DNA of 64,000 nt, taken from positions 1 through 64,000 of the forward strand of contig NZ_FNBG01000024.1 of the NCBI RefSeq assembly GCF_900102215.1, in the 5' to 3' direction. Numbering within the stretch: the stretch's first letter is position 1; every line of letters begins with the position of its first letter. The notes beneath the pieces are model-generated. The model searched no databases. It was not told where the DNA came from and saw only the letters and a list, made by a program, of their open reading frames with translations. Shown here in pieces: positions 1 to 64,000 of this stretch. The position numbers and the translations under genes were made by a program. The stretch is from Fontibacillus panacisegetis (GTDB taxonomy: Bacteria > Bacillota > Bacilli > Paenibacillales > Paenibacillaceae).

Positions 1-40
1 TTTCATAGAGCGGTGTGATACGGCAGAATAAGGAGCAATC

Positions 41-222
41 CTGTGAATTCATAAACATTGTAGGGCAGGACTCCGATTTAAGGGGGCCTAGCCGATGATG
101 CAACTTTTCTACAAGAAAATCGAGATTCCATTCAACATCAGCCAAAAAAACTGCACTTTCACACCTTTTTGATTGATCTGACTATTCCCTCCTCCAAAAA
201 GCTGCACCTTTGCACTTTTTCT
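41..222. repeat. Degenerate CTGCA-type motif tetrad
   Basis: Beyond the 3' end of tatC, CTGCA-like motifs with a following CTTTT lie at 151 and 202, exactly 51 bases apart. Weaker matches lie near 90 and 41. The spacing follows the 51-61-51 plan of the clear tetrad at 24467-24645, so I read this as an eroded member of the same family. No gene is seen in bases 1-297. Confidence 0.4.
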
Positions 223-259
223 CACCATTAGTCAACCACCTAACTCCACATCATAAACG

Positions 260-285
260 TAAAAACGCGCCCAAACAGGACGCGT
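260..285 (-). terminator. Rho-independent terminator of the tatC operon
   Basis: On the minus strand an ACGCGTCC / GGGCGCGT stem is followed by TTTTT, directly downstream of the tatC stop. It would end the folate-moa-tat transcript. Confidence 0.6.
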
Positions 286-297
286 CCATTCGAGCAT

Positions 298-1059
298 TTA
301 TTGCTCATATTGCTTCTTTCGCTCTTCATCAGCAGCAAGCTGCTTTTTATGAACTCGGGTAGAGAGGATCACACTTAGCTCATATAGAAGAATCAGCGGT
401 ATGAGGACTAGAAATGCGGAGAAGAAATCCGCAGGTGTAATCATTACAGAGACCACGACAAGCGCAAAATAAGCTACGCGGCGCATCTTTTTCAAAAGCT
501 TCGGATTCAGTATGCGCAGCTGCGTTAAAAAAAGAATCACAATCGGCAACTCAAACAGCAAGGAAATAGGCAGCACAATATTAGTTAAAAACTTGAAGTA
601 ATCAGCCATGCCATAGGTTTCAATTAAGCCCAGCTGCTTGTTCAGTGATCCCGTGAATGTCATAGCGAGCGGAAATACGACAAAATATCCAAAGGCTACC
701 CCGATCAAGAAAAAAATAAATGCAAATGGAATATATTTTAATGTCGCTTTTTGCTCTTTAGGCTTGAGCCCTGGGCTTACGAATGCCCATACCTGAAAAA
801 GTGTGAACGGTAGAGTGATACCAAACGCCACGAGCATGGCGATCTTCATGTATACTCCGACCCCGTCCCAAAAAGAGAATGCATTGAGTTCAATTTCTAC
901 ACCGGATAACGCATTGATCGTCAAATAATGGTAGATCGGATCAACGACAAAAAATGCTCCCACAAGCACAGCAACAAATACGAAAGCAACGAGAAAAAGC
1001 CGCCTCCGCAGTTCGGTCAAATGATCGACTACAGTTAATTCATCCTGTTCTTCAGCCAT
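298..1059 (-). CDS. tatC: Twin-arginine translocase subunit TatC
   Basis: This 253-residue polytopic protein is the receptor core of the Tat pathway, which exports folded proteins with RR signal peptides across the cytoplasmic membrane. The N-terminus carries the family hallmark HLTELRRRL, followed by hydrophobic segments matching the usual six helices, and the conserved stretch FVSPGLKPKE near residues 90-100. The ATG is preceded by GAGGGGG at good distance. It lies 29 bases after tatA on the same strand and is the last gene of a five-gene run (5-formyl-THF cyclo-ligase, moaC, moaB, tatA, tatC). Pairing with molybdenum-cofactor genes fits, since many molybdoenzymes are Tat substrates. Family and function are secure; which substrates it exports cannot be told. 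Confidence 0.96.
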   Translation of the reverse strand: MAEEQDELTVVDHLTELRRRLFLVAFVFVAVLVGAFFVVDPIYHYLTINALSGVEIELNAFSFWDGVGVYMKIAMLVAFGITLPFTLFQVWAFVSPGLKPKEQKATLKYIPFAFIFFLIGVAFGYFVVFPLAMTFTGSLNKQLGLIETYGMADYFKFLTNIVLPISLLFELPIVILFLTQLRILNPKLLKKMRRVAYFALVVVSVMITPADFFSAFLVLIPLILLYELSVILSTRVHKKQLAADEERKKQYEQ

Positions 1060-1088
1060 ACGCCTTCCCCCTCAATCTCCGGAAGGTA

Positions 1089-1313
1089 TTATTCCGGCAA
1101 ACGTCGATCATCGCTTTGGGATGCAGCAACGACAGGAGGAGTCTGGATTTTTTTTGCCTCTGCGGGCTTTTCTTGATCCTCTACAATATCCCGGGTCGCT
1201 TCTTTAAATTCACGGAAGGTACGTCCAACGGCTCGTCCCAGCTCTGGTAACTTGTTGGGGCCGAATAGCAACAACGCAGCAATAACAATTAACAAAAAAC
1301 CGCCTGCACTCAT
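1089..1313 (-). CDS. tatA: Twin-arginine translocase subunit TatA
   Basis: This 74-residue protein would form the pore or membrane-thinning component of the Tat translocon. It has one N-terminal transmembrane helix, the FGPNKLPELGRAVG hinge typical of TatA, then an amphipathic helix and a charged, disordered tail. I place the start at ATG 1313 because AGGAG sits seven to eight bases upstream and the protein then begins MSAGGFLLIVI, like other TatA proteins; an upstream in-frame start would add 17 unlikely residues. It lies between moaB and tatC in one apparent operon. A second tatA without tatC is at 53728-53946. Confidence 0.94.
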   Translation of the reverse strand: MSAGGFLLIVIAALLLFGPNKLPELGRAVGRTFREFKEATRDIVEDQEKPAEAKKIQTPPVVAASQSDDRRLPE

Positions 1314-1397
1314 TTTGAATCTCCTTCCGAAGTGATAACTTATTTTAAATCTAAGATACCACAATCCACTTCCAAGTCATAGATCAATCAAGTACAG

Positions 1398-1883
1398 CTA
1401 CAGACGGAATTGTCCTGTAACCATTAGCAACGCTTCTGGCAGCTGGTCCATAATGGCAGCCAGATTCTCATGAACGCCCTTAGGTGTACCCGGCAGGTTA
1501 ACAATTAGCGTCCGGCCGCGAATACCTACAATGCCTCTAAACAGCATAGACCCACGATTTTTCTGCATGTTGGAATAACGCATAGCTTCGGCCATTCCGG
1601 GAACCTCCCGTTCAATGACCCGTCTAGTTGCTTCGGGAGTCACATCCCGAATTGCCAGTTCCGTTCCTCCAGTCGTTAAAACAAGATCGGCATGAAAATA
1701 ATCTGTCATTTCAATCAAAGCTGCAATAATTTCATCCGGTTCATCTGGGACAATACGATATTCGACTATTTCACCGCCCAGTTCTTCCTCGACCAGTTCC
1801 CGGATAACCTGGGCGCTCGTATCTTCACGTTCGCCTCTGGCTCCTTTATCACTTGCCGTAAGGATCGCTGTTTTCCAAACCAT
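1398..1883 (-). CDS. moaB: MogA/MoaB-family molybdenum cofactor protein
   Basis: This 161-residue protein belongs to the MogA/MoaB family, which in molybdenum cofactor synthesis adenylylates molybdopterin before metal insertion. The family signature TTGGTELAIRDVTPEAT and the later NLPGTPKG loop are both present, and the length is typical of the single-domain form. ATG 1883 is chosen because GGAGGGTGA precedes it; a start seven codons upstream lacks this support. It follows moaC by 52 bases and precedes tatA on the same strand. From sequence alone I cannot separate a true MogA adenylyltransferase from a MoaB-like paralogue. Confidence 0.9.
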   Translation of the reverse strand: MVWKTAILTASDKGARGEREDTSAQVIRELVEEELGGEIVEYRIVPDEPDEIIAALIEMTDYFHADLVLTTGGTELAIRDVTPEATRRVIEREVPGMAEAMRYSNMQKNRGSMLFRGIVGIRGRTLIVNLPGTPKGVHENLAAIMDQLPEALLMVTGQFRL

Positions 1884-1935
1884 GAAGTCACCCTCCTCAT
1901 CCATATAGGAACAAATATTTTATCTATTAATGTGA

Positions 1936-2433
1936 TTAGCTACGGATGTAATCTCCACTCTTTCCTCCACTTTTAGCTTGTAAAAGCGTCGGTCCGATGA
2001 TCATATCCTTTTGCAGAGCTTTACACATGTCATAAACAGTAAGTGCTGAAGCAGAAACAGCTGTTAGCGCCTCCATTTCTACGCCCGTCTTGCCTTCGGT
2101 TTTTACCGTAGCCTCGATATACAGCTCATCTACCTCATTATCGTTAAAAATAATATTTACACCAGTTAAAGCTAGCGGGTGGCACATTGGAATCCAATCA
2201 GATGTTTTTTTTGCACCTTGAATGCCGGCCACTTGAGATACAGCAAGAACATCACCTTTTCCAACTTTTCCAGCCTTGATAGCTTGAAGCGTTGAAGGCA
2301 GCATCTTGATCGTCGTCGAAGCAACCGCAACGCGAACGGTCGGTTCCTTACCCGAAATATCTACCATTCGTGCCCTTCCCTGTTCATTGAAATGGGTCAT
2401 TCCTTCTTGTTTTGAAGCCCCGTCCATAGCCAT
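1936..2433 (-). CDS. moaC: Cyclic pyranopterin monophosphate synthase MoaC
   Basis: MoaC converts the MoaA product, 3',8-cyclo-dihydro-GTP, to cyclic pyranopterin monophosphate, the first stable molybdopterin precursor. The protein shows [14 protein letters not shown] near its start, the active-site [12 protein letters not shown] motif and [20 protein letters not shown]. Two starts are possible: ATG 2433, with AGGAAAG upstream, giving 165 residues; and ATG 2400, which overlaps the upstream stop as ATGA and gives the 154-residue length nearer to other MoaC proteins, but with AGAAGGA directly against the codon. Either way it is translationally coupled to the 5-formyl-THF cyclo-ligase gene. No moaA, moaD or moaE lies in the window. 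Confidence 0.95.
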
Positions 2434-3065
2434 GTCTCACTACTTTCCTTCATATATAAAGTGCCGGATACCGTAAACAGCATATCCAGTCGAAAATCAT
2501 GTTTTTCCATAGGAATGACTGGCACGATTGATTCCTTAAATGCCAGTGAGGCCATCACCGTATGCCGTTGATTACCACATGCATCTGTTAATTGCTTAAC
2601 AAAACGATCATAATATCCTGCGCCAAATCCGATTCGTCCACCGTTTAGATCGAAAGCAAGTCCAGGTACGACAACCAAATCGATCTCACAGTAGCGCGAT
2701 ACGGGCCAAATCAATGCAGAATCACTTGGCTCTCGAATTCCCCAATAGCCTGAAATTAAGTCTGCCTCACCCTGAATTTCATGCAGCGCCATAAAGTCTT
2801 TGCTAGCAACGCGGGGTGCGAGCAGCCGATCCCCTTTTTGTATGCACTGATTGAGAAGATAGTTCGTTACAGGTTCATCACGAAACGATATGTAACTAAA
2901 TACATTAAGTCGACCGCCGCGTAATTCTCTTAGCGGCCCGAGTACCTCCTGCTCAGCCAGTCGGCTGGCAGCTAATGACTGCTCAAGACGATCAGCCTCG
3001 GGTATCCTGGAACGAATATCGGCCATTTTCGTCCGTATTTCTTGCTTTTCATTCCTGATGTCCAT
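2397..3065 (-). CDS. 5-formyltetrahydrofolate cyclo-ligase
   Basis: This 222-residue enzyme would use ATP to convert 5-formyl-THF to 5,10-methenyl-THF, returning a storage folate to one-carbon metabolism. The C-terminal family motif is clear: [19 protein letters not shown] followed by YYDRFV, and GYWGIREP precedes it. The N-terminus has the usual basic helix ([15 protein letters not shown]). AGAGGGG precedes the ATG. It is the first gene of the run that continues into moaC, overlapping it by 4 or 37 bases. The upstream gap of about 170 bases is shared with the divergent ABC-F gene and should hold both promoters. Confidence 0.93.
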
Positions 3066-3233
3066 GATTATCCCCTCTCCCGCATCATAACGGGAAATCT
3101 CTGATTCTAGTTTATCATTGTTGAAGCAAAATGAAAACTGAGCGTCAGCGGTGCATTTGTATGTTGTTTCATGTACACTAAATAGAAGAAGATCTTATAT
3201 TGCACATATTATCGTTGGAGGATGTATCTGAAT

Positions 3234-5198
3234 ATGCTTCTACAAGCTAATGATATTACTAAATTATATGGAGTTACTACTGTGCTCAGCGGGATTAACT
3301 TACAAATTCTTGAACGTGATCGTATCGGACTGGTTGGCGTCAACGGAGCGGGAAAATCAACTCTGCTGCAAATACTTGCTGATGAAATGTCCTGTGATGG
3401 TGGCCAAATTTTTAAAGCAAAAGAAACAACAATTGGATATCTTGCCCAAAACAGTGGACTTCAATCCTATCTCACCATCTGGGAAGAAATGCTTGCGGTT
3501 TTTGCACCACTAACTGAAGCTGAAAAAGAGCTCCGCCTAATGGAGCAGCAAATTGCTGATCCTTCGCTTGCGTCTGATGCCAGAGTGTATCAAGAGCTGC
3601 TTGATCGTTACGCAATAAAATCTGATTGGTTCAAGGACAACGGGGGTTATGAAATTGAGACACGAATCCGCAGCGTGCTTCACGGTATGGGATTCGGTAC
3701 ATTTCCACCAGACACTGCAATTTCATCATTAAGCGGTGGGCAAAAAACACGGCTGGCGCTCGCTCGAATTTTGCTACAAGCTCCTGACCTGCTAATGCTT
3801 GACGAGCCTACTAACCATCTGGATATTGAGACACTCACCTGGCTGGAGGACTATTTGCGAAATTATTCCGGCGCCTTGCTGGTTGTCTCTCATGACCGTT
3901 ATTTTCTGGATAGGCTGGTTACGACAATTGTCGAAATCGAACGCCATCAATCTCGTAGATACACTGGCAATTACAGTCGTTACATTGATCTGAAGGCTGC
4001 TGAATACGAAAGTCAGATGAAAATGTATGAAAAGCAACAGGATGAAATCGCACGGATGGAGGATTTTATCCAGAAAAATATCGTACGAGCCTCTACCACC
4101 AAACGAGCGCAGAGCCGTCGCAAAGCGCTTGAAAAAATGGAGGTCATAGATCGTCCTCTCGGCGACTTAAAAAAAGCAAGCTTTGCATTTGAAGCAGATA
4201 TTATGAGTGGTAAAGACGTTCTTCAAGTGGATAGGCTGGCCTTTGCTTTTGAGGACAAGAATGCTTCGCTCTTTCAAAACGTTTCCTTCTATTTAAAACG
4301 TGGGGAGACAGTTGCACTAATCGGCCCTAACGGAATCGGTAAATCTACTCTGCTTAAAATGCTGACGGGTGATCTGAAGCCGACAGAAGGCTCCATCATG
4401 TGGGGAACTAAAGTCAAGATTGGATACTACGATCAGGAGCAAACCCATTTGAATCTAAAAAATACGGTTCTTGAAGAAGTATGGGGTGCCTTTCCTCATA
4501 TTGAGGAAGCTCGAATTCGCAGCGTGTTAGGCAACTTCCTTTTTAGTGGAGATGATGTACTTAAGAAAATTTCCGCACTGAGCGGTGGGGAAAAAGCTCG
4601 TATTGCCCTTGCCAAGCTAATGCTTCAAAAGGCGAATGTTCTAATCCTTGACGAGCCTACCAACCATTTGGACCTGTTCAGCAAGGAAGTACTGGAATCC
4701 GCTCTGCTTGATTATGATGGTACGCTGTTGTTCATATCCCATGACCGATATTTCCTGAACAAAATGGCTGAACGTATTGTAGAGCTTCATCCTAGTGGTG
4801 CTGAACATTTCCTGGGTAATTATGACGATTACTTGGAGAAAAAGCAGGAACAAGCGGAGCTGGCCGCGGAATTAGCGGGCATAGAATCCAACAAATCCAA
4901 TTCTTCTTCAGAACGGCAAAGCAGCCCAAATGATTTATCGTCTGCCAAAACCGGAGCTGCTTCCTTTGAAGCTGACAAGCAAGCCAAACGTGAGGAAAGA
5001 GCACGGCTTCGCAGAATGGAACAGCTTGAAGAGACCATTGCTAATTTGGAAGCCGAGATTGAGCGACTTGAACATGAGCTTACTGAGCCTGATGTGTATC
5101 AGGACTATACAGCGATACAGGAGCGCCAGACCATGATTGATGAACATAAAGCAAAGCTTGCATCTTCATATGAAGAATGGGAGTCCATTGCTTTGTGA
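3234..5198 (+). CDS. ABC-F family ATPase (YdiF-like)
   Basis: This soluble protein of about 654 residues has two ABC ATPase domains and no membrane segment, the ABC-F plan. Such proteins act on the ribosome, as translation factors or antibiotic-resistance factors. Domain 1 has Walker A VNGAGKST and the signature LSGGQKTRLALAR with DEPTNHLD; domain 2 has PNGIGKST, LSGGEKARIALAK and again DEPTNHLD. A charged linker separates them, and a glutamate/arginine-rich coiled coil forms the C-terminus, as in B. subtilis YdiF-like proteins. ATG 3234 gives the usual MLLQANDITK start; the upstream ATG at 3222 abuts GGAGG with no spacing. No target-specific resistance is implied. The position next to moaC and tat genes matches ydiF. 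Confidence 0.92.
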   Translation: MLLQANDITKLYGVTTVLSGINLQILERDRIGLVGVNGAGKSTLLQILADEMSCDGGQIFKAKETTIGYLAQNSGLQSYLTIWEEMLAVFAPLTEAEKELRLMEQQIADPSLASDARVYQELLDRYAIKSDWFKDNGGYEIETRIRSVLHGMGFGTFPPDTAISSLSGGQKTRLALARILLQAPDLLMLDEPTNHLDIETLTWLEDYLRNYSGALLVVSHDRYFLDRLVTTIVEIERHQSRRYTGNYSRYIDLKAAEYESQMKMYEKQQDEIARMEDFIQKNIVRASTTKRAQSRRKALEKMEVIDRPLGDLKKASFAFEADIMSGKDVLQVDRLAFAFEDKNASLFQNVSFYLKRGETVALIGPNGIGKSTLLKMLTGDLKPTEGSIMWGTKVKIGYYDQEQTHLNLKNTVLEEVWGAFPHIEEARIRSVLGNFLFSGDDVLKKISALSGGEKARIALAKLMLQKANVLILDEPTNHLDLFSKEVLESALLDYDGTLLFISHDRYFLNKMAERIVELHPSGAEHFLGNYDDYLEKKQEQAELAAELAGIESNKSNSSSERQSSPNDLSSAKTGAASFEADKQAKREERARLRRMEQLEETIANLEAEIERLEHELTEPDVYQDYTAIQERQTMIDEHKAKLASSYEEWESIAL

Positions 5199-5265
5199 TC
5201 AAAATCCGAACTTCTGAACGGCTTTCACAAAAATATTTTTTACGTAAAATTAATATTTCTCCACT

Positions 5266-5504
5266 TTATGCACATTATTATCCACAAGATATTTTCAAAA
5301 AAGGCGACCTCAATGGTCGCTTTTTTCAGGTATTACGACCTGTTTTTTTGAAATTTCATAATTTATCCACTGAGTTATACACATTATCCACAAATTTTTG
5401 AAAAAAAATGTCGTTTTCTTTCATACTTCTCAACCTTTTAGCTGGCAAGCTTTCATTTTATTTTCATTAATAATATTAACGATCTGTGGATAACTTTGTT
5501 CACA
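5266..5504. promoter_or_regulatory. DnaA-box cluster
   Basis: Five exact matches to TTATNCACA lie in 228 bases of AT-rich, gene-free sequence: TTATGCACA at 5266, TTATCCACA at 5278, TTATACACA at 5375, TTATCCACA at 5384 and, on the minus strand, TTATCCACA at 5485-5493. One-mismatch boxes are at 5363 (TTATCCACT) and 5496 (TTGTTCACA). DnaA is known to bind this consensus. There is no dnaA or dnaN here, so this is unlikely to be oriC; a DnaA-titrating or regulatory cluster is more likely. The remaining bases to 5771 are AT-rich and hold no gene that I can support. Confidence 0.7.
5297..5327 (+). terminator. Terminator after the ABC-F gene
   Basis: GCGACC-TCAAT-GGTCGC is followed by a run of T and preceded by a run of A, so it could work in both directions. 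It lies about 100 bases after the ABC-F stop and within the span of the DnaA boxes. Confidence 0.75.
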
Positions 5505-5771
5505 TCTTGACAAATTATTAACTCCATGTAACTCCGCGTAACGGATTCATTCGTACCGTGTTAAATTCAATTTTATTCTGATTAACCATACTTAATCTTG
5601 TTTAATAGTCTTTATAACTTGATCAAGCCTTAATTTCGATATTACATTAATTACACATACTAATTACCTATTCCATTTTAGTTAAAAAATTACTATTATT
5701 TTCAAAGGGTAATACTGCCCACAATATTGTATAAAAAAACATAGTAATCAATTTACAAGGAGAGAAAATTC

Positions 5772-6665
5772 ATGCGATTATTCAAAATTGCTACATTAAC
5801 TTCACTTGGCTTGAGCCTTGCATTTGTTGGAGGATGTCAATCATTATCCTCTAGTCCTGCCACTACTCAAGGAGCATTGTCTAATATCCCTGAATTTACA
5901 GAATCAACACTACCTGGTGGGGGAGTAGCCTTTCCGCACAACGAACGAATTCATTTATCTACCGATCAAAAATGGATTGCTTCAGAGGGGCATCTATCGG
6001 ACTTGATTCGTCTACAATGGACTGCTGAACGTGCAAAACCTGCCATTGCCTGGGCTGACGAGAAAGGAAAGGATAAAACTGCGATCGTGTCCCATGATAA
6101 AGCGAACAACCCTGAGCAACATGATCATAAGCATATCTCTATTGAAACAACAATGTCGCCTACAGGAAAATATAAAGATCAATTGTACACTCGTTTTGAA
6201 ATTCCTTATGATACCGATGTCTCTGAAATCAGGACACACTCCTCTAACTTCAATGTTATGGATGGCATTCTAAGAGTTGCAGGTGGTGGCAACAGAGATT
6301 TACAATTTGCATCAACTGCCAAAGAAAATGTTACAAGTCCTTTATGGACCTTGAGAGCCAACAGTTCTCAATTAACTGGACAAAACCAAGGGGCAGACCT
6401 TCAAATTATCCGATATTCTGATAAAGGCGAAGTGCTGGATAGTTCATTAACTGTTAAACGAAATAATGGAAATATCGGAATTGGTACCGCTACTCCCGAG
6501 AGCAAGCTTGATGTGAATGGCGACAGCATACGTATCCGCGAATCCAAAACTCCAGCTTCGTCCACCTCACCAGGTAATAAAGGGGACATTGCTTGGGATG
6601 ATAAATATATGTACGTATGTGTTGCGAAGGATACCTGGAAGCGTTCTGAGCTTTCTTCTTGGTAA
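5772..6665 (+). CDS. Lipoprotein with tail-fibre-like C-terminus
   Basis: A 297-residue predicted lipoprotein. The N-terminus has a basic start, a hydrophobic stretch and a lipobox ending FVGGC, with Cys22 as the likely acylated residue. The middle is unrecognised. From about residue 228 it reads NNGNIGIGTATPESKLDVNG, a motif common in phage tail-fibre and trimeric adhesin regions, and ends in GNKGDIAWDDKYMYVCVA followed by a DTWKR turn, an end domain seen in many Firmicute surface and phage structural proteins. AAGGAGAG precedes the ATG. A homologous but broken end domain recurs at 18049-18234. I infer a surface-exposed, perhaps binding, role; the substrate is unknown. Confidence 0.75.
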   Translation: MRLFKIATLTSLGLSLAFVGGCQSLSSSPATTQGALSNIPEFTESTLPGGGVAFPHNERIHLSTDQKWIASEGHLSDLIRLQWTAERAKPAIAWADEKGKDKTAIVSHDKANNPEQHDHKHISIETTMSPTGKYKDQLYTRFEIPYDTDVSEIRTHSSNFNVMDGILRVAGGGNRDLQFASTAKENVTSPLWTLRANSSQLTGQNQGADLQIIRYSDKGEVLDSSLTVKRNNGNIGIGTATPESKLDVNGDSIRIRESKTPASSTSPGNKGDIAWDDKYMYVCVAKDTWKRSELSSW

Positions 6666-6793
6666 TAGTTAAATTGGTCATATTTATATGACGGATTATA
6701 ATATTAAGTGCGACACCTAATAAGGCGGTATACTCTTCAGTTGCGAAAATATTGATAATAAAATAAGGATTTGTAGAATGAGCGGATCTCTAC

Positions 6794-6945
6794 AATGCCA
6801 AAATAACAATTACCTCAGAATTCAAAAGACAAATAGTACAACTCTATGAAACGGAAGAACAACCGAAAGAAGAGGAGCTAACGAAGCAATTGTGGAGATT
6901 TCCCACAAAAATCGCAAGGTCTATAATACGCGAAATTTTCTGTTG
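6794..6945 (+). pseudogene. Possible IS3-type transposase OrfA remnant
   Basis: In one frame the bases read KITITSEFKRQIVQLYE, close to the N-terminus of IS3-family OrfA proteins. The ATG at 6794 is out of frame with it by one base (an A seems lost), and the reading then runs into unrelated sequence and a stop. No terminal repeats are visible. The rest of 6666-7185 holds only the hairpin at 7040. Confidence 0.35.
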
Positions 6946-7039
6946 ACAATCCAAAAAACGAATGTGTCATCATCACGAGTAACTGTAAATAAACGATTTA
7001 ATTTATGTATGATCAACTTATTTTTCAAAATATGAAAAG

Positions 7040-7075
7040 GACCTATTCCAACTATGATTCAAGTTGAAGTAGGTC
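7040..7075. terminator. Hairpin, probable terminator
   Basis: GACCTATTCCAACT and AGTTGAAGTAGGTC form a 14-base stem with two wobble pairs, followed by TTTGCTTGT. It separates the plus-strand lipoprotein region from the minus-strand immunity gene. Confidence 0.5.
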
Positions 7076-7185
7076 TTTGCTTGTATTGTACACCTGAATT
7101 GCATTTTTGTAGCTTTTATTCGGTACTGTCACGCTAAAAGCCCTTTAAATGACTAGATTCCTCGAGGTTCTAAGCAAAACAATAA

Positions 7186-7440
7186 TTAATTATTTTCTGG
7201 TAATTCCTCTTCGAAAGGTGCTCTTACCATCTTCTTAAATTCGGGTTTACAAACACCAAATTTTTTGTAGTTCTCTCTTGCTAGATCTAACGAAATATGG
7301 TTTGCCCCTATGCTTAAATTAGGCTTTGAATGAGCAACAACATCAAACTGCCAAAAACATACATCACAAATTTCTACAACCACTTCATCCTCACTAACAA
7401 TAGTAAAATTATAACAACATGGACATTGTATTCTCTTCAT
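7186..7440 (-). CDS. Cysteine-rich CPCC-family protein, probable immunity
   Basis: An 84-residue protein with two cysteine pairs, CPCC near residue 5 and CDVC further on, which look like a zinc site, followed by ANHISLDLARENYKKFGVC. This is the layout of the Cys-rich CPCC family, often found beside polymorphic toxin tips. ATG 7440 is chosen because AAGGTGG precedes it; earlier in-frame residues have no such site. It starts 17 bases after the end of the RHS-type toxin tip at 7458-7862, so I infer that it is that tip's immunity protein. It remains intact although the toxin gene is broken. Confidence 0.7.
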   Translation of the reverse strand: MKRIQCPCCYNFTIVSEDEVVVEICDVCFWQFDVVAHSKPNLSIGANHISLDLARENYKKFGVCKPEFKKMVRAPFEEELPENN

Positions 7441-7457
7441 ATTTCCACCTTTCTCTC

Positions 7458-7862
7458 TCACTTTGGAGCATATTTCTCTATCTGATCCAACCAATATTTA
7501 AGTCCGTCAGTTGGTTTAAAATATGTTAATATCCCACCGTATTGATTTATCATTCCAAATTCATTAGTAGCCGTATCATATCTAAAATATGTGCCTCCTT
7601 TTGAGACAAATGATTCTGTTGTTGAGACAGGAGGCTTCTCAAGGAAATTTCTTGCACCACTTAGATATTGGCTTTCAGTCGTATACCCAAAATCCTTTTT
7701 ATGATCGTTAAAGTGTTTTGTCAAAGTACTCTTACCATTACCTTTTGTAAAATCATTAGCGACATTTCTTGTGCCAGTATAAGGCTGTCCAGGATATCTC
7801 GTCCCCTTATTATTTCCAATCAACCCTTTAACTGCATTAATACCTTTTGAAACTGTTACTAC
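7458..7862 (-). pseudogene. Orphan RHS C-terminal toxin tip
   Basis: The open frame encodes about 135 residues running VTVSKGINAVKGLIGNN, then LTKHFNDHKKDFG, TYFRYDTATNEFG and ILTYFKP. The His-rich helix followed by a beta-rich half resembles nuclease-type toxin tips of RHS and CDI proteins, perhaps of the BECR fold, but I cannot fix the family. It has no upstream RHS sequence of its own: an IS66 fragment sits where the core should join. A short internal start (ATG 7823) leaves it possibly translatable, but without a delivery domain. The CPCC gene follows at once. Confidence 0.6.
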
Positions 7863-8147
7863 TTAGGTGCGAGTTAGAATTGAAGACGCCCTTGAATGGC
7901 GAAAGTGAGGGATTTGAGAACAAAAAGGTTCTGTTTGAGGAGAGTGGAGACGATGGAGCGAATGCGTGCAAACTGCTCTGCACCCGTCGTTGTACAAAAA
8001 GCTCCTGAAATTTTAGTTTTGACCTTGACCATCCGAATATCGCGTTCTGCCTGATTATTGTCAAACGGAATTTGGGCATCTCGAAGAAAGGCAAGGATAG
8101 CGGTTTTGTATTGCTGAAACCGCATAACATCCCTTATCTTTTCCTGC
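7863..8147 (-). mobile_element. IS66-family transposase C-terminal fragment
   Basis: The frame ending at 7874 reads IPFDNNQAERDIRMVKVK, then KISGAFCTTTGAEQFARIRS, the conserved end of the IS66 TnpC transposase, and finishes AIQGRLQF. Only about 90 residues remain; the rest of the transposase is missing. It lies exactly between an RHS core remnant and the orphan toxin tip. Confidence 0.8.
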
Positions 8148-8708
8148 AACACAGTGACCAGTCGGATCAGTATAGATTAACGGATTATTAAGAACATACG
8201 TATACAAGTTCAATGTTAGCGGATTATTCAATTCCCCTTCATAAGTATCCTTACTAACAAACCTCCCTACTGCCGGATCATAATATCTGGCCCGCAGGTA
8301 ATAAAGTCCTGTCTCTTCATCCTGAATTTCTCCTGCGTATTTGAATGGATTCTCTATCCCCTCTTGCTGCTGAAGGATATTTCCCCATTCATCATACTGA
8401 TAGTTATTAACTGTATTTCCGTTTTCGTCAATAATCTGTACAACATCACCATGTCCGTTATATAGATAATAATACTTTTTGTTCGTGCTGGCTTCACGTT
8501 TAGCAAGTAGTCGATCCGGTCCCCACACATAATTAGCGGTCACTTGGTTAGAGGCATTCGCTTCAGAAATAACCTTTCCGCTGTTGTTATAGGCATAGCG
8601 AATCTTTTCTGTAACCGAAGTTGGTGTTGTCCCATTGCCTGATTCGAATTCTCGGTTGTAGTTGTTTTAGACAGTCTCAGACCTTGCATTTCATATTCAA
8701 ATTCAGTT
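8148..8708 (-). pseudogene. RHS core remnant
   Basis: This stretch is nearly identical in translation to the core end of the intact RHS gene at 9616-14760, from TEFEYEMQGLRL through VWGPDRLLAKREAST and YYLRARYYDP to NNPLIYTDPTG. One frameshift near 8640 breaks it. Upstream it joins IS-like sequence at 8709, and downstream it joins the IS66 fragment just after the conserved DPTG. It is a displaced copy of the region where RHS proteins exchange their toxin tips. Confidence 0.75.
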
Positions 8709-9000
8709 GCGACAATCTCCATGCTGACAATATCAGCGGTCAGTTCTTCCAAGCACATTTTCTGAATTGTTTTCATTTCTGTCATCTCGTTTCAACTCCA
8801 TAGATTTATTTGTCCTGCAATCTATCAGTGATTACGGAATAGCTGAACACTCTCCTCTCGTTTCTGAATGCAAAAAGGACACTTAACATCACCATTCGGT
8901 GAGATCAAGTGTCCTAAGTTTAGGTTTACGAAGTTTCCTGACAGCATCAGTCGCTGCTTGCAAACCCAGTATTGCATAAGCTTCTCTGTTTGGTCAAGAA
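8709..9000 (-). mobile_element. IS-associated small-ORF remnant
   Basis: Two short minus-strand frames lie here: one starting at 8785 (MTEMKTIQKMCLEELTADI), which runs into the RHS remnant and becomes a chimera, and one at 8825-8977. They resemble small passenger ORFs of IS66-type elements. With the IS66 end at 7863-8147 they may be the two ends of one element whose middle was lost or replaced. No terminal repeats were identified. Confidence 0.35.
8825..8977 (-). CDS. Small CPFC-motif ORF
   Basis: A 50-residue frame starting MQYWVCKQRLM, with a GHLISPNGDVKCPFC segment and a charged end. The single CPFC pair suggests half of a zinc ribbon. No good ribosome binding site was checked in detail, and coding status is uncertain; it is probably a passenger of a decayed insertion sequence. 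Confidence 0.35.
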   Translation of the reverse strand: MQYWVCKQRLMLSGNFVNLNLGHLISPNGDVKCPFCIQKREESVQLFRNH

Positions 9001-9104
9001 CAATCTGCTACTGTCTCCGACGAGACAGACGATGAGAACCACGAGCTTTGCGGCGCCTGTCTCGGTGTCCCATATACCTCGCTACGTCTGAACTGTTATA
9101 CACC

Positions 9105-9300
9105 TGATTCTCACGTTATGCCGTCAACTTGATTCATGTTAAATTTTCATATTCATGAGTTCTGTGTAAGTCACATTAAGAATCACATACATGAGGTTCT
9201 GCGTAATCAATTTTCCGACTTCATTACCGACAACAATTACCTGCATGAGCTTCTGTGTAATTCACCATGACTTTTTACCATCATTGAGTCTCATGTAAGC
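9105..9300. repeat. Degenerate CATGAG..TTCTGTGTAA repeats
   Basis: CATGAG followed by TTCTG(T/C)GTAA recurs at 9154, 9190 and 9244 with a weaker copy at 9282, all in one orientation and 36-54 bases apart. Related bits (GATTCATGTTAA, GATTCTCACGTTA) lie just upstream. Bases 9000-9314 hold no gene. The repeats may be transposase-binding ends of the decayed element or an unrelated regulatory array. Confidence 0.4.
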
Positions 9301-9314
9301 ACTGGGCAAGACCC

Positions 9315-9605
9315 TTACACTATGTTTAGCTTATTGAAAATATTGCTAGTGATTTTAAGGATCTCTTCGCTTGTTGTATAAACATTGGGATACATGAAGT
9401 GGTCGTCTGCATTTTCCGAAAATCGTGATGCAGTTCGAGCAAGTTCTTCAAATAACTTATCTTCTTCCGCTGTCAAGGAATCATATTCCAGATCATGATC
9501 ATAGGTAATATGGAATTCGTCACAAAATACGGATAAGTTTATTTGATTGTTTTTGAGTAACTGAAGTAACCAATATAACCTGTCTTTTGGAGAGCGCTCG
9601 CCCAT
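9315..9605 (-). CDS. Immunity protein for the RHS toxin
   Basis: A 96-residue acidic protein, FCDEFHITYDHDLEYDSLTA then LARTASRFSENADDH. The size, the order of motifs and a shared run like A-x-RF-x-x-x-AD resemble colicin D-type immunity proteins, but this is only a visual likeness. ATG 9605 is supported by AAGGGGG upstream and starts 10 bases after the RHS stop, so the pair should be co-translated. Location directly after a polymorphic toxin is the main reason for the call. It would bind and block the RHS tip in the producing cell. Confidence 0.75.
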   Translation of the reverse strand: MGERSPKDRLYWLLQLLKNNQINLSVFCDEFHITYDHDLEYDSLTAEEDKLFEELARTASRFSENADDHFMYPNVYTTSEEILKITSNIFNKLNIV

Positions 9606-9615
9606 GGTAACCCCC

Positions 9616-12600
9616 TTATTTTCTTTTTGGAATTGCACTTAACGGGCCAATTGCTTTTCGCGTGTATTCAAAATGGAATATTGTATTTGTCGCCTCATTG
9701 TATAGTACTTCTAGATTATACGACTGTCCATTTTTATACATGACCGTATAGAACATATTGGCGTCACTACCACGCGGGTCGGCATATTTTTCACCATACT
9801 TGATTGCAGATACCATCGTCTGAACGGGGACAAACCTTCCAGGATTGGTCATATGTTCTGCGGTTTTAACTGTAAAATTAAGTCCATCTTCAAGTTTTGT
9901 CAACTTTCCTGCCTTAAATAGTCCAAATGATGCAGTTACGGCTGCCCCCTCACCTGGATGATTTTCAATATAAGTTCCGAGGTCTTCGGTAAATCCTTGA
10001 ATTGCGCTCAATGCAGGGAACATTTTGTGAGCTTGCTTCATAATTTCATCCAAAGGAATCATCTTATCTTTGCTTTGCATGATATCAGCTTCTGAATATC
10101 CAGCTTTTCGCGCATTTTTCCTCAAAGTTTCAGCTTCGGCTGACCAATAATCTCTTTCTGCTTTTGTTGTTGCAGAATGCCACATATTCTTCATTTCATT
10201 AATCGTGTAATTAAATCCTAATTTCTCATTCCAATACCCTGTCGGATCGACATAAATCAAAGGGTTGTTATGCACATACGTATAAAGATTAAGACTTAGA
10301 GGATTATTTATCTGCCCCTCATACGTATCCTTACTTATAAACCGCCCCACTACCGGATCATAATACCTTGCTCGCAAGTAATAAAGCCCCGTCTCTTCAT
10401 CCTGAACTTCCCCTGCGTATTTAAACGCATTGTCTACCCCCTCTTGTTGCTGTAGAATATTCCCCCATTCATCGTACTGATAGTTATTTACTATATTACC
10501 GCTTTCGTCGATAATTTGTACTACATCACCATGTCCGTTGTACAGATAATAGTACTTTTTGTTCGTACTTGCATCTCTTTTAGCAAGCAAGCGATCTGGT
10601 CCCCATACATAGTTAGCTGTCACCTGGTTTGAGGCATTAGCTTCGGAAATAACCTTTCCACCGTTGTTATATGCATATCGGACCTTTTCAACCGATGTTG
10701 GTACTCCGTTTCCTGATTCCGAATTTACAGTCGTAATGGTTTTAGCCAGTCTTAACCCTTGCATTTCATATTCAAATTCAGTTGTAGTATTACCATTAGT
10801 AACCGTCTTGAGTTGATCCCAAATATTGAAGGTATAGTTCTGTTGACCGGATGGATCAGCAAAATTTTCGTCACCATTCAGTGTTTTGCGATTACCTCGT
10901 GCATCATATGTGTAGTCGATGGTATGACCAGAAGGGCGCTTCACTTGAATCAAACGGTTCAAGCTATCATATTTATAGCTCGTTGTACCTGTAGAATCTG
11001 TAATGCTAGTTATGTTACCGTTAGCATCGTAACCATAAGAGTATTCGGATACAACGGTAGTCCCCTTCTTGTTACTCACCTTTAATAGACGACCGATGGC
11101 ATCGTAGGTATGATCCGTGGTGAGTTGACTTCCATCCGAAAGTATAGGATACGTTACTCTTGTTAATTTTCCATCCGGTTCATAACTATACTGGGCGTTT
11201 GCAGTATTCGAAGAAGATACCTGATATGAACCATCAGTCTGTACTCGGCTAATTCGTGTCTTGTCATACGTATAATGAGTAAAATAATCAGATACATCCG
11301 CAACATTCTTCAAGCGGTTCTGGTCATCATATTCATGACGAACTACAGATACAGTTCCATCATATAATATCGCTTTGTATTTTTGTGAGCCATAAATATT
11401 ATAGTCATTATACAGAGTCATATAATTATAGCCATTTCGTACTTCTTGTTGACTTGAGGGTCCAAATATGCTGAACTGATTAGTGTTTTTTAATGTTGTA
11501 GACCCTGCTATTTTAATAATGCCTCTTCCTGTCTCATCATACGCATAGAAAATATAGTTGTTGTTAGGATCCTTACGAATTGAAATTTGACCGAGTGTAT
11601 TTCGTGTGAATACATCCTGATTCGATCCAGTATCAGTACTTGTTGTAAGGAAGCCTGTCTCATCGTAGCTCTTGGATGAAACGTAATTTGTAGTTCCATC
11701 ATTTTGCATTGTAGATTGTAATTGTCCAAGCTTGTTATAATCATATGATGTTGTTTGATTGAGAGCATCCTGAACTGATGTTAGTCTATTCAATTTATCA
11801 TATTGATATCGAGTGATATTCCGGTTTGGATCCGTATAAGTCAATACATTTCCTAGATAATCATAAGTCAAGTCCTCCTGAACGACATTTGCTGTACGAT
11901 TAGGCCAATTTGGATATCCCTTTGAAGTAACGTTTCTACCCCATTGGTCAGAGATAGACTCTAGCACATTTCGTTTTAGACCGTCCTGCGGATTACTTCG
12001 GAATGTGGAAATATCACTAGCAGCTACTAGATAAGATACATTTTTACGATCAATAATGTCATAATCGGTGCGATACAAATTGCCAAACGCATCCGTAGCT
12101 TCGTATCCACGTCCCCAAATATCATACGCTGCTGTTGATACATTTCCACTTGTATCTATTACATAATTAGGTCTAGCCATAAGATCATAATGGTACTGGG
12201 ATAAGATCAATTCACGTCCTGTTATATTATCTAGCTGACCTATCAATACTGCATTTCCAAGTCCATCATAAAATTCGTGCTTGACATTGTCATAACTAAC
12301 TTCATTATCGTTTACACGAGTAGTCCTCGAGTAAGAATCTATCCTGGTTGTAATTAAATATTTATTTATATTATCAAAATAGTCCGGAGTATCATCCACG
12401 ATTTGATCATGATAATCGATAATATCTTCCCTCTGGAATTGTTCTCCGCTCTGGTTATTTGTTATAGGATAGATTGTCTTTGTCAATCTCCCATACACAT
12501 CATATTGATATTGTGTTGTTTTATTGTCTGCATTTGTTTCTGAAGTCATTAGCCCTAATAAGACATCATATGTCCTATTAATTGGAACTTCCTTTAATTG

Positions 12601-14760
12601 ACCAGATTCATTGGTATAATAAGTTTTAAGCAAAGTGGGGTAAAGTTTATACGATCCGTTTTGGCTGAAATAAGAAACTACTTTAGATGTTTTTCCATTT
12701 TCTAATGAAGTTATTACTTCTTCCGTTCTACCATCTGGAGTCTCTGAGAAATTGTAAGTCGTTAATTCACCATTCGCGTTTTTTGAGGACGACAGTCTAC
12801 CATCGGAGGTATAAGTATATTCCTCAGTAAACAAATTATTAGCTGATTGATAGTACTGAACTTTAGAAGGAAGCTTAAAATTACTTTCGTATTCATATGT
12901 TGTTGTAAGCCGTTGTACCTCAGAAGTGTCGCTCAACTGAGCAGCAGTCATTGGACGTGTCTGACTCTGCAAGTCCCCCCAATTATAATAGGAGTACATC
13001 TGATAAAGATTGTTTTCTCTCGATCCACTAGTTACTTTGGTTTCCACTTTAGTCGGCTTATTCTTGAATGTTGCATCATAAGATTGAATAGTTGTTGCAG
13101 TCGTTTCACCATTTAGTGCAATTTGCACTGTAGATAAAAGTTGTTTTTTACCATTAAACGTGTACTTAGTTTTAATACCATCCAAATTTACAGACTCCGA
13201 ACTAAAACGATAAGATTCAGGCATGGATTCTTCAGCGTAATAGGCTCCAAATCCGGTTAAATCGCCCTCATATTTGTAGTTTAGATTAAAGTACGGCCCC
13301 TCAGAATAAAACTCTTTAGTAGAAAAATTGTATTTATTCAGCCCATCAAATCTTTTGGTTACTCTAAACGCCTCATACGCTCCTTCTCCTCCCCAATTCC
13401 TTGGGGTAACATTATACTCATAAAAAGAAGTCGAATGAGGATACATTGCATATTGCAATAAATAAACTGCTGTTCCGGCTGAATTGTTTAAATTCTTGCT
13501 ACTTGGATTAAATTTTTCTGAAGCTAAAAAATATTCATAGATTGTGCTGTATCCACTTATATCAGTTACACTAAAAAGTTTCGGCTCATATCGCTTTCCA
13601 ATCAATGCCCCATTGCTGTAGATGCTAACTTCTTCTCGTTTTTTTGCATATACAATGGTCTTCTTATCAGTTGTTGATGGATGACTTACAGTAACCGTAA
13701 TATTCTCTGTCATGTTATGAGTATCAAAATTCGGATCGCTAAGTTTAGTTTCATAGATAAAATCTACATTTCGGCCAATAGAATCAACAATTTTGGAGAT
13801 CACTGGATAGGATATTCCATTCATCTGTCTGTTGATATGTGTAAACTTTATCTCATTACCAAATCGATCCTTTACCCCCAAAAGCCTACCATCACTACCA
13901 AAGTAAGTCTTCTCTTTATTCTGATCTATCAACATATATGCTGAGTTTATCTGGCCATTTGAGTAACTAGAATCTCTCAACATCTCGACATCAGTTCGTC
14001 CATAATCCTCTAATTTCCCACGATTGCTTGCATCAAATTTAACTAGATACGCTGCTCCTTTCCCATCGTGATAATGAATATAGTTTTCTTCGATTTGAAG
14101 TGATGGAAAAGTTAATGACCACCCACTCCCAAGATCATATCGTAACCGACTATATGAATTCTCATCTGGATAAATGGTAGTAGTGGTGTTGTACGTGATT
14201 TGAATATATTGAACAGTTTTATATTCTACAGTAAAGTCGATGTATGTGCGTCCACTATCTGGCTGATTACGGAAATAATAATCTGCGATATTATATGCCT
14301 GCTCTATTGTTAAATAATATCCTGGAAAGTAAGTTCCATATTGACTCGCATTACTATCCCAATACAATAAGGTTACATAGTATCCTGTACCATATCCAAC
14401 TAGCTGTGAGGAACTCGAAGTAACCTTGACTCGCTTCGTCCCCACCTCTGCCTGACTGGAGTTGTACAATCTCCCTAAAGTCAAATCGAGTCCATCTTTT
14501 CCCGGCAGATTAAGATCTATTTCCGATAATGTTAGAGTACCACTCGCTGGATCAACAGTTTCAGATACACTGCTGCGATCGGATAACACGGGTTTATTGG
14601 ATTCATTTACTAATTTCGGTGTAACTAGTCCATTTAATACTCTCTCCAGCTGACTATTGTCAATTGCTGCATGAACGCTTGTTGATCCTGCTTGAGAAGT
14701 AATAATAAAAACTAATATCCCTATAATAAAATTTCGAATGAATGACCCTATCTTCCTCAT
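9616..14760 (-). CDS. Secreted RHS/YD-repeat polymorphic toxin (WapA-like)
   Basis: A 1714-residue secreted protein. Residues 1-32 form a signal peptide ending near VHA. Then follow an N-terminal region with DLTLGRLYNSS, a long series of YD repeats (for example GRLTKTIY, NRLTSVQDALNQTTSYDYN) that form the RHS shell, and the conserved core ending YYLRARYYDP, RFISKDTYEG and IYVDPTGYW. Residues from about 1509 are the variable tip. Its last part, HMTNPGRFVPVQTMVSAI to NLEVLYNEATNTIFHFEY, is the probable toxic domain, of unassigned activity. AAGGAG precedes the ATG. It sits 5 bases after the gene at 14766 and is followed by its immunity gene. Role inferred: contact-dependent killing of related cells. 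Confidence 0.88.
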   Translation of the reverse strand: MRKIGSFIRNFIIGILVFIITSQAGSTSVHAAIDNSQLERVLNGLVTPKLVNESNKPVLSDRSSVSETVDPASGTLTLSEIDLNLPGKDGLDLTLGRLYNSSQAEVGTKRVKVTSSSSQLVGYGTGYYVTLLYWDSNASQYGTYFPGYYLTIEQAYNIADYYFRNQPDSGRTYIDFTVEYKTVQYIQITYNTTTTIYPDENSYSRLRYDLGSGWSLTFPSLQIEENYIHYHDGKGAAYLVKFDASNRGKLEDYGRTDVEMLRDSSYSNGQINSAYMLIDQNKEKTYFGSDGRLLGVKDRFGNEIKFTHINRQMNGISYPVISKIVDSIGRNVDFIYETKLSDPNFDTHNMTENITVTVSHPSTTDKKTIVYAKKREEVSIYSNGALIGKRYEPKLFSVTDISGYSTIYEYFLASEKFNPSSKNLNNSAGTAVYLLQYAMYPHSTSFYEYNVTPRNWGGEGAYEAFRVTKRFDGLNKYNFSTKEFYSEGPYFNLNYKYEGDLTGFGAYYAEESMPESYRFSSESVNLDGIKTKYTFNGKKQLLSTVQIALNGETTATTIQSYDATFKNKPTKVETKVTSGSRENNLYQMYSYYNWGDLQSQTRPMTAAQLSDTSEVQRLTTTYEYESNFKLPSKVQYYQSANNLFTEEYTYTSDGRLSSSKNANGELTTYNFSETPDGRTEEVITSLENGKTSKVVSYFSQNGSYKLYPTLLKTYYTNESGQLKEVPINRTYDVLLGLMTSETNADNKTTQYQYDVYGRLTKTIYPITNNQSGEQFQREDIIDYHDQIVDDTPDYFDNINKYLITTRIDSYSRTTRVNDNEVSYDNVKHEFYDGLGNAVLIGQLDNITGRELILSQYHYDLMARPNYVIDTSGNVSTAAYDIWGRGYEATDAFGNLYRTDYDIIDRKNVSYLVAASDISTFRSNPQDGLKRNVLESISDQWGRNVTSKGYPNWPNRTANVVQEDLTYDYLGNVLTYTDPNRNITRYQYDKLNRLTSVQDALNQTTSYDYNKLGQLQSTMQNDGTTNYVSSKSYDETGFLTTSTDTGSNQDVFTRNTLGQISIRKDPNNNYIFYAYDETGRGIIKIAGSTTLKNTNQFSIFGPSSQQEVRNGYNYMTLYNDYNIYGSQKYKAILYDGTVSVVRHEYDDQNRLKNVADVSDYFTHYTYDKTRISRVQTDGSYQVSSSNTANAQYSYEPDGKLTRVTYPILSDGSQLTTDHTYDAIGRLLKVSNKKGTTVVSEYSYGYDANGNITSITDSTGTTSYKYDSLNRLIQVKRPSGHTIDYTYDARGNRKTLNGDENFADPSGQQNYTFNIWDQLKTVTNGNTTTEFEYEMQGLRLAKTITTVNSESGNGVPTSVEKVRYAYNNGGKVISEANASNQVTANYVWGPDRLLAKRDASTNKKYYYLYNGHGDVVQIIDESGNIVNNYQYDEWGNILQQQEGVDNAFKYAGEVQDEETGLYYLRARYYDPVVGRFISKDTYEGQINNPLSLNLYTYVHNNPLIYVDPTGYWNEKLGFNYTINEMKNMWHSATTKAERDYWSAEAETLRKNARKAGYSEADIMQSKDKMIPLDEIMKQAHKMFPALSAIQGFTEDLGTYIENHPGEGAAVTASFGLFKAGKLTKLEDGLNFTVKTAEHMTNPGRFVPVQTMVSAIKYGEKYADPRGSDANMFYTVMYKNGQSYNLEVLYNEATNTIFHFEYTRKAIGPLSAIPKRK

Positions 14761-14765
14761 GATCT

Positions 14766-15653
14766 CTACTCCTTCTCTACCAAAGCTTGTTTACTAGCTT
14801 CTTTGGCAACTTGCAATTGTTCGAGAAGTTCACTTTCAGAAATACCAGTCTCCTTCGCAAGTGCCTGAATTCTTTCAAGAACATCAGGATCTACTGCAGT
14901 TTTGCTAGACTTGCTGTTTTTACTCTGTGCTTGAACTGTTGCCTTAGATTTAAAAGTTACAACTCCTTTTTCTCCACCGTCTCTGTATGCATCCAGCAAC
15001 TCTGTTATTGAGCCCTTACCTAGATCATAAGAAATAAGCAAGACTAATTTCTCGTGATCCGTTAGCTTCTCCTTACTTAACTGGGAATATTGCTCCTGAT
15101 ATTCTTTAGATAATGAACTTAATTGGTTGGCTTCAATTTCTTTAGTAAGCACTGATTCTAGCTCAGCCCACGATTGATCACTACCTTCTTTACGCTCAGC
15201 AATCGTTAATGGATCAATAAGTATCTTATTTGCCAGTTCATCGAGTTGATACAAATCCTCAATAGAGTACCCTTTCATTATTAAGTCTTCCATTTGTTCT
15301 TGAGTTAATTGGAAAAGATCTTTATTTTGCACATCTACAGTTAGAGATTTCGCAATAGATGAATTGACTTGCGGTTGAATTTCTACACTTTCATGAACTA
15401 CTTCTTCTGTTGTACGAAACTCTTTAAAAGCCTCTAAATGTGAATTATCTACTTGATCCTCAAGCACTTTATCTTCTAGATTTGGTACTTGCACTATATG
15501 TTCTGTGGATGGAGCACTACCAAGAGTCATTTCCTGAAAATTCCCAACAATTTCCTCAGCAAATCCCACTGCACCCGGAGTAATTAATGAAACTGCTAAT
15601 CCTAAACAAAGCGGAATCATAATCCATTTTCTATTTCTTTTTTTTCTATTCAA
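14766..15653 (-). CDS. Secreted helper protein of the RHS operon, unknown function
   Basis: A 295-residue protein with a basic N-terminus, a hydrophobic stretch and a likely signal cleavage near GFAEE. The rest is charged, helical and rich in Glu, Lys and Ser, including LFQLTQEQMEDLIMKGYS and a C-terminal ETGISESELLEQLQVAKEA. I do not recognise a domain. TTG 15653 is preferred because GAGGTG lies six bases upstream; a GTG nine bases earlier would place that site inside the coding region. It lies 5 bases before the RHS gene and 27 bases after the CBM/PPC protein gene, so a part in export, display or assembly of the RHS protein is inferred. Confidence 0.7.
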   Translation of the reverse strand: MNRKKRNRKWIMIPLCLGLAVSLITPGAVGFAEEIVGNFQEMTLGSAPSTEHIVQVPNLEDKVLEDQVDNSHLEAFKEFRTTEEVVHESVEIQPQVNSSIAKSLTVDVQNKDLFQLTQEQMEDLIMKGYSIEDLYQLDELANKILIDPLTIAERKEGSDQSWAELESVLTKEIEANQLSSLSKEYQEQYSQLSKEKLTDHEKLVLLISYDLGKGSITELLDAYRDGGEKGVVTFKSKATVQAQSKNSKSSKTAVDPDVLERIQALAKETGISESELLEQLQVAKEASKQALVEKE

Positions 15654-15680
15654 AATGCTCACCTCATAAAATAGAATTTG

Positions 15681-17906
15681 TTATTCTAGTACTGTTTTTT
15701 CTGTGCTTTTATTAAGTAGATTGCCGTTCCGGTCGTATATATATTGAATTTGATATTTGTACAGTCCTTGAAAGTACTCTGTCTTAATTAATCGATTCGC
15801 GTCATCATAGAAATACTGTTTTGTTGATGCAGGTGACACTCTTAATCTATAAGGCTCAAAGCTATAATCTTCACCTTCTGAAGACACCCTGATATAAACG
15901 AAACTTCCGCTAGGCATATACCCTGAAAAATGAACATCTCTACCATCCACTAACTTTTTCACCACACTAGGCTGCATAGAAGAATTAAAAACCTCCACTT
16001 TGTATCTACGGTCTGATGGCGATTGAAGTGTAAAGAAATAAGTTGTGTTCTCAGTAGCTGTAAATTTATAAAAGTCCTTATCCAACTTGCTAGAAATGTA
16101 TGATTCATATTTTTGGGATACGTTTATCGGCGTCGCTGTCTCCGGGGTGTCATTAGGTTCAAAGGTGTCTAAACTAGCTGTAGTTAAATAAAACGCATCC
16201 AGACCCAAAATATAGTTCGAGCTTGCCGTATTTTTGCCCGTAACTTCAAAGCGAATGGTATGAGTTGCTCTATTATCCAAAGTAACCTGTCCGATCTGTG
16301 TATCGATATGTCGTGAGGTTAGATTATATAAATCAAGTGATTGTGCTACTGCTACTCCATCCACTGTTACTTTTGCAATTCCTCGATTGTTGAATTGACG
16401 AATTCTTAGATCAAGTTGATATCTCCCCTGTTCAGCTACAAAAGGAAATTCAATATAATCTCCAACAGCGTTTGATTCGTAGAATGCATGCCGACCTGCA
16501 CTCGATTTACTCTCTTCTTGCATAGTCAGCCTGTCACCTGAATGTGTATATCCGACTAGCTGCTCAAATTCGTAGACCTGCTTTCCCGATAAAGTCGTTA
16601 CATTCACGCTTTGGCTAAATTCAGATGCCACTTGATTCTGACTTATGGATCTAATTTTGAACACATATGATGTCCCTGGAATTAGCCCTGTAATGGTATA
16701 GAAGGTCTTTGTTCCTGCTATCGTTGCTGCCAGAGCATCATCCTGATAAATTTCATATGCATCAATTACTACATCAGGTTCTTGAGTAGGAGCACTCCAC
16801 TCCAAATTGACAGTTGTATCCGACTGTATCCCGGATTTGAAATTCGTTGGTGTCTTAGGAGTCGCATGCACTACTTGTTTCGTTAAATACATCGCATCCA
16901 GACCCAAAATATAGTTTGAGCTTGACGCATTTTTACCCGTAACTTCAAAGCGAATCGTATGAGTTGCTCTATTATCCAAAGTAACCTGTCCGATCTGTGT
17001 ATCGATATGCCGTGAGGTCAGGTTATATAAATCAAGCGATTGTGCTACTGCTACCCCATCCACTGTTACTTTCGCAATTCCTCGATTGTTGAATTGACGA
17101 ATCCTCAGATCAAGCTGGTATATCCCCTGTTCTGCCACAAAAGGAAACTCAATATAATCCCCAACAGCGTTTGATTCGTAGAATGCATGCCGACCCGCAC
17201 TCGACTGACTCTCTTCTTGCATAGTTAGTCTGTCACCCGAATGAGTAAGTCCTTCTAATTGTTCAAATTCATAGACCTGTTTTCCCGATAAAGTCGTTGC
17301 CGCTATAGTTTCGCTAAATTCAGATGCCACTTGATCCTGGGCTAGAGCTCGAATTTTAAACGAATATGTAGTTCCAGGGGATAAACCAGTTACCGTATAA
17401 AATGTTTTAGTTCTACTGACTGATCCGATAACTAGATCATCCTTATAAATTTCGAATGAACCTACTTGAGTAGAATCAGGATGAGTCCATTCAAGGTTAA
17501 CTGTGGTGTCTGAATGAATTCTAGATTTTAGAGCAGTTGGTGCTGCAATGGTAATAGCTCCCTTCAATTGTGCTGGGAGATCCAACAAATCACTTGTTTC
17601 CCCGTCTGATAGTTCTACCTCTTCTTCAAACGACGGTATCTGTTCTTCTTCAGACTGGTCTAACGGTGGAGCCTGTGAGGAATCTGGTTCTATCGGAAAG
17701 TCTGAATTTTGCACCGAATTTGGGTCCGCTTCATTGTCGTCAGATATCTCGTTATTATTACCTTCACTAGTGTTCTTATCTACTTTCTGATTTACGCTTA
17801 AAGTTGTTGCAAGTTTAGACCCATTTGAATCTGCAAATACAGTTGCTTGAAAAATCAGTAAAATAACAACCAACAGATAAATGCTTTTCCTAACAATAGT
17901 CAACAA
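15681..17906 (-). CDS. Secreted FN3/CBM-like duplicate, PPC and YD-end protein
   Basis: A 741-residue secreted protein: signal peptide (about 1-25), acidic low-complexity linker, then twice an FN3-like domain followed by a carbohydrate-binding-like domain, from about residue 112 to 580. The two second domains are almost identical (KQVYEFEQL, AGRHAFYESNAVGDYIEFPF, VTVDGVAVAQSLDLYN). Next is a PPC-like domain starting FEPNDTPETA, and it ends with a YD-type segment, YFYDDANRLIKTEY. The start is TTG 17906 with GAGGAG nine bases upstream. It heads the operon with the RHS gene. I infer a wall or glycan anchor, or a partner that closes the RHS shell. Confidence 0.78.
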   Translation of the reverse strand: MLTIVRKSIYLLVVILLIFQATVFADSNGSKLATTLSVNQKVDKNTSEGNNNEISDDNEADPNSVQNSDFPIEPDSSQAPPLDQSEEEQIPSFEEEVELSDGETSDLLDLPAQLKGAITIAAPTALKSRIHSDTTVNLEWTHPDSTQVGSFEIYKDDLVIGSVSRTKTFYTVTGLSPGTTYSFKIRALAQDQVASEFSETIAATTLSGKQVYEFEQLEGLTHSGDRLTMQEESQSSAGRHAFYESNAVGDYIEFPFVAEQGIYQLDLRIRQFNNRGIAKVTVDGVAVAQSLDLYNLTSRHIDTQIGQVTLDNRATHTIRFEVTGKNASSSNYILGLDAMYLTKQVVHATPKTPTNFKSGIQSDTTVNLEWSAPTQEPDVVIDAYEIYQDDALAATIAGTKTFYTITGLIPGTSYVFKIRSISQNQVASEFSQSVNVTTLSGKQVYEFEQLVGYTHSGDRLTMQEESKSSAGRHAFYESNAVGDYIEFPFVAEQGRYQLDLRIRQFNNRGIAKVTVDGVAVAQSLDLYNLTSRHIDTQIGQVTLDNRATHTIRFEVTGKNTASSNYILGLDAFYLTTASLDTFEPNDTPETATPINVSQKYESYISSKLDKDFYKFTATENTTYFFTLQSPSDRRYKVEVFNSSMQPSVVKKLVDGRDVHFSGYMPSGSFVYIRVSSEGEDYSFEPYRLRVSPASTKQYFYDDANRLIKTEYFQGLYKYQIQYIYDRNGNLLNKSTEKTVLE

Positions 17907-17953
17907 AAATCATCACTCCTCATGAGATATCATTACTAAAATATCAATATTTC

Positions 17954-17982
17954 CCATTAATTCAAATGACTAGTTTTGTCAA
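17954..17982 (-). promoter_or_regulatory. Candidate promoter of the RHS operon
   Basis: On the minus strand TTGACA (17977-17982) is followed after 17 bases by TAATGG, about 50 bases before the TTG start. The -35 is perfect; the -10 is weak. Confidence 0.4.
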
Positions 17983-18048
17983 TATTCGTTGATGTATGTC
18001 TAATACTCATTTTCATTACTAAAGACGTAGTTCATTGCCATCACAAGA

Positions 18049-18234
18049 ATAGGTCTACATACCCTACTCCCAACAATAGCAATGTCAGCATCGATACAAT
18101 GTAACAGCAAATCAAAAACCCCTGCTTCCTCCAACTCTCCAGGAAACAAGGGCGATATCGCTTGGGATGATAAGTATGTCTATGTATGCGTAGAAAAAGA
18201 TACTTGGAAAAGAACAGAATTGTCCTCATGGTGA
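18049..18234 (+). pseudogene. Broken copy of the lipoprotein C-terminus
   Basis: The final frame reads KTPASSNSPGNKGDIAWDDK, YVYVCVEKDTWKR and ends TELSSW before a stop, matching the end domain of the lipoprotein at 5772-6665 almost residue for residue. Upstream the match (TPNNSNVSID, like TPESKLDVNG) is in another frame, so there is a frameshift, and no start or signal peptide remains. It marks the far edge of the RHS island. Confidence 0.8.
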
Positions 18235-18257
18235 TTCAATAAATCTTTTTTAATGGT

Positions 18258-18293
18258 AATAACTCGTAACCGCGTATGGTCGCGAGTTATTTT
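18258..18293. terminator. Bidirectional terminator
   Basis: AATAACTCG and CGAGTTATT form the stem, with TTTTGTATT after it on the plus strand. It overlaps the stop codon of the minus-strand gene at 18287. Confidence 0.65.
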
Positions 18294-18766
18294 GTATTAT
18301 TCCCTGTAGACTCATAGTATTCTCTTACCGAAGGCAACAGTGTAACGATCTGTAAAGCAAGCGCCCATCCAACATAGACAAGATGTATGATTGCTACAAG
18401 TTCAAGAATATACATCTGTACCATGATCCAAATAATCAGGCCAAATGCTGTATATAGAGAAAAAGTCCATGACCAATGCATCGGTTTTAGACCGTTCAAT
18501 TTTTCCCCTAATTTACAATCTCTCTTTAACAATAATCCCACCATCACAACCAGAGGTCCGATCCCGAATACGACCAGCAAAATAATCCCCGGAATCAAGT
18601 AGTCCGAAAATAACTCCACCTTCATCATCTCTGTTGGTATTCCTATCATTTGCCCCGTAGGATCCAGAACAAGTGAGCCTCCCCCAATTATCGCACCAAG
18701 ACCAAGTGCCGCATGCAGGAATATTAGTATTTTGACGGTATAGGGAGCCTTAATAAAAGCTTGCAT
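18287..18766 (-). CDS. Four-helix membrane protein, unknown
   Basis: A 159-residue protein with four hydrophobic segments: near residues 13-34, 54-80, 99-116 and 120-142. Between the first two is a short loop, LDPTGQMIGIPTEMMKVELF, and between the second and third a basic loop (KRDCKLGEKLNG). I do not recognise the family; it has the look of small DoxX-like or DUF membrane proteins. AAGGAG lies nine bases before the ATG. It stands alone between the RHS island and cysteine synthase, reading against both. Confidence 0.7.
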   Translation of the reverse strand: MQAFIKAPYTVKILIFLHAALGLGAIIGGGSLVLDPTGQMIGIPTEMMKVELFSDYLIPGIILLVVFGIGPLVVMVGLLLKRDCKLGEKLNGLKPMHWSWTFSLYTAFGLIIWIMVQMYILELVAIIHLVYVGWALALQIVTLLPSVREYYESTGNNTK

Positions 18767-18931
18767 ATAGCCTACTCCTTCCTATTGTGAAAATAATTAT
18801 TAAGACTATACCACAAACTTAATTTGGTGCATATGATGTTACCCTCGCTTGAATCTAGGCTCCTAAACCTATAGAATATACAAAAAACGACCGTATAACG
18901 AATCCCCTTCAGAAAGCGCGGGTGAAGCACC

Positions 18932-19864
18932 ATGAGCAGGGTAGTAAAAAGTATTACAGAGCTGGTTGGCGATACCCCTGTCGTTAAATTAAGCCGCCTC
19001 ATTAGCGAACAGGATGCAGAAGTGTATGTGAAGCTGGAGTATTTCAATCCCAGTGGAAGTGTTAAGGATCGTGCTGCCTCTCATATGATCACAGAAGCCG
19101 AGCGACAAGGATTGCTTAGACCGGGAGCAACGATCATTGAACCGACAAGTGGGAACACAGGGATCGGGCTGGCGATGAATGCCGCTGCTAAAGGCTATAA
19201 GGCCATTCTCGTCATGCCGGACAATATGACCAAAGAGAGGATAAACTTGCTCAAAGCATATGGAGCTGAGGTTGTTCTGACTCCTGCCGCTAAGCGAATG
19301 CCCGGTTCTATTGAAAAGGCAAAGCAATTGCTGGAAGAAATTCCGGACAGCTTCATGCCACAGCAATTTTTAAATACTGCCAATCCAGATATCCATAGAC
19401 TTAGTACAGGGCCAGAGATTCTAAGTCAAATGGATCATCGCTTGGACATGTTTATTGCTACAGCTGGAACTGGAGGTACGATTACGGGTACTGGGGAATA
19501 TTTGCGCGACCATATCAAGGATATTCAAATCATTGTTGTGGAACCAAATGGCTCCCCTGTTCTATCCGGTGGACAACCTGGTCCTCATAAGCTGGTAGGA
19601 ACAAGCCCAGGTTTTATCCCGTCGATTCTTAATACAGATGTCTATGATGAGATCATTCAAGTTGAGGATCAAGATGCCATTGAAACTGTACAAAAGCTCG
19701 CCTCCATGGAAGGAATTCTCGTAGGTCCATCATCAGGAGCATCGGTGTGGACAGCCATCCAATATGCACGTAAGCTTGGAAAGGGCAAACGAATTGTATG
19801 TATCGCCCCAGATACAGGTGAGAGATACCTGAGTATGGATGGTCTTTTTAATATAGAGAAATAA
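18932..19864 (+). CDS. cysK: Cysteine synthase (O-acetylserine sulfhydrylase)
   Basis: A 310-residue PLP enzyme that makes cysteine from O-acetylserine and sulfide. The PLP lysine is in SGSVKDR (Lys45), the substrate loop is PTSGNTGIGLA, the phosphate-binding loop is TAGTGGTITGTG, and PSSGAS near the C-terminus matches the cofactor ring contact. Length and motif order are standard for CysK. GGGTGA precedes the ATG. It is followed after 45 bases by a rhodanese gene on the same strand, so the two may share sulfur handling. I see no T-box or S-box leader in the 165 bases upstream. CysK and CysM-type enzymes cannot be fully separated by eye. Confidence 0.93.
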   Translation: MSRVVKSITELVGDTPVVKLSRLISEQDAEVYVKLEYFNPSGSVKDRAASHMITEAERQGLLRPGATIIEPTSGNTGIGLAMNAAAKGYKAILVMPDNMTKERINLLKAYGAEVVLTPAAKRMPGSIEKAKQLLEEIPDSFMPQQFLNTANPDIHRLSTGPEILSQMDHRLDMFIATAGTGGTITGTGEYLRDHIKDIQIIVVEPNGSPVLSGGQPGPHKLVGTSPGFIPSILNTDVYDEIIQVEDQDAIETVQKLASMEGILVGPSSGASVWTAIQYARKLGKGKRIVCIAPDTGERYLSMDGLFNIEK

Positions 19865-19909
19865 ATACATGGTTAAACCTAGAAGACATTAGAAAAGAGG
19901 TATATTGCT

Positions 19910-20293
19910 ATGAGTGAAATGATTGATGGAATTTCCCATATTAACACCGATGAACTTGATCAAATCCTTCAGGACACTAACAATCAAGCACTAATTATCG
20001 ATGTCCGTGAACACGAAGAATATTTGGAATTCCACATCCCCGGTGTTCCTCTTATTCCTATGGGCCAAATCGCCGAATTAATTGAACAATTTGATAAGAA
20101 CAGAGAATATGTTTTTGTCTGTCGCAGCGGAAAACGAAGCTATGAAGTAGCTAAATATTTCAAACTTCTTGGTTTTGAGCAGGTCCACAACTACGCTGGG
20201 GGTATGCTGGATTGGGATCGTGAAATCGCTTCGGGTCCTGACAATATCATTACAGAATTTGACCCGGAGCTTCTTGAGAGAAAGCAAGGATAA
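19910..20293 (+). CDS. Rhodanese-like sulfurtransferase
   Basis: A 127-residue single rhodanese domain. It begins with the IIDVREHEEYLEFHIPG motif and has the active-site loop CRSGKRS, where Cys71 would carry the persulfide, followed by YAGGMLDWDRE. Such proteins move sulfane sulfur between small thiols or to protein acceptors in the cytoplasm. AGAGGT precedes the ATG. Its position directly after cysteine synthase suggests a shared transcript and a sulfur-trafficking role, but the acceptor is unknown. Confidence 0.9.
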   Translation: MSEMIDGISHINTDELDQILQDTNNQALIIDVREHEEYLEFHIPGVPLIPMGQIAELIEQFDKNREYVFVCRSGKRSYEVAKYFKLLGFEQVHNYAGGMLDWDREIASGPDNIITEFDPELLERKQG

Positions 20294-20324
20294 TCCAATA
20301 CCACCTGACTTAACTTGAATAGGC

Positions 20325-20368
20325 AAAAAAATAGTGGGTTCCTGGCAACCAGTGCAGGTACCCACTAT
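20325..20368 (-). terminator. Terminator of the PadR-HAAS operon
   Basis: ATAGTGGGT and ACCCACTAT form a perfect nine-base stem, followed on the minus strand by TTTTTTT. It faces the rhodanese gene and may stop both transcripts. Confidence 0.75.
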
Positions 20369-20401
20369 AAATTCAACTGAGCTTTCTATCTTTTCTATCC
20401 A

Positions 20402-21430
20402 TTAAATCCTTCTTCCTCTATATGCCTTCATCGCTATCCATATCGATTCAAAAAGAACCACCAAGCTAACGATATAGATCCAAATATCTTTACTAACATC
20501 CCAAATCCTGGCGATTTCCTGGAAGTCTACCTCAGTGCTCAATCCACTTCCGATTCGAACCAGCTCTTCCATAAAGGTAGGATTCCAGATCGACTGATCA
20601 TTGAACAGGATAAGCGCAAGGATCAACCATATGATATTAACTGCAATACAGAATACAGCGACCTTCACTGACCACTTCCCTACAACAAGCTTTACAATAT
20701 CTCTAAGAATAAATAGCGCCATGACTCCTAGAAAAAACGGCAAGTACCTATGAAACACATCTACATCGAATATCGCTATACTCTTGATACCATCCCCATT
20801 AGTGGAGAAGTACACACCGATTAGTTCAAGTGCGAACATAAAAATAATGCTGAAGAAAATAGTAAAAATAATGCCTGCTATCGGATCACTCTTTTTGATT
20901 CTAATTGATGGGTCTGGAATCGCTGTCAGCATAGACGGTTTCCATGACTTCGTTACTGTATCAATACCGAGCTTTTTAGAGTTCATTCCTGTATATTCAA
21001 TGATTCCAAAGACGATAGTCACCCAAGCAAAGCCCTGCAGTAATGTGTTCGTAGTTGTAGCAAAATAATCAGCAAAGTGGTTTAATCCCTGTGATGAATC
21101 AGTTATTGCTTCAACCATGAACACTACAGTCATAGAGATAGCTATAGATGCAAGCACAATTTTCATGATCGTCCAATAGAACGTAAACATTTCTGGACTA
21201 ATCAGATAACGCTTGTAGCCTCTGTATTGATCCGCCAGCTCACTTGGGTTTCCCAACTCCTGAAGAACTTCTTCAACAAGCTGCTGGGTTATCTCTCCTC
21301 CATTAGCTCGCTCCTCCAGCATATCTTCGATAAGCCCTCGAAGCTCCTGCTCAATATCCTGCCTTTGCTTCTCCTGCAGCTTCTGCGTCACTGCATAGAT
21401 GTAACGATCAACGTACTCCATCACCTTCAT
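20402..21430 (-). CDS. HAAS-domain membrane protein
   Basis: A 342-residue protein. Its first 80 residues (MKVMEYVDRYIYAVTQKLQ, EELGNPSELADQYRG) are the helical HAAS/DUF1700-type signalling domain that is usually encoded next to PadR regulators. At least six hydrophobic segments follow. ATG 21430, with GGAGGGGGA eight bases upstream, overlaps the PadR stop by 23 bases, so translation is coupled. In related pairs the PadR protein controls the membrane protein and often itself. The signal and the membrane target are unknown. Confidence 0.8.
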   Translation of the reverse strand: MKVMEYVDRYIYAVTQKLQEKQRQDIEQELRGLIEDMLEERANGGEITQQLVEEVLQELGNPSELADQYRGYKRYLISPEMFTFYWTIMKIVLASIAISMTVVFMVEAITDSSQGLNHFADYFATTTNTLLQGFAWVTIVFGIIEYTGMNSKKLGIDTVTKSWKPSMLTAIPDPSIRIKKSDPIAGIIFTIFFSIIFMFALELIGVYFSTNGDGIKSIAIFDVDVFHRYLPFFLGVMALFILRDIVKLVVGKWSVKVAVFCIAVNIIWLILALILFNDQSIWNPTFMEELVRIGSGLSTEVDFQEIARIWDVSKDIWIYIVSLVVLFESIWIAMKAYRGRRI

Positions 21431-21773
21431 TGTGACTTCCCCCTCCAATTAGACTGTCCATGCTGACCATCATTGTCCTCCACTCCACACACAATTGCTC
21501 ATAGACCAATTTCCCCTGCTCGCTTAACAAATAATATTTCCGGGGACGGGCTTCATTCGTATCCCATTTGCTCTCAAGAAGCTCCTGCTTCTCAAGCCTT
21601 CTCAAGAGCGGATATAATGTGCCTGGATCAACGCTAATCCCCTTTTCCTCCAGTATCGTTACCAGCGAATAGCCGTACTGCGGCTCAGATAACTGACTGA
21701 GCACCCCTATAATAATCGTTCCTCTTCTGAGTTCCTGTATTAAGCTGTTTATCGTTGCTTGAATATCTGTCAT
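21408..21773 (-). CDS. PadR-family transcriptional regulator
   Basis: A 121-residue winged-helix regulator. The N-terminal domain has the family signature: GVLSQLSEPQYGYSLVTILE, then GTLYPLLRRLEKQELLESKW and PRKYYLLSEQGK. A short helical C-terminal arm would dimerise. ATG 21773 is chosen for AGGAG eight bases upstream; the eight residues before it lack support. It is the first gene of the pair with the HAAS membrane protein and probably represses it. Confidence 0.9.
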   Translation of the reverse strand: MTDIQATINSLIQELRRGTIIIGVLSQLSEPQYGYSLVTILEEKGISVDPGTLYPLLRRLEKQELLESKWDTNEARPRKYYLLSEQGKLVYEQLCVEWRTMMVSMDSLIGGGSHNEGDGVR

Positions 21774-21887
21774 ATCATCAACTCCTGGATTCATCATACT
21801 GTATGCCGCACACTATTGTAAATGATTTATTATAAATTATTATTTATTATTGTAATTATTTTATATAAGTGTAAATGAACCCATACG

Positions 21888-21934
21888 AAAAAGGAGTCTT
21901 ATTTGAACCTCAACGGTCCACTAAGACTCCTTTT
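21888..21934 (-). terminator. Terminator of the VanW gene
   Basis: AAAAGGAGTCTTA and TAAGACTCCTTTT form a 13-base stem around a 20-base loop, with a T run on the minus strand, 14 bases after the VanW stop. Confidence 0.8.
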
Positions 21935-21947
21935 AGTCCAGCTGCAT

Positions 21948-22763
21948 TTAACGAGTATTCCCAGTTCCTGCTTCCAATAGTGGCTCATACATCATTAGTG
22001 CATGATTCTCGGTAATATATTCATCGTTGATCAACACACCTTCATTATTATACACACGACGATACAACAAATTGTGTCTAATATGTCCTCCCCAATACTC
22101 TCGCGTAATTTTATGCTCACGCTCATAGACTTCATATCGGTGAATAGATGGCAGCACTGACCTTATTTCTCCCACTAAATCTTCATCAGTTAAAAATACA
22201 TGGAGCTGCAATGGCTCATCAGTTGGATTATACAATCGCAAATCAAGATAATTATAAGAACAGGTTGCTCCACTTCCAAAAGGTTGGGTTCGAGACGAAT
22301 CCGGAAACACATCATAGCTATGACGATGACGTTCATTTATTTGCAGTGGAGAATGTAGTGCCATCCAATATAAAAGATTAGTTAACTGACACAAACCTCC
22401 TCCCGTTCCCTGCTTAAATGATCCATAATGAAGAACCATACCGTCGACATATCCCTTTCTCCTTGTAGGCTTGCCTACTAGTTGCCAGAACGAAAAGGTT
22501 TCACCGGGTTTAATGATAATTCCATCTATATGTCGAACAGCCAGTTTCAAATTCACAATTTTATTATGTTGAAGCTGCATATCGACATTTCTCAGCTTTC
22601 TAAGGAGCACTGTTTGATGGCTTGAAATTGTATGCGGAAGAAATTGATTTTCTTGTTTTCTTGCCATTTTCTCGTTGCTGAATAACCATTTAAAATACCT
22701 CTTCACTCGAAAAAATCGCGTTCCGAACCAAATTCTTATTTTCGATCTCTGAACAGGTTTCAT
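21948..22763 (-). CDS. VanW-family protein
   Basis: A 271-residue protein with the VanW-like core: IIKPGETFSFWQLVGKPTRR, GTGGGLCQLTNLLYWMALHS and ERHRHSYDVFPDSSRTQPFG. Family members are common in Firmicute genomes and occur in vanB-type glycopeptide loci, but they have no known enzyme activity and here no other van gene is near. There is no clear signal peptide; the basic N-terminus (RIWFGTRFFRVKRYFKWL) could attach to the membrane. The next 256 bases hold no gene. I would not infer antibiotic resistance. Confidence 0.85.
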   Translation of the reverse strand: MKPVQRSKIRIWFGTRFFRVKRYFKWLFSNEKMARKQENQFLPHTISSHQTVLLRKLRNVDMQLQHNKIVNLKLAVRHIDGIIIKPGETFSFWQLVGKPTRRKGYVDGMVLHYGSFKQGTGGGLCQLTNLLYWMALHSPLQINERHRHSYDVFPDSSRTQPFGSGATCSYNYLDLRLYNPTDEPLQLHVFLTDEDLVGEIRSVLPSIHRYEVYEREHKITREYWGGHIRHNLLYRRVYNNEGVLINDEYITENHALMMYEPLLEAGTGNTR

Positions 22764-23019
22764 ACCAATTCCTCCTGCTTATATAATCAGTAATCAGAGT
22801 TTACTACATTATACTTCACGATTCTATTTTTTGTAATATATACCAATCTACACTTTCATCTATCATTCAACATGATTTCCAAAAAACTACACATGTTCGT
22901 AACATCCACTCTTTAAAATAAGGAGGTATTGTCAATTCTCAGTCGAATTAGTACTATTGGTCTATATATGCCTTGATTAAGTACGTTAAACTAGCATCTA
23001 TTATATTCAGGAGGCCGTC

Positions 23020-24024
23020 ATGAAATTCAGATTCAAACCACGGAACAGACGCTATACCGTGCTCATCGTACCTGAGGGCAGCAACCCGGTATTCCGTTTT
23101 AAATTTCGTTCCACTTTACTGTTGTCAGTACTCATTTCATCTATCACTTTGATTACTTTGGTACTCGTATTATTCGTCGTAAATCGCAGCCATTCCTATC
23201 GAATTCACACTCTGGAATCGGAGTTATTTGCATCTACCACTCAATACCAGAGCACGGTTGACGATAAGGAACAAGCTATTGATAATTTATTGAAAGAGCT
23301 GGTCGAGCTTTCGGAGAAATCCAAGAACATTGAGAGCAAAATGATTGAGCTGGAAAAACTAGAAGCAGAGCTTAAGTCGATTACCGGTTCTGGCCAGCTA
23401 CAGAGTAAGCTCGACACTGCCACGACACCATCCGAAGATATTATTGGAGGTATAGGCGGCGAATCTATTCCGCTTTCTGATGAAGAAATCACAACACTGG
23501 TTAAGGAGACGAAGGAAAGTATCGTTACCTCACTTAGTGATCTTCCAGATCTACAGCAAAAACTGGAGGAAACCAAAGCTACAGTCCAGCAGTATAAAGA
23601 AATGATGCAGATACTTCCTACATATTGGCCTACGAATTCCGTGAGAGTTACTTCACAGTTTGGCAAGCGAAAAGACCCGTTTAGCGGCGTATTATCATTA
23701 CATAGTGGTCTGGATATCGGCGGTCAAATTGGCGATCCGATATACGCAGCAGCAGATGGAAAAGTTATCGATACAGGTTACAGTTCTGCACGCGGTAATT
23801 ATGTCACACTGTCCCACCCTTCAGGTTTTTTAACTAATTATATGCATTTGTCAAAAGTGACAGTATCCAAAGACACCGAAATGAAGCAAGGAGAGCAATT
23901 GGGAGAGCTTGGCTCAACAGGCAGAAGCACAGGACCTCACCTGCATCTTGAAGTAGTTAAGAACGGGGTCACGATTGATCCCGAGCTATATTTAAAAGTA
24001 CCTGGAGAGGATGAAGGCTTGTAA
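23020..24024 (+). CDS. M23-family peptidase with coiled coil
   Basis: A 334-residue single-pass membrane protein. After a basic start there is one transmembrane segment (about residues 29-51), a long coiled coil rich in Glu and Lys (55-125), and a C-terminal M23 endopeptidase domain from about residue 205. The zinc ligands and catalytic residues are visible in HSGLDIG, NYMHLS and GPHLHLE. The domain would cut peptidoglycan cross-links outside the membrane or, if inactive in vivo, act as a scaffold. Its stop overlaps the bactofilin start as TAATG. A paralogous pair lies at 33150-34576. Such pairs are linked to cell shape in other bacteria. Confidence 0.9.
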   Translation: MKFRFKPRNRRYTVLIVPEGSNPVFRFKFRSTLLLSVLISSITLITLVLVLFVVNRSHSYRIHTLESELFASTTQYQSTVDDKEQAIDNLLKELVELSEKSKNIESKMIELEKLEAELKSITGSGQLQSKLDTATTPSEDIIGGIGGESIPLSDEEITTLVKETKESIVTSLSDLPDLQQKLEETKATVQQYKEMMQILPTYWPTNSVRVTSQFGKRKDPFSGVLSLHSGLDIGGQIGDPIYAAADGKVIDTGYSSARGNYVTLSHPSGFLTNYMHLSKVTVSKDTEMKQGEQLGELGSTGRSTGPHLHLEVVKNGVTIDPELYLKVPGEDEGL

Positions 24025-24431
24025 TGTTTAAAAGAAAAGCAGCGACACTCGACCCAAATACTACAGATACATTGATTGGTGAAGGAAGCATTTTTGAAGG
24101 CAGCATTAAATCGGCTGCTGGAATTCGTATCGAGGGGCAGGTTATCGGAAATATCGAATCTGAAGGTGATGTAACGATCGGGGAAAAAGGAACCGCCCGC
24201 TCTAACATTGTCGCCAGAAACATCATTATTGCCGGTGAAGTTAATGGCGATGTTCATGCAAAGAGCAAGCTGTCCATCACGTCAAAAGGCAAATTGTATG
24301 GTAACTTGACCGCTACTTCTCTTTTGGTGGAGGAAGGAAGCATTTTCGAAGGAACAAGCCGCATGGTGAGCGTAGCAGATACTTCCAGCTCACAATCACC
24401 TAAGAAAGAGAAAGCTGCGGCAGGGGCTTGA
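24024..24431 (+). CDS. Bactofilin
   Basis: A 135-residue bactofilin, a cytoskeletal protein that forms polymers from a right-handed beta helix. The core runs from TDTLIGEGSIFEGSIKSAAG to TSLLVEEGSIFEG with the hydrophobic-glycine periodicity of the family, flanked by short disordered ends. It starts in the overlap TAATG with the M23 peptidase gene, so the two are coupled, and a bactofilin-peptidase complex that localises wall cutting is the natural inference. The protein is about 45% like its paralogue at 34172-34576 by eye. Confidence 0.92.
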   Translation: MFKRKAATLDPNTTDTLIGEGSIFEGSIKSAAGIRIEGQVIGNIESEGDVTIGEKGTARSNIVARNIIIAGEVNGDVHAKSKLSITSKGKLYGNLTATSLLVEEGSIFEGTSRMVSVADTSSSQSPKKEKAAAGA

Positions 24432-24466
24432 TATCATAATCTGATATTAGGCATTGAACGAAATTC

Positions 24467-24645
24467 CTGTAAAAGTGCAGTTTTTTGCCATTAAGGTAGC
24501 TGACGCACTCGAAATCCCTGCAAAAATGCATCTTTTCTTCCGCTCAATCACCGAATTTGCCATAACGGCGGCGATTTGCTGCATTTTTGCAGGCTTTTAC
24601 TCTAAATCAGCTCTATCAGCCGATAATTACTGCACTTTTGCAGCC
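24467..24645. repeat. CTGCA motif tetrad (51-61-51)
   Basis: Four CTGCA-type palindromic motifs start at 24467 (CTGTAAAAGTGCAG), 24518 (CTGCAAAAATGCAT), 24579 (CTGCATTTTTGCAG) and 24630 (CTGCACTTTTGCAG). Unit 1 is nearly the reverse complement of unit 4, and unit 2 of unit 3, with 13 of 14 bases matching in both. All are followed by TTTT or CTTT-type bases. The 107 bases after it are a CA-rich low-complexity stretch. No ORF explains the region. Confidence 0.8.
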
Positions 24646-24752
24646 TTTCCATCTACAAGCACGCAACACGCAGCACGCACCATAGAGCCACACAGCACAC
24701 AACACACAGTACACATCATCGAGCACACGGGTACAAGCTTTACTTGCAGTAG

Positions 24753-24933
24753 ACGGACATAGAAGGGGCTATTTACACGAAAATGCCTACATTTGAGTTA
24801 CATACGGACAAGCAGAGCCCTTATTGGCCTCAAATCTACACACGAAGAGCTCCTTTGTTCAAATAATGTCCCTTGTGTCCGTTTACTGTCTCTTAATCCC
24901 CGTTCTACACACAATAGAGGCCTTCATGTCCGC
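24753..24933. repeat. ACGGACA motif tetrad (51-72-51)
   Basis: ACGGACA lies at 24753 and 24804, and its reverse complement TGTCCG(T/C) at 24876 and 24927: two direct copies, then two inverted, 51 bases apart within each pair. The likeness extends beyond the core; the reverse complement of unit 1 (AATAGCCCCTTCTATGTCCG) matches unit 4 (AATAGAGGCCTTCATGTCCG). It lies just after the CTGCA tetrad and ends 32 bases before the tsaD stop. Confidence 0.75.
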
Positions 24934-24965
24934 TTACGTCATTCATCGTCAAACTGCCGCCACCA

Positions 24966-26000
24966 TCACTTTGCAGCTACTGACCACGACTCGAGCGACA
25001 GAGATGGCTCGGCTTTGAGCTCAAGGCTGGAGAACTCGCCTTGCTTCCATTTCAGGTAAGCAGCTGCGCCGATCATGGCCGCATTATCCGTACAGTAGGA
25101 GAACGGTGGAATTAACAGTGAGATCCCCTCGCGTTCACAGCGTTCGGTCAGAGCCGAGCGAAGTCCCCGATTTGCAGCAACCCCGCCGCACAATAGAAGC
25201 TGTACTGCATCGGTAGATTTTACTGCACGAATCGCCTTTTCTACCAACACTTCTATTACCGACTCCTGAAAACCGCGGGCTATGCTCGGTTCAAAACCCT
25301 CTTCGCCCCGCATCCGGTGCTGGTTTACCGCATTCAGCACTGCGGACTTCAATCCGCTAAAGCTAAAATCGTACGAATCCGGCTCCAGCCAAGCGCGTGG
25401 AAGCTCTTCAACTTCTTGTGATTCCATCGCCAACTTATCGACATGCGGTCCACCGGGATAGGGAAATCCCAACGCTCTCGCCACTTTATCATACGCTTCG
25501 CCTACCGCATCATCCCGCGTCTGTCCGATTAGAACAAAGCTTCCTTCCCGTTCCATAAGCGCAAGCTCTGTATGCCCGCCAGACACGACCAAAGCGATGC
25601 ACGGATAACTAATCTCTTGAACCAATCGATTGGCATATATATGGCCTGCAATATGATGAGTTCCAATGAGCGGCTTGTCGATAGCAAACGCCAGACTTTT
25701 CGCCGCCATAATACCGACGAGCAGCGCTCCAACAAGTCCTGGTCCTTCTGTAACAGCTATGGCTGAGAGTTTTTCTAAAGAAATGCCTGCCTGCTCAACA
25801 GCCTCCTCAAGCATTAATGTAATACTTTCAACATGCTTTCGCGAAGCCACTTCAGGCACGACTCCACCAAACACTTTATGTGTCTCAATCTGACTGGCAA
25901 TCAGATTGGACAGCACTTCGTTACCGTTCTTGACAACAGCGGCAGAAGTCTCATCACAGCTTGTCTCCACTGCCAAAATGTAGCAATCCTGATTTACCAA
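24966..26000 (-). CDS. tsaD: tRNA threonylcarbamoyladenosine transferase TsaD
   Basis: TsaD, 344 residues, transfers the threonylcarbamoyl group to A37 of tRNAs that read ANN codons. The ASKHA-fold features are clear: VETSCDETS near the start, the metal-binding [19 protein letters not shown] and [14 protein letters not shown] near the end. The start is TTG 26000, within the last codons of rimI, with GGAAGAG upstream, so the genes overlap by seven bases. It is the last gene of tsaE-tsaB-rimI-tsaD, the usual Firmicute order. TsaC is not in the window. Confidence 0.97.
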
Positions 26001-26530
26001 TTTCTTTCTCTTCCTTCCCCTACACTTGACTCTTCTTCATCAAAGTCCAAGTCTGCTCCCGGCAGATCACTCCACATAATCAAAGCGTCTTCGTTATTGT
26101 CCGAATAATAGCCCTTTCGTGTTCCAGCTGGTACAAATCCCATTTTTCCATATAAGGATTGCGCTACATAGTTAGAGACCCTCACTTCTAAAGTCATACG
26201 AAGCATCCCTAAATCAGACGCCCAATCCATAATTTCATTAAGGAGTCTCTCACCTAAATGTTGCCCCCGATAACCGGCTCTTACAGCTATATTCGTAATA
26301 TGCGCTTCATCTACAATCGTCCACATTCCGGCATAACCAATCGGTTTTCCGTTATATTCCATAATCAGATAGCGAGCAAAATGATTATGCGTCAATTCGT
26401 TACGGAAGGCCTCTTCACTCCAGGGCAATGTAAAAGACTCATGCTCAATGATCATAATATCCGGGATATCATCCAATGTCATCGAACGAAAAACAACGTT
26501 TCCAGACACTCTTTCCCTTAAAGCACACAT
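25994..26530 (-). CDS. rimI: Ribosomal-protein-type N-acetyltransferase RimI
   Basis: A 178-residue GNAT acetyltransferase. It shows the N-terminal [20 protein letters not shown], the acetyl-CoA loop [15 protein letters not shown] and the C-terminal [23 protein letters not shown]. RimI acetylates the N-terminus of ribosomal protein S18 in E. coli; the Firmicute gene sits with the tsa genes and is presumed similar. ATG 26530 has GGAGGGG seven bases upstream; a GTG one codon earlier is less likely. The acidic tail after residue 155 extends beyond the usual fold. Confidence 0.92.
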
Positions 26531-26544
26531 CACGCTTCCCCTCC

Positions 26545-27477
26545 TTATCCGTTACGATGCGAACTGGCATCAGTTAAGTTTAACTCTGTACTTGCCGTTG
26601 CCTCAGCCTCTGCTTGCGCTTTTAACTTTGCCTTTGCCTTAGCCTGTACTTCCGCTTCTGCTAATTGAGTATAGTTTGGCTCCAATGCGTGTATTTCATC
26701 ATTCGTTCCTGTCAGGACCCTTCTTGTTCCCGCAAGCCCAACCCATACACCTTCGAGCTCATACTGCGCAAAATATAGAGCTACTCCGAATGGAAGCAGC
26801 GCTTCATTAGCGGCAGCTTCATGCGCAGGCAGTGTCTCACCTACGAACCATATAGCAGACGGTCTATTCTGCGGATCGAGTTTACTTAGCTTGTCCGCCA
26901 GCTCTTGACTCCAATTCTCCATTAATCGAATCCCATCCTGCTTCGTTCGCTTGAGCATACGATCTTGAGATGCAGTAAAGCACGATGTATACACCTGACC
27001 ACGTCTAGCATCAACAAGGGGTACAATCCAATACTCGTCAGATGATACAGCTTCATTTTCCAGAGTATCCTCCTGCTCCTGCTGATCAATCGATTGACTT
27101 AATTTCAGAGCATCCTGTCCAGTTCCTTGAGCCCAGCCTCCCAGACCAAGCGCTTCAAGACTGGATACACCAAATACCGGAAGTTTGAGCGCCCAAGCCA
27201 TCGTCTTGGCGGTCGTCACCGCTATACGAATTCCAGTATAAGATCCCGGTCCAACCCCTACGGCAATTGCATCAAGCTCTCTCTTCGTAATTCCAGCAGC
27301 AGACAAAGCCTCATCAATTGCCGTTACCAAATAAGCCGAGTGATTACGTTCTGCGTGAATATTGCGCTCTGCGAGCAGGATACCGTTCTCCATTACCGCT
27401 ACTGCAAGTGAGGACGTCGATGTATCAAACGCCAATAACCGCTGCAGCGGCCGTCGTTCATCTATGTTCATTTTCAC
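26545..27477 (-). CDS. tsaB: tRNA threonylcarbamoyladenosine protein TsaB
   Basis: TsaB, 310 residues, is the inactive ASKHA partner that dimerises with TsaD. The N-terminal LLAFDTSTSSLAVAVMENG and GVGPGSYTGIRIAVTTAKTM are the family landmarks. It overlaps tsaE by four bases (ATGA) and precedes rimI by 14. Two parts are longer than usual: an insert rich in Gln and Glu after residue 120, and a C-terminal tail of alternating Ala, Lys and Glu (EAEVQAKAKAKLKAQAEAEA) that looks like a recent low-complexity expansion. Confidence 0.95.
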   Translation of the reverse strand: MKMNIDERRPLQRLLAFDTSTSSLAVAVMENGILLAERNIHAERNHSAYLVTAIDEALSAAGITKRELDAIAVGVGPGSYTGIRIAVTTAKTMAWALKLPVFGVSSLEALGLGGWAQGTGQDALKLSQSIDQQEQEDTLENEAVSSDEYWIVPLVDARRGQVYTSCFTASQDRMLKRTKQDGIRLMENWSQELADKLSKLDPQNRPSAIWFVGETLPAHEAAANEALLPFGVALYFAQYELEGVWVGLAGTRRVLTGTNDEIHALEPNYTQLAEAEVQAKAKAKLKAQAEAEATASTELNLTDASSHRNG

Positions 27478-27962
27478 GAAGCTCCATTCTCTTTCAAGGT
27501 CTTAATCCATGCTTCATAAGGTTGTCCAGAGCCTTTCAAATACATATTGCGTTCCGTGTCAGCAACACTCTCTACATAAATGTGCAGCAGGCTTGGCGGC
27601 AAAATCTCAGTAATCAAGCTTGCCCATTCCACTAAAGTTACACCGGAACCATAAAAATACTCATCGAGTCCAAGCTCCTCAGCTTCGTCCAGCGATAAAC
27701 GATAAACATCCATATGATAAAAAGGCAATCGCCCCTCATATTCTTTAATCAACGTAAAAGTCGGACTATTCACCGTACCCTGCACTCCTAAGTGCTTGGC
27801 AAACAACTTGGAAAAAGCCGTCTTCCCTGCACCCATATCTCCATCCAGCGCAATAACCGTACCAGGTATGGCTTGTCCAGCCAATGCTGCTGCCAGCTTC
27901 TCAGTATCACCCAGGTCTTTTGCACCATAGACCAAATCGGCAGAAGCTTTATCGAATTCCAT
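27474..27962 (-). CDS. tsaE: tRNA threonylcarbamoyladenosine ATPase TsaE
   Basis: TsaE, 162 residues, is the ATPase that drives cycling of the TsaBD complex. Walker A is GDMGAGKT (residues 41-48), followed by NSPTFTLIKEYEG, HMDVYRL and VEWAS, all typical. AGAGGTGA precedes the ATG. It is the first gene of the tsa operon; the 131 bases to the divergent Ku gene should hold the promoters of both. The order tsaE-tsaB-rimI-tsaD matches B. subtilis ydiB-ydiC-ydiD-ydiE. Confidence 0.96.
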   Translation of the reverse strand: MEFDKASADLVYGAKDLGDTEKLAAALAGQAIPGTVIALDGDMGAGKTAFSKLFAKHLGVQGTVNSPTFTLIKEYEGRLPFYHMDVYRLSLDEAEELGLDEYFYGSGVTLVEWASLITEILPPSLLHIYVESVADTERNMYLKGSGQPYEAWIKTLKENGAS

Positions 27963-28093
27963 CGAAAAATCACCTCTTTATATATGTCCTCATTATATAG
28001 GTCTGCCACAACACCCGCAACAAAGAAGCGTTTCAATTATGTCTAAAAAACACATACTACAAATAAATTTCTAATTCAGAAGGGAGTTACACT

Positions 28094-29029
28094 ATGCATA
28101 CCGTATGGAAAGGAGCGATTAGTTTCGGGCTTGTCCATGTTCCGGTAAAAATGTTTTCAGCTACAGAGGATAAAGATATTTCCATGAAATACATCCACAA
28201 AAGCTGCGGCAGCCCCATTTCCTATGTCAGACGCTGCCCATCCTGCGATGTTGATGTGGACTGGGAGGAGATTTCTCGGGGGTACGAATATGATAAAGGG
28301 AAATACGTCTTGTTTGAAAAAGAAGAATTAGAACAATTGTCAGCGACTACCGACAGAACGATTAGAATTCTCGACTTTGTTGATCTTCAGGAGATTGATC
28401 CGATTTATTTTCAGAAGACGTATTACTTGTCACCCGATCAGGCTGGCTCAAATGCGTATCAGCTGCTGATGGAGGCCATGCATCAATCAGGGAAAATCGG
28501 CATAGCCAAAATCGCAATCCGCTCCAAGAGCAGCCTTGCCGCAATTCGAGTTATGGAGGGCTGTCTCGCAGTGGAGACGATATTCTACCCTGATGAAATC
28601 CGTCCGATCTCACAGGTTCCGAACCTGCCGGATGGGGTTAACATCAATGAGAAGGAATTAACAATGGCTAAACTGCTCATCGAACAATTATCCACACCAT
28701 TTGAACCGGACAAATATACAGATGACTATCGGGACAATCTGCTGCAGCTTATTGAGCAAAAGGTAGCAGGGGAAGAAATCAGCCTTGCTCCTGCCAAAGC
28801 AGAGACGAATGTTATCGACCTCATGGCTGCTCTCCAGGCCAGTATCGAAGCAGTTAAGCCTGCTGCGGCAGCTGCACCTACGCCTATCGTTACCGATCCA
28901 GGGCCAACCAAAACGAAGCGCACCCGGAAAACTGCGGCGAAAAAGAACGATGAAACCACCGAACCGACACTCACGCCTAAGCCAAAGCGAAAAACAACGA
29001 GTAAAAGTGCTAAAAAAACAATTTCCTAA
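28094..29029 (+). CDS. ku: Non-homologous end-joining protein Ku
   Basis: A 311-residue bacterial Ku, which binds DNA double-strand ends and recruits the LigD ligase. It opens with the family hallmark VWKGAISFGLVHVPVKMFSAT, contains the CGSPISYVRRCPSC pair of cysteines that is often seen in Firmicute Ku, and the core EDKDISMKYIHK and YYLSPDQAGSNAY. From about residue 255 the tail is disordered, rich in Pro, Thr and Lys, and probably binds DNA or ligase. A CATACTA box about 35 bases before the ATG resembles the -10 of forespore sigma-G promoters, as for B. subtilis ykoV, but no good -35 is seen. GGGAG precedes the ATG. It converges with the ligase gene. Confidence 0.95.
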   Translation: MHTVWKGAISFGLVHVPVKMFSATEDKDISMKYIHKSCGSPISYVRRCPSCDVDVDWEEISRGYEYDKGKYVLFEKEELEQLSATTDRTIRILDFVDLQEIDPIYFQKTYYLSPDQAGSNAYQLLMEAMHQSGKIGIAKIAIRSKSSLAAIRVMEGCLAVETIFYPDEIRPISQVPNLPDGVNINEKELTMAKLLIEQLSTPFEPDKYTDDYRDNLLQLIEQKVAGEEISLAPAKAETNVIDLMAALQASIEAVKPAAAAAPTPIVTDPGPTKTKRTRKTAAKKNDETTEPTLTPKPKRKTTSKSAKKTIS

Positions 29030-29036
29030 ATTGATT

Positions 29037-29996
29037 TCAAATATTTTGAGATAGTGTACAATCCTCTGGGGGGACCGATGCCAAGCCTTGAATGATCGGG
29101 TGACGCATCGTTCCTCCAGGAGTCCACTCCATGAACTGTACTTTTACCGTAAGACGTGGACTTAACCATAACGCTCCTTTGGCCTTCGCTTTTGGAATAC
29201 CTGTGAGCTCAGATTTGTCTTTGGCAAGACTCCGCACCGTCCCTGTCAAGCTGCGCAAATCTTCATGACTACATTTTCCCGGACCTGCATGCCCAATGTA
29301 ATTCAGCTTACCCCCGGCATCATAAAGTCCAAGCAACAGAGCATTTACCAGCCCATCTCGAAAGGTGACTCCACCAACTACAGCGTACATATCAAAGGCC
29401 AGCTTCACCTTGGCCCATCTGGCGTCTTTCCCGCCTGGAAGATAGGTGCTATCCAGCTTTTTACATACGATCCCTTCCCATTCCTGCTGCTTCATTACGG
29501 TAAATAGGCTGGACGCATCACTCACATTAGGAACAATTTGTACCTGTTCATTAGGCAGAATCACTTCTGTCAGCAGTCTTTGTCGCTCGGTAAGAGTCCG
29601 ATGATTTACCCAACTCCCATTACAGTACACGATATCAAAAATCATATATATAGCCGGAATTCTGCCAGCCGCAAAACGTATTTCCTGTGCCCGCCTGAGG
29701 CTATCCCGTCGCATAATTTCATGAAATGAAGGCTTTCCCGCTTGAAGTGCTATCATCTCTCCGTCCAAAATAACAGAATCGGCATTACAGTAAGCCTTTA
29801 TATTTGTAAACTCAGGATATTGTTGTGTCCGCTCATTTCCTTTTCGGTTGATCAGCTTCACTTCATGCCCGTTATAATAGGTAAGCATGCGAACCCCATC
29901 CCATTTCACCTGTGCGATCCAATTATTGCCAATAGGAATATCTTTAGCTCTGATCGGTTCAAAAGGGATGATGGGCTGTATCGGCTCATTTTTCAT
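29037..29996 (-). CDS. ATP-dependent DNA ligase (LigD ligase module)
   Basis: A 319-residue stand-alone ATP-dependent DNA ligase matching the LigD ligase domain. The lysine that takes AMP is in VKWDGVR (Lys31), and the other nucleotidyltransferase motifs follow: INRKGNERTQ, VILDGEMIAL, YMIFDIVY and GIVCKKLDS, with the OB-fold end (LSPRLTVKVQFMEW). ATG 29996 is chosen for GGGAGGA seven bases upstream; the ORF could be read 26 codons further up without support. It ends seven bases from the Ku stop, and its promoter region is shared with the divergent polymerase gene. It would seal breaks bridged by Ku. Confidence 0.92.
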   Translation of the reverse strand: MKNEPIQPIIPFEPIRAKDIPIGNNWIAQVKWDGVRMLTYYNGHEVKLINRKGNERTQQYPEFTNIKAYCNADSVILDGEMIALQAGKPSFHEIMRRDSLRRAQEIRFAAGRIPAIYMIFDIVYCNGSWVNHRTLTERQRLLTEVILPNEQVQIVPNVSDASSLFTVMKQQEWEGIVCKKLDSTYLPGGKDARWAKVKLAFDMYAVVGGVTFRDGLVNALLLGLYDAGGKLNYIGHAGPGKCSHEDLRSLTGTVRSLAKDKSELTGIPKAKAKGALWLSPRLTVKVQFMEWTPGGTMRHPIIQGLASVPPEDCTLSQNI

Positions 29997-30105
29997 AAGG
30001 TGTCCTCCCGGAAATTGGTTACTTATCCTTATAGTTTCCCCAATTCGGGTAAAGCTAAATGAATTACTATACACCTAAATCATTTAATGGAGAGGAGTAT
30101 CGTTC

Positions 30106-30999
30106 GTGCCAAAAAATGTGAAAGGAACGATTACAGTTGAAGGAGAAAATGTAACGGTAAGCAACCCTGACAGGCTCCTCTGGCCTGAGGCTGGGATTAC
30201 CAAAATGATGTACCTGCAAAAGCTGGCCGAGCTATCCCCATACCTGCTGCGATACTGCAATAACCGTCTGCTGACGACGATCCGTTACCCCGGCGGAATC
30301 CATAAGGATTTTTTTTATCAAAAAAATGCCCCTGAGCCGCTGCCCTCATACGTCCAGACCGTTGTTCATGATAACATCCGTTATGTGATTATGAATCAGC
30401 TTCCAACTTTGCTTTGGCTTGGCAATTTGGCAGCTATCGAATTTCATCCATCCCTTCATTATGTTGGTGAAGAACTGCCCTGTGAATGGATGATCGATCT
30501 TGATCCTTCAGTAGACGATGAGCCCCGTATAATGGAAGCAGCGAACTATGTTGGTGAAGTTTTATCCTCATTAGGCTTGTCATCAATACCTAAAACATCA
30601 GGAGCGACCGGGATACAAATCATCATCCCGATCGAGTATGGCGTAACTTTCGATGAACTTCGAACCATCGGCCATTTCGTGGCTCGTTATGTAACGGAGA
30701 AATACCCTGAGCTTTTTACAATTGAACGTCTTAAAAAAGACCGCGGCAACAAAATTTACTTCGACTACCTACAGCACTATAGCGGTAAAACACTCGCAGC
30801 CCCTTATACGCCCAGAGCTCGCAAGGCAGCCAGTGTCTCCACCCCCTTATCCTGGGATGAAGTACGCCGTAACCCGCACCCTTCCCAGTTCAATTTACTC
30901 AATATCAGTGAGCGGCTTCAGTTCACTGGGGATCTATTACAGCAAATTCCTCCCCAGTCACTGGAACAGATTCTGGCTCATTTACAAAAGGGGCGATAG
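30106..30999 (+). CDS. LigD-type polymerase/primase domain protein
   Basis: A 297-residue protein of the archaeo-eukaryotic primase fold, equal to the polymerase domain of LigD. It has VSNPDRLLWPEAGITK, YPGGIHKDFFYQKNAP, the metal-binding CEWMIDLDPS (D-x-D), TSGATGIQIIIPI and AAPYTPRARKAASVSTPLSW. The start codon is GTG 30106, with GAGAGGAG about eight bases upstream. It fills gaps with nucleotides, often ribonucleotides, during end joining. Here it is a separate gene, divergent from the ligase, in place of the fused LigD of B. subtilis. Its last 18 bases overlap the 3' end of the convergent cardiolipin synthase gene. Confidence 0.92.
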   Translation: MPKNVKGTITVEGENVTVSNPDRLLWPEAGITKMMYLQKLAELSPYLLRYCNNRLLTTIRYPGGIHKDFFYQKNAPEPLPSYVQTVVHDNIRYVIMNQLPTLLWLGNLAAIEFHPSLHYVGEELPCEWMIDLDPSVDDEPRIMEAANYVGEVLSSLGLSSIPKTSGATGIQIIIPIEYGVTFDELRTIGHFVARYVTEKYPELFTIERLKKDRGNKIYFDYLQHYSGKTLAAPYTPRARKAASVSTPLSWDEVRRNPHPSQFNLLNISERLQFTGDLLQQIPPQSLEQILAHLQKGR

Positions 31000-32412
31000 C
31001 AGACGAGCCAGCTTCTCTGCACCCTTTTGCCTGAGAGAACGACGTGAAAACTCCCTGAGAGTAATAGGGCTCGAATCCTCTATATCCTGCTCAAAATCTC
31101 TGGATAGCTTCTGGATCGGTGACTGATCGAACATCAATGCCGTCATTTCAAAATTATAGAAAAAACTTCGCATATCCATATTCGCTGTCCCTACCGAGGC
31201 CAGCAAATCGTCCACGATGAGGACCTTGGCATGAACAAAGCCTTTACGATATTGATAGAATTTAACTCCCGCACGGAGCAGTTCCTCAACATAGGATAAA
31301 GAAGCCAATTTCACGAGTCGATTATCCGATTGATATGGCAAAATAACGATCACTTCAATCCCGCTGACGGCTGCCGTCAAAAGCCCTGTATATATGCTCG
31401 GATCAGGTATGAAATATGGTGAAGTGATCCAAATACGCTTCTTGGCTACAGAAATCGCTCCAAACACCACTTCTTGAATGACATCGCCGTTCTGATCAGG
31501 GCCGCTTACAAGTATTTGCACCTGTTCATCGGTATTGCAATGATGCTCTGGAAAGAAATCCTGATGAAATAACCGCTGTCCTGAGGCCAGACGCCAGTCA
31601 CCCAGAAATGTACTCTGCAAATAATAAACCGCGTCTCCCTCGATCTTAAGCTGAGTATCCCGCCAATACCCCATCTTTTCATATAGCCCCAAGTAGTCAT
31701 CACCAACATTCATCCCGCCCACAAAACCTACTGTTCCGTCGACAACGAGAATTTTCCGATGGTTGCGATAGTTCAGTCTTCTATCCATCACCGCGATCAA
31801 CGGAGGCAAAAACATATAAACCTCAACACCGTGATCCTGAAGATTACGGACAAAAGATTTCGGCAAATGATAGCTGCCAAGACCATCACAGATTAATCGT
31901 ACTTGAACCCCCTCTTTTACCTTCCGAATCATCACATTCTGAAATTTTGTGCCTATCCTATCCGCTCTGAAAATATAAAATTCCATATGGATATGATGTT
32001 TGGCCGTTTCCATCGCCTCAAGCATTTCTGAAAAGGCCGCCTCCCCATCACTAAGCACCTTAGTCCTGTTGCAGCCTGTAATCGGGCTATCAGACACATG
32101 TGTTAACAATCCAAATAACCTCTCCTGATGCCGGAACTCCTCCTGATGCATGTCCTCAGCCGAGTTCACAATAGTAGACTGTTTCCTCAGCGTAGCCCTG
32201 ACCTCCTGAAACAATCTTGGACCCCGACGGCGCACCTTTTTACGTTTCCTATAATCTTGTGCGACGAAATAATAGAGAATAAAGCCGATGATCGGAAATA
32301 AGAACAGAATGAACATCCAGGCAATCGCCTTACCCGGATTTCGATATTCAAGAATGATGATCGTTGCAATCTGAAAAATGAATCCAAGTAAAATGCATAC
32401 TAGCCAAAGCAT
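30982..32412 (-). CDS. cls: Cardiolipin synthase
   Basis: A 476-residue membrane-bound phospholipase D-family enzyme that joins two phosphatidylglycerols into cardiolipin. Two N-terminal transmembrane segments (about residues 2-22 and 30-50) lead to a basic stretch, then two HKD motifs: NHRKILVVDG with GGMNVGDDY near residue 217, and VHAKVLIVDD with GTANMDMRSF near residue 395. This is the standard Cls layout and length. It converges with and overlaps the LigD-type polymerase gene by 18 bases, so their 3' ends could make antisense contact. Confidence 0.93.
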   Translation of the reverse strand: MLWLVCILLGFIFQIATIIILEYRNPGKAIAWMFILFLFPIIGFILYYFVAQDYRKRKKVRRRGPRLFQEVRATLRKQSTIVNSAEDMHQEEFRHQERLFGLLTHVSDSPITGCNRTKVLSDGEAAFSEMLEAMETAKHHIHMEFYIFRADRIGTKFQNVMIRKVKEGVQVRLICDGLGSYHLPKSFVRNLQDHGVEVYMFLPPLIAVMDRRLNYRNHRKILVVDGTVGFVGGMNVGDDYLGLYEKMGYWRDTQLKIEGDAVYYLQSTFLGDWRLASGQRLFHQDFFPEHHCNTDEQVQILVSGPDQNGDVIQEVVFGAISVAKKRIWITSPYFIPDPSIYTGLLTAAVSGIEVIVILPYQSDNRLVKLASLSYVEELLRAGVKFYQYRKGFVHAKVLIVDDLLASVGTANMDMRSFFYNFEMTALMFDQSPIQKLSRDFEQDIEDSSPITLREFSRRSLRQKGAEKLARLLSPLL

Positions 32413-32660
32413 ACGTCACACCCTCCCTTCCACAGCATTAACCAGACCCCATGCAGTTTATTCACTTCACACTATATCTCCTTAATGTGATCTCCTTATT
32501 AAATTGCCCTGCTAGACTTTTTTGACATGATTTAAGAGACATAGGAATAGATAAATATAAGAGCTTGGTTATTCGATTTTCAACAGATCACAATGGCAGG
32601 GAGATCATAACACTTTCGGGAGTGCGTCAAAAGGCGGTGAAATTGCGAAGAATTAAAATA

Positions 32661-32856
32661 GCGGAATTAATTTCCCTTATCTTGCTAAAATAATGAATTT
32701 ATTAGGTAATAGAGGAAATTTATTCCTTTAACACTTCCAAAACAGCACTAAAAGGACCAAAAATCTGCACATGGCTTCTATATAGGGGAAGAAACCTCCT
32801 TTATTATTCAAAAAAGGGGCCAATATCGAAAAATAAGGGAAGTTTTCTCCTCAATT
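32661..32856. repeat. GGAA..TTCC motif tetrad (51-73-51)
   Basis: Four GGAA-centred imperfect palindromes start at 32663 (GGAATTAATTTCC), 32714 (GGAAATTTATTCC), 32787 (GGAAGAAACCTCC) and 32838 (GGAAGTTTTCTCC), most followed by CTTTA-like bases. The spacing is 51, 73 and 51. It lies in the 737-base gap between cardiolipin synthase and the second M23 gene; bases 32413-32660 show nothing else. Confidence 0.65.
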
Positions 32857-32913
32857 ATCCAGCGCATGTACATGTCCGCTAAACAGCGAAGTTAGAGCTT
32901 ACTTCTGAGCTTT

Positions 32914-33135
32914 GCTTCGTGATCAAAAGATGACTTTTTGAACTACCTCTTCAATCGAGGTTCAAAAAGTCGGCTTTTCAGCACCGAGAAGATTGAATGA
33001 AGCTAGGAATTGAGGAGCGGAGCGTACGTTTTGTGTACGCGAGCACCGGAAATTCCGGCTGAGTTCAAGATTCGATGTCGAATCCGCTCCTTCGAACTGC
33101 TTCGTGATCAAAAGATGACTTTTCGAACTACCTCT
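32914..33135 (+). promoter_or_regulatory. Structured leader with 37-base direct repeats
   Basis: A 37-base sequence starting GCTTCGTGATCAAAAGATGA occurs at 32914-32950 and again at 33099-33135 with one mismatch. The first copy ends in a hairpin, GACTTTTTGAAC (32932) with GTTCAAAAAGTC (to 32971). Further hairpins lie between: GCGTAC/GTACGC, CCGGAAATTCCGG and GATTCGATGTCGAATC. The second copy ends just before the AGAAAGGAG site of the M23 gene. This could be an attenuator-like leader or an inserted repeat. Confidence 0.55.
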
Positions 33136-33149
33136 AGAAAGGAGATGCC

Positions 33150-34133
33150 ATGAGAAGTGTTGGTTTAACTAACCCCCACCGCATGACCCTGCTCGTCCTA
33201 CGTGATGCCAACCAGCCTGTCAAGCAAATTCAGGTGTCCAAACCGCTAGTGATGGCTGTCCCGCTAATCGCATTGTTATCGATATCAGGGTTAATAGTCA
33301 GCTTGCAATTGCAGCACAATCAGACCACCAGAACTCTCGAAGAACTGTTACAGAGTCAGAGTCTCAAATTTGAAGCCGTCGTCACTGACAAAAATGAGGC
33401 GATTCAAAAGCTGCAGAACGAAGTAATCTCGTTGTCGAGTCAATCCAAAGAAATGATGGAACGAATGGAACGGGTAGCTGAATTAGAAGCAGAGCTGCAA
33501 AAGTTTATCGATAAGTACGGGGGTCAGGGAGAGCTTGGCAAGCTGTCAGCATTAACTATAGAAGAGGATGACTCCTTCGGCTTAGGCGGTGAATTTATTG
33601 CGGTCCACGATAATGAAATCGAACAACTCGCTCAAGAGACAAGAGACAATTATCTCGAAATGAGCGCCATGCTCGATGAGATGGAGAAAAATGTTCCTAT
33701 TACTTTACGTAAAGCCAAGCAGACCCAGTATTCGATTTCCGGAACACCATCAGAGTGGCCGACCTTGTCCAAGAGACTCACTTCCAACTTTGGTTATCGC
33801 ACCGATCCATTCAAAGGCAGTGCCGCCTTTCATGCTGGAATCGATATTGCCGGTAAAGTGGGAGATCCAGTATATGCTGCTGGAGCCGGTAAAGTTATAA
33901 ATACAGATAGAGACGGCTCTCACGGAAAATACATCGTGATTGAACACCCTGGCGGTCTTCAGACATGGTATTTGCATTTAAGCAGCATTGACGTATCTAC
34001 AGGCGATACCGTTACTAAAGGCGAAAGTATTGGAAAATTAGGTAATACTGGCCGAAGTACAGGCCCACATTTGCATTTTGAAATCGTCAAACAGGGTAAG
34101 CAAATTAATCCGCTTCCCTATTTGGAACAATGA
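33150..34133 (+). CDS. M23-family peptidase with coiled coil (paralogue)
   Basis: A 327-residue single-pass membrane protein built like the one at 23020-24024: basic start, transmembrane segment (about residues 31-52), coiled coil (60-120), and a C-terminal M23 domain with HAGIDIAGKVGDP, TWYLHLS and GPHLHFEIVKQG. AGAAAGGAG precedes the ATG. Its stop overlaps the longer possible bactofilin frame. All zinc ligands appear intact, so both paralogues may be active endopeptidases. A structured leader of about 220 bases precedes it, which the other copy lacks. Confidence 0.9.
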   Translation: MRSVGLTNPHRMTLLVLRDANQPVKQIQVSKPLVMAVPLIALLSISGLIVSLQLQHNQTTRTLEELLQSQSLKFEAVVTDKNEAIQKLQNEVISLSSQSKEMMERMERVAELEAELQKFIDKYGGQGELGKLSALTIEEDDSFGLGGEFIAVHDNEIEQLAQETRDNYLEMSAMLDEMEKNVPITLRKAKQTQYSISGTPSEWPTLSKRLTSNFGYRTDPFKGSAAFHAGIDIAGKVGDPVYAAGAGKVINTDRDGSHGKYIVIEHPGGLQTWYLHLSSIDVSTGDTVTKGESIGKLGNTGRSTGPHLHFEIVKQGKQINPLPYLEQ

Positions 34134-34171
34134 AACTAACCTTTGATTCTGAAATGGAGGATGCTCATTCA

Positions 34172-34576
34172 ATGTTAAGGGATAACAAAAAACATAATCA
34201 AACAACAGATACGCTTATTGGTCAAGGAAGTGTTATAGACGGCAAATTGGATTGTGAATCAAACCTTAGAATTGAAGGTAAATTCAAGGGGGAAATCCAT
34301 TGTAAGGGACAGGTTATTATCGGAGAGACTGGTGAAGCTAACTCTAACATTCATGGAACTGACATTGTAGTCGCGGGCATCGTCATCGGCGATATTACTA
34401 CAAAAGGCCGATTAACAATAACTAGTAGCGGTGAGGTCAAAGGAAATGTGAGTGTCGCCAAGCTGATTATCGCTGAAGGCGGGCTTTTGATTGGAACCAG
34501 TACGATGGAGAAAGCTGCTTCACCACTCCCGATCAAAGAGAAAGTTTCGAAGTCGGCTCAGCCCGAGGCGGGGTAA
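34172..34576 (+). CDS. Bactofilin (paralogue)
   Basis: A 134-residue bactofilin: TTDTLIGQGSVIDGKLDCES opens the beta-helix core, which runs to GGLLIGTS, followed by a short Pro/Lys tail. I start it at ATG 34172 (MLRDNKKHNQ) because this matches the length ahead of the core in the paralogue at 24024 and GGAGG lies upstream, though 11 bases away. A start at 34130, overlapping the peptidase stop as ATGA, would add 14 residues. Like its twin it is coupled to an M23 peptidase and probably places it in the cell. Confidence 0.9.
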   Translation: MLRDNKKHNQTTDTLIGQGSVIDGKLDCESNLRIEGKFKGEIHCKGQVIIGETGEANSNIHGTDIVVAGIVIGDITTKGRLTITSSGEVKGNVSVAKLIIAEGGLLIGTSTMEKAASPLPIKEKVSKSAQPEAG

Positions 34577-34596
34577 AACAGTGAAAAACAACATTT

Positions 34597-34630
34597 AAAG
34601 TTCCCGTCCACTTATGTAAACGGGAACTTT
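34597..34630. terminator. Bidirectional terminator
   Basis: AAAGTTCCCGT and ACGGGAACTTT form an 11-base stem between the convergent bactofilin and ABC permease genes, with CTGCTTTTT after it on the plus strand. Confidence 0.75.
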
Positions 34631-34652
34631 CTGCTTTTTATAAACCGATAAA

Positions 34653-35432
34653 CTAAGTCGCAACATCCCTTTTATTGAACACGACCCAAGATACAAGTAA
34701 AAACATGATAATATAAGCAGCTAACACCACAGACGAAAAGCCCAGCGACATACCCGTAACCCCATTTCCGCCGCCGTTCTGATATTGACTGAGGTCCATG
34801 TTCGTGAACAGCATATATTTAGCCCAAGGGTATCTGATCGGATTAAATAGCATCGTAAATATATTCCCGGTAAACAAAATGAACATCGACAAGCCGATAG
34901 CAATTCCGCCCGAACGAAATACTGTTGAGATCATAAAGGAAAAGATCGTAATGACAAGCAGATCGATGTAGCTGTACAGCAACTTCTCCATAATATAAGC
35001 AAATGGATTAGCTCCTTGTCCAAATATGACGGAGGGTTGATTCGGAAACAAAATAAACGATATAGCTATTGAAGTGACCAAAAACCATGCAGTCAGCAGT
35101 AAAGTGAAACAAATGACGGACAGCAGCTTGGACCCCAAAATTTTGGAACGCGTCCAAGGACGAATCAGTAGCAGCTTGATCGTACCCCAGGTGAACTCCC
35201 CCGCCACTATGTCTGCCGCAACAACTGTGGAGAAGATCACGACAAGAAAGTACAGGAATGACAGCTGATCAACAGCATCCCAAGCCGTTAATTGACCGGG
35301 CCCATTATCTAGTGAGAACAACACTCCGAATAGAAGGTTAAACATTAGGATGAGGATGAACATAATTACTGTACGGAGACGACGGTATATCTTCATATTT
35401 TCATTTTGAATAAGCTGTGTGAAATCAATCAA
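34653..35432 (-). CDS. ABC transporter permease, ABC-2 type
   Basis: A 259-residue permease with six hydrophobic segments and the ABC-2 pattern VAADIVAGEFTWGTIKLLLIRPWTR between helices two and three. The start is TTG 35432, overlapping the ATPase stop by eight bases, with GGGAGG upstream; the longer frame to 35471 would lie inside the ATPase gene. It pairs with the ATPase at 35425-36369 to form an exporter. Substrate unknown; related pairs export peptides, lipids or bacitracin-like drugs. Confidence 0.88.
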   Translation of the reverse strand: MIDFTQLIQNENMKIYRRLRTVIMFILILMFNLLFGVLFSLDNGPGQLTAWDAVDQLSFLYFLVVIFSTVVAADIVAGEFTWGTIKLLLIRPWTRSKILGSKLLSVICFTLLLTAWFLVTSIAISFILFPNQPSVIFGQGANPFAYIMEKLLYSYIDLLVITIFSFMISTVFRSGGIAIGLSMFILFTGNIFTMLFNPIRYPWAKYMLFTNMDLSQYQNGGGNGVTGMSLGFSSVVLAAYIIMFLLVSWVVFNKRDVAT

Positions 35433-36369
35433 TTTGTCCGCCTCCCGTAAGCTCCAGAAATTGATCTTCAAGTGACCGGGTTACAGCCCTGATGCCGTAT
35501 ACAGAAATACCTGCATTCACCAGCTTAGCATTGATTTGTGACGTTTTATCCCGATCAGCAGCAATGATCAAACACCCCTTATCAATTCGTCCTTCACCAA
35601 TCAATTCATGGGCTAGCCGTGGATTATTTACTTCAAAAAATGTTTCCCTTATAGCTCCTTCTGCCTCAATCCCTGTCTCCAGCGATCTCACATCAACTAG
35701 ACGCCCCTGCTGAATCACCGCCACTGTATCGCACATCAGCTCCATCTCAGACAGCAAATGGCTGGAGACGAATACCGTTATGCCCTCTGACTCAGCCAAC
35801 TCCCTCAAATAGTCGCGCAGCTCACGAATCCCCTGAGGATCAAGGCCATTCGTAGGCTCGTCCAATATAAGCAGCCTTGGCCTGTGTAAAATAGCTTGGG
35901 CGACGCCAAGACGTTGACGCATCCCTAAAGAGTATGTCTTCACCTTATCATGAATTCGATGCTGCATGCCTACGCGATGAACAGCTTCCATAATCCTCTC
36001 TTTTGTCACACCCGGGGACATTCTGGCATAGTGAAGCAGATTTTGATAGCCTGTAAGGAATTTATACATTTCAGGATTTTCTACGATGGCACCGACATCA
36101 GAAATCGCTGACTCAAAGTTGCTGCGTATGCTTTTGCCGTTAATCCATATATCGCCTTCGGAAATAGACATAAGGCCAACCATCATCCGGATGGTGGTCG
36201 TCTTCCCTGCCCCGTTTGGCCCCAAAAATCCGTACACTTGCCCTGCTGGTATATCGAGCGTTAATTGATCGATAATGCGCTTTGAGCCAATAACTTTACT
36301 GACTCCCTGAATTCGGACAACAGGTTCAACAGATAATGTACCCGGTGATACGATGGATTTATGTACCAA
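35425..36369 (-). CDS. ABC transporter ATP-binding protein
   Basis: A 314-residue ATPase of the drug/peptide exporter type. It has Walker A GPNGAGKTT, the Q-loop region, the signature YSLGMRQRLGVAQA, Walker B LLILDEPTNGLDP and a His switch in VFVSSHLL; the last 90 residues form a helper domain with LEDQFLELTGG at its end, as in BcrA-like proteins. TTG 36369 lies one base after the LOG stop with GGGGAGAG upstream, so the three genes look like one operon. The substrate cannot be told. Confidence 0.9.
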   Translation of the reverse strand: MVHKSIVSPGTLSVEPVVRIQGVSKVIGSKRIIDQLTLDIPAGQVYGFLGPNGAGKTTTIRMMVGLMSISEGDIWINGKSIRSNFESAISDVGAIVENPEMYKFLTGYQNLLHYARMSPGVTKERIMEAVHRVGMQHRIHDKVKTYSLGMRQRLGVAQAILHRPRLLILDEPTNGLDPQGIRELRDYLRELAESEGITVFVSSHLLSEMELMCDTVAVIQQGRLVDVRSLETGIEAEGAIRETFFEVNNPRLAHELIGEGRIDKGCLIIAADRDKTSQINAKLVNAGISVYGIRAVTRSLEDQFLELTGGGQID

Positions 36370-36370
36370 C

Positions 36371-36934
36371 TTACACTCTCCCCTTCTGTAATTGTACGTA
36401 TTCATTCATTGAATCCAACAAGCTTATCGGATCATTATCCGTAAATTCGAAGGAACGATGCTCATTTCTTAAAAATTGCTGTTCATTCATATGGTTAAAG
36501 AAAGAAAGCAACTGGTCATAGTATTGTCCAATATTTAAAATGCCACAAGGCTTGCGATGAATTCCCATTTGAGACCAGGTGAACGCCTCGAAAAACTCAT
36601 CCAACGTCCCCGGACCTCCAGGCAAGGCAATAAAAGCGTCTGCTAAATCAGCCATCTTTCTCTTTCTTTCGTGCATAGAGGAAACTACGATCAGTTCCGT
36701 TAAATGAGGATGCGCCTTTTCCTGTTCTACCAGCATTTGTGGAATAACGCCTACTACATGACCGCCCGACTCCAGAACAGAGTCCGCAACAGCACCCATG
36801 ATCCCTACATTACCTCCTCCATAGACGAGCGTAATTCCACGCTTGGCAATCTCTTTTCCTAACTCAACTGCGCCTTCTCTATATATAGGCAAAATCCCGT
36901 TATTCGAACCACAAAATACTGCTACTCTTTTCAA
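36371..36934 (-). CDS. LOG-family phosphoribohydrolase
   Basis: A 187-residue LOG (lysine decarboxylase-like fold) protein. Such enzymes cut the ribose-phosphate from nucleoside monophosphates, releasing free bases, and in plants activate cytokinins. The motif PGGPGTLDEFFEAFTW is present, with VAVFCGSNNG at the start and VYGGGNVGIMGAVADS. TTG 36934 is best placed after GGAGG (nine bases); a TTG two codons earlier is too near. It heads the operon with the ABC exporter, though a functional tie is not obvious. Confidence 0.88.
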   Translation of the reverse strand: MKRVAVFCGSNNGILPIYREGAVELGKEIAKRGITLVYGGGNVGIMGAVADSVLESGGHVVGVIPQMLVEQEKAHPHLTELIVVSSMHERKRKMADLADAFIALPGGPGTLDEFFEAFTWSQMGIHRKPCGILNIGQYYDQLLSFFNHMNEQQFLRNEHRSFEFTDNDPISLLDSMNEYVQLQKGRV

Positions 36935-37030
36935 CCACAATCGCCTCCAAAAAATTATTAGTCAATATTTAGATTTCAAATCATTAATAAAGTTGCGAAA
37001 TCATGTTAGCTCATTGTGCTTTTCAGGGTA

Positions 37031-37071
37031 AAAAAAGGCCGGAGAACAGGACCCTCACCCTGTACTCCGGC
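37031..37071 (-). terminator. Terminator of gltB
   Basis: GCCGGAGTACAGG and CCTGTTCTCCGGC form a strong stem with one mismatch, followed by TTTTTTT on the minus strand. It lies 137 bases after the gltB stop; nothing else is seen in that gap. Confidence 0.8.
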
Positions 37072-37207
37072 AAAATCATACCATTGCCACAACAACTGCT
37101 CTTGATTGACTCAATTTATCGCCGTTCTCTGTAGAGCAGCAAATAGAGAACAGTTGGTTAACACTAGATAGTGTAATACCTATACCTCAAACTTAATTAG
37201 ACAATTA

Positions 37208-40200
37208 TTAATGACTGGTTCGAGCTAGCTCACGAGTGTTGGCTTCGAAAGCAGCTAGAAGTGCTGCTTCACCCTTCAAGCCTTCATTTTCCACCTTGAT
37301 AATTTGCTCTAGCATCCGTTTGTAGTCCTTAGGAATAACCCGAACAAATTTCGGCAGCAATTCGCTCCAATTGTCCAGAACGCGGCGTCCCACGTTACTG
37401 TCCGTGTATAGGACATGGCGACTGATCTTGGTGCGAAGCTGTTCGATCTCCGCCTGCTCCTCAACCTTCTCCAGAAGAACCATTTCCATATTGCAGCGTT
37501 TGGCAAAGTCACCTTGTACATCTAATACGTAAGCGATACCGCCAGACATACCTGCTGCAAAGTTACGGCCTGTTCCGCCAAGGACAACAACGCGGCCTCC
37601 AGTCATATATTCACATCCATGGTCTCCCACGCCTTCAACTACAACATTCGCGCCGGAATTCCGAACTGCGAAGCGTTCTCCGGCAATACCACGGATGTAT
37701 GCTTCCCCGCTGGTCGCACCATAGAATGAAGTGTTACCTACGATAATGTTATCCTCTGCGGCAAATGTCGCACGGCTTGAAGGCCTCACGATCACCTTAC
37801 CGCCTGATAACCCTTTACCCGTATAATCATTGGCATCACCTACAACAGTAAGTGTCATTCCTTTTGGAACGAATGCCCCGAAGCTTTGACCCGCTGATCC
37901 CTCGAACTGGAACGTGATCGTATCCTCAGGTAATCCGGCCGCTCCGTAAATTCGTGTGACTTCACTGCCAAGCAATGTGCCTGTAGCACGGTTCACATTG
38001 CAAATCGGAAGCGATGCACTGACAGCCTCTGCGCGCTCAAGAGCGGGAGCCGCCAATTGCAGCAGCTGGATAACATCGAGCGTTTCGTCCAAGCCGTGAT
38101 TTTGCTGACGGGTGCAATAACGACTGCTTCCTTCCGGCAATTCTGGAGTATGCAGCAGCGGCGCAAGGTCTACTCCTTTTTTCTTCCAATGATTAACCGC
38201 TTTTAATGTATCCAGACATTCTGTACGACCAATCATTTCCTGAATACTGCGGAAACCAAGCTCTGACATCCATTCGCGCAAATCTTCAGCAACAAAAGTC
38301 ATGAAGTTCACGACATACTGAGGATCGCCGGCAAAGTTTTTACGGAGCTCAGGATTTTGTGTAGCTACACCGACCGGACAAGTATCCAACTGGCAGACAC
38401 GCATCATGATACAGCCTACTGCTACGAGCGGCGCTGTGGAGAAGCCATATTCTTCAGCTCCCAGCAATGCAGCCACCACCAGATCACGCCCGGTAAGCAT
38501 TTTACCGTCTGTCTCAAGCACGACGCGGTCACGTAAATTGTTCAGCATAAGCGTCTGATGCGTTTCCGCAAGTCCAAGCTCCCACGGAAGTCCCGCATGC
38601 CGAATGGAGCTCTGTGGCGATGCACCAGTTCCTCCATCATAACCGCTGACCAGGATAACGTCCGCACGACCTTTAGCTACACCAGCAGCAATCGTACCAA
38701 CACCTGCCTCGGATACAAGCTTAACGTTGATTCTTGCGCGAGGATTACTATTTTTCAGGTCAAAAATAAGCTCTGCCAAATCTTCAATCGAATAAATATC
38801 ATGATGTGGCGGCGGTGAAATCAAGCCTACGCCTGGTGTTGATCCACGAACCTCAGCTACCCAAGGATATACCTTCTGAGCAGGCAATTGTCCGCCTTCA
38901 CCCGGTTTAGCGCCTTGAGCCATTTTGATCTGAATTTCATCAGCGTTAACCAGATAATGAGATGTAACACCAAAGCGACCGGAAGCTACCTGTTTGATCG
39001 CACTGCGACGTAAATCTCCATTTGCATCTGGAACAAAACGCGCCGGGTCTTCTCCACCTTCACCTGTATTGCTCTTACCGCCGATGCGGTTCATCGCAAT
39101 TGCGATAGTTTCATGCGCCTCTTTACTGATAGAACCAAAGGACATAGCCCCAGTTTTGAAGCGGCGCATGATAGAAGCAGCAGATTCTACTTCTTCAAGC
39201 GGCACTTTCGGTCCGATCGGTTTCAAATCAAGCAAGGAACGAAGAGTTAAATATTTCTCATTCTCGCCCTGCACCAGCTGGGAGAACTTCTTGAACAATT
39301 GATAATCGCCTGTACGTACGGACTGTTGAAGCAAATGAACGGTTTGCGGATTGAACAAATGCTCTTCTCCACCGCTTCTCCACTGATATTCACCGATGGA
39401 ATCAAGCACCTTGTCATTGCCGTCTTTATCTGTAAAAGCCCGGAAATGCTGTGTAATAGCTTCCTCTGCTACTTCTTTTAGACCAATACCGCCAATACGG
39501 GACGGAGTCCAAGTAAAGTAACGATCCACGAATTCTTTTCTTAATCCGACAGCTTCAAAAATTTGCGCCCCACGGTAGGACTGAATCGTCGAAATACCCA
39601 TTTTGGACAACGTTTTAATAACGCCTTTAGTAGCAGCTTTATTGAAATTGTAAATCGCTTTTTCTTCCGTAATTCCTTGAATGATCCCTTGCTCGATCAT
39701 ATCCTTCATCGATTCATATGCGAGATATGGATTTACTGCGCTTACGCCATATCCGAGAAGAAGTGCAAAATGATGAACATCATGCGGTTCTCCCGACTCC
39801 AGCATGATACTTACTTTCGTCCGCGTCTCTTCGCGAATCAGATGATGGTGCAGACTAGATACGGCAAGCAGAGCTGGAATTGCCGCATTGTCAGCATCAA
39901 CGTCACGATCGGACAAGATCAGGATGTTATGACCTTTAGCAATCACTCGATCAGCAGCTTCACAGAGCGTATCCAACGCTTGCTTCAATCCTGCTTCCCC
40001 TTCATTTGCCGGAAACAATATTGGAATCGTAATGGCCTTGAATCCCGGACGGCGAATATGACGCAGCTTCGCAAACTCCTCATTAGACAAGATCGGTGAT
40101 TCCAGACGGATATGACGACAGCTCTCCGGTTCAGGATTGAGCAAATTCCGCTCAGGTCCAATCGTGGTCGCCGTAGAAGTAACGAGCTCTTCACGAATCG

Positions 40201-41803
40201 CATCGATCGGCGGATTCGTTACTTGCGCGAACATTTGTTTAAAATAGTTATAGAGACGTTGTGGCATCTCGGACATTACAGCAAGCGGCGCATCATATCC
40301 CATAGATGCAATGCGTTCTGCTCCAGTAAGGGCCATAGGCTCGATAACTTTACGCAAATCCTCGAACGTATATCCGAACGCCATTTGACGACGCGTGATG
40401 TTGTCATGATTTTCTGCAGGAAGCTCAGGAGCTTCAGGGAGATCCTCTAAAGTAACCCGATGCTCATCCAGCCATTGTTTGTACGGGTTTTCTTTCGCGA
40501 TGGAAGCCTTCACTTCCTCGTCCGAAATAATCCGTCCTTCCTTCGTATCCACGAGCAGCATACGTCCTGGACGTAACCGATCTTTATATAGAACATTCTC
40601 CGCAGGAATATCGAGTACACCTACCTCGGAAGATAGAACAATCAGATCATCCTTGGTCACGTAGTAACGAGAAGGTCTCAGACCGTTCCGGTCAAGAATA
40701 GCTCCGATCTGAACGCCATCCGTAAAGCCCATTGCTGCAGGACCATCCCAAGGCTCCATCAAAGAGCTGTGGTATTCATAGAATGCTTTTTTATCCGAAT
40801 CCATATCACTGTTGCCATTCCATGGCTCTGGAACCATCATCATAGCGACATGCGGCAAGGAGCGTCCACTGAGATACAGGAATTCAAAAGTATTATCAAA
40901 CATCGCTGTATCAGAGCCGTCCGGATTGATGATAGGCTTGATCTTTTCAAGATCATGACCAAACGCAGGGGTCTCGAACAACGACTGGCGAGCATGCATC
41001 CAGTTTACATTCCCGCGAAGAGTGTTGATCTCACCATTATGAATCATAAAGCGGTATGGATGCGCCCGTTCCCAGCTTGGGAAAGTATTCGTACTAAACC
41101 GGGAATGGACTAGAGCGATCGCCGATTCAAGTCTCTTATCCTGCAGATCAAGATAGAATTGACCTACCTGCTCCGTAGTGAGCATTCCTTTGTAAACGAT
41201 CTTTCGACAAGACATGCTGGAGACATAGAAGCTGTCGCCCTCAGGAGTTCCTCCATAACGAATAGCAAGCTCTGCACGTCTACGAATGACATACAGCTTA
41301 CGTTCAAAATCAAGATCAGTAGTCAGATCTTTACTGCGACCTATGAATACTTGACGCACATAGGGTTTGGCTTCTTTCGCCGATTTTCCAAGCATATCGT
41401 CATGTGTCGGAACAGTTCTGAAACCGATCAGCTGCTGCCCTTCATCTTCAATAATCCGGGCAAGCTCAGCTTCTTGAGCATTGCGAATATCTTCATCATG
41501 AGTGAGGAAAAGCATGCCGACTCCGTATTGTCCAGCTTCAGGAAGTCCGTATCCAAGCTCATGCAGTTCAGCTTTGAAAAAGCTATGTGGGATTTGCAGT
41601 AAAATACCTGCCCCGTCTCCTGAATTTGGCTCACTTCCTTGGCCTCCACGATGCTCCATATTCGTTAGCATCGTCAATGCCTGACTAACGATATCGTGTG
41701 AAGCACTGCCTTTAATATGAGCCACAAATCCCATCCCGCAAGCATCTTTCTCAAAAGCGGGATCATAGAGCCCCTGTCGTTCAGGTATAACGGTATGTTT
41801 CAT
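37208..41803 (-). CDS. gltB: Glutamate synthase large subunit
   Basis: A 1531-residue enzyme that makes two glutamates from glutamine and 2-oxoglutarate. The order is standard: a 21-residue propeptide ending before Cys22 (EKDACGMGF), which becomes the N-terminal glutaminase nucleophile; the type 2 amidotransferase domain; the central domain; the FMN-binding synthase domain ([19 protein letters not shown]); three cysteines for the 3Fe-4S cluster in [15 protein letters not shown]; and the GXGXG beta-helix end ([20 protein letters not shown]). ATG 41803 is chosen over the upstream frame start at 41905 because it gives this propeptide. No gltD lies beside it. Confidence 0.96.
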
Positions 41804-41948
41804 GTTCAGCGCAACCTTTCTATTGATAAAATGGCGATTATAACGTAAAGAAAGTAAACTTTCTCTAAACTCGATTTGACTTGTGCAAAAGCACGTTCGA
41901 CACATGTTTTTCTTATAGTTTTATTCTAACGGAAAACGTCTCCGGTTT

Positions 41949-42018
41949 TTTTGCACTATCTTCTCTTTCTTTTGCACTATTGCTTATAATTTTTAGAAGG
42001 ATTCACATCGATTGTGAA
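41949..42018 (-). promoter_or_regulatory. Candidate regulatory region of gltB
   Basis: Two copies of TTTTGCACTAT lie 24 bases apart (from about 41949 and 41973), and TTCACATCGATTGTGAA, a perfect inverted repeat with six-base arms, is at 42002-42018. Neither matches the GlnR/TnrA box or the GltC box known from B. subtilis. The site is about 200 bases from the gltB start. The rest of 41906-42160 shows nothing. Confidence 0.4.
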
Positions 42019-42163
42019 AATTCAGCGACTAGTATCTAGAATTTAAAAGGTGAGTTCACAATTGTTAGCACCAAAATAGCGAAAATAACCACTAGCGTCA
42101 TCAAACGGGAGGATGAGCATCAAAAGTGACGTAGAAATGGTGTTGTGGAATAGGAATTAACAC

Positions 42164-42208
42164 AAAAAGAGCAAGCTCCAGAGGCAATGTGCCTCGAAGC
42201 TCGCTCTT
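42164..42208 (-). terminator. Terminator of the YhgE gene
   Basis: A long stem, AAGAGC...AGAGGCA with TGCCTCGAAGCTCGCTCTT, is followed by TTTTTGTG on the minus strand, 25 bases after the stop. Confidence 0.8.
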
Positions 42209-42232
42209 ATGTGGAATGTGAGAAATAAAATA

Positions 42233-44413
42233 TTAAGCGTTCATGCTTACTTCTAAGCTCACTTCTTTGTTTTCTTTGTGAGTCATGAAGTATCCTAGAG
42301 TAATCGCCAGGAAGACGACTGCAAAGCCTGCAAGAACACCCATCTGCTGCCATGCATGGCTGAAGTCGCCGGTAGAGACGATCGCCTTGTATCCGCTGAC
42401 GCTGTATGTCATTGGAAGCAATGGGTTGAACACTTTCATCCAGTTAGGAATCAATTCAATTGGGAACGTACCTGCACTGGTTGTCAATTGGAAGATCAAC
42501 AGCAGAATCGCAATAAAGCGTCCTGGGTTGTCGAGCCAAGTAACAAGTGCCTGGATGATAAACATGTAACACAAGCTGGTAATAAAGCTGAACAGATAGA
42601 ACATCGGAATGCTCTTCACTTCCAAACCTAATCCGTACAATGTAAGGAGAACAGCAAGCAGAGATTGAACCAGACCCATTCCGGTGAATGCCAGCGAACG
42701 ACTGACAAATCTGTTCCAGCCGCTAGCCCCGGGAACCGATGAACCATGAAGTGGAACGACGAGCGTTGAGATCAGTGCTCCGACGAATAATCCCAGAGAC
42801 AGGAAGTAAGGAGAAAAGCCTGTTCCGTAGTTAGGAACTTCACTGACTTTTTGCTCATCAATCTCAATCGGCTGAGCATACATGTTTACAAGAGCATCGG
42901 TTTTCTTCACACTTGAAGTTTCATCTGCCGCATCATTCAGCTTGGTAGCAAGCTCGCCAGAACCTTCAGTAAGTTTATCCATACCTTCCTTCAGTTCGCC
43001 AGCTCCGTTATCCAGCTGTTTCGAACCAGCAGCCAGCGTTTTAACTCCGCCGGACAATTGGCCCATGCCGCCTTGAAGCTGCTTAGCTCCATCATCAATT
43101 TTGCCAGCTCCGGCGGCCAAGCTTTGGCCACCAGCAGCCGCCTCATTCAATTTCACACCAAACTGCTTCAAGCCACCAGCAAGCTGTTCCTGCCCAGATG
43201 TCAAATCAGATGCACCCTGAACCAGCTTTTGTTGCCCTTGTACAAGCTGCTCGCTTCCTTGAACTAACTGCTGCTGTGCAACGTGCAAATCCTTGCTGCC
43301 TTGCAGCAACTGCTGTTGACCTTGATTCAATTGTTCAGAGCCTTGGGCAACAGCTTTACTTGCTGCCAGGAGCTTTTGTACTGATTCATTCTGAGCAAGC
43401 TCTGGACTTGCTTTAGTCAACTGTTCCAATCCATCAGCAACACTCTTAGCGCCTGCAGCAACTTTTGTACTTCCAGCTACTGATGACTCCAGTCCAGTGA
43501 CCAGATTAGCGCTGCCTTGCTCTGAAGCGGCAAGACCAGCGTTCAGCTTACCGGTTCCTTCCAGAGAGGATTGAAGACCGGAGTGCAGCTGCACGCTACC
43601 TTCATGCGCTTTAACAGCACCTGTCTCAAGCTGTCCTTCAGCCGCAGCTAACTGCTTCAATCCGTTAGACAATGTAGAAGCACCATTATGGAGCTCCCCG
43701 GCTCCTTGACTAAGTGTTCCAGCACCTTTTTCCAAAGGTACAATACCGTCCTTCAATTCACCTGTACCGTTAACCAGTTTGGCAAGATTCTCCTTCAGCT
43801 TAAGTGCGCCATCATCCAGTTTCGCTGCACCTTCATTGATCGTGCCAGCTCCTGTTCCGGCATCGCTTAAGCCCCCGGAAATTTTCTCAACCTGGTCAAA
43901 TAGAGTTTCCGTATATGCTTCCGTTACTTTGGCAGATACTTTAGATTTGATCTCCTTAACTGCCGTTCCGCCGATTTGTGCGGCAAGGAAGTTGTAACCT
44001 TCATTTGGTTCAAAAACCAGCTTGGATGGCTGTGGATTTTCGTCCATTAAAGTTGTTGCCTTTTCGGAGAAATCCTCAGGAATAACAATGGTCATATAGT
44101 ACTTATTAGTTTCTGTCCCTTTATTCGCTTCTTCACGAGATACAAACGTCCATGAGAAATCATCGTTATTCTTCAATTCATCAACAAGGTCTTTACCTAC
44201 TTGAAGAGATTTGCCTTCATACTCTGCACCTTTATCTTCATTAACAACTGCAACAGGCAGCTCATTCATTTTACCGTATGGATCCCAAAATGCCGTTAAG
44301 AACATCCCGCTATACAACACAGGAATGAACAACACGACTAAAATAGGAATAATCACTTTCGGCTTTTTGAAGGATGCCACCAAATCTTTAAAAAATACCG
44401 ACATCGAATTCAT
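42233..44413 (-). CDS. YhgE/Pip-domain membrane protein
   Basis: A 726-residue membrane protein of the YhgE/Pip type, related to ABC-2 exporters and to the phage-infection protein Pip. One N-terminal helix (about residues 22-43) is followed by an extracellular region, of which roughly residues 190-520 are a long run of G-x-x-x-L-x-x-G heptad-like repeats (QQLLQGSKDL, QQQLVQGSEQL, GQQKLVQGASDL). The last 200 residues hold about six helices. ATG 44413 has AGGAGAGGA upstream. It lies 64 bases after a TetR gene, the usual pairing. Role inferred: export or envelope homeostasis. Confidence 0.88.
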   Translation of the reverse strand: MNSMSVFFKDLVASFKKPKVIIPILVVLFIPVLYSGMFLTAFWDPYGKMNELPVAVVNEDKGAEYEGKSLQVGKDLVDELKNNDDFSWTFVSREEANKGTETNKYYMTIVIPEDFSEKATTLMDENPQPSKLVFEPNEGYNFLAAQIGGTAVKEIKSKVSAKVTEAYTETLFDQVEKISGGLSDAGTGAGTINEGAAKLDDGALKLKENLAKLVNGTGELKDGIVPLEKGAGTLSQGAGELHNGASTLSNGLKQLAAAEGQLETGAVKAHEGSVQLHSGLQSSLEGTGKLNAGLAASEQGSANLVTGLESSVAGSTKVAAGAKSVADGLEQLTKASPELAQNESVQKLLAASKAVAQGSEQLNQGQQQLLQGSKDLHVAQQQLVQGSEQLVQGQQKLVQGASDLTSGQEQLAGGLKQFGVKLNEAAAGGQSLAAGAGKIDDGAKQLQGGMGQLSGGVKTLAAGSKQLDNGAGELKEGMDKLTEGSGELATKLNDAADETSSVKKTDALVNMYAQPIEIDEQKVSEVPNYGTGFSPYFLSLGLFVGALISTLVVPLHGSSVPGASGWNRFVSRSLAFTGMGLVQSLLAVLLTLYGLGLEVKSIPMFYLFSFITSLCYMFIIQALVTWLDNPGRFIAILLLIFQLTTSAGTFPIELIPNWMKVFNPLLPMTYSVSGYKAIVSTGDFSHAWQQMGVLAGFAVVFLAITLGYFMTHKENKEVSLEVSMNA

Positions 44414-44477
44414 GCAATGTCCTCTCCTTCTCAACTATTAATTTCTCTTTATCTTAATCTCTCTATAACTTATCTCT

Positions 44478-45056
44478 TTATAGTGGCGAGAGCCCACCGG
44501 ATAAAAACATGCGAATGAACTCTTTAATCCGCTCCTCGCTTAGAGGCTCGTTATTTTTGTTCCAGTCAGAAGTAAGTGCTACGTACAGTCTCATCAGCAC
44601 AAAAGAGGTGACCTTAGGATCAAGCCCTCGAATTTCTCCTCGCTGAGCAGCACGTTCTAATTGATTTTCCAAATAACCAAGAATAGCGGCTTCAATCTTT
44701 TCCAACCCCTCGCGGGCTTGCGGTGTACCAAAATCCCGTACTTCCTGAAAAAGCTTGATCAGCAATTCATGCTCCGTCCTAAACTCCAGAAGGACGTCCA
44801 TGCTTTGATACAAGTTTTCAAAGAACGATCGTTTCTCACTTACTTCCTGCTCTGAGATTCGTTTCATGTCAGAAATTACATGACGAAGAATCTCATCAAA
44901 CAATTCTTCTTTATTCGTAAAAAATGTATAGATCGTGCCTTTGGCCACATTTGCAATCTTTGCTACCTGGTCCATCGTCGTCGCTTTATATCCGAAGAGC
45001 GCAAATGATTTTTCCGCCGCTTCGATAATTTGTTTACGGCGATCTACCACAGCCAT
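44478..45056 (-). CDS. TetR-family transcriptional regulator
   Basis: A 192-residue TetR-type repressor. The N-terminal helix-turn-helix reads RRKQIIEAAEKSFALFGYKA, TTMDQVAKIANVAKGTIYTF and FTNKEELFDEIL. The C-terminal ligand domain is all helical and not assignable to a ligand. ATG 45056 has AAGGAGGTG upstream. It precedes the YhgE/Pip gene and probably represses both. A tandem TTCGGTCA repeat upstream is a candidate operator. Confidence 0.92.
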   Translation of the reverse strand: MAVVDRRKQIIEAAEKSFALFGYKATTMDQVAKIANVAKGTIYTFFTNKEELFDEILRHVISDMKRISEQEVSEKRSFFENLYQSMDVLLEFRTEHELLIKLFQEVRDFGTPQAREGLEKIEAAILGYLENQLERAAQRGEIRGLDPKVTSFVLMRLYVALTSDWNKNNEPLSEERIKEFIRMFLSGGLSPL

Positions 45057-45117
45057 TATAAGCACCTCCTTATTAAGAATATATGCCGCGTTTTTCGAAA
45101 AATGACTAAAATACGAT

Positions 45118-45133
45118 TTCGGTCATTCGGTCA
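45118..45133. promoter_or_regulatory. Candidate TetR operator
   Basis: TTCGGTCATTCGGTCA, a perfect eight-base tandem repeat, lies about 60 bases before the TetR start. Bases around it also form an imperfect inverted repeat (GTCATT...AATGAAC). Tandem or inverted GGTCA sites are common for TetR proteins; this is inference. Confidence 0.4.
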
Positions 45134-45293
45134 ATGAACACTTTATCACGATCATTAACCCTTTGCAAGTGGTTTTTTTCAGTAGTTTTCATTTATTTTC
45201 ATAATCTTCTTCGTTCCCAGACTTAAGTCCAGTTTCATTACCAGTCCACAGGCTCTTCCTTCATTACAAAAAAGTTAATAGACTATATATGAA

Positions 45294-45318
45294 AGTTCAA
45301 AAAGTCAGCTCTTGAGCA
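45294..45318 (+). repeat. GTTCAAAAAGTC(A/G)GCT repeat copy
   Basis: AGTTCAAAAAGTCAGCTCTT resembles the right arm of the hairpin at 32960-32983 (GTTCAAAAAGTCGGCTTTTC). It lies just upstream of the glycosyltransferase start and may be a short member of the same repeat family. Confidence 0.35.
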
Positions 45319-45360
45319 TGTACTGTATATAAAGAGCTAAATGATAAGCAGGTGAAAATC

Positions 45361-46563
45361 TTGAGAAAACAAAAAGTACTCATTCTATCAGAAGGATTCG
45401 GCAGCGGACATACACAGGCAGCCTATGCCCTCGCTGCAGGGCTTAAAGAGCTCTCTCCTAATGTTCAAACAAAAGTACTTGAGCTCGGTTCTTTTCTTAA
45501 TCCCACTGTAGCTCCCTTGATTTTGTCAGCCTATCGACTAACCGTGAGCGCAAGTCCATTACTCGTAGGAATGTTCTACCGCATTAAATATGAAAAACCA
45601 GTTAGTCGATTAACACGGCTGGCCCTACATAAAGTTTTTTACAATCATGCCGCACAGGTAATTAATCAATTGAAGCCAGATTTGATCATCTGTACGCACC
45701 CGATCCCTAACGCGATCGTATCCAGACTGAAGGAATCGGGTATGAACATTCCGCTTCTTACTGTCATTACTGATTACGATGCTCACGGCTCATGGGTCAG
45801 CTCGGAAGTAGATCATTATTTGGTATCTACTGATGAAGTGCGTAAGCTGCTTATCCAGCGGGGGGTTAATCCAAAATCCATTCAAGTAACCGGAATACCG
45901 GTTCATCCTGAATTTTGGATTAAACAAGACAAAGAATTCGTTCGAAAAGAGCTTGGTCTTAAAAATTTACCTACCGCTCTCGTTATGGGAGGAGGCTGGG
46001 GGCTACAGTTATTTAAAGAAGAGCTGATTTCGAAGTTCATGCAGTGGAACGATAAAATACAATTTGTCTATTGCATGGGAAGTAATGAGAAGCTTGCTTC
46101 AAAAATGAGAAACCAGCCGGAATTCCAGCATCCCAACATTACAGTGCTTGGCTTTACTAAAGAAATTAGTAAATGGATGGATGCAGCAGATCTTCTCATT
46201 ACGAAACCTGGTGGAATGACTTGTACTGAAGGATTGGCCAAAGGCTTACCGATGCTGTTCTGTGAATCCATTCCTGGTCAGGAGGATAAGAACCGCGAAT
46301 ACTTTGTGAGTCATGGATATGGACAAGAGCTGGCTTCTCCGGAAATTCTTGAGGCATGGCTGGACAAAATAAGTAATCACACAGCTAGCACAGATTACAA
46401 TAAGACATCGATACAGCATCGTCAGATTTTACTCGTTTCAAAATTTGAAGCTATCTATGAGCCTGAAGCATGTGCTAAATCGGTTATGAATTTACTGAGT
46501 TCCAGTTATAGCACAAGACGTCTGAATATTAAGATTCACTCCACAGGTCAACGCGCAAATTGA
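45361..46563 (+). CDS. MGDG synthase-like glycosyltransferase
   Basis: A 400-residue GT-B glycosyltransferase of the MurG/MGDG-synthase group, which includes UgtP, the enzyme that glucosylates diacylglycerol at the inner membrane face. The N-terminal half has VLILSEGFGSGHTQAAYALA and ICTHPIPNAIV, the C-terminal half VMGGGWG and the sugar-nucleotide site LLITKPGGMTCTEGLAKGLP. TTG 45361 is preferred, with AGGTGA six bases upstream; GTG 45352 would add three residues and put that site inside the frame. The acceptor may be diacylglycerol, but a different lipid is possible. It stands alone. Confidence 0.85.
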   Translation: MRKQKVLILSEGFGSGHTQAAYALAAGLKELSPNVQTKVLELGSFLNPTVAPLILSAYRLTVSASPLLVGMFYRIKYEKPVSRLTRLALHKVFYNHAAQVINQLKPDLIICTHPIPNAIVSRLKESGMNIPLLTVITDYDAHGSWVSSEVDHYLVSTDEVRKLLIQRGVNPKSIQVTGIPVHPEFWIKQDKEFVRKELGLKNLPTALVMGGGWGLQLFKEELISKFMQWNDKIQFVYCMGSNEKLASKMRNQPEFQHPNITVLGFTKEISKWMDAADLLITKPGGMTCTEGLAKGLPMLFCESIPGQEDKNREYFVSHGYGQELASPEILEAWLDKISNHTASTDYNKTSIQHRQILLVSKFEAIYEPEACAKSVMNLLSSSYSTRRLNIKIHSTGQRAN

Positions 46564-46586
46564 CGCGATATTTACGAAGAGATGGC

Positions 46587-47177
46587 TCAAGGCTTTTTTA
46601 AAGACATACTAGCTATCTCTTCGTACATTGGTTGATTGCCTAAATTTGTACGATATATTACAATTCGGTCTGCGATCCAGGTCCCAAAGCTTGCATTAGT
46701 GTTAAGAGCGCTAATAACCTCGGGGTTAAGCTCCTCTTCCTCACGATATTTGCGTGCTATTGTAATATGTGGATGATAGGCTCGATCCTCAGCTATATAT
46801 CCAAGCTCTGCACTTGATGAAGTAACATCATGATATAGGTCATGCAGGGCTGTAATATCCCCATTGACCCCTCCCCACAGCACACGGGGCTGACGGGGTC
46901 TTCCAAATGTCCCTACACCCACAGCCTCCATTTTGAATGGAGCCATTTCTGCTACTCCCCTCATTAAAACTTCTTTTAACTTCCCAATTCGATCAACTTC
47001 AGTATCTCCAAGAAACTGAACGGTAATATGATAATCCTCTGCATGGACCCATTTTCTGAATTGCAGCTGTGCCCTATGCTCCCGACTCCAGGAATTCATG
47101 GTTTGCTTTATCTCCTCAGGAATAGGAACAGCAATAAAAATACGCCATAGCTGCTTGCTATTTCCATTAACTAACAT
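46587..47177 (-). CDS. thpR: RNA 2',3'-cyclic phosphodiesterase
   Basis: A 196-residue member of the 2H phosphoesterase family (ThpR/LigT). The two H-x-T motifs are in EDYHITVQFLG and YHPHITIARKY, spaced as usual, with WRIFIAVPIPEEI at the start. It opens 2',3'-cyclic phosphates on RNA. AAGGATGTGA precedes the ATG. It converges with the glycosyltransferase gene, 23 bases apart. Confidence 0.9.
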   Translation of the reverse strand: MLVNGNSKQLWRIFIAVPIPEEIKQTMNSWSREHRAQLQFRKWVHAEDYHITVQFLGDTEVDRIGKLKEVLMRGVAEMAPFKMEAVGVGTFGRPRQPRVLWGGVNGDITALHDLYHDVTSSSAELGYIAEDRAYHPHITIARKYREEEELNPEVISALNTNASFGTWIADRIVIYRTNLGNQPMYEEIASMSLKKP

Positions 47178-47352
47178 GCAATGTCACATCCTTGTAATTT
47201 ATTTTCCTATTTTTTCATTTTTTCGCCACAAATCGACGTTGTTCGTTATTATTTACATAACAATTCGACTATATAATATGTAATAGTATTTATTAGTTCT
47301 TTCGTCTTATACTTACTTAACATTAATTAATCCATTATAAAGGAGTACCATT

Positions 47353-49047
47353 ATGGGATTTGCTAGAAAAATTACTCTTGTTCTAATTAGCCTACTGGTA
47401 TTAGTAGGCACTTTGATTGGGGTTTTTACTTATCAAACGGCATATAGACAGGTCGAAGATTCCGTCGGCATAGAAACAGTTGGCTGTGCTAATATTACTA
47501 CAGGACTTGTAGACCCAAGCATTATAGAACAACTTGCTCAAGGCCAGCAATCAGGTCTGGCATCCCTTGAAGAACGGTTGAACTGGACAGTAGATCACAA
47601 ATCACTTTTCAAAGAAGTATTTATTCTATCACTTGACGGTGTAATTCTTGCGGCAGATTCCAACTTGAAGGGACGAGGATATGCAGCCGGAGAATCCTTC
47701 TATTTAGACAAAGCTGATGTGGATATGATCAAAGATATGCGTCACGCGGTTTATTCATCAGTATACACGTATGATGGAGCTCAACTGCTTAGCGGATACG
47801 CACCTATTTTTAAAGACCATGATCCTAATCAGGATATCATCGGTATGATGGTCATTAATTTTGACGCTTCCATTATTCATGATCGTACCGTTGAAATTGT
47901 TACCCTTCCCTTTATTATCGGAGGTATCATCTTTGTACTAACTGCTATAATCGTGTATTTCTTCATCCACCGTATGATCAGACCTATCGAGCAATTATCC
48001 CTTCAAGTAAACAGAGTTGCCCAAGGTGACCTGACCGTACAACCTGTCACCCTATCAAGTAAGGATGAAGTCGGAAAGCTTACAAGGGATTTTGCAAACA
48101 TGACAGCAAATTTGCGCCAATTGATCACAGAGGCTAACGATATGTCGTTGCAGGTCGCCTCATCATCACAGCAGCTATCTGCGAGTGTTGATCAGACTGG
48201 TAAAGCAAGTGAACAAACCGCGAATATCTCACAGGGATTAGCTGAAGGTGCAGAGAAGCAGTTAAATAGTCTCGAAAAAAGCTCCACTGCATTACAAGAG
48301 ATGTCTGACTTTGTCCAGCATATTGTAGAAAACACTGACAATGTCTCACATGCTGCAATGCAATCCACAGTCTCTGCTCAAAAAGGGGTAGAATCGATCC
48401 AACTTAGTGTTAAGCAGATGAACAAGATGGAAGATAAAATGAAGCAGCTCTCTACTAACGTTGAAACTTTAGGTGCTCACTCTCGGGAAATCCAAAGTAT
48501 TTTGGAGATTATTACGGATATTTCCGCTGAAACTAACCTGCTCGCTATTAATGCCGCAATTGAAGCAGCCCGAGCTGGTGAATATGGCAGTGGTTTTGCA
48601 GTTGTCGCCTCATCAGTACGGAAGCTAGCTGAACGTTCAGCCACTTCTGCACAACAAATTGCGTCGATCATTTCATTTATCGTTACTCAAATGGAATCAA
48701 CTGCAAATACGATGGAAGAAGCATCCCATGAAGTCAGACACGGTACACAGCTCGTAAAAAATGCAGGGCTCTCATTCAACGAAATAGAGCTTTCCTCAAA
48801 AACTACCGAAGAAGCTATTGAAAAAGTCAGCGCGGCAATTCATCAGCTCTCTGGAAACTCTAAGCTGCTCGTTCAATCAATTGAACAAATTATAGAAATC
48901 GCATATGGAACAGTTGATGGAGCTCAGAGTATATCTGCTGCTTCAGAGGAGCATCTGGCTGTCATGGAAGAGGTTGATGCTTCTGCTACCTTCCTGTCCA
49001 GCATATCCGAGAAATTGCATACTCGAATCGAAAAATTTAAAGTGTAA
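47353..49047 (+). CDS. Methyl-accepting chemotaxis protein
   Basis: A 564-residue chemoreceptor. It has an N-terminal transmembrane helix (about residues 7-28), an extracellular sensing domain of some 160 residues in single-Cache style ([14 protein letters not shown]), a second helix (about 190-211), HAMP ([19 protein letters not shown]) and a cytoplasmic coiled coil. The hairpin tip reads [20 protein letters not shown] with [25 protein letters not shown], the conserved CheA/CheW contact. The usual tip glutamate order is slightly altered (AGEYG, where AGEQG or AGEHG is common). Ligand unknown. AAGGAG precedes the ATG. Confidence 0.92.
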
Positions 49048-49050
49048 ACA

Positions 49051-49098
49051 AAAAAGATCCCGCGAAAAGAACGGTAATACAGTTCTCGTGGGATTTTT
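49051..49098 (+). terminator. Terminator of the chemoreceptor gene
   Basis: GATCCCGCGA..AGAAC and GTTCTCGTGGGAT pair, followed by TTTTT. The A run on the left could serve the convergent ybaK gene. Confidence 0.75.
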
Positions 49099-49133
49099 CC
49101 ATTTTCTTATTCCTCAATTGATTACTGCGCTTG

Positions 49134-49616
49134 TTACTCCTCTACCCTAAGCAAAGAAGTAAACCTTGCTGATACCCCATCGGCAAGCTGCTCTGGCTCA
49201 AGCTCCAACTGCAAGCCGATCTTCCCAGCACTAACAATCATCGTCTGCAAATCTACTGCGCTGCTATCAATAAATGTAGGATATAACTTTTTCATGCCAA
49301 TCGGTGAACATCCTCCGCGAACATAGCCCGTCCATTTCAACAGCTCTTTTACCGGAAGCATTTCTATCTTTTTTACTTCTGCTGCCCTTGCCGCCTTTTT
49401 CAAATCTAATTCCTCAGCTACTGGGATAACAAAAACAAACAAATTAGCTCCCTGATGAGCAACCAGCGTTTTAAACACCATCTCAGGCTTTTTTCCAATT
49501 TTCTCTGCAACTGCTTCGCCATGGATTTTGCCATCTTCATTGTCATACACATGTATTTGATACGGAATTTTAGCCTTGTCTAAAATCCGGATAGCATTGG
49601 TCTTGTGCTCTGCCAT
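49134..49616 (-). CDS. ybaK: Cys-tRNA(Pro) deacylase YbaK
   Basis: A 160-residue YbaK/EbsC-family protein that hydrolyses Cys mischarged on tRNA-Pro. It shows TNAIRILDKAKIPYQIHVYD at the start, EKIGKKPEMVFKTLVA, the DLKKAARAAEVKKIEM stretch and the loop GYVRGGCSPIGMKK. The length is normal for the free-standing protein. It converges with the chemoreceptor gene across a terminator. Confidence 0.93.
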   Translation of the reverse strand: MAEHKTNAIRILDKAKIPYQIHVYDNEDGKIHGEAVAEKIGKKPEMVFKTLVAHQGANLFVFVIPVAEELDLKKAARAAEVKKIEMLPVKELLKWTGYVRGGCSPIGMKKLYPTFIDSSAVDLQTMIVSAGKIGLQLELEPEQLADGVSARFTSLLRVEE

Positions 49617-49657
49617 GTTACTACTCCTTTTTCACGAAAATAATGAATACATAACTT

Positions 49658-50062
49658 AGGGCTGTCCCAAAAGTAGGTTTACTGTCAAAACTAGAAATAG
49701 CGGTGCAAGGAAGACGACCCTGCACCGCTTGATCCTTGATCCCGTCACATTCTATGACCGTATCTCATGTGAAATAGTGTCATGATGCGGAATTCCTGAA
49801 ATTCCTGCAAATGTGCAGGCTTTGATCATGTAAAGTCTCTAAATGCCCTAAATTGCTGCAAATGTGCAGGCTTCCACTAAGGATTCTCTTCAAACTAGTC
49901 TATTCTGAACAATATTCCTGCAGTTTTGCATGCTTTTGTTCATTTTTTCATGGCTACTTTTAAAAAACTGCATTTTTGGTATGCTTTTCCTGATATCTTG
50001 CCTTTCCACTGCTAAAGAAGCGTCTCTCAAAGCTATCTTAGATAACTTTGAGAGACAGCCTC
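49658..50062. mobile_element. MITE-like element, copy 1
   Basis: About 405 bases starting AGGGCTGTCCCAAAAGTAGG and ending in the weaker inverse GAGAGACAGCCTC. Inside are a GCGGTGCA/TGCACCGC hairpin near 49700 and a CTGCA tetrad at 49805, 49856, 49918 and 49968 (51-62-50). Near the right end GTCTCTCAAAG and its complement form another hairpin. No ORF of note. It is about 90% like copy 3 by eye. Confidence 0.75.
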
Positions 50063-50089
50063 TTAAGCTTAAGATCTGGATTTCTATGC

Positions 50090-50554
50090 TTATTTACCCA
50101 AATACGAATTAAGCATCCAGCTATGTTTCTCAATCGTTGACAAAATGCCTAACAGCAAATCACCGGAAGCTTGGTCTTCAGCTTCATCAGCAATCTTCAT
50201 TCCGTGCTTAAGTTCACTTCCCAATACTTTAAAATCAGCTATAATTGATTCGACCATTGCATTTGCATCCTCAGACCCTGTAGCTTCAGACAAAGTTGCA
50301 ACTGCCAAGGAGTCAGAGAGAGTAGCTACAGGTCTACCGCCAATTGCCAGCAAACGTTCAGCAATTTCATCGATATAATTTGCCGCTTCATTATACAGTT
50401 CTTCGAATTTCTCATGAAGTCTAAAGAAATTAGAACCCTTCACATACCAATGGAAATTATGGAGCTTGGTGTACAATACAGTCCAGTTAGCGATTTGCAA
50501 ATTCAGTTCTTTCTCCAGAGCTTGTTCACTTTGAGTTAATACTTGATTTGTCAT
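50090..50554 (-). CDS. dps: Dps/ferritin-like DNA-binding protein
   Basis: A 154-residue Dps-family protein, which stores iron as a 12-mer and protects DNA from peroxide. Ferroxidase ligands are visible in KLHNFHWYVKGSNFFRLHEK and the later EELYNEAANYIDEIAERLLA. The N-terminus is short, so direct DNA binding is uncertain. ATG 50554 follows GGAGGA by seven bases; the frame could be read six codons upstream. A TTTAGACTAAA palindrome about 85 bases upstream might be an operator, but it does not fit the PerR box well. Confidence 0.92.
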   Translation of the reverse strand: MTNQVLTQSEQALEKELNLQIANWTVLYTKLHNFHWYVKGSNFFRLHEKFEELYNEAANYIDEIAERLLAIGGRPVATLSDSLAVATLSEATGSEDANAMVESIIADFKVLGSELKHGMKIADEAEDQASGDLLLGILSTIEKHSWMLNSYLGK

Positions 50555-50813
50555 AATAAATCCTCCATTCATGATATAGTATGAAGCACATATTGTGTAT
50601 AACTTAGCTTGGCATACTGTAAATTACTTATTTTAAATTTAGACTAAATCTAAATCCTGTTTATATATTACCACTGATCTACACCATTTGCAACTTTCAA
50701 TACATGAATTTCACATGAAATTTCTTTTTTACTGAATGAAGTTTATGTAATTTGTATCGCCAATATACAAAAAATGAGCTGGCATAATTATACCAACTCA
50801 TCACTTGCATATT

Positions 50814-51197
50814 TTAAACTCCTGAACGAATCTGTAGCTTTAATTGCTCCAGACTTCGTTCCATTTGCCGGATTCCGTCTTCTACCAAACGACGATCTAC
50901 CGCGTCTGCAGTATCAATTTGCGGTTTACGGGATACAAGAGATTTCCGCTCTTCTTCCCAATAAGCTTGACGGCGCTGTATTTCTTTATATTTATCCAAC
51001 AGATCCGTGATAATTTCATAGAAGCGTTCATAATCGACAATTACATCATCTAGAAAACGGTCAACTTCTTCTTTTTCATAACCCCGCATCTTCACATCAA
51101 ATTCTTTGTCATGAATACTCAGCGCATCCAGCTTAATGCCGAGCTGCTTGAATAATCCCTTCTGGTCTTCTAATTTACGCGCGTAATCGTCCTGCAT
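50814..51197 (-). CDS. DivIVA-domain protein
   Basis: A 127-residue protein with a DivIVA N-terminal domain: LDALSIHDKEFDVKMRGYEK then EEVDRFLDDVIVDYERF, followed by a coiled coil. DivIVA and GpsB proteins bind curved membrane and organise division and wall synthesis. The short coiled coil and lack of a long C-terminal part make it nearer to GpsB in size, but I cannot assign it. GGAGGG precedes the ATG. It stands between dps and the GIY-YIG gene. Confidence 0.85.
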   Translation of the reverse strand: MQDDYARKLEDQKGLFKQLGIKLDALSIHDKEFDVKMRGYEKEEVDRFLDDVIVDYERFYEIITDLLDKYKEIQRRQAYWEEERKSLVSRKPQIDTADAVDRRLVEDGIRQMERSLEQLKLQIRSGV

Positions 51198-51284
51198 GGG
51201 TATCCCTCCGTACCTAAAGCTAACAAATAGGTTACTTTACATTTTCATTTTATAATGTACCACATTTGCAAGCGTTTATCGACG

Positions 51285-51695
51285 TTAAACCCGTTTCTTA
51301 TGATACCCACGTTCATTGAAGGGTTGAATTTGTTCGATCCAATTCAATTCTAGATCAGCTGCAAGCTTTCTATACTTCTTAAGTTCACTCTGATCCGTGA
51401 CTCTTTCTTCCTGTGGTTTGATTCGTTCCAGAACCTCGAATACAAATTTATCTTTTCCAAATTCCTTCCATTCCTTTTGCAATTCCTTGTTCACATGATT
51501 ACCCATTTGAAGAATAAACATCTCCTTATTACAGGCTCCGTCAAGGTTCAAGCTGGAGTCAATAAACACTTTTCCATTCTCTACATTTCTGATTTGATAA
51601 ACTCCCATCGGCCGATGTGTTTGCATGTACTCATCTCCGATTTGTTTACGTCTTGCCTTTTGTAACTTGTCCAGAGTACTCACTCCTTTACCCAA
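51285..51695 (-). CDS. GIY-YIG-like protein
   Basis: A 136-residue protein with a degenerate GIY-YIG core: GVYQIRNVENGKVFIDSS stands for the GIY...YIG pair, then LQKEWKEFGKDKFVFEVLE. The second motif has FID, so nuclease activity is doubtful. The start is uncertain: TTG 51695 has GGAAG six bases upstream, whereas GTG 51683 would begin MSTLDKLQKARRK, as homologues I recall do, but abuts the AAAGGA site. It overlaps the DUF2087 gene by 16 bases and is probably co-expressed with it. Confidence 0.75.
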   Translation of the reverse strand: MGKGVSTLDKLQKARRKQIGDEYMQTHRPMGVYQIRNVENGKVFIDSSLNLDGACNKEMFILQMGNHVNKELQKEWKEFGKDKFVFEVLERIKPQEERVTDQSELKKYRKLAADLELNWIEQIQPFNERGYHKKRV

Positions 51696-52441
51696 TACAT
51701 ACTTCCATCATCTTTTCTGTCTAAAAAACCATATTCAATTAGATAACGACGCAGGGTCACATAGTCCGAATCAGCTGTTCGCAGAATTTCATTCACTTCT
51801 TTTTCCGAATATTTTTTATTCGAATCAAATCGGTTCATGATATGTCTAAGAATAGCAAGCTTCATCTTTTGCTTTTTCGGAAAATGAGATAATGGACCTT
51901 CTGGTCCTTCCTTAAAAAATTTCTTAATGATCTCATCGTTTTCTTTAGTGGTCATGACATATCTCTCATCCACCATAGTTGCAGTACGATGTACAGGTAC
52001 AAAGGAAGCAGCTGGTGCTTTCTCTTCCATCATTTCGAGGATCGTCAAATAAATTTTCGCCTGCTTCATTTTCTCTCTAAGGGTAAAACGGTGATTACGA
52101 ATCGTTGAAGTACTGCCAACCTCATAACGTTTGGCGATCTCCTGATCTCCCAGTCCTTCATGAAAAGCCTTTACCAGGTTTTTCTGCAAATCGGTAAGCC
52201 CAGTCAGCTTCTTATCGAGTCCGAGCAAGTATTGAAGCATCCCACCGTGCTCCTCTGCAACGTGAAGAGCCGTAAACTTTTCTGCCTCATAAAAAATCCC
52301 ATCCTGCTCATATATCAGCCCTTTAATGAACGACTTTCCGCATAGCAGGCACACAAAAGCTTCACTCTTCTCATCCCATACATAACCTTTCTTAAGTTCC
52401 GGAACAGTTGCGTCCCAAAACATTTCGGAAATTCCATACAT
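51680..52441 (-). CDS. DUF2087-domain transcriptional regulator
   Basis: A 253-residue protein in three parts: an N-terminal zinc-finger-like piece (CLLCGKSF ... HVAEEHGG), a LuxR-type helix-turn-helix (LTDLQKNLVKAFHEGLGDQE, IAKRYEVGSTSTIRNHRF), and a C-terminal DUF2087 domain (LSHFPKKQKMKLAILRHIMN to DSDYVTLRRYLIEYGFLDRK). Such proteins are inferred regulators. AAAGGGGTG lies about ten bases before the ATG. It precedes and overlaps the GIY-YIG gene. The signal is unknown. Confidence 0.82.
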   Translation of the reverse strand: MYGISEMFWDATVPELKKGYVWDEKSEAFVCLLCGKSFIKGLIYEQDGIFYEAEKFTALHVAEEHGGMLQYLLGLDKKLTGLTDLQKNLVKAFHEGLGDQEIAKRYEVGSTSTIRNHRFTLREKMKQAKIYLTILEMMEEKAPAASFVPVHRTATMVDERYVMTTKENDEIIKKFFKEGPEGPLSHFPKKQKMKLAILRHIMNRFDSNKKYSEKEVNEILRTADSDYVTLRRYLIEYGFLDRKDDGSMYWVKE

Positions 52442-52549
52442 TTAAACAAACACCCCTTTCATCTGTTTATTATATAGACGTTTTTATATATTGTCTATAT
52501 TTCAGAAAAAATAGAGCAATCTACCCTAAAATATAATAGATAATAACCG

Positions 52550-52734
52550 TGCGAGGGGAAGGTAACGGGTTCTGTTTTGAGGTGCACTTAGTAAACTTTT
52601 GGGTCGGCCCCCTTTTACTTTACTTCAGGGGATGAGAACCACATGGGGGTCATCGGAGTGAGGATCACCGCGGTTTGCGGGTGGACTGAACGAAGTTTCG
52701 CGCTGGTAGCGCGAGTGCCCGATCGGGACGATTA
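52550..52734. repeat. GC-rich hairpin-rich segment with MITE-end relic
   Basis: AAACTTTTGGGTCGGCCCC near 52597 looks like the right terminal repeat of an element related to the MITEs. It is followed by a segment richer in G and C with small hairpins (GCGCT-GGT-AGCGC) that runs straight into MITE copy 2. No ORF was found from 52442 to here. Confidence 0.4.
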
Positions 52735-53093
52735 GGGGCTGTCCCAAAAGTAGGTGTACTGTCTAAACTAGAAATAGCGGTGCAAGGAAGACGATCCGTG
52801 CACCGCTTGATCCCGCCACATGCTATGATCGTATCTCATATATCACGGGAACAGTGTCGTGATGAGGAATTCCTGTAAATTCCTGCAGAAGTGCAGGCTT
52901 TGTTTATGTAAAGCCTCTAATTGCCCTAAATTGCTGCAAATGTGCAGGCTTTCTCGAAGAATTATCTTCAAACTAGTCTATTCTGAACCATATTCCTGCA
53001 TTTTTGCAGGCTTTTGTCCATCCTTTTATGGATACTTTGGAAAAAACTGCATTTTTGCACGCTTTGCCTGATATCATGCCTCTCCACTGCTAT
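52735..53093. mobile_element. MITE-like element, copy 2 (right end lost)
   Basis: It starts GGGGCTGTCCCAAAAGTAGG and keeps the GCGGTGCA/TGCACCGC hairpin and the CTGCA tetrad at 52883, 52934, 52996 and 53047 (51-62-51). After TCCACTGCTAT near 53093 it departs from the other copies and lacks the right terminal repeat. The units are less decayed than in copy 1. Confidence 0.75.
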
Positions 53094-53189
53094 TGGCACA
53101 AGAAAGGCTCTTTTCCTAATCTGCAAGCTGGCGCCGCTTTTTCGATGTTTACAAATAGACTTGACATATTTCACCGCTGTGGTTTCTAG

Positions 53190-53408
53190 TTATTTTTTGG
53201 ATATCCTGGATTCATCTGAAAAGGTAGCGTAAAAAATAGTTGATGCAAGTATACATATTATTATAGATAAGACAATAAAAACATCCTGCATTGCTGGCGT
53301 TAAATCAACCAAATTAAGAGATAACTTCCCTAAAAGAGAACCTACTGGTAAAGAAACTAGAAGCAACAGAATTGTGATTATACCTACTGTGTGTTTACGC
53401 ATACTCAT
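53190..53408 (-). CDS. Small two-helix membrane protein
   Basis: A 72-residue frame with hydrophobic segments at about residues 8-28 and 43-62 and a charged C-terminus (SDESRISKK). I recognise no family. Two ATGs lie two codons apart (53408 and 53402), and neither has a strong ribosome binding site, so coding is likely but not certain. Bases 53409-53682 beyond it show nothing I can support. Confidence 0.5.
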   Translation of the reverse strand: MSMRKHTVGIITILLLLVSLPVGSLLGKLSLNLVDLTPAMQDVFIVLSIIICILASTIFYATFSDESRISKK

Positions 53409-53682
53409 TAGATTTTTGTATCAACACTATGCCCTCTCCCTTTCTTCCATGCATGGAATTTATACTTTTCCTCCTAATATAATTATTTTGATACACCATT
53501 TATAATTCCATATATTCCCTACTTATCCTTCTCCATGAAAAAAAACCCATGAAAATTTAATGTGCTGGATGTTTTTGGGCAAACAAGCGAAAAATAGACT
53601 TGGCGATGTTATGTAATGGCTGAAGAAGATAGCAGCAGAAGAGGACCGAAGAGTAAGTGCGGGCGCAATAAAATCTTAAAAG

Positions 53683-53714
53683 AAAAAAACCATCCGAGAG
53701 AAAGCTTCGGATGG
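53683..53714 (-). terminator. Terminator of the second tatA
   Basis: CCATCCGA and TCGGATGG form the stem, with TTTTTTT after it on the minus strand, 13 bases after the stop. Confidence 0.8.
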
Positions 53715-53727
53715 TTTAATTTATCTT

Positions 53728-53946
53728 CTATGATGTTTTATTTGCCTCTTGAGTTGTGTTTATCTCCTGAGCGTTGATCTCCTTAGGTTTCTCCTCTTCG
53801 AAGTCGCCACGAGCACCTCTCTTGAATTCCTTTAACATCGTACCGAAACTACGACCAAGTTCGGGCAGTTTGCTCGGACCAAACAACAGCAGAGCTGCGA
53901 TGATTAACAACAGCAAATGAGTAGGTCGCAACAAATTTTCAAGCAC
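53728..53946 (-). CDS. tatA: TatA-like protein, second copy
   Basis: A 72-residue TatA: membrane helix, then the FGPSKLPELGRSFG hinge and an amphipathic helix, ending in a polar tail. GTG 53946 is preferred since AGAGGTG lies six bases upstream; a GTG three codons earlier would include that site in the frame. No tatC is near, so it would use the TatC at 298-1059 or act with another. B. subtilis also has several TatA proteins, one per substrate group. Confidence 0.9.
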   Translation of the reverse strand: MLENLLRPTHLLLLIIAALLLFGPSKLPELGRSFGTMLKEFKRGARGDFEEEKPKEINAQEINTTQEANKTS

Positions 53947-54102
53947 AAATATCACCTCTCAGGTATATCTTTTTTAAAATTATACTACTTATTTCATCAC
54001 AAAGGGAAACAATTTCTCGTTCATTCGATAAATTAATCCAGAAACCAAAAACGACCTCTGGGCATAAGCTGTAGTATCAAGCATAACAAAGGGGCGAACA
54101 TC

Positions 54103-54714
54103 ATGAATTCTTACGGTTTGTTGGCTGTCGTTGTCATCGGTTTGGCTTCCAATCTGGATAACGCAGGAGTAGGAATTGCTTACGGCGTTCGAAAGATACG
54201 CATTCCATGGTACTCCAATTTAGCTATTGCCATCATTTCTTTCCTTGCTACATTGTTGTCCGGACTGTTCGGGAATTGGCTCGCTTTCTGGATTCATCCC
54301 TGGATTGGACAGTTAATCGGGACCATCGTCATCGTTTCTGTGGGAGTGTGGGTACTGCTCCAGCCCTTCGTTGAGAAAAAAGCAGTTCCCCTCGATCATG
54401 AAACCAATCCAGTAACACGCCTGCTCAGAAATCCGGAAGAAGCGGATAAGGACAGCTCTAAATCCATCAGCCTTGGTGAATCAATTCTGCTGGGTATCGC
54501 TCTGGCTATGAATGCGCTGGCCGGAGGATTTAATGCGGGCATTACTCACTTAAATATATGGTATACCTCGCTGTCCGTAGGGGTGTTCAGTTTTGTATTA
54601 CTTGCACTTTGCGCCGAATTTGGAGAGAAGTATGCAGCAGAGAAATTAGGTAATCGAGCGACCATTATTTCCGGGCTTTTGCTTATCTTTCTTGGCATTC
54701 ATCAATTGCTGTAG
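54103..54714 (+). CDS. ytaF: Sporulation membrane protein YtaF (MntP-like)
   Basis: A 203-residue membrane protein with six hydrophobic segments arranged as two similar halves. VVIGLASNLDNAGVGIAYGV in the first helix and GIALAMNALAGGFNAGIT in the fourth carry the polar residues expected of MntP/YtaF-type exporters. B. subtilis YtaF is a sporulation membrane protein; the transported ion, if any, is unproven. It stands alone on the plus strand, with a weak GGGG site before the ATG. Confidence 0.85.
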   Translation: MNSYGLLAVVVIGLASNLDNAGVGIAYGVRKIRIPWYSNLAIAIISFLATLLSGLFGNWLAFWIHPWIGQLIGTIVIVSVGVWVLLQPFVEKKAVPLDHETNPVTRLLRNPEEADKDSSKSISLGESILLGIALAMNALAGGFNAGITHLNIWYTSLSVGVFSFVLLALCAEFGEKYAAEKLGNRATIISGLLLIFLGIHQLL

Positions 54715-54805
54715 TATTAGCCAATCGAAAATTTATATGATTAATATTTTAAATTCCAGATAAATCCTTAAATGATCGTATATTCCTTAAAATGATATAT
54801 TCCTC

Positions 54806-54829
54806 TATAATTGTAGTAACAATTACAAT
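54806..54829 (+). promoter_or_regulatory. Candidate promoter and operator of the NHLP module
   Basis: TATAAT at 54806-54811 overlaps a perfect inverted repeat, ATTGTA-N8-TACAAT (54810-54829), some 40 bases before the gene start. No good -35 was found. A repressor bound here would block the -10 region. Confidence 0.45.
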
Positions 54830-54866
54830 CAGTCAGGAAGCTATGGTCAAGAGAGGAGGTGTAACT

Positions 54867-55808
54867 ATGAAATGGCTCTCCAGTTATCATCAAGACCTGG
54901 AACTTGCATTCGCAGAAGCCGCATCTATATTAGAAGCGCTGCCAGTAACACATAGACAACCTGCACTAGAGTTTCTCGATAAATTCCACCCGCTAAAAGA
55001 AGAACGTTCCAAAAACTACATATGTTATCTTCTTCCACTGTGGATGCACGAGCTGACCGGAGTTCCTCTTCATAAATGCAGGGAGTTTGCTGTAGCCAAT
55101 ATTTTTGGCATGCTGTATTACCAAATCATCGACGCCGTTATGGACGATCGGGATCAGGCTTCCACGAGCATGCTCCCTTTAGCAGAATTCATTCATCTGG
55201 AGTTTATTCATAAATATAGTCACTCGTTTCCCGCAACCTCTTCATTATGGGATTATTACAGAAAATACGTAGCTGAATGGGCTCAAGCTGTTTCTACAGA
55301 GAACAGTTCTGATTTCTTCTATGAAAACCCGGTACGTATGGGGCACAAGGCATCTCCGGTAAAGCTGTCTATTATAGCTCCACTTCTACTCTCTCATCGG
55401 GAAGAATTAATTCCGGAATTAGAAGAGGCTGTTGATACTGTTCTTATAACATTGCAGATGCTCGATGACTGGCAGGATTGGGAGAAGGATTTGTTAGAAG
55501 GCAATTACAATTCACTTGTATCCATGGTACAAACGGAGTGTGAAATTCCTAAGGACCGCCGGCCTACATCTGAGGAAATAAACCAGGCTATATATGTTAG
55601 AGGATTACTATCTACTTATGCTAATCGGGCAAATATACTTCATGTAAAACTTTCAAAAATACAGACTATAGTCCCTCATCTTTATGATTTCCATGCATCA
55701 CTACATAATAATATAGTAATTGGGGCTCAACACCATGAATCTGAAAGAAATTTGCTGTTACAAGGCGGACTAAACTATTATTTGTCGAAAATACCGAAAA
55801 ATTCCTAG
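54867..55808 (+). CDS. Class I isoprenoid-enzyme-like protein
   Basis: A 313-residue, mainly helical protein. Two aspartate-rich sites stand at the spacing expected for the class I isoprenoid fold: IIDAVMDDRDQ (Asp89, 93, 94, 96) and TLQMLDDWQDWEKD (Asp200, 201, 204). Such sites bind magnesium and prenyl diphosphate. It is not a clear chain-elongating synthase, since the first motif departs from DDxxD, and it has no membrane segment. ATG 54867 has an excellent AGGAGGTG site; upstream in-frame ATGs lack one. It is followed after 67 bases by an NHLP-type precursor peptide. I infer prenyl transfer to that peptide or terpene formation; neither is shown. Confidence 0.7.
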   Translation: MKWLSSYHQDLELAFAEAASILEALPVTHRQPALEFLDKFHPLKEERSKNYICYLLPLWMHELTGVPLHKCREFAVANIFGMLYYQIIDAVMDDRDQASTSMLPLAEFIHLEFIHKYSHSFPATSSLWDYYRKYVAEWAQAVSTENSSDFFYENPVRMGHKASPVKLSIIAPLLLSHREELIPELEEAVDTVLITLQMLDDWQDWEKDLLEGNYNSLVSMVQTECEIPKDRRPTSEEINQAIYVRGLLSTYANRANILHVKLSKIQTIVPHLYDFHASLHNNIVIGAQHHESERNLLLQGGLNYYLSKIPKNS

Positions 55809-55875
55809 ATTGCCCAAATATATAATGCTATACTTATGAGGTAAATATAACCATATTGAGAGAAAGGGTGATTCT

Positions 55876-56118
55876 ATGGCAACAGAGGCTCTTCACAATC
55901 AAGTTATTCAAAAAGCGTGGCAAGATCCTGATTTCAAAGCAAAACTTCTAGCAGACCCTAAAGCAGCAATTCAAGAAGCGCTCGGTATAGTAATTCCTGA
56001 GCATATCAGCTTAAAGGCCGTAGAAGAAAATTCCAATGAATTTTATCTCGTTCTTCCTCCGCAGCCTTCAAAAACAGTGATTGCTTCTGATGTTACTCCA
56101 CAGTTCCAATGGGCATAA
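55876..56118 (+). CDS. NHLP-family precursor peptide
   Basis: An 80-residue peptide of the nitrile-hydratase-like leader (NHLP) type, used by ribosomal peptide natural products. The leader shows VIQKAWQDPDFKAKLLADPK, AAIQEALGIVIPEHISLKAV and EENSNEFYLVLPP. The remaining core, about 17 residues after the LPP, has Ser, Thr, Asp and aromatic residues and ends QFQWA, with Trp79 next to last. There is no Gly-Gly cut and no cysteine. AAGGGTGA precedes the ATG. It follows the isoprenoid-enzyme-like gene; no cyclodehydratase, lanthionine or radical-SAM enzyme, protease or exporter lies within several kilobases. Confidence 0.8.
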   Translation: MATEALHNQVIQKAWQDPDFKAKLLADPKAAIQEALGIVIPEHISLKAVEENSNEFYLVLPPQPSKTVIASDVTPQFQWA

Positions 56119-56175
56119 AGACTCTGTAATTAGTAAAGTATTTAAGATAAGACAGGGATGGTTGAGATTATTCAG

Positions 56176-58095
56176 TTATTCAATGGTGCTAATGCATACC
56201 TTTGGAAACTGAATAATCACTTCCGTCCCTATTCCTTTTTCACTTGCAAACTTGATACTTCCCTCCATTACTTCAATAATTCGGAGCGTCACCATTAACC
56301 CCAGACCAGTACCTTTCGTTTTGTTCGTAAAATATGGTTCTCCCAGCCTTGCCAATACCTCGGCCTCCATTCCTTCACCATTATCCTTAATGTGAATGTG
56401 TACTTTTTCGCCTTCTTCATAGGCCCAAATCTGGATTTCACCTTCGCCCTGCAGCGATTCAATGCTGTTCTTAATAATGTTAATGAAGGCTTGCTTGAAT
56501 TTTGAAGAATTCCCTCTGATATAAATATCATTAGGAATGTGCACGGATATTTCGCCCCCCTGCATATTGGCCATAGGGATTAAAATACCCTCAATATGGA
56601 TAAACTCATCCAAAATATTCAAATTTGTTATTACACCTGCTTCCGGCTTGGCAAAAGTCAAATAATCTGTAATGATCTCCGACGCCCGATCCAGTTCATG
56701 CATAGCCATATTCAAATAAACCTTCTCTGAAGGCTGTCTTTCAAGAAGAAGCTGAATAAACCCACGAGTAACTTGCAGAGGATTGCGTACTTCATGGGCA
56801 ACAGATGCTGCTAGTTCGCTAATGATTTCCATTCTTTCCGAACGTTGAAGCTCATTGTTGAACATTTCTAATTGTTTAGTATATTGTACAATTCTCTTAT
56901 GGTTTTCGGAAAACTTTCTGCCAAGAATAATTATCAATGAGATGAGGAAACATACGATCCCCCATTTCCATAGAAACAAGCTGTAATACGGATCAACTAT
57001 GTAGTAATATAGTAATTCTCCAATGCCAATTAATGCAAAAATGATAAAACCCATTGAAAAGATAATCGCATTTTTATCTCCCTGAACTGCATACTTGGTT
57101 GAGAAACAAATAAGCAGTATAAATTGTACTATCATTATTATGCCAAGCACTTGCAAAGATACGATATAGTAAAATCCGTATAATAGGACTTGGAAATTAG
57201 AAATAACTAGCAATAGGAAGCAAACTAAACAGAAACAAGAATAAATTGTTTGAAATATTCTGAAGCGTCGAACAATAGAATGAAGCCCCGAACCGAACGT
57301 TTTTTCAAAGAAGAAAGTAAATGTAGGCAATAAAATATACAGAGATATATCAAATAACACTGAATACATACCTCTCATTGACTGATGAAGCCATGCTGGT
57401 AAGGGACTATAAGTAATAACTAAAAATCCACTGGATAAGATTACGGCACATAGGGAAAGCCACATAGACAAATTCCCAGTATATAAAAACAAAGAGCATA
57501 CCAGCATAATTAGTGCAATAAAAATCAGCGTACTTCCCAGAATGTAAGTGGCTGTGTTATTACTGATAAAGCCCCTGATCATGTCTTGATACTTTCCAAC
57601 CTTGATTTGTTTCACAATACCAATGCTACTATCGTTTCGTTCCAAACCTACATAAACCTTCTGATGCGAATTAATTACACTAAGAGGTAAGAGCACCGTA
57701 TTATAACTCAGAGCAAAATTACTAACATTATCATATATATCAACTCCATCGACTTTAACTACCACATGAGTACCATAAATCCTTTCAAAAAAAATTGCGG
57801 CAGCCTTTTCATTTAAATCAGGCAATTCAAACTTAACCCATTGAGCAGAATCCCCCTGAGTTCTCTCTGTAACAGAATTACTTCCATCGACGTCAATCCA
57901 ACCGTCCATAGCGTCCAACTGATCTGTGGTAATATTCGAATCAAGCTCACTTACCCATTTTATTTGCCATTGATTAATGACATGCTCATCAACATGATTA
58001 TTCTCGGGAACTTCTAAAAGAAAAATACAAAAAGCAACTATAATAAGTACAACTATACTAAACAACACCCTATATAAAACTTTCATATCCTGCAT
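56176..58095 (-). CDS. Membrane sensor histidine kinase, 7TM-DISM type
   Basis: A 639-residue kinase. A first helix (about residues 8-28) leads to an extracellular domain of about 150 residues, then seven hydrophobic segments (about 182-392), a short linker and a HisKA/HATPase core. The phosphorylated His434 is in AASVAHEVRNPLQVTRGF; NIIKNSIESL, DNGEGM and GTGLGLMV follow. This matches the 7TMR-DISM plan joined to a KinB-like core. ATG 58095 or 58086 may be the start. There is no response regulator beside it, as for sporulation phosphorelay kinases. Its stop is 57 bases from that of the NHLP gene, tail to tail. Confidence 0.85.
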   Translation of the reverse strand: MQDMKVLYRVLFSIVVLIIVAFCIFLLEVPENNHVDEHVINQWQIKWVSELDSNITTDQLDAMDGWIDVDGSNSVTERTQGDSAQWVKFELPDLNEKAAAIFFERIYGTHVVVKVDGVDIYDNVSNFALSYNTVLLPLSVINSHQKVYVGLERNDSSIGIVKQIKVGKYQDMIRGFISNNTATYILGSTLIFIALIMLVCSLFLYTGNLSMWLSLCAVILSSGFLVITYSPLPAWLHQSMRGMYSVLFDISLYILLPTFTFFFEKTFGSGLHSIVRRFRIFQTIYSCFCLVCFLLLVISNFQVLLYGFYYIVSLQVLGIIMIVQFILLICFSTKYAVQGDKNAIIFSMGFIIFALIGIGELLYYYIVDPYYSLFLWKWGIVCFLISLIIILGRKFSENHKRIVQYTKQLEMFNNELQRSERMEIISELAASVAHEVRNPLQVTRGFIQLLLERQPSEKVYLNMAMHELDRASEIITDYLTFAKPEAGVITNLNILDEFIHIEGILIPMANMQGGEISVHIPNDIYIRGNSSKFKQAFINIIKNSIESLQGEGEIQIWAYEEGEKVHIHIKDNGEGMEAEVLARLGEPYFTNKTKGTGLGLMVTLRIIEVMEGSIKFASEKGIGTEVIIQFPKVCISTIE

Positions 58096-58296
58096 CCTAC
58101 CCCTACTCGCTAGAAATGAGAGCCATTCTACTTTATTTTCAATTTTGGAAACTATTATTTATTCGATACAGATATACACAATACCTTCAATATTATGGAA
58201 TAAAAGATATTTTTTATTTGGTTGTGATCAAGGATATTGTACCTTTATTAAGATTTTTAATCTATGGATAGTTTTTACATGGTGAAAATGAAATCA

Positions 58297-58333
58297 AAAA
58301 ATAAAACCGGGCAGGAATATCCTAACCCGGTTT
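58297..58333 (-). terminator. Terminator of the chemoreceptor gene
   Basis: AAACCGGG and CCCGGTTT pair around a 14-base loop, followed by TTATTTTTTGA on the minus strand. Confidence 0.75.
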
Positions 58334-58360
58334 CTTCTAGAAACATTATTATAAATGTAT

Positions 58361-60343
58361 CTACTTGTCTTTGTAAATTTTAAATTGGCCTACTAATTGC
58401 TGGAGTTGTTCAGCCATTCTGCTTAAGTCAGTAGATGAAGAGGCAACTTCTTCTATTGAAGCCAGCTGTTCCTCGGCGGCGGCTGAAATCGTTTCTGTAT
58501 TCCCTGCCATTGCTTCTGAAAGACCACGAATCAAACTAATTTCATTTTCAACAGTGTCAGCACCCTCTGCCACTTCATTCATTGATAAAGATACTGAATG
58601 AATCATATCCGCCGCTCCCACAATCGATTTACGTATCATTTCAAACGACTGACCTGACAGATCGACTGCTTCCATTCCTTGTGCGACACGATCCTTAACC
58701 TCCTCCATTGTACTGGAGGCTTTGCTCATTTCATGCTGAATATGTTCAATAAGATTTTTAATCTGTTCTGCTGATTGTCCGGAACCTTCCGCAAGCTTAC
58801 GAACCTCTGAAGCAACAACCGCAAATCCACGACCTTGTTCACCTGCTCTCGCTGCTTCAATCGATGCATTAAGAGCTAATAAATTTGTCTGTTGTGCAAT
58901 GCTGGCAATAACACCAACGATATCACCAACATGCTCTGCGCGGCTATTTAGTGACTGAATAACATCACCAAGTTCTTCAACGGCGTATTGAATACCTTGT
59001 ATTTTCTCTTCAGCACTTGTAACAGCATGTGTACCTTGATTTGTTGATTCTGTTGTATTGGACATCGTTCCTGTTACTTGATTCATCTGTTCGGTAATAT
59101 GCTCAACCTTCCGATTCATGTGATCTACACTCTTCATTCCGCCATCTACACTTCTCAGCTGATGCTCACTTCCAACTGCTACTTCCTGAATCGCTGTCGT
59201 CACATTCTCGATTGCTTTTGTAGTCTGTTCTGCACCTGCTGTCAATTCCTCTGCTGATGCGGACAGACTATCTGTCATTTCTCTGACGCCTTCAACCATT
59301 CCTCTCAAGTTATCCACCATGATCTGGAAGTTATTCGCCAGATCACCGATTTCATCCTGACGGAAAGAATCCAGTCGCTTGGTCAAATCTCCTTTTCCTA
59401 ACACAGCTGTTGCTTCTTTAAGCTTGCGCAGCGGTACTGTCACGGATCTTACATTAAGGAAAATAATCACAACTGCTGCCAGAACGGAAGCCAAGACAAC
59501 AAATATCGCTGTATCGCGGATTTCTTTCGTATCCTCTTTTACTTCATCTTCGCTAATCGTACCACCAATTCTCCATCCCGATATCTCATTTTTCATGTGC
59601 GCCATTTTATAGTCTACATTCTGACTAGTATAGCTCAGGATATCATTGTCTGACTTAAATAATGACTCCGTATATTCTTCTTTGGATTCTTCACCAATGA
59701 CTGCAGTAGGATGAACAAGATTTTTTTTGCTGCTATCCAGAATAATGATGTACCCTTCTTCGCCTACTTTCATATCTGTCAGCTTAGCTAACGTCGATAA
59801 ATCCAGATTTAATGAAATAACACCTTTTCCGTCAGGCAACAGCTGAGAAATAGATACTACCGGATTTCCATCAACAGACTGAAAGACCGGAGATATAACC
59901 GCTCCCTTCATTTGCTTGTGGGCGAGGGTGTACCAATCCCTTTTTCTCGGGTCAAAACCTTCGGGCAGGGGATCATCCAGAGCACGAATGATGGACCCTT
60001 TATCTGTTCCTACATATATATCCAAAACATCCTTATGAATCGCACGATATTGCTTAAACATATCCTTGATCGTTTTATTTCCTTCAGCCACTTCTTTCTC
60101 TATATCCCCAGTAGCTACCTTACTAGCGTAATACTCCAGATCAACTATTTTTTCTTCAATTAAATTGTTTACGATGGCGTTCGCTGAATTTACGCTTCCG
60201 TGAGCGCTTGCCATCAATTCTTCCTCTACTCGATCGCTGGCAACAGAATATGTAGTTATTGAAATAATCATGCTAGGAATTAATAACACAAGTAAATATG
60301 TAACAACCATTCTATTTCTGATTGAAAATGAAATTTTTTTCAT
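58361..60343 (-). CDS. Methyl-accepting chemotaxis protein, dCache type
   Basis: A 660-residue chemoreceptor. Helix one (about residues 11-31), an extracellular double-Cache domain with the marker [14 protein letters not shown] and [20 protein letters not shown], helix two (about 278-300), HAMP and a long signalling hairpin with [20 protein letters not shown] and [20 protein letters not shown] at the tip. The Cache motif resembles that of amino-acid receptors such as McpB/McpC and TlpA of B. subtilis, so amines or amino acids are plausible ligands. It is not close to the receptor at 47353. Confidence 0.93.
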
Positions 60344-60512
60344 AAAAGCCCCCCCTTTTCTTAACTCAAAATATCAATATTTGACACTATTATATACTGA
60401 TTGTCGGATTTTGACGATCCATTTTAAAATACAAAGTATAGCAAAATAATAATGTCCTTACTCGTGATATAATAACGCTAAATCGATCGGAAATTAGAAA
60501 GGTGGATATGCC

Positions 60513-61256
60513 ATGAAAGGCGCTGCACTCGAAGTCGAAATATGTCTTCTTGCAGGCAAAATAATGCTTCAGAGCGGAGCAGAAACTTACCGTGTAGAAG
60601 ATACGATGATTAGAATGTCAAATTCGCTTGGTCTTAATGGATCACATAGCTATGTCACTCCGACCGGAATTGTATTTCAACCCGGTGAAGCACTGCCAGC
60701 GAAGCTGATTCGTATCGAGGAACGGACAACAAATTTACATAAAGTATCCGCAGTCAACGATATTTCACGCAAGCTTAGCAGCGAGACTATATCATCAGAA
60801 GAAGCTCATCAACTGCTTATACAAATTGACAGCTCCAAAAATGCCTACCCGCTTGCACTGCAAGTTGCTGCCGCCGCGATCGCAAGCGGATGCTTTACAA
60901 TCATGTTTAGAGGAAGCCTGACCGATTTCATTCCCGGGGTATTGTGTGGTGGTCTCGGATTTATATCCTATATCCTTCTGAATCAAGTATTTAAAATCAA
61001 ATTTTTCGCTGAATTTACCGCCTCATTCCTGATTGGCATTATGGCTATATTACTGGTTCGAGTTGGAGTAGGTGTCACAATGGATAAAATCATTATCGGT
61101 TCCGTCATGCCGCTTGTCCCTGGTCTGCTCATCACGAATGCAGTACGCGATCTTATGGCTGGACATCTCGTGTCCGGTTTATCGCGGGGCGCCGAAGCTT
61201 TTCTCACTGCTTTTGCTATCGGGGCAGGCATTGCTGTAGTGTTCAGCATTCTGTAA
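60513..61256 (+). CDS. Threonine/serine exporter, N-terminal subunit
   Basis: A 247-residue ThrE-type protein (DUF1212 half). The soluble first part has LLAGKIMLQSGAETYRVEDT and VTPTGIVFQPG; five hydrophobic segments follow, with GSVMPLVPGLLITNAVRDLM as a landmark. In C. glutamicum ThrE, both halves are one protein that exports threonine and serine; here they are separate genes. GAAAGGTGG precedes the ATG. The second half starts 18 bases on. Confidence 0.88.
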   Translation: MKGAALEVEICLLAGKIMLQSGAETYRVEDTMIRMSNSLGLNGSHSYVTPTGIVFQPGEALPAKLIRIEERTTNLHKVSAVNDISRKLSSETISSEEAHQLLIQIDSSKNAYPLALQVAAAAIASGCFTIMFRGSLTDFIPGVLCGGLGFISYILLNQVFKIKFFAEFTASFLIGIMAILLVRVGVGVTMDKIIIGSVMPLVPGLLITNAVRDLMAGHLVSGLSRGAEAFLTAFAIGAGIAVVFSIL

Positions 61257-61273
61257 ATACATAGAAAGGGGTC

Positions 61274-61747
61274 ATGTCTTACATGGTAATTACCCTGCAT
61301 TTGATTACAAGTTTTATCGCCTCGGGAGCGTTCGGTATTATTTTCAATGCACCAAAACGCACCCTCCTTCACTGCGGTATAGTTGGCATGTTAGGCTGGA
61401 TCGCATACATTGTGCTGGATTTTAGAATGGAAGCTATTTTCTCCACGGTAGCAGCGACATTCATTGTAGGAGTCATCAGTCAGTTATTTGCTAAATTATT
61501 CAAAAAACCTGTCATCATATTCAGCGTCTCCGGCATCATTCCGCTTGTTCCCGGTGGCCTTGCTTATGATGCGATGCGGAATTTCGTCGTCAATGAATAC
61601 AATGTTGCAATTCAGCTTGCCGCTCAGGCTTTTTTGATCTCCGGATCGATCGCTATCGGTCTTGTTATGTCTGAGGTGCTAAATCAGCTTCTACATAAAA
61701 TCCCATTAAAAATGCCGATTTGGAAGGCTAAGAAATTACCAAAATAG
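61274..61747 (+). CDS. Threonine/serine exporter, C-terminal subunit
   Basis: A 157-residue ThrE_2 (DUF3815) membrane protein with four hydrophobic segments and SGIIPLVPGGLAYDAMRNFV, which mirrors the PLVPG motif of the first subunit. ATG 61274 is only two bases from AAGGGG, so ATG 61283 (MVITLHLITSF) may be the true start. With the upstream gene it would make one exporter. Confidence 0.87.
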   Translation: MSYMVITLHLITSFIASGAFGIIFNAPKRTLLHCGIVGMLGWIAYIVLDFRMEAIFSTVAATFIVGVISQLFAKLFKKPVIIFSVSGIIPLVPGGLAYDAMRNFVVNEYNVAIQLAAQAFLISGSIAIGLVMSEVLNQLLHKIPLKMPIWKAKKLPK

Positions 61748-61828
61748 TTTGGTGAAACATGATATAATATCAAGCGGCCTGTTTAGTAAAACGTATAGGA
61801 ACAGATATCATAATTTAGCTGAAAGAAG

Positions 61829-62764
61829 ATGGACACCAAGATGATTATCGATATTGTGATGGATGTAGTTCTACCCATTTTTGTACTGATTGGGCTTGGA
61901 GCATTCATGCATCGAGCTTTTCAATTGGACTTGTATACTTTAGCGAAAATCAACTTCTATTACATCACCCCCGCAGTGGTGTTTCTGGGAATGTATCGAT
62001 CCGAAATGTCACCCGCCTTGCTTGGAAATGTTACTTTATTCTACGTGTTATATGTAGTGTTGCTATATGGAGTCAGCTCCATCGTAAGCTGGAAAATGAA
62101 ATTCGGTGCAGGAATGAAGGCAGCGTTCACCAATAGTCTCATTTTGGACAATTCCGGCAACTATGGGCTTCCCATTAACCAGCTTGCCTTCAAAGGTGAT
62201 CCGCTTGCGACATCTATTCAGGCGTTAGTCATGACATTTCAAAGTCTTGTTACCTTTACATATGGCGTAATGTCAGTTCAGCGGGCCAAATCGGGAGGTA
62301 CATTGAAAGCTGCACTCATCGGTTTTCTTAAAATGCCTGTCCCATACGCTCTGATATTAGGCTTGATTTTTCACGTATTTCACTGGCCCTTGCCTCAATT
62401 TGTATCTAAACCGCTCGGTTACATTTCAGATTCCATGGTTAGCATCGCGTTGTTAACGCTTGGTGCACAAATTATAAAATATCCGCTTCGATTGGACCGA
62501 CTTGAAGTATACATAAGCGTAATCTTGCGGCTGCTCATCGGCCCAGTCATCGGAGTGCTGCTTGTCTTTTTATTAGGGATGAAAGGTATTCCTGCCCAAG
62601 CGCTGCTCATTGCATCCGGGATGCCTTCTGGTGTCAACAGCACGATCTTAGCTGAGGAATACGATAACGAGCCGGATTTCGCCTCGCAAACTGTATTGAT
62701 TTCGACTCTTTTAAACGTAATCACCATTACGGCATTGATTTCATTATCCAGATATGTGGGCTGA
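61829..62764 (+). CDS. AEC-family transporter
   Basis: A 311-residue membrane protein of the auxin efflux carrier family, with ten hydrophobic segments in two halves. The conserved crossing point is NSLILDNSGNYGLPINQLAF in the first half and IASGMPSGVNSTILAEEYDN in the second. Bacterial members move organic acids such as malate or malonate; the substrate here is unknown. The site before ATG 61829 is weak, and ATG 61841 (MIIDIVMDVVLP) is an alternative. It may extend the thrE operon. Confidence 0.88.
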   Translation: MDTKMIIDIVMDVVLPIFVLIGLGAFMHRAFQLDLYTLAKINFYYITPAVVFLGMYRSEMSPALLGNVTLFYVLYVVLLYGVSSIVSWKMKFGAGMKAAFTNSLILDNSGNYGLPINQLAFKGDPLATSIQALVMTFQSLVTFTYGVMSVQRAKSGGTLKAALIGFLKMPVPYALILGLIFHVFHWPLPQFVSKPLGYISDSMVSIALLTLGAQIIKYPLRLDRLEVYISVILRLLIGPVIGVLLVFLLGMKGIPAQALLIASGMPSGVNSTILAEEYDNEPDFASQTVLISTLLNVITITALISLSRYVG

Positions 62765-62853
62765 GGAACCTTGGATTGTTCTGATGGATAAGCAATATAG
62801 TTATCAAAAGGCCAAACCAATAATGTTGCCGACTCTTTCACTTCATAATAAAT

Positions 62854-63254
62854 GGGACTGTCCCAAAAGTAGGCTTACTGTCAAAACTAGAAATAGCGGT
62901 GCAATGAAGACGATCCCTGCACCGCTTGACCCCGCCACGTTTTCATGACCGTATCCCATGTGTAATAGTAGTCATGATGCGGAATTCCTGAAATTCCTGC
63001 AAATGTGCAGGCTTTGATCATGTAAAGTCTCTAAATGCCCTAAATTGCTGTAAATGTGCAGGCTTTCTCTAAGGATTCTCTTCAAACTAGTCTATTCTAA
63101 ACAATATTGCTGCATTTTTGCACGCTTTTGTTCATCCTTTCATGGCTACTTTTTTAAAACTGCATTTTTGCAGCTTTTCCTGATATCTTGCCTTTCCACT
63201 GCTAAAAAAGAAGCGCCCCTCAAAGTTATCCTAGATAACTTTTGGGACGGCCTC
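62854..63254. mobile_element. MITE-like element, copy 3 (both ends present)
   Basis: About 401 bases with inverted ends: GGGACTGTCCCAAAAGTAGG on the left and ACTTTTGGGACGGCCTC on the right. Inside are the GCGGTGCA/TGCACCGC hairpin and a CTGCA tetrad at 62997, 63048, 63110 and 63160 (51-62-50). No transposase is encoded. No clear target duplication was seen. It is the best copy to define the element. Confidence 0.8.
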
Positions 63255-63272
63255 TTCAGTACAACTAAAGTA

Positions 63273-63440
63273 TTATTTCGCGTTCAATTCAAAATTGGTC
63301 TGATGCAATTCTTTGATCGTTCTTTGCAGAAATTGACCCTCTTGTTTTCCTAATCCATATTGGTTATCCTTGGCGATTAATTCACCAATCCGTCGTTTTA
63401 GCATTTCCATCCGGCGTTCCAACACTTCATCATAAGCCAA
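63273..63440 (-). CDS. Small charged protein
   Basis: A 55-residue frame from TTG 63440: MAYDEVLERRMEMLKRRIGE, then LIAKDNQYGLGKQEGQFLQR and a helical end. It is fully helical and highly charged, with codon use like a real gene. GAGGAG lies ten bases upstream, rather far; ATG within that gap is out of frame and soon stops. I know no family for it. It starts 19 bases from the MITE edge, so the MITE marks its 3' side. Confidence 0.5.
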   Translation of the reverse strand: MAYDEVLERRMEMLKRRIGELIAKDNQYGLGKQEGQFLQRTIKELHQTNFELNAK

Positions 63441-63705
63441 GCCAGGTCATCTCCTCTATAATTGAACTATTTTTTTACACAATTATTAGTATAGAGGTTT
63501 CACGCCAGCATGAAAAACAGGATCTAAGACTGTCTCGCCATAAAATGAATAATATTTATCTACTCTTGGAACGGTACGGAATCATCCATAAACATCCTTA
63601 GCAACGCTCCAAAATACTTCCCATTACTCCCAATCCATCCGACACTGTTCGACATTGGAGATCAAAATCGACATATTACTCTCTAGCAGAGCTAAGAGCT
63701 GATAC

Positions 63706-63733
63706 TTTGTAATAGGAATAAATACAGTATAAT
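63706..63733 (+). promoter_or_regulatory. Candidate promoter of the HAD gene
   Basis: TATAAT (63728-63733) lies 38 bases before the ATG. TTTGTA (63706) or TTGTAA (63707) stands 15-16 bases upstream as a weak -35. Bases 63441-63705 show nothing else. Confidence 0.45.
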
Positions 63734-63771
63734 ATTTCGTAGAATATAGCTCTTAAAGGAGAACTTCCATC

Positions 63772-64000
63772 ATGACTCAAAATATACCGCCGCAAGCTGT
63801 TTTCTTCGATGTCGACGATACACTCTATGATCATCTTATTCCATTTCGAAAGGCCCTGCAGAATATTCTTCATACAAATACCGATTTCCCTTATGAACAT
63901 GCCTATCACCGAATGCGTTATTTCAGTGATACTTTATCAGCCCAGGCCGGAGGGACTCCGACTCATGGGAGGGTTCTTGAGGATATGCGAAGAAATCGCT
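63772..64000 (+). CDS. HAD-family hydrolase, N-terminal part
   Basis: The first 76 residues of a HAD phosphatase run off the window end. Motif I is FFDVDDTLYDH, with the nucleophile and acid/base aspartates (DxDxT). The helical cap begins at HLIPFRKALQNILH. AAAGGAG precedes the ATG by eight bases. The substrate class cannot be judged without the remaining motifs. Confidence 0.85.
   Translation, partial: MTQNIPPQAVFFDVDDTLYDHLIPFRKALQNILHTNTDFPYEHAYHRMRYFSDTLSAQAGGTPTHGRVLEDMRRNR

Follow-up and report, generated by a model that had tools for sequence, protein, structure and literature searches.

A diverged PalQ-PalX-PalP locus of Fontibacillus panacisegetis and a possible prenylated-peptide pheromone reporting to sporulation

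The window analyzed here, a stretch of 64,000 nucleotides from Fontibacillus panacisegetis, contains an enzyme gene, a precursor peptide gene and a convergent histidine kinase gene. Judged by homology, the enzyme and peptide genes are a diverged PalQ-PalX pair, a relative of the published Paenibacillus system, and the histidine kinase beside palX belongs to the module. We propose that PalQ-PalX-PalP is a ComX-like pheromone module in which a prenylated peptide feeds the sporulation phosphorelay, a reading to which we give about an even chance. PalQ would bind the NHLP leader of PalX and prenylate Trp79 at indole C3, probably with a geranyl or farnesyl unit; such chemistry has been demonstrated for P. 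alvei PalQ only (PMC10853753) and is presumed for the window enzyme. The leader would then be cut off, probably before Asp72, to leave approximately DVTPQFQ-W(prenyl)-A, and the mature peptide would be exported. PalP would read this peptide through its extracellular and seven-transmembrane (7TM) sensor and would pass phosphate to Spo0F and on to Spo0B-Spo0A, i.e., to sporulation. The peptide core, including the residues after Trp, and the sensor would change together between species, and for this step there is statistical support.

The PalQ system was described in 2023 by Miyata, Ito, and Fujinami, who may know tail-extended homologs (PMC10853753). According to the available text of that paper, PalQ from P. 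alvei prenylates the NHLP peptide PalX in vitro on its C-terminal Trp, at indole C3, cleavage of PalX by a lysate was demonstrated, the cluster also encodes the histidine kinase PalP, and the cluster and the C-terminal Trp are called conserved in Paenibacillus. The corresponding features of the window are as follows.

54867-55808, + strand: palQ-like gene for a predicted Trp prenyltransferase of the isoprenoid-synthase fold, 313 aa (identity to PalQ, fold model, tree)
55122-55124, + strand: codon of residue 86 (Gln in the window enzyme), a candidate specificity residue, possibly of single origin
55131-55148, + strand: first Asp-rich site, D89-D94
55455-55490, + strand: Q197 and the second Asp-rich site, D200-D208
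55826-55834, + strand: TGnTAT(A/G)nT between palQ and palX, shared by 14 of 14 aligned loci; perhaps an extended -10 promoter serving palX separately
55862-55872, + strand: palX ribosome-binding site GAAAGGGTGAT, in which GAAAGGGTGA is invariant in 14 of 14 aligned loci
55876-56118, + strand: palX-like gene for an 80-aa NHLP precursor, leader match at residues 5-66 (TIGR03793)
56089-56115, + strand: predicted core DVTPQFQWA, with the cut placed by analogy with T72/D73 of P. alvei PalX (PMC10853753)
56110-56112, + strand: Trp79, presumed to accept the prenyl group; Ala80 and the stop codon come next
56176-58095, - strand: palP-like gene for a histidine kinase, 639 aa, convergent to palX
56749-56796, - strand: phospho-acceptor His434 and the specificity residues QVGFQL (H+7, +8, +11, +12, +14, +15)

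An alternative in-frame start of palQ lies upstream, at 54792; the Met of the 54867 start aligns with the Met of P. alvei PalQ. The conserved TGnTAT(A/G)nT motif in the region 55806-55875 suggests a dedicated palX promoter, with which the peptide would exceed the enzyme; a simple consensus promoter scan did not report this site. In this genome the enzyme gene and the peptide gene are each single-copy (a second match to the peptide, with an E value of 0.9, contains stops and does not count). Neither an exporter gene nor a protease gene was seen adjoining palQ-palX-palP in the window. Directly upstream of palQ is a gene for a YtaF-like sporulation membrane protein (54103-54714, + strand; TIGR02840, 169.8 bits against a cut-off of 149.6), and a two-gene threonine/serine exporter, ThrE/ThrE_2, is found at 60513-61747 (+ strand).

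The window enzyme is 37% identical to P. alvei PalQ over 308 residues in a gapless alignment. It falls below every Pfam and NCBIfam cut-off, and no sequence relative in the PDB was found at E<=1. Its AlphaFold2 model (pLDDT 93.2) has the all-helical isoprenoid-synthase fold, and the best structure matches are trans-isoprenyl diphosphate synthases (2azj, E value 7e-4, TM score 0.62, 12% identity). Like the rest of the PalQ-PalX family, the enzyme has D89/D93, D200/D204, and Q197, the last of which was proposed to hold the acceptor indole of the substrate (PMC10853753). Among 150 enzymes compared, D89 and D93 are invariant, Q197, D200, D201, and D204 are present in all, and D208 is present in 149. 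The window peptide scores 65.4 bits against the NCBIfam NHLP-leader model TIGR03793 (cut-off 50.9) and ends in TPQFQWA, so that Trp79 is the penultimate of its 80 residues.

The first-pass annotation, made from the sequence alone, had described an enzyme with two Asp-rich sites followed by an 80-residue NHLP peptide ending in QFQWA, and both reading frames are as it stated; the TIGR03793 match and the fold model agree with it. It had also singled out Asp93/94 and Asp200/201: the second pair is found in 150 of 150 enzymes, whereas the conserved residues of the first site are D89 and D93, and D94 varies. Its observation that no other maturation gene accompanies the pair stands, as none was recognized beside palQ-palX, and its choice of Trp79 as the likely acceptor is consistent with the position of Trp throughout the family (see below). 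It overlooked the adjacent histidine kinase, which belongs to the module. The suggestion of a new kind of ribosomal peptide system does not survive: the window pair is homologous to PalQ-PalX, which was already published (PMC10853753), and we rejected a new RiPP class for this reason.

A contig scan yielded 224 relatives of the enzyme. Among the best 80 of these 224 (the named loci), a peptide gene on the same strand lies just 3' of the enzyme gene in 79, and a convergent kinase gene comes next in the same 79, with a median gap of 50 bp; the 79 include P. alvei DSM 29 (L232) despite its out-of-frame core. Thus, the pairing of enzyme and peptide genes goes beyond chance, and the linkage in other genomes on which the first reading had staked its proposal holds in 79 of the best 80 of 224. 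In P. nasutitermitis (L223; L068 is the same place) the enzyme gene has neither a peptide gene nor a PalP kinase in the available stretch. Two PalP-like kinases are present at 28 of the 80 named loci (e.g., L190, L205, and L207), and the second sometimes lies across the enzyme gene from the first (e.g., L208 and L229). The enzyme was detected in 326 of 394 genomes searched from the family of the window, mostly as a single copy. A wide spread in the phylum was considered and rejected: the enzyme was found in 6 of 398 genomes drawn, all six belonging to the same family, whose genomes in the draw were uncounted. One single-protein scan of viral contigs, with a reach limited to close relatives, gave no relative that would point to a viral origin.

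Two plasmid records carry the enzyme, one from P. cellulosilyticus and one from a cyanobacterium. The latter, from Tolypothrix sp. PCC 7910 (NZ_CP050446.1; L121:1-1115), encodes a distant homolog, 20% identical to the window enzyme, whose gene spans the start of the record and is missing from the gene table; the accompanying peptide is an Os1348-type NHLP with its sole Trp in an internal position (HVNWRVDL). Residues W59, D89, D93, W138, D200, D204, and D208 are kept in 52 of 52 rows of an alignment that includes this homolog.

For comparative work, 197 enzyme loci were reduced to 156 at 97% identity; this sample, which combines the top-scoring places with two completely searched genera, is not a random one. 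The enzyme tree, a quick one, has 153 rows (L098, L100, and L121 excluded). Trp is located seven or fewer residues from the C-terminus in 154 of 154 peptides from 149 loci, a count that excludes the broken frames of L232 and L100; a peptide match is absent at 5 of the 156 loci. In P. cellulosilyticus (NZ_CP054613.1; L123:5017-6502), five tandem peptide genes separate the enzyme from the kinase; their products end in YTWV, FVWI, YNWL, YVWF, and FIWT, with Trp constant and a different last residue in each copy. In the P. alvei DSM 29 assembly AMBZ01 (L232:6900-7330), the frame is lost in the published PalX core at a T run and the DNVRRFFW ending is absent, which is due to either a sequencing error or real slippage.

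The window peptide naturally ends in Trp-Ala. In P. alvei, Ala appended after Trp abolished PalQ activity, and a C-terminal Trp was needed (PMC10853753); a 2026 review repeats the loss with Ala and reports low activity for an internal Trp flanked by glycines (PMC13290415). The family feature of a C-terminal acceptor Trp does not hold for Trp79-Ala80, and by homology the window pair is placed as a PalQ-PalX variant, not as a C-terminal-Trp enzyme. If its product keeps the residue after Trp, unlike that of P. alvei, the window enzyme must tolerate an internal Trp. Such endings are common: over 150 scored loci (window and P. alvei included, the latter scored from PMC10853753; L089, L101, and L223, with no peptide match, also left out), 90 peptides end in Trp and 60 have one to six further residues. 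The tail state changes about 11 times on the quick tree (rows without a peptide not counted) and the group label 12 times, compared with 48 in shuffles; an alternative tree joining two extended clades fits at least equally well, which would make these counts slightly lower. Seven path-disjoint pairs rest on starred branches. The window falls in a 30-row clade (95*) in which all rows are extended, with endings WA, WS, WM, WE, WF, WH, WL, WD, WG, WGD, WGE, WGN, WGS, WGM, WGV, and WGEW around a fixed Trp.

Most bare-Trp enzymes (80 of 90) have Phe at residue 86. All 36 extended enzymes of the clade that includes the window have His or Gln there, and all 10 of a second extended clade have His. An explanation of the tail by convergent change at this single residue was dropped, as the path-disjoint pairs gave it no support (0.3 of 7). 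In the AU test, one clade for both extended groups was not rejected (p 0.905), and the tree constrained to it was better than the quick tree by 44 log-units. At residue 90, all informative pairs (2-4 of 7) change in the expected direction, but the p values are 0.125 or more. Residue 86 is a candidate positional-specificity residue, possibly of one origin only.

The window kinase resembles P. alvei PalP (43% identity, 627 aa). Its predicted layout is TM1, a beta-rich extracellular domain at approximately residues 29-168, seven TM helices, HisKA, and HATPase_c. The model (pLDDT 79.5, pTM 0.60) likewise consists of a beta-rich domain followed by seven TM helices, and there is no match to Pfam 7TMR-DISM models at E<=0.001; a structure search with this model returned, among the matches listed, kinase domains. 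The N-terminal half of PalP varies much more than the kinase domain does: mean column entropy falls from 2.56 for the ectodomain to 1.25-2.12 for TM helices 2-8 and 0.74 for HisKA. No receiver gene is near palP, the nearest being 13.4 kb away.

We take the KinA H-box to place the six specificity residues of such kinases at H+7, +8, +11, +12, +14, and +15. PalP has QVGFQL at these positions. The same set is found in 113 of the 117 palX-adjacent PalPs of full length, and each of the remaining four departs from it at one place. The published sets are TAGFQL in KinA and KinE, TVGFQL in KinB, TSGFQI in KinC, and TGGFQL in KinD (PMC6136694, Table 1); PalP matches KinB at five of six positions, and the first is Gln where all five Bacillus kinases have Thr. 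The genome of the window encodes 40 HisKA kinases, 36 of them readable. Only three of the 36 have GFQL/M, and none of the others lies as far from a receiver gene (distances of 13 kb and 43 kb, and for the third no receiver on its contig), a comparison limited by contig ends; two kinases that are each about 2.6 kb from a receiver have the near-miss sets TAGYQL and TSGYQL. KinB (3d36) is the nearest PDB chain to the PalP kinase domain by sequence (179 bits; the next has 107) and also by structure, with the top rows tied within Z 1 in one comparison. The same genome encodes Spo0F (L293, 175 bits) and a candidate Spo0B (L284) that has hydrophobic helices at its N-terminus; TM-type Spo0B is reported across Paenibacillus (PMC12826061). 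The lack of a nearby response regulator, together with Spo0F-type specificity residues, suggests that PalP phosphorylates Spo0F and thereby feeds Spo0B-Spo0A. Thus, the sporulation phosphorelay is the most likely output of PalP.

Were the peptide a signal, one would expect its receptor to change alongside it. A Mantel-type test associated the core with the ectodomain (0.20), 7TM (0.15), and HisKA (0.09), with all three values exceeding those of all 100 permutations; it used the best-scoring kinase per locus, which is not the palX-adjacent one in L208, L224, L240, L050, and L058. Because this test ignores relatedness, we replaced it with path-disjoint pairs drawn from 114 loci that have a full-length palX-adjacent kinase and one peptide (P. 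alvei excluded). There were 14 same-core and 22 different-core pairs, with core and pairs defined after data inspection. The median ectodomain difference is 0.138 in same-core and 0.385 in different-core pairs; for 7TM the values are 0.078 and 0.241. With PalQ and kinase-domain distances as covariates, the extra divergence in different-core pairs is 0.130 for the ectodomain and 0.109 for 7TM (both p 0.0002). Pairs that are identical in the five residues before Trp and differ only after it give p 0.0002-0.0016 (five or seven pairs, two ways of selection). In the seven tail-only pairs, PalP ectodomains differ by 23-58%, whereas the median for the 13 same-core pairs is 13% (p 0.0002, covariates). 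One-kinase loci alone (4-6 same-core pairs) give p 0.005-0.023. Over 200 random path-disjoint choices, the ectodomain/PalQ ratio has a median p of 0.0011 and a maximum of 0.024 for different-core pairs; for tail-only pairs the median p is 0.011, with values below 0.05 in 90% of choices.

The kinase domain, too, is more divergent when the cores are different (median 0.085 versus 0.031). The ectodomain/kinase-domain ratio is not significant (p 0.34-0.37; tail-only 0.25 and 0.09), the 7TM/kinase-domain ratio gives p 0.06 and 0.046 (tail-only 0.13 and 0.03), and in one-kinase loci all sensor/kinase-domain ratios have p above 0.3. Since kinase domains diverge too and these simple ratios are mostly non-significant, replacement of a whole receptor gene is as possible as point-by-point coevolution; by either route, receptor type follows peptide type. 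Physical linkage is a poor explanation, because conserved kinase-coding DNA sits between the 3' end of palX and the sensor-coding DNA.

Individual pairs of species with similar enzymes (PalQ/ectodomain/7TM/kinase difference, best-scoring kinase per locus) illustrate the pattern. L130 and L167, both KPNAVWS, differ by 0.20/0.12/0.05/0.03, and L130 and L178 (WS versus WM) by 0.14/0.40/0.24/0.04. The corresponding values are 0.25/0.22/0.13/0.08 for L179 and L173 (both WE), 0.22/0.45/0.21/0.05 for L152 and L173 (WGE versus WE), and 0.09/0.43/0.24/0.04 for P. brevis L185 and P. antibioticophila L172 (WGN versus WGEW). There are counterexamples: ectodomains differ by only 0.09 between L236 and L219 (WP versus WS) and by 0.10 between L214 and L194 (DANSVW versus NVNSVW). 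Overall, the covariation is as expected of a pheromone and its receptor, and what had been offered as "perhaps a signal" now has comparative support.

The covariation also bears on the view that the residues after Trp are trimmed before prenylation, so that the mature product would be a C-terminal-Trp peptide like that of P. alvei. On the one hand, this would agree with the loss of P. alvei PalQ activity upon Ala extension (PMC10853753); K39, the proposed contact of the C-terminal carboxylate, is present in the window enzyme, with no clear association with tail state across 150 enzymes, and Phe86 and Asp90 are kept, as in bare-Trp enzymes, at 13 of the 60 extended loci. On the other hand, no trimming enzyme is linked, and the sensors of the seven tail-only pairs diverge far beyond the same-core median. 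Because differences after Trp alone count, these residues are probably retained in the mature molecule, and the covariation speaks against simple tail trimming, which we consider rather unlikely.

NHLP precursors usually yield RiPP natural products, and PalQ-PalX might accordingly make a prenylated antimicrobial or surface-active RiPP, with PalP merely its regulator or self-sensor; a self-sensed bacteriocin could likewise coevolve with its sensor. Synthetic antimicrobial peptides prenylated by PalQ were more potent (PMC13290415). However, no immunity or export gene was recognized beside the three genes in the window, PalP resembles a sporulation kinase, and an enzyme that is widespread and mostly single-copy in the family fits signaling more than a variable weapon, which makes this alternative unlikely. 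Finally, the nearest folds are those of prenyl diphosphate synthases, as expected if the enzyme were a soluble synthase of terpenes or isoprenyl diphosphates and the NHLP peptide served another purpose. This we regard as very improbable, given that in vitro prenylation of PalX has been demonstrated for PalQ, a member of this enzyme family (PMC10853753), and that both the gene linkage at 79 of the best 80 of 224 loci and the Trp are conserved.

We therefore return to the pheromone proposal, the fuller form of which is Paenibacillaceae-wide PalQXP quorum sensing with pherotypes: a prenyl-Trp peptide, read on both flanks, including the variable tail, by the 7TM receptor PalP, would set Spo0F phosphorylation and couple density to sporulation, and the PalQ of the window's clade would be an internal-Trp prenyltransferase. 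We hold this version tentatively, at somewhat less than an even chance. Natural post-Trp tails, covariation of sensor and core, and Spo0F-type specificity of PalP go beyond the available PalQ text (PMC10853753), which names PalP without studying its function and gives none to PalX; covariation and specificity residues now yield a testable claim, namely that in a large family of spore formers a ComX-like pheromone reports to the sporulation phosphorelay. Beyond PMC10853753 and PMC13290415, the open-licence literature gave no published quorum-sensing or sporulation role, which is weak evidence of absence. PalQ is promoted as a strict C-terminal-Trp tool (PMC13290415), yet many natural relatives have a non-terminal Trp, and these tail-extended relatives are a ready set for locating the determinant of positional specificity.

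The closest known system is PalQ-PalX-PalP of P. alvei: the three genes are homologous over their length, and the NHLP precursor, the Asp-rich sites, Q197, the Trp near the C-terminus, and the adjacent kinase are shared, whereas the published core ends in Trp (PMC10853753) and the window Trp is penultimate. The early comparison with ComQ-ComX proved apt. In ComQ-ComX-ComP-ComA of Bacillus subtilis, an enzyme of the isoprenoid-synthase fold also prenylates a non-terminal Trp close to the C-terminal end of a small precursor, and a variable peptide is matched by a variable receptor sensor. The ComQXPA markers are PF00348 for ComQ, PF05952 for ComX, PF07730 for ComP with an adjacent ComA, and Trp in the last 5-10 residues (PMC4008528). 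The window Trp, residue 79 of 80, falls in that range; however, the window pair has no match to PF00348 or PF05952 at E<=1, the precursor has an NHLP leader, the kinase is of the HisKA type (PF00512) without PF07730 at E<=0.001 and its gene is convergent, and there is no adjacent response regulator, the nearest receiver being 13.4 kb off. An unusual com-like locus in P. curdlanolyticus was noted in the 2014 ComQXPA census (PMC4008528). ChrPC-type trans-IDS-like prenyltransferases share the isoprenoid-synthase fold and act on an internal Trp of ribosomal peptides, but they form their own similarity cluster, have a cyclase domain, and are set apart by the review's description (PMC13290415). KinB (3d36, Geobacillus) and other orphan Spo0F kinases resemble PalP in being orphan genes with a similar kinase domain, and PalP has five of the six specificity residues of KinB; it differs from them in the Gln at the first of these positions, in its N-terminal half, with an extracellular beta-rich domain and seven TM helices, and in being paired with a peptide-maturation locus.
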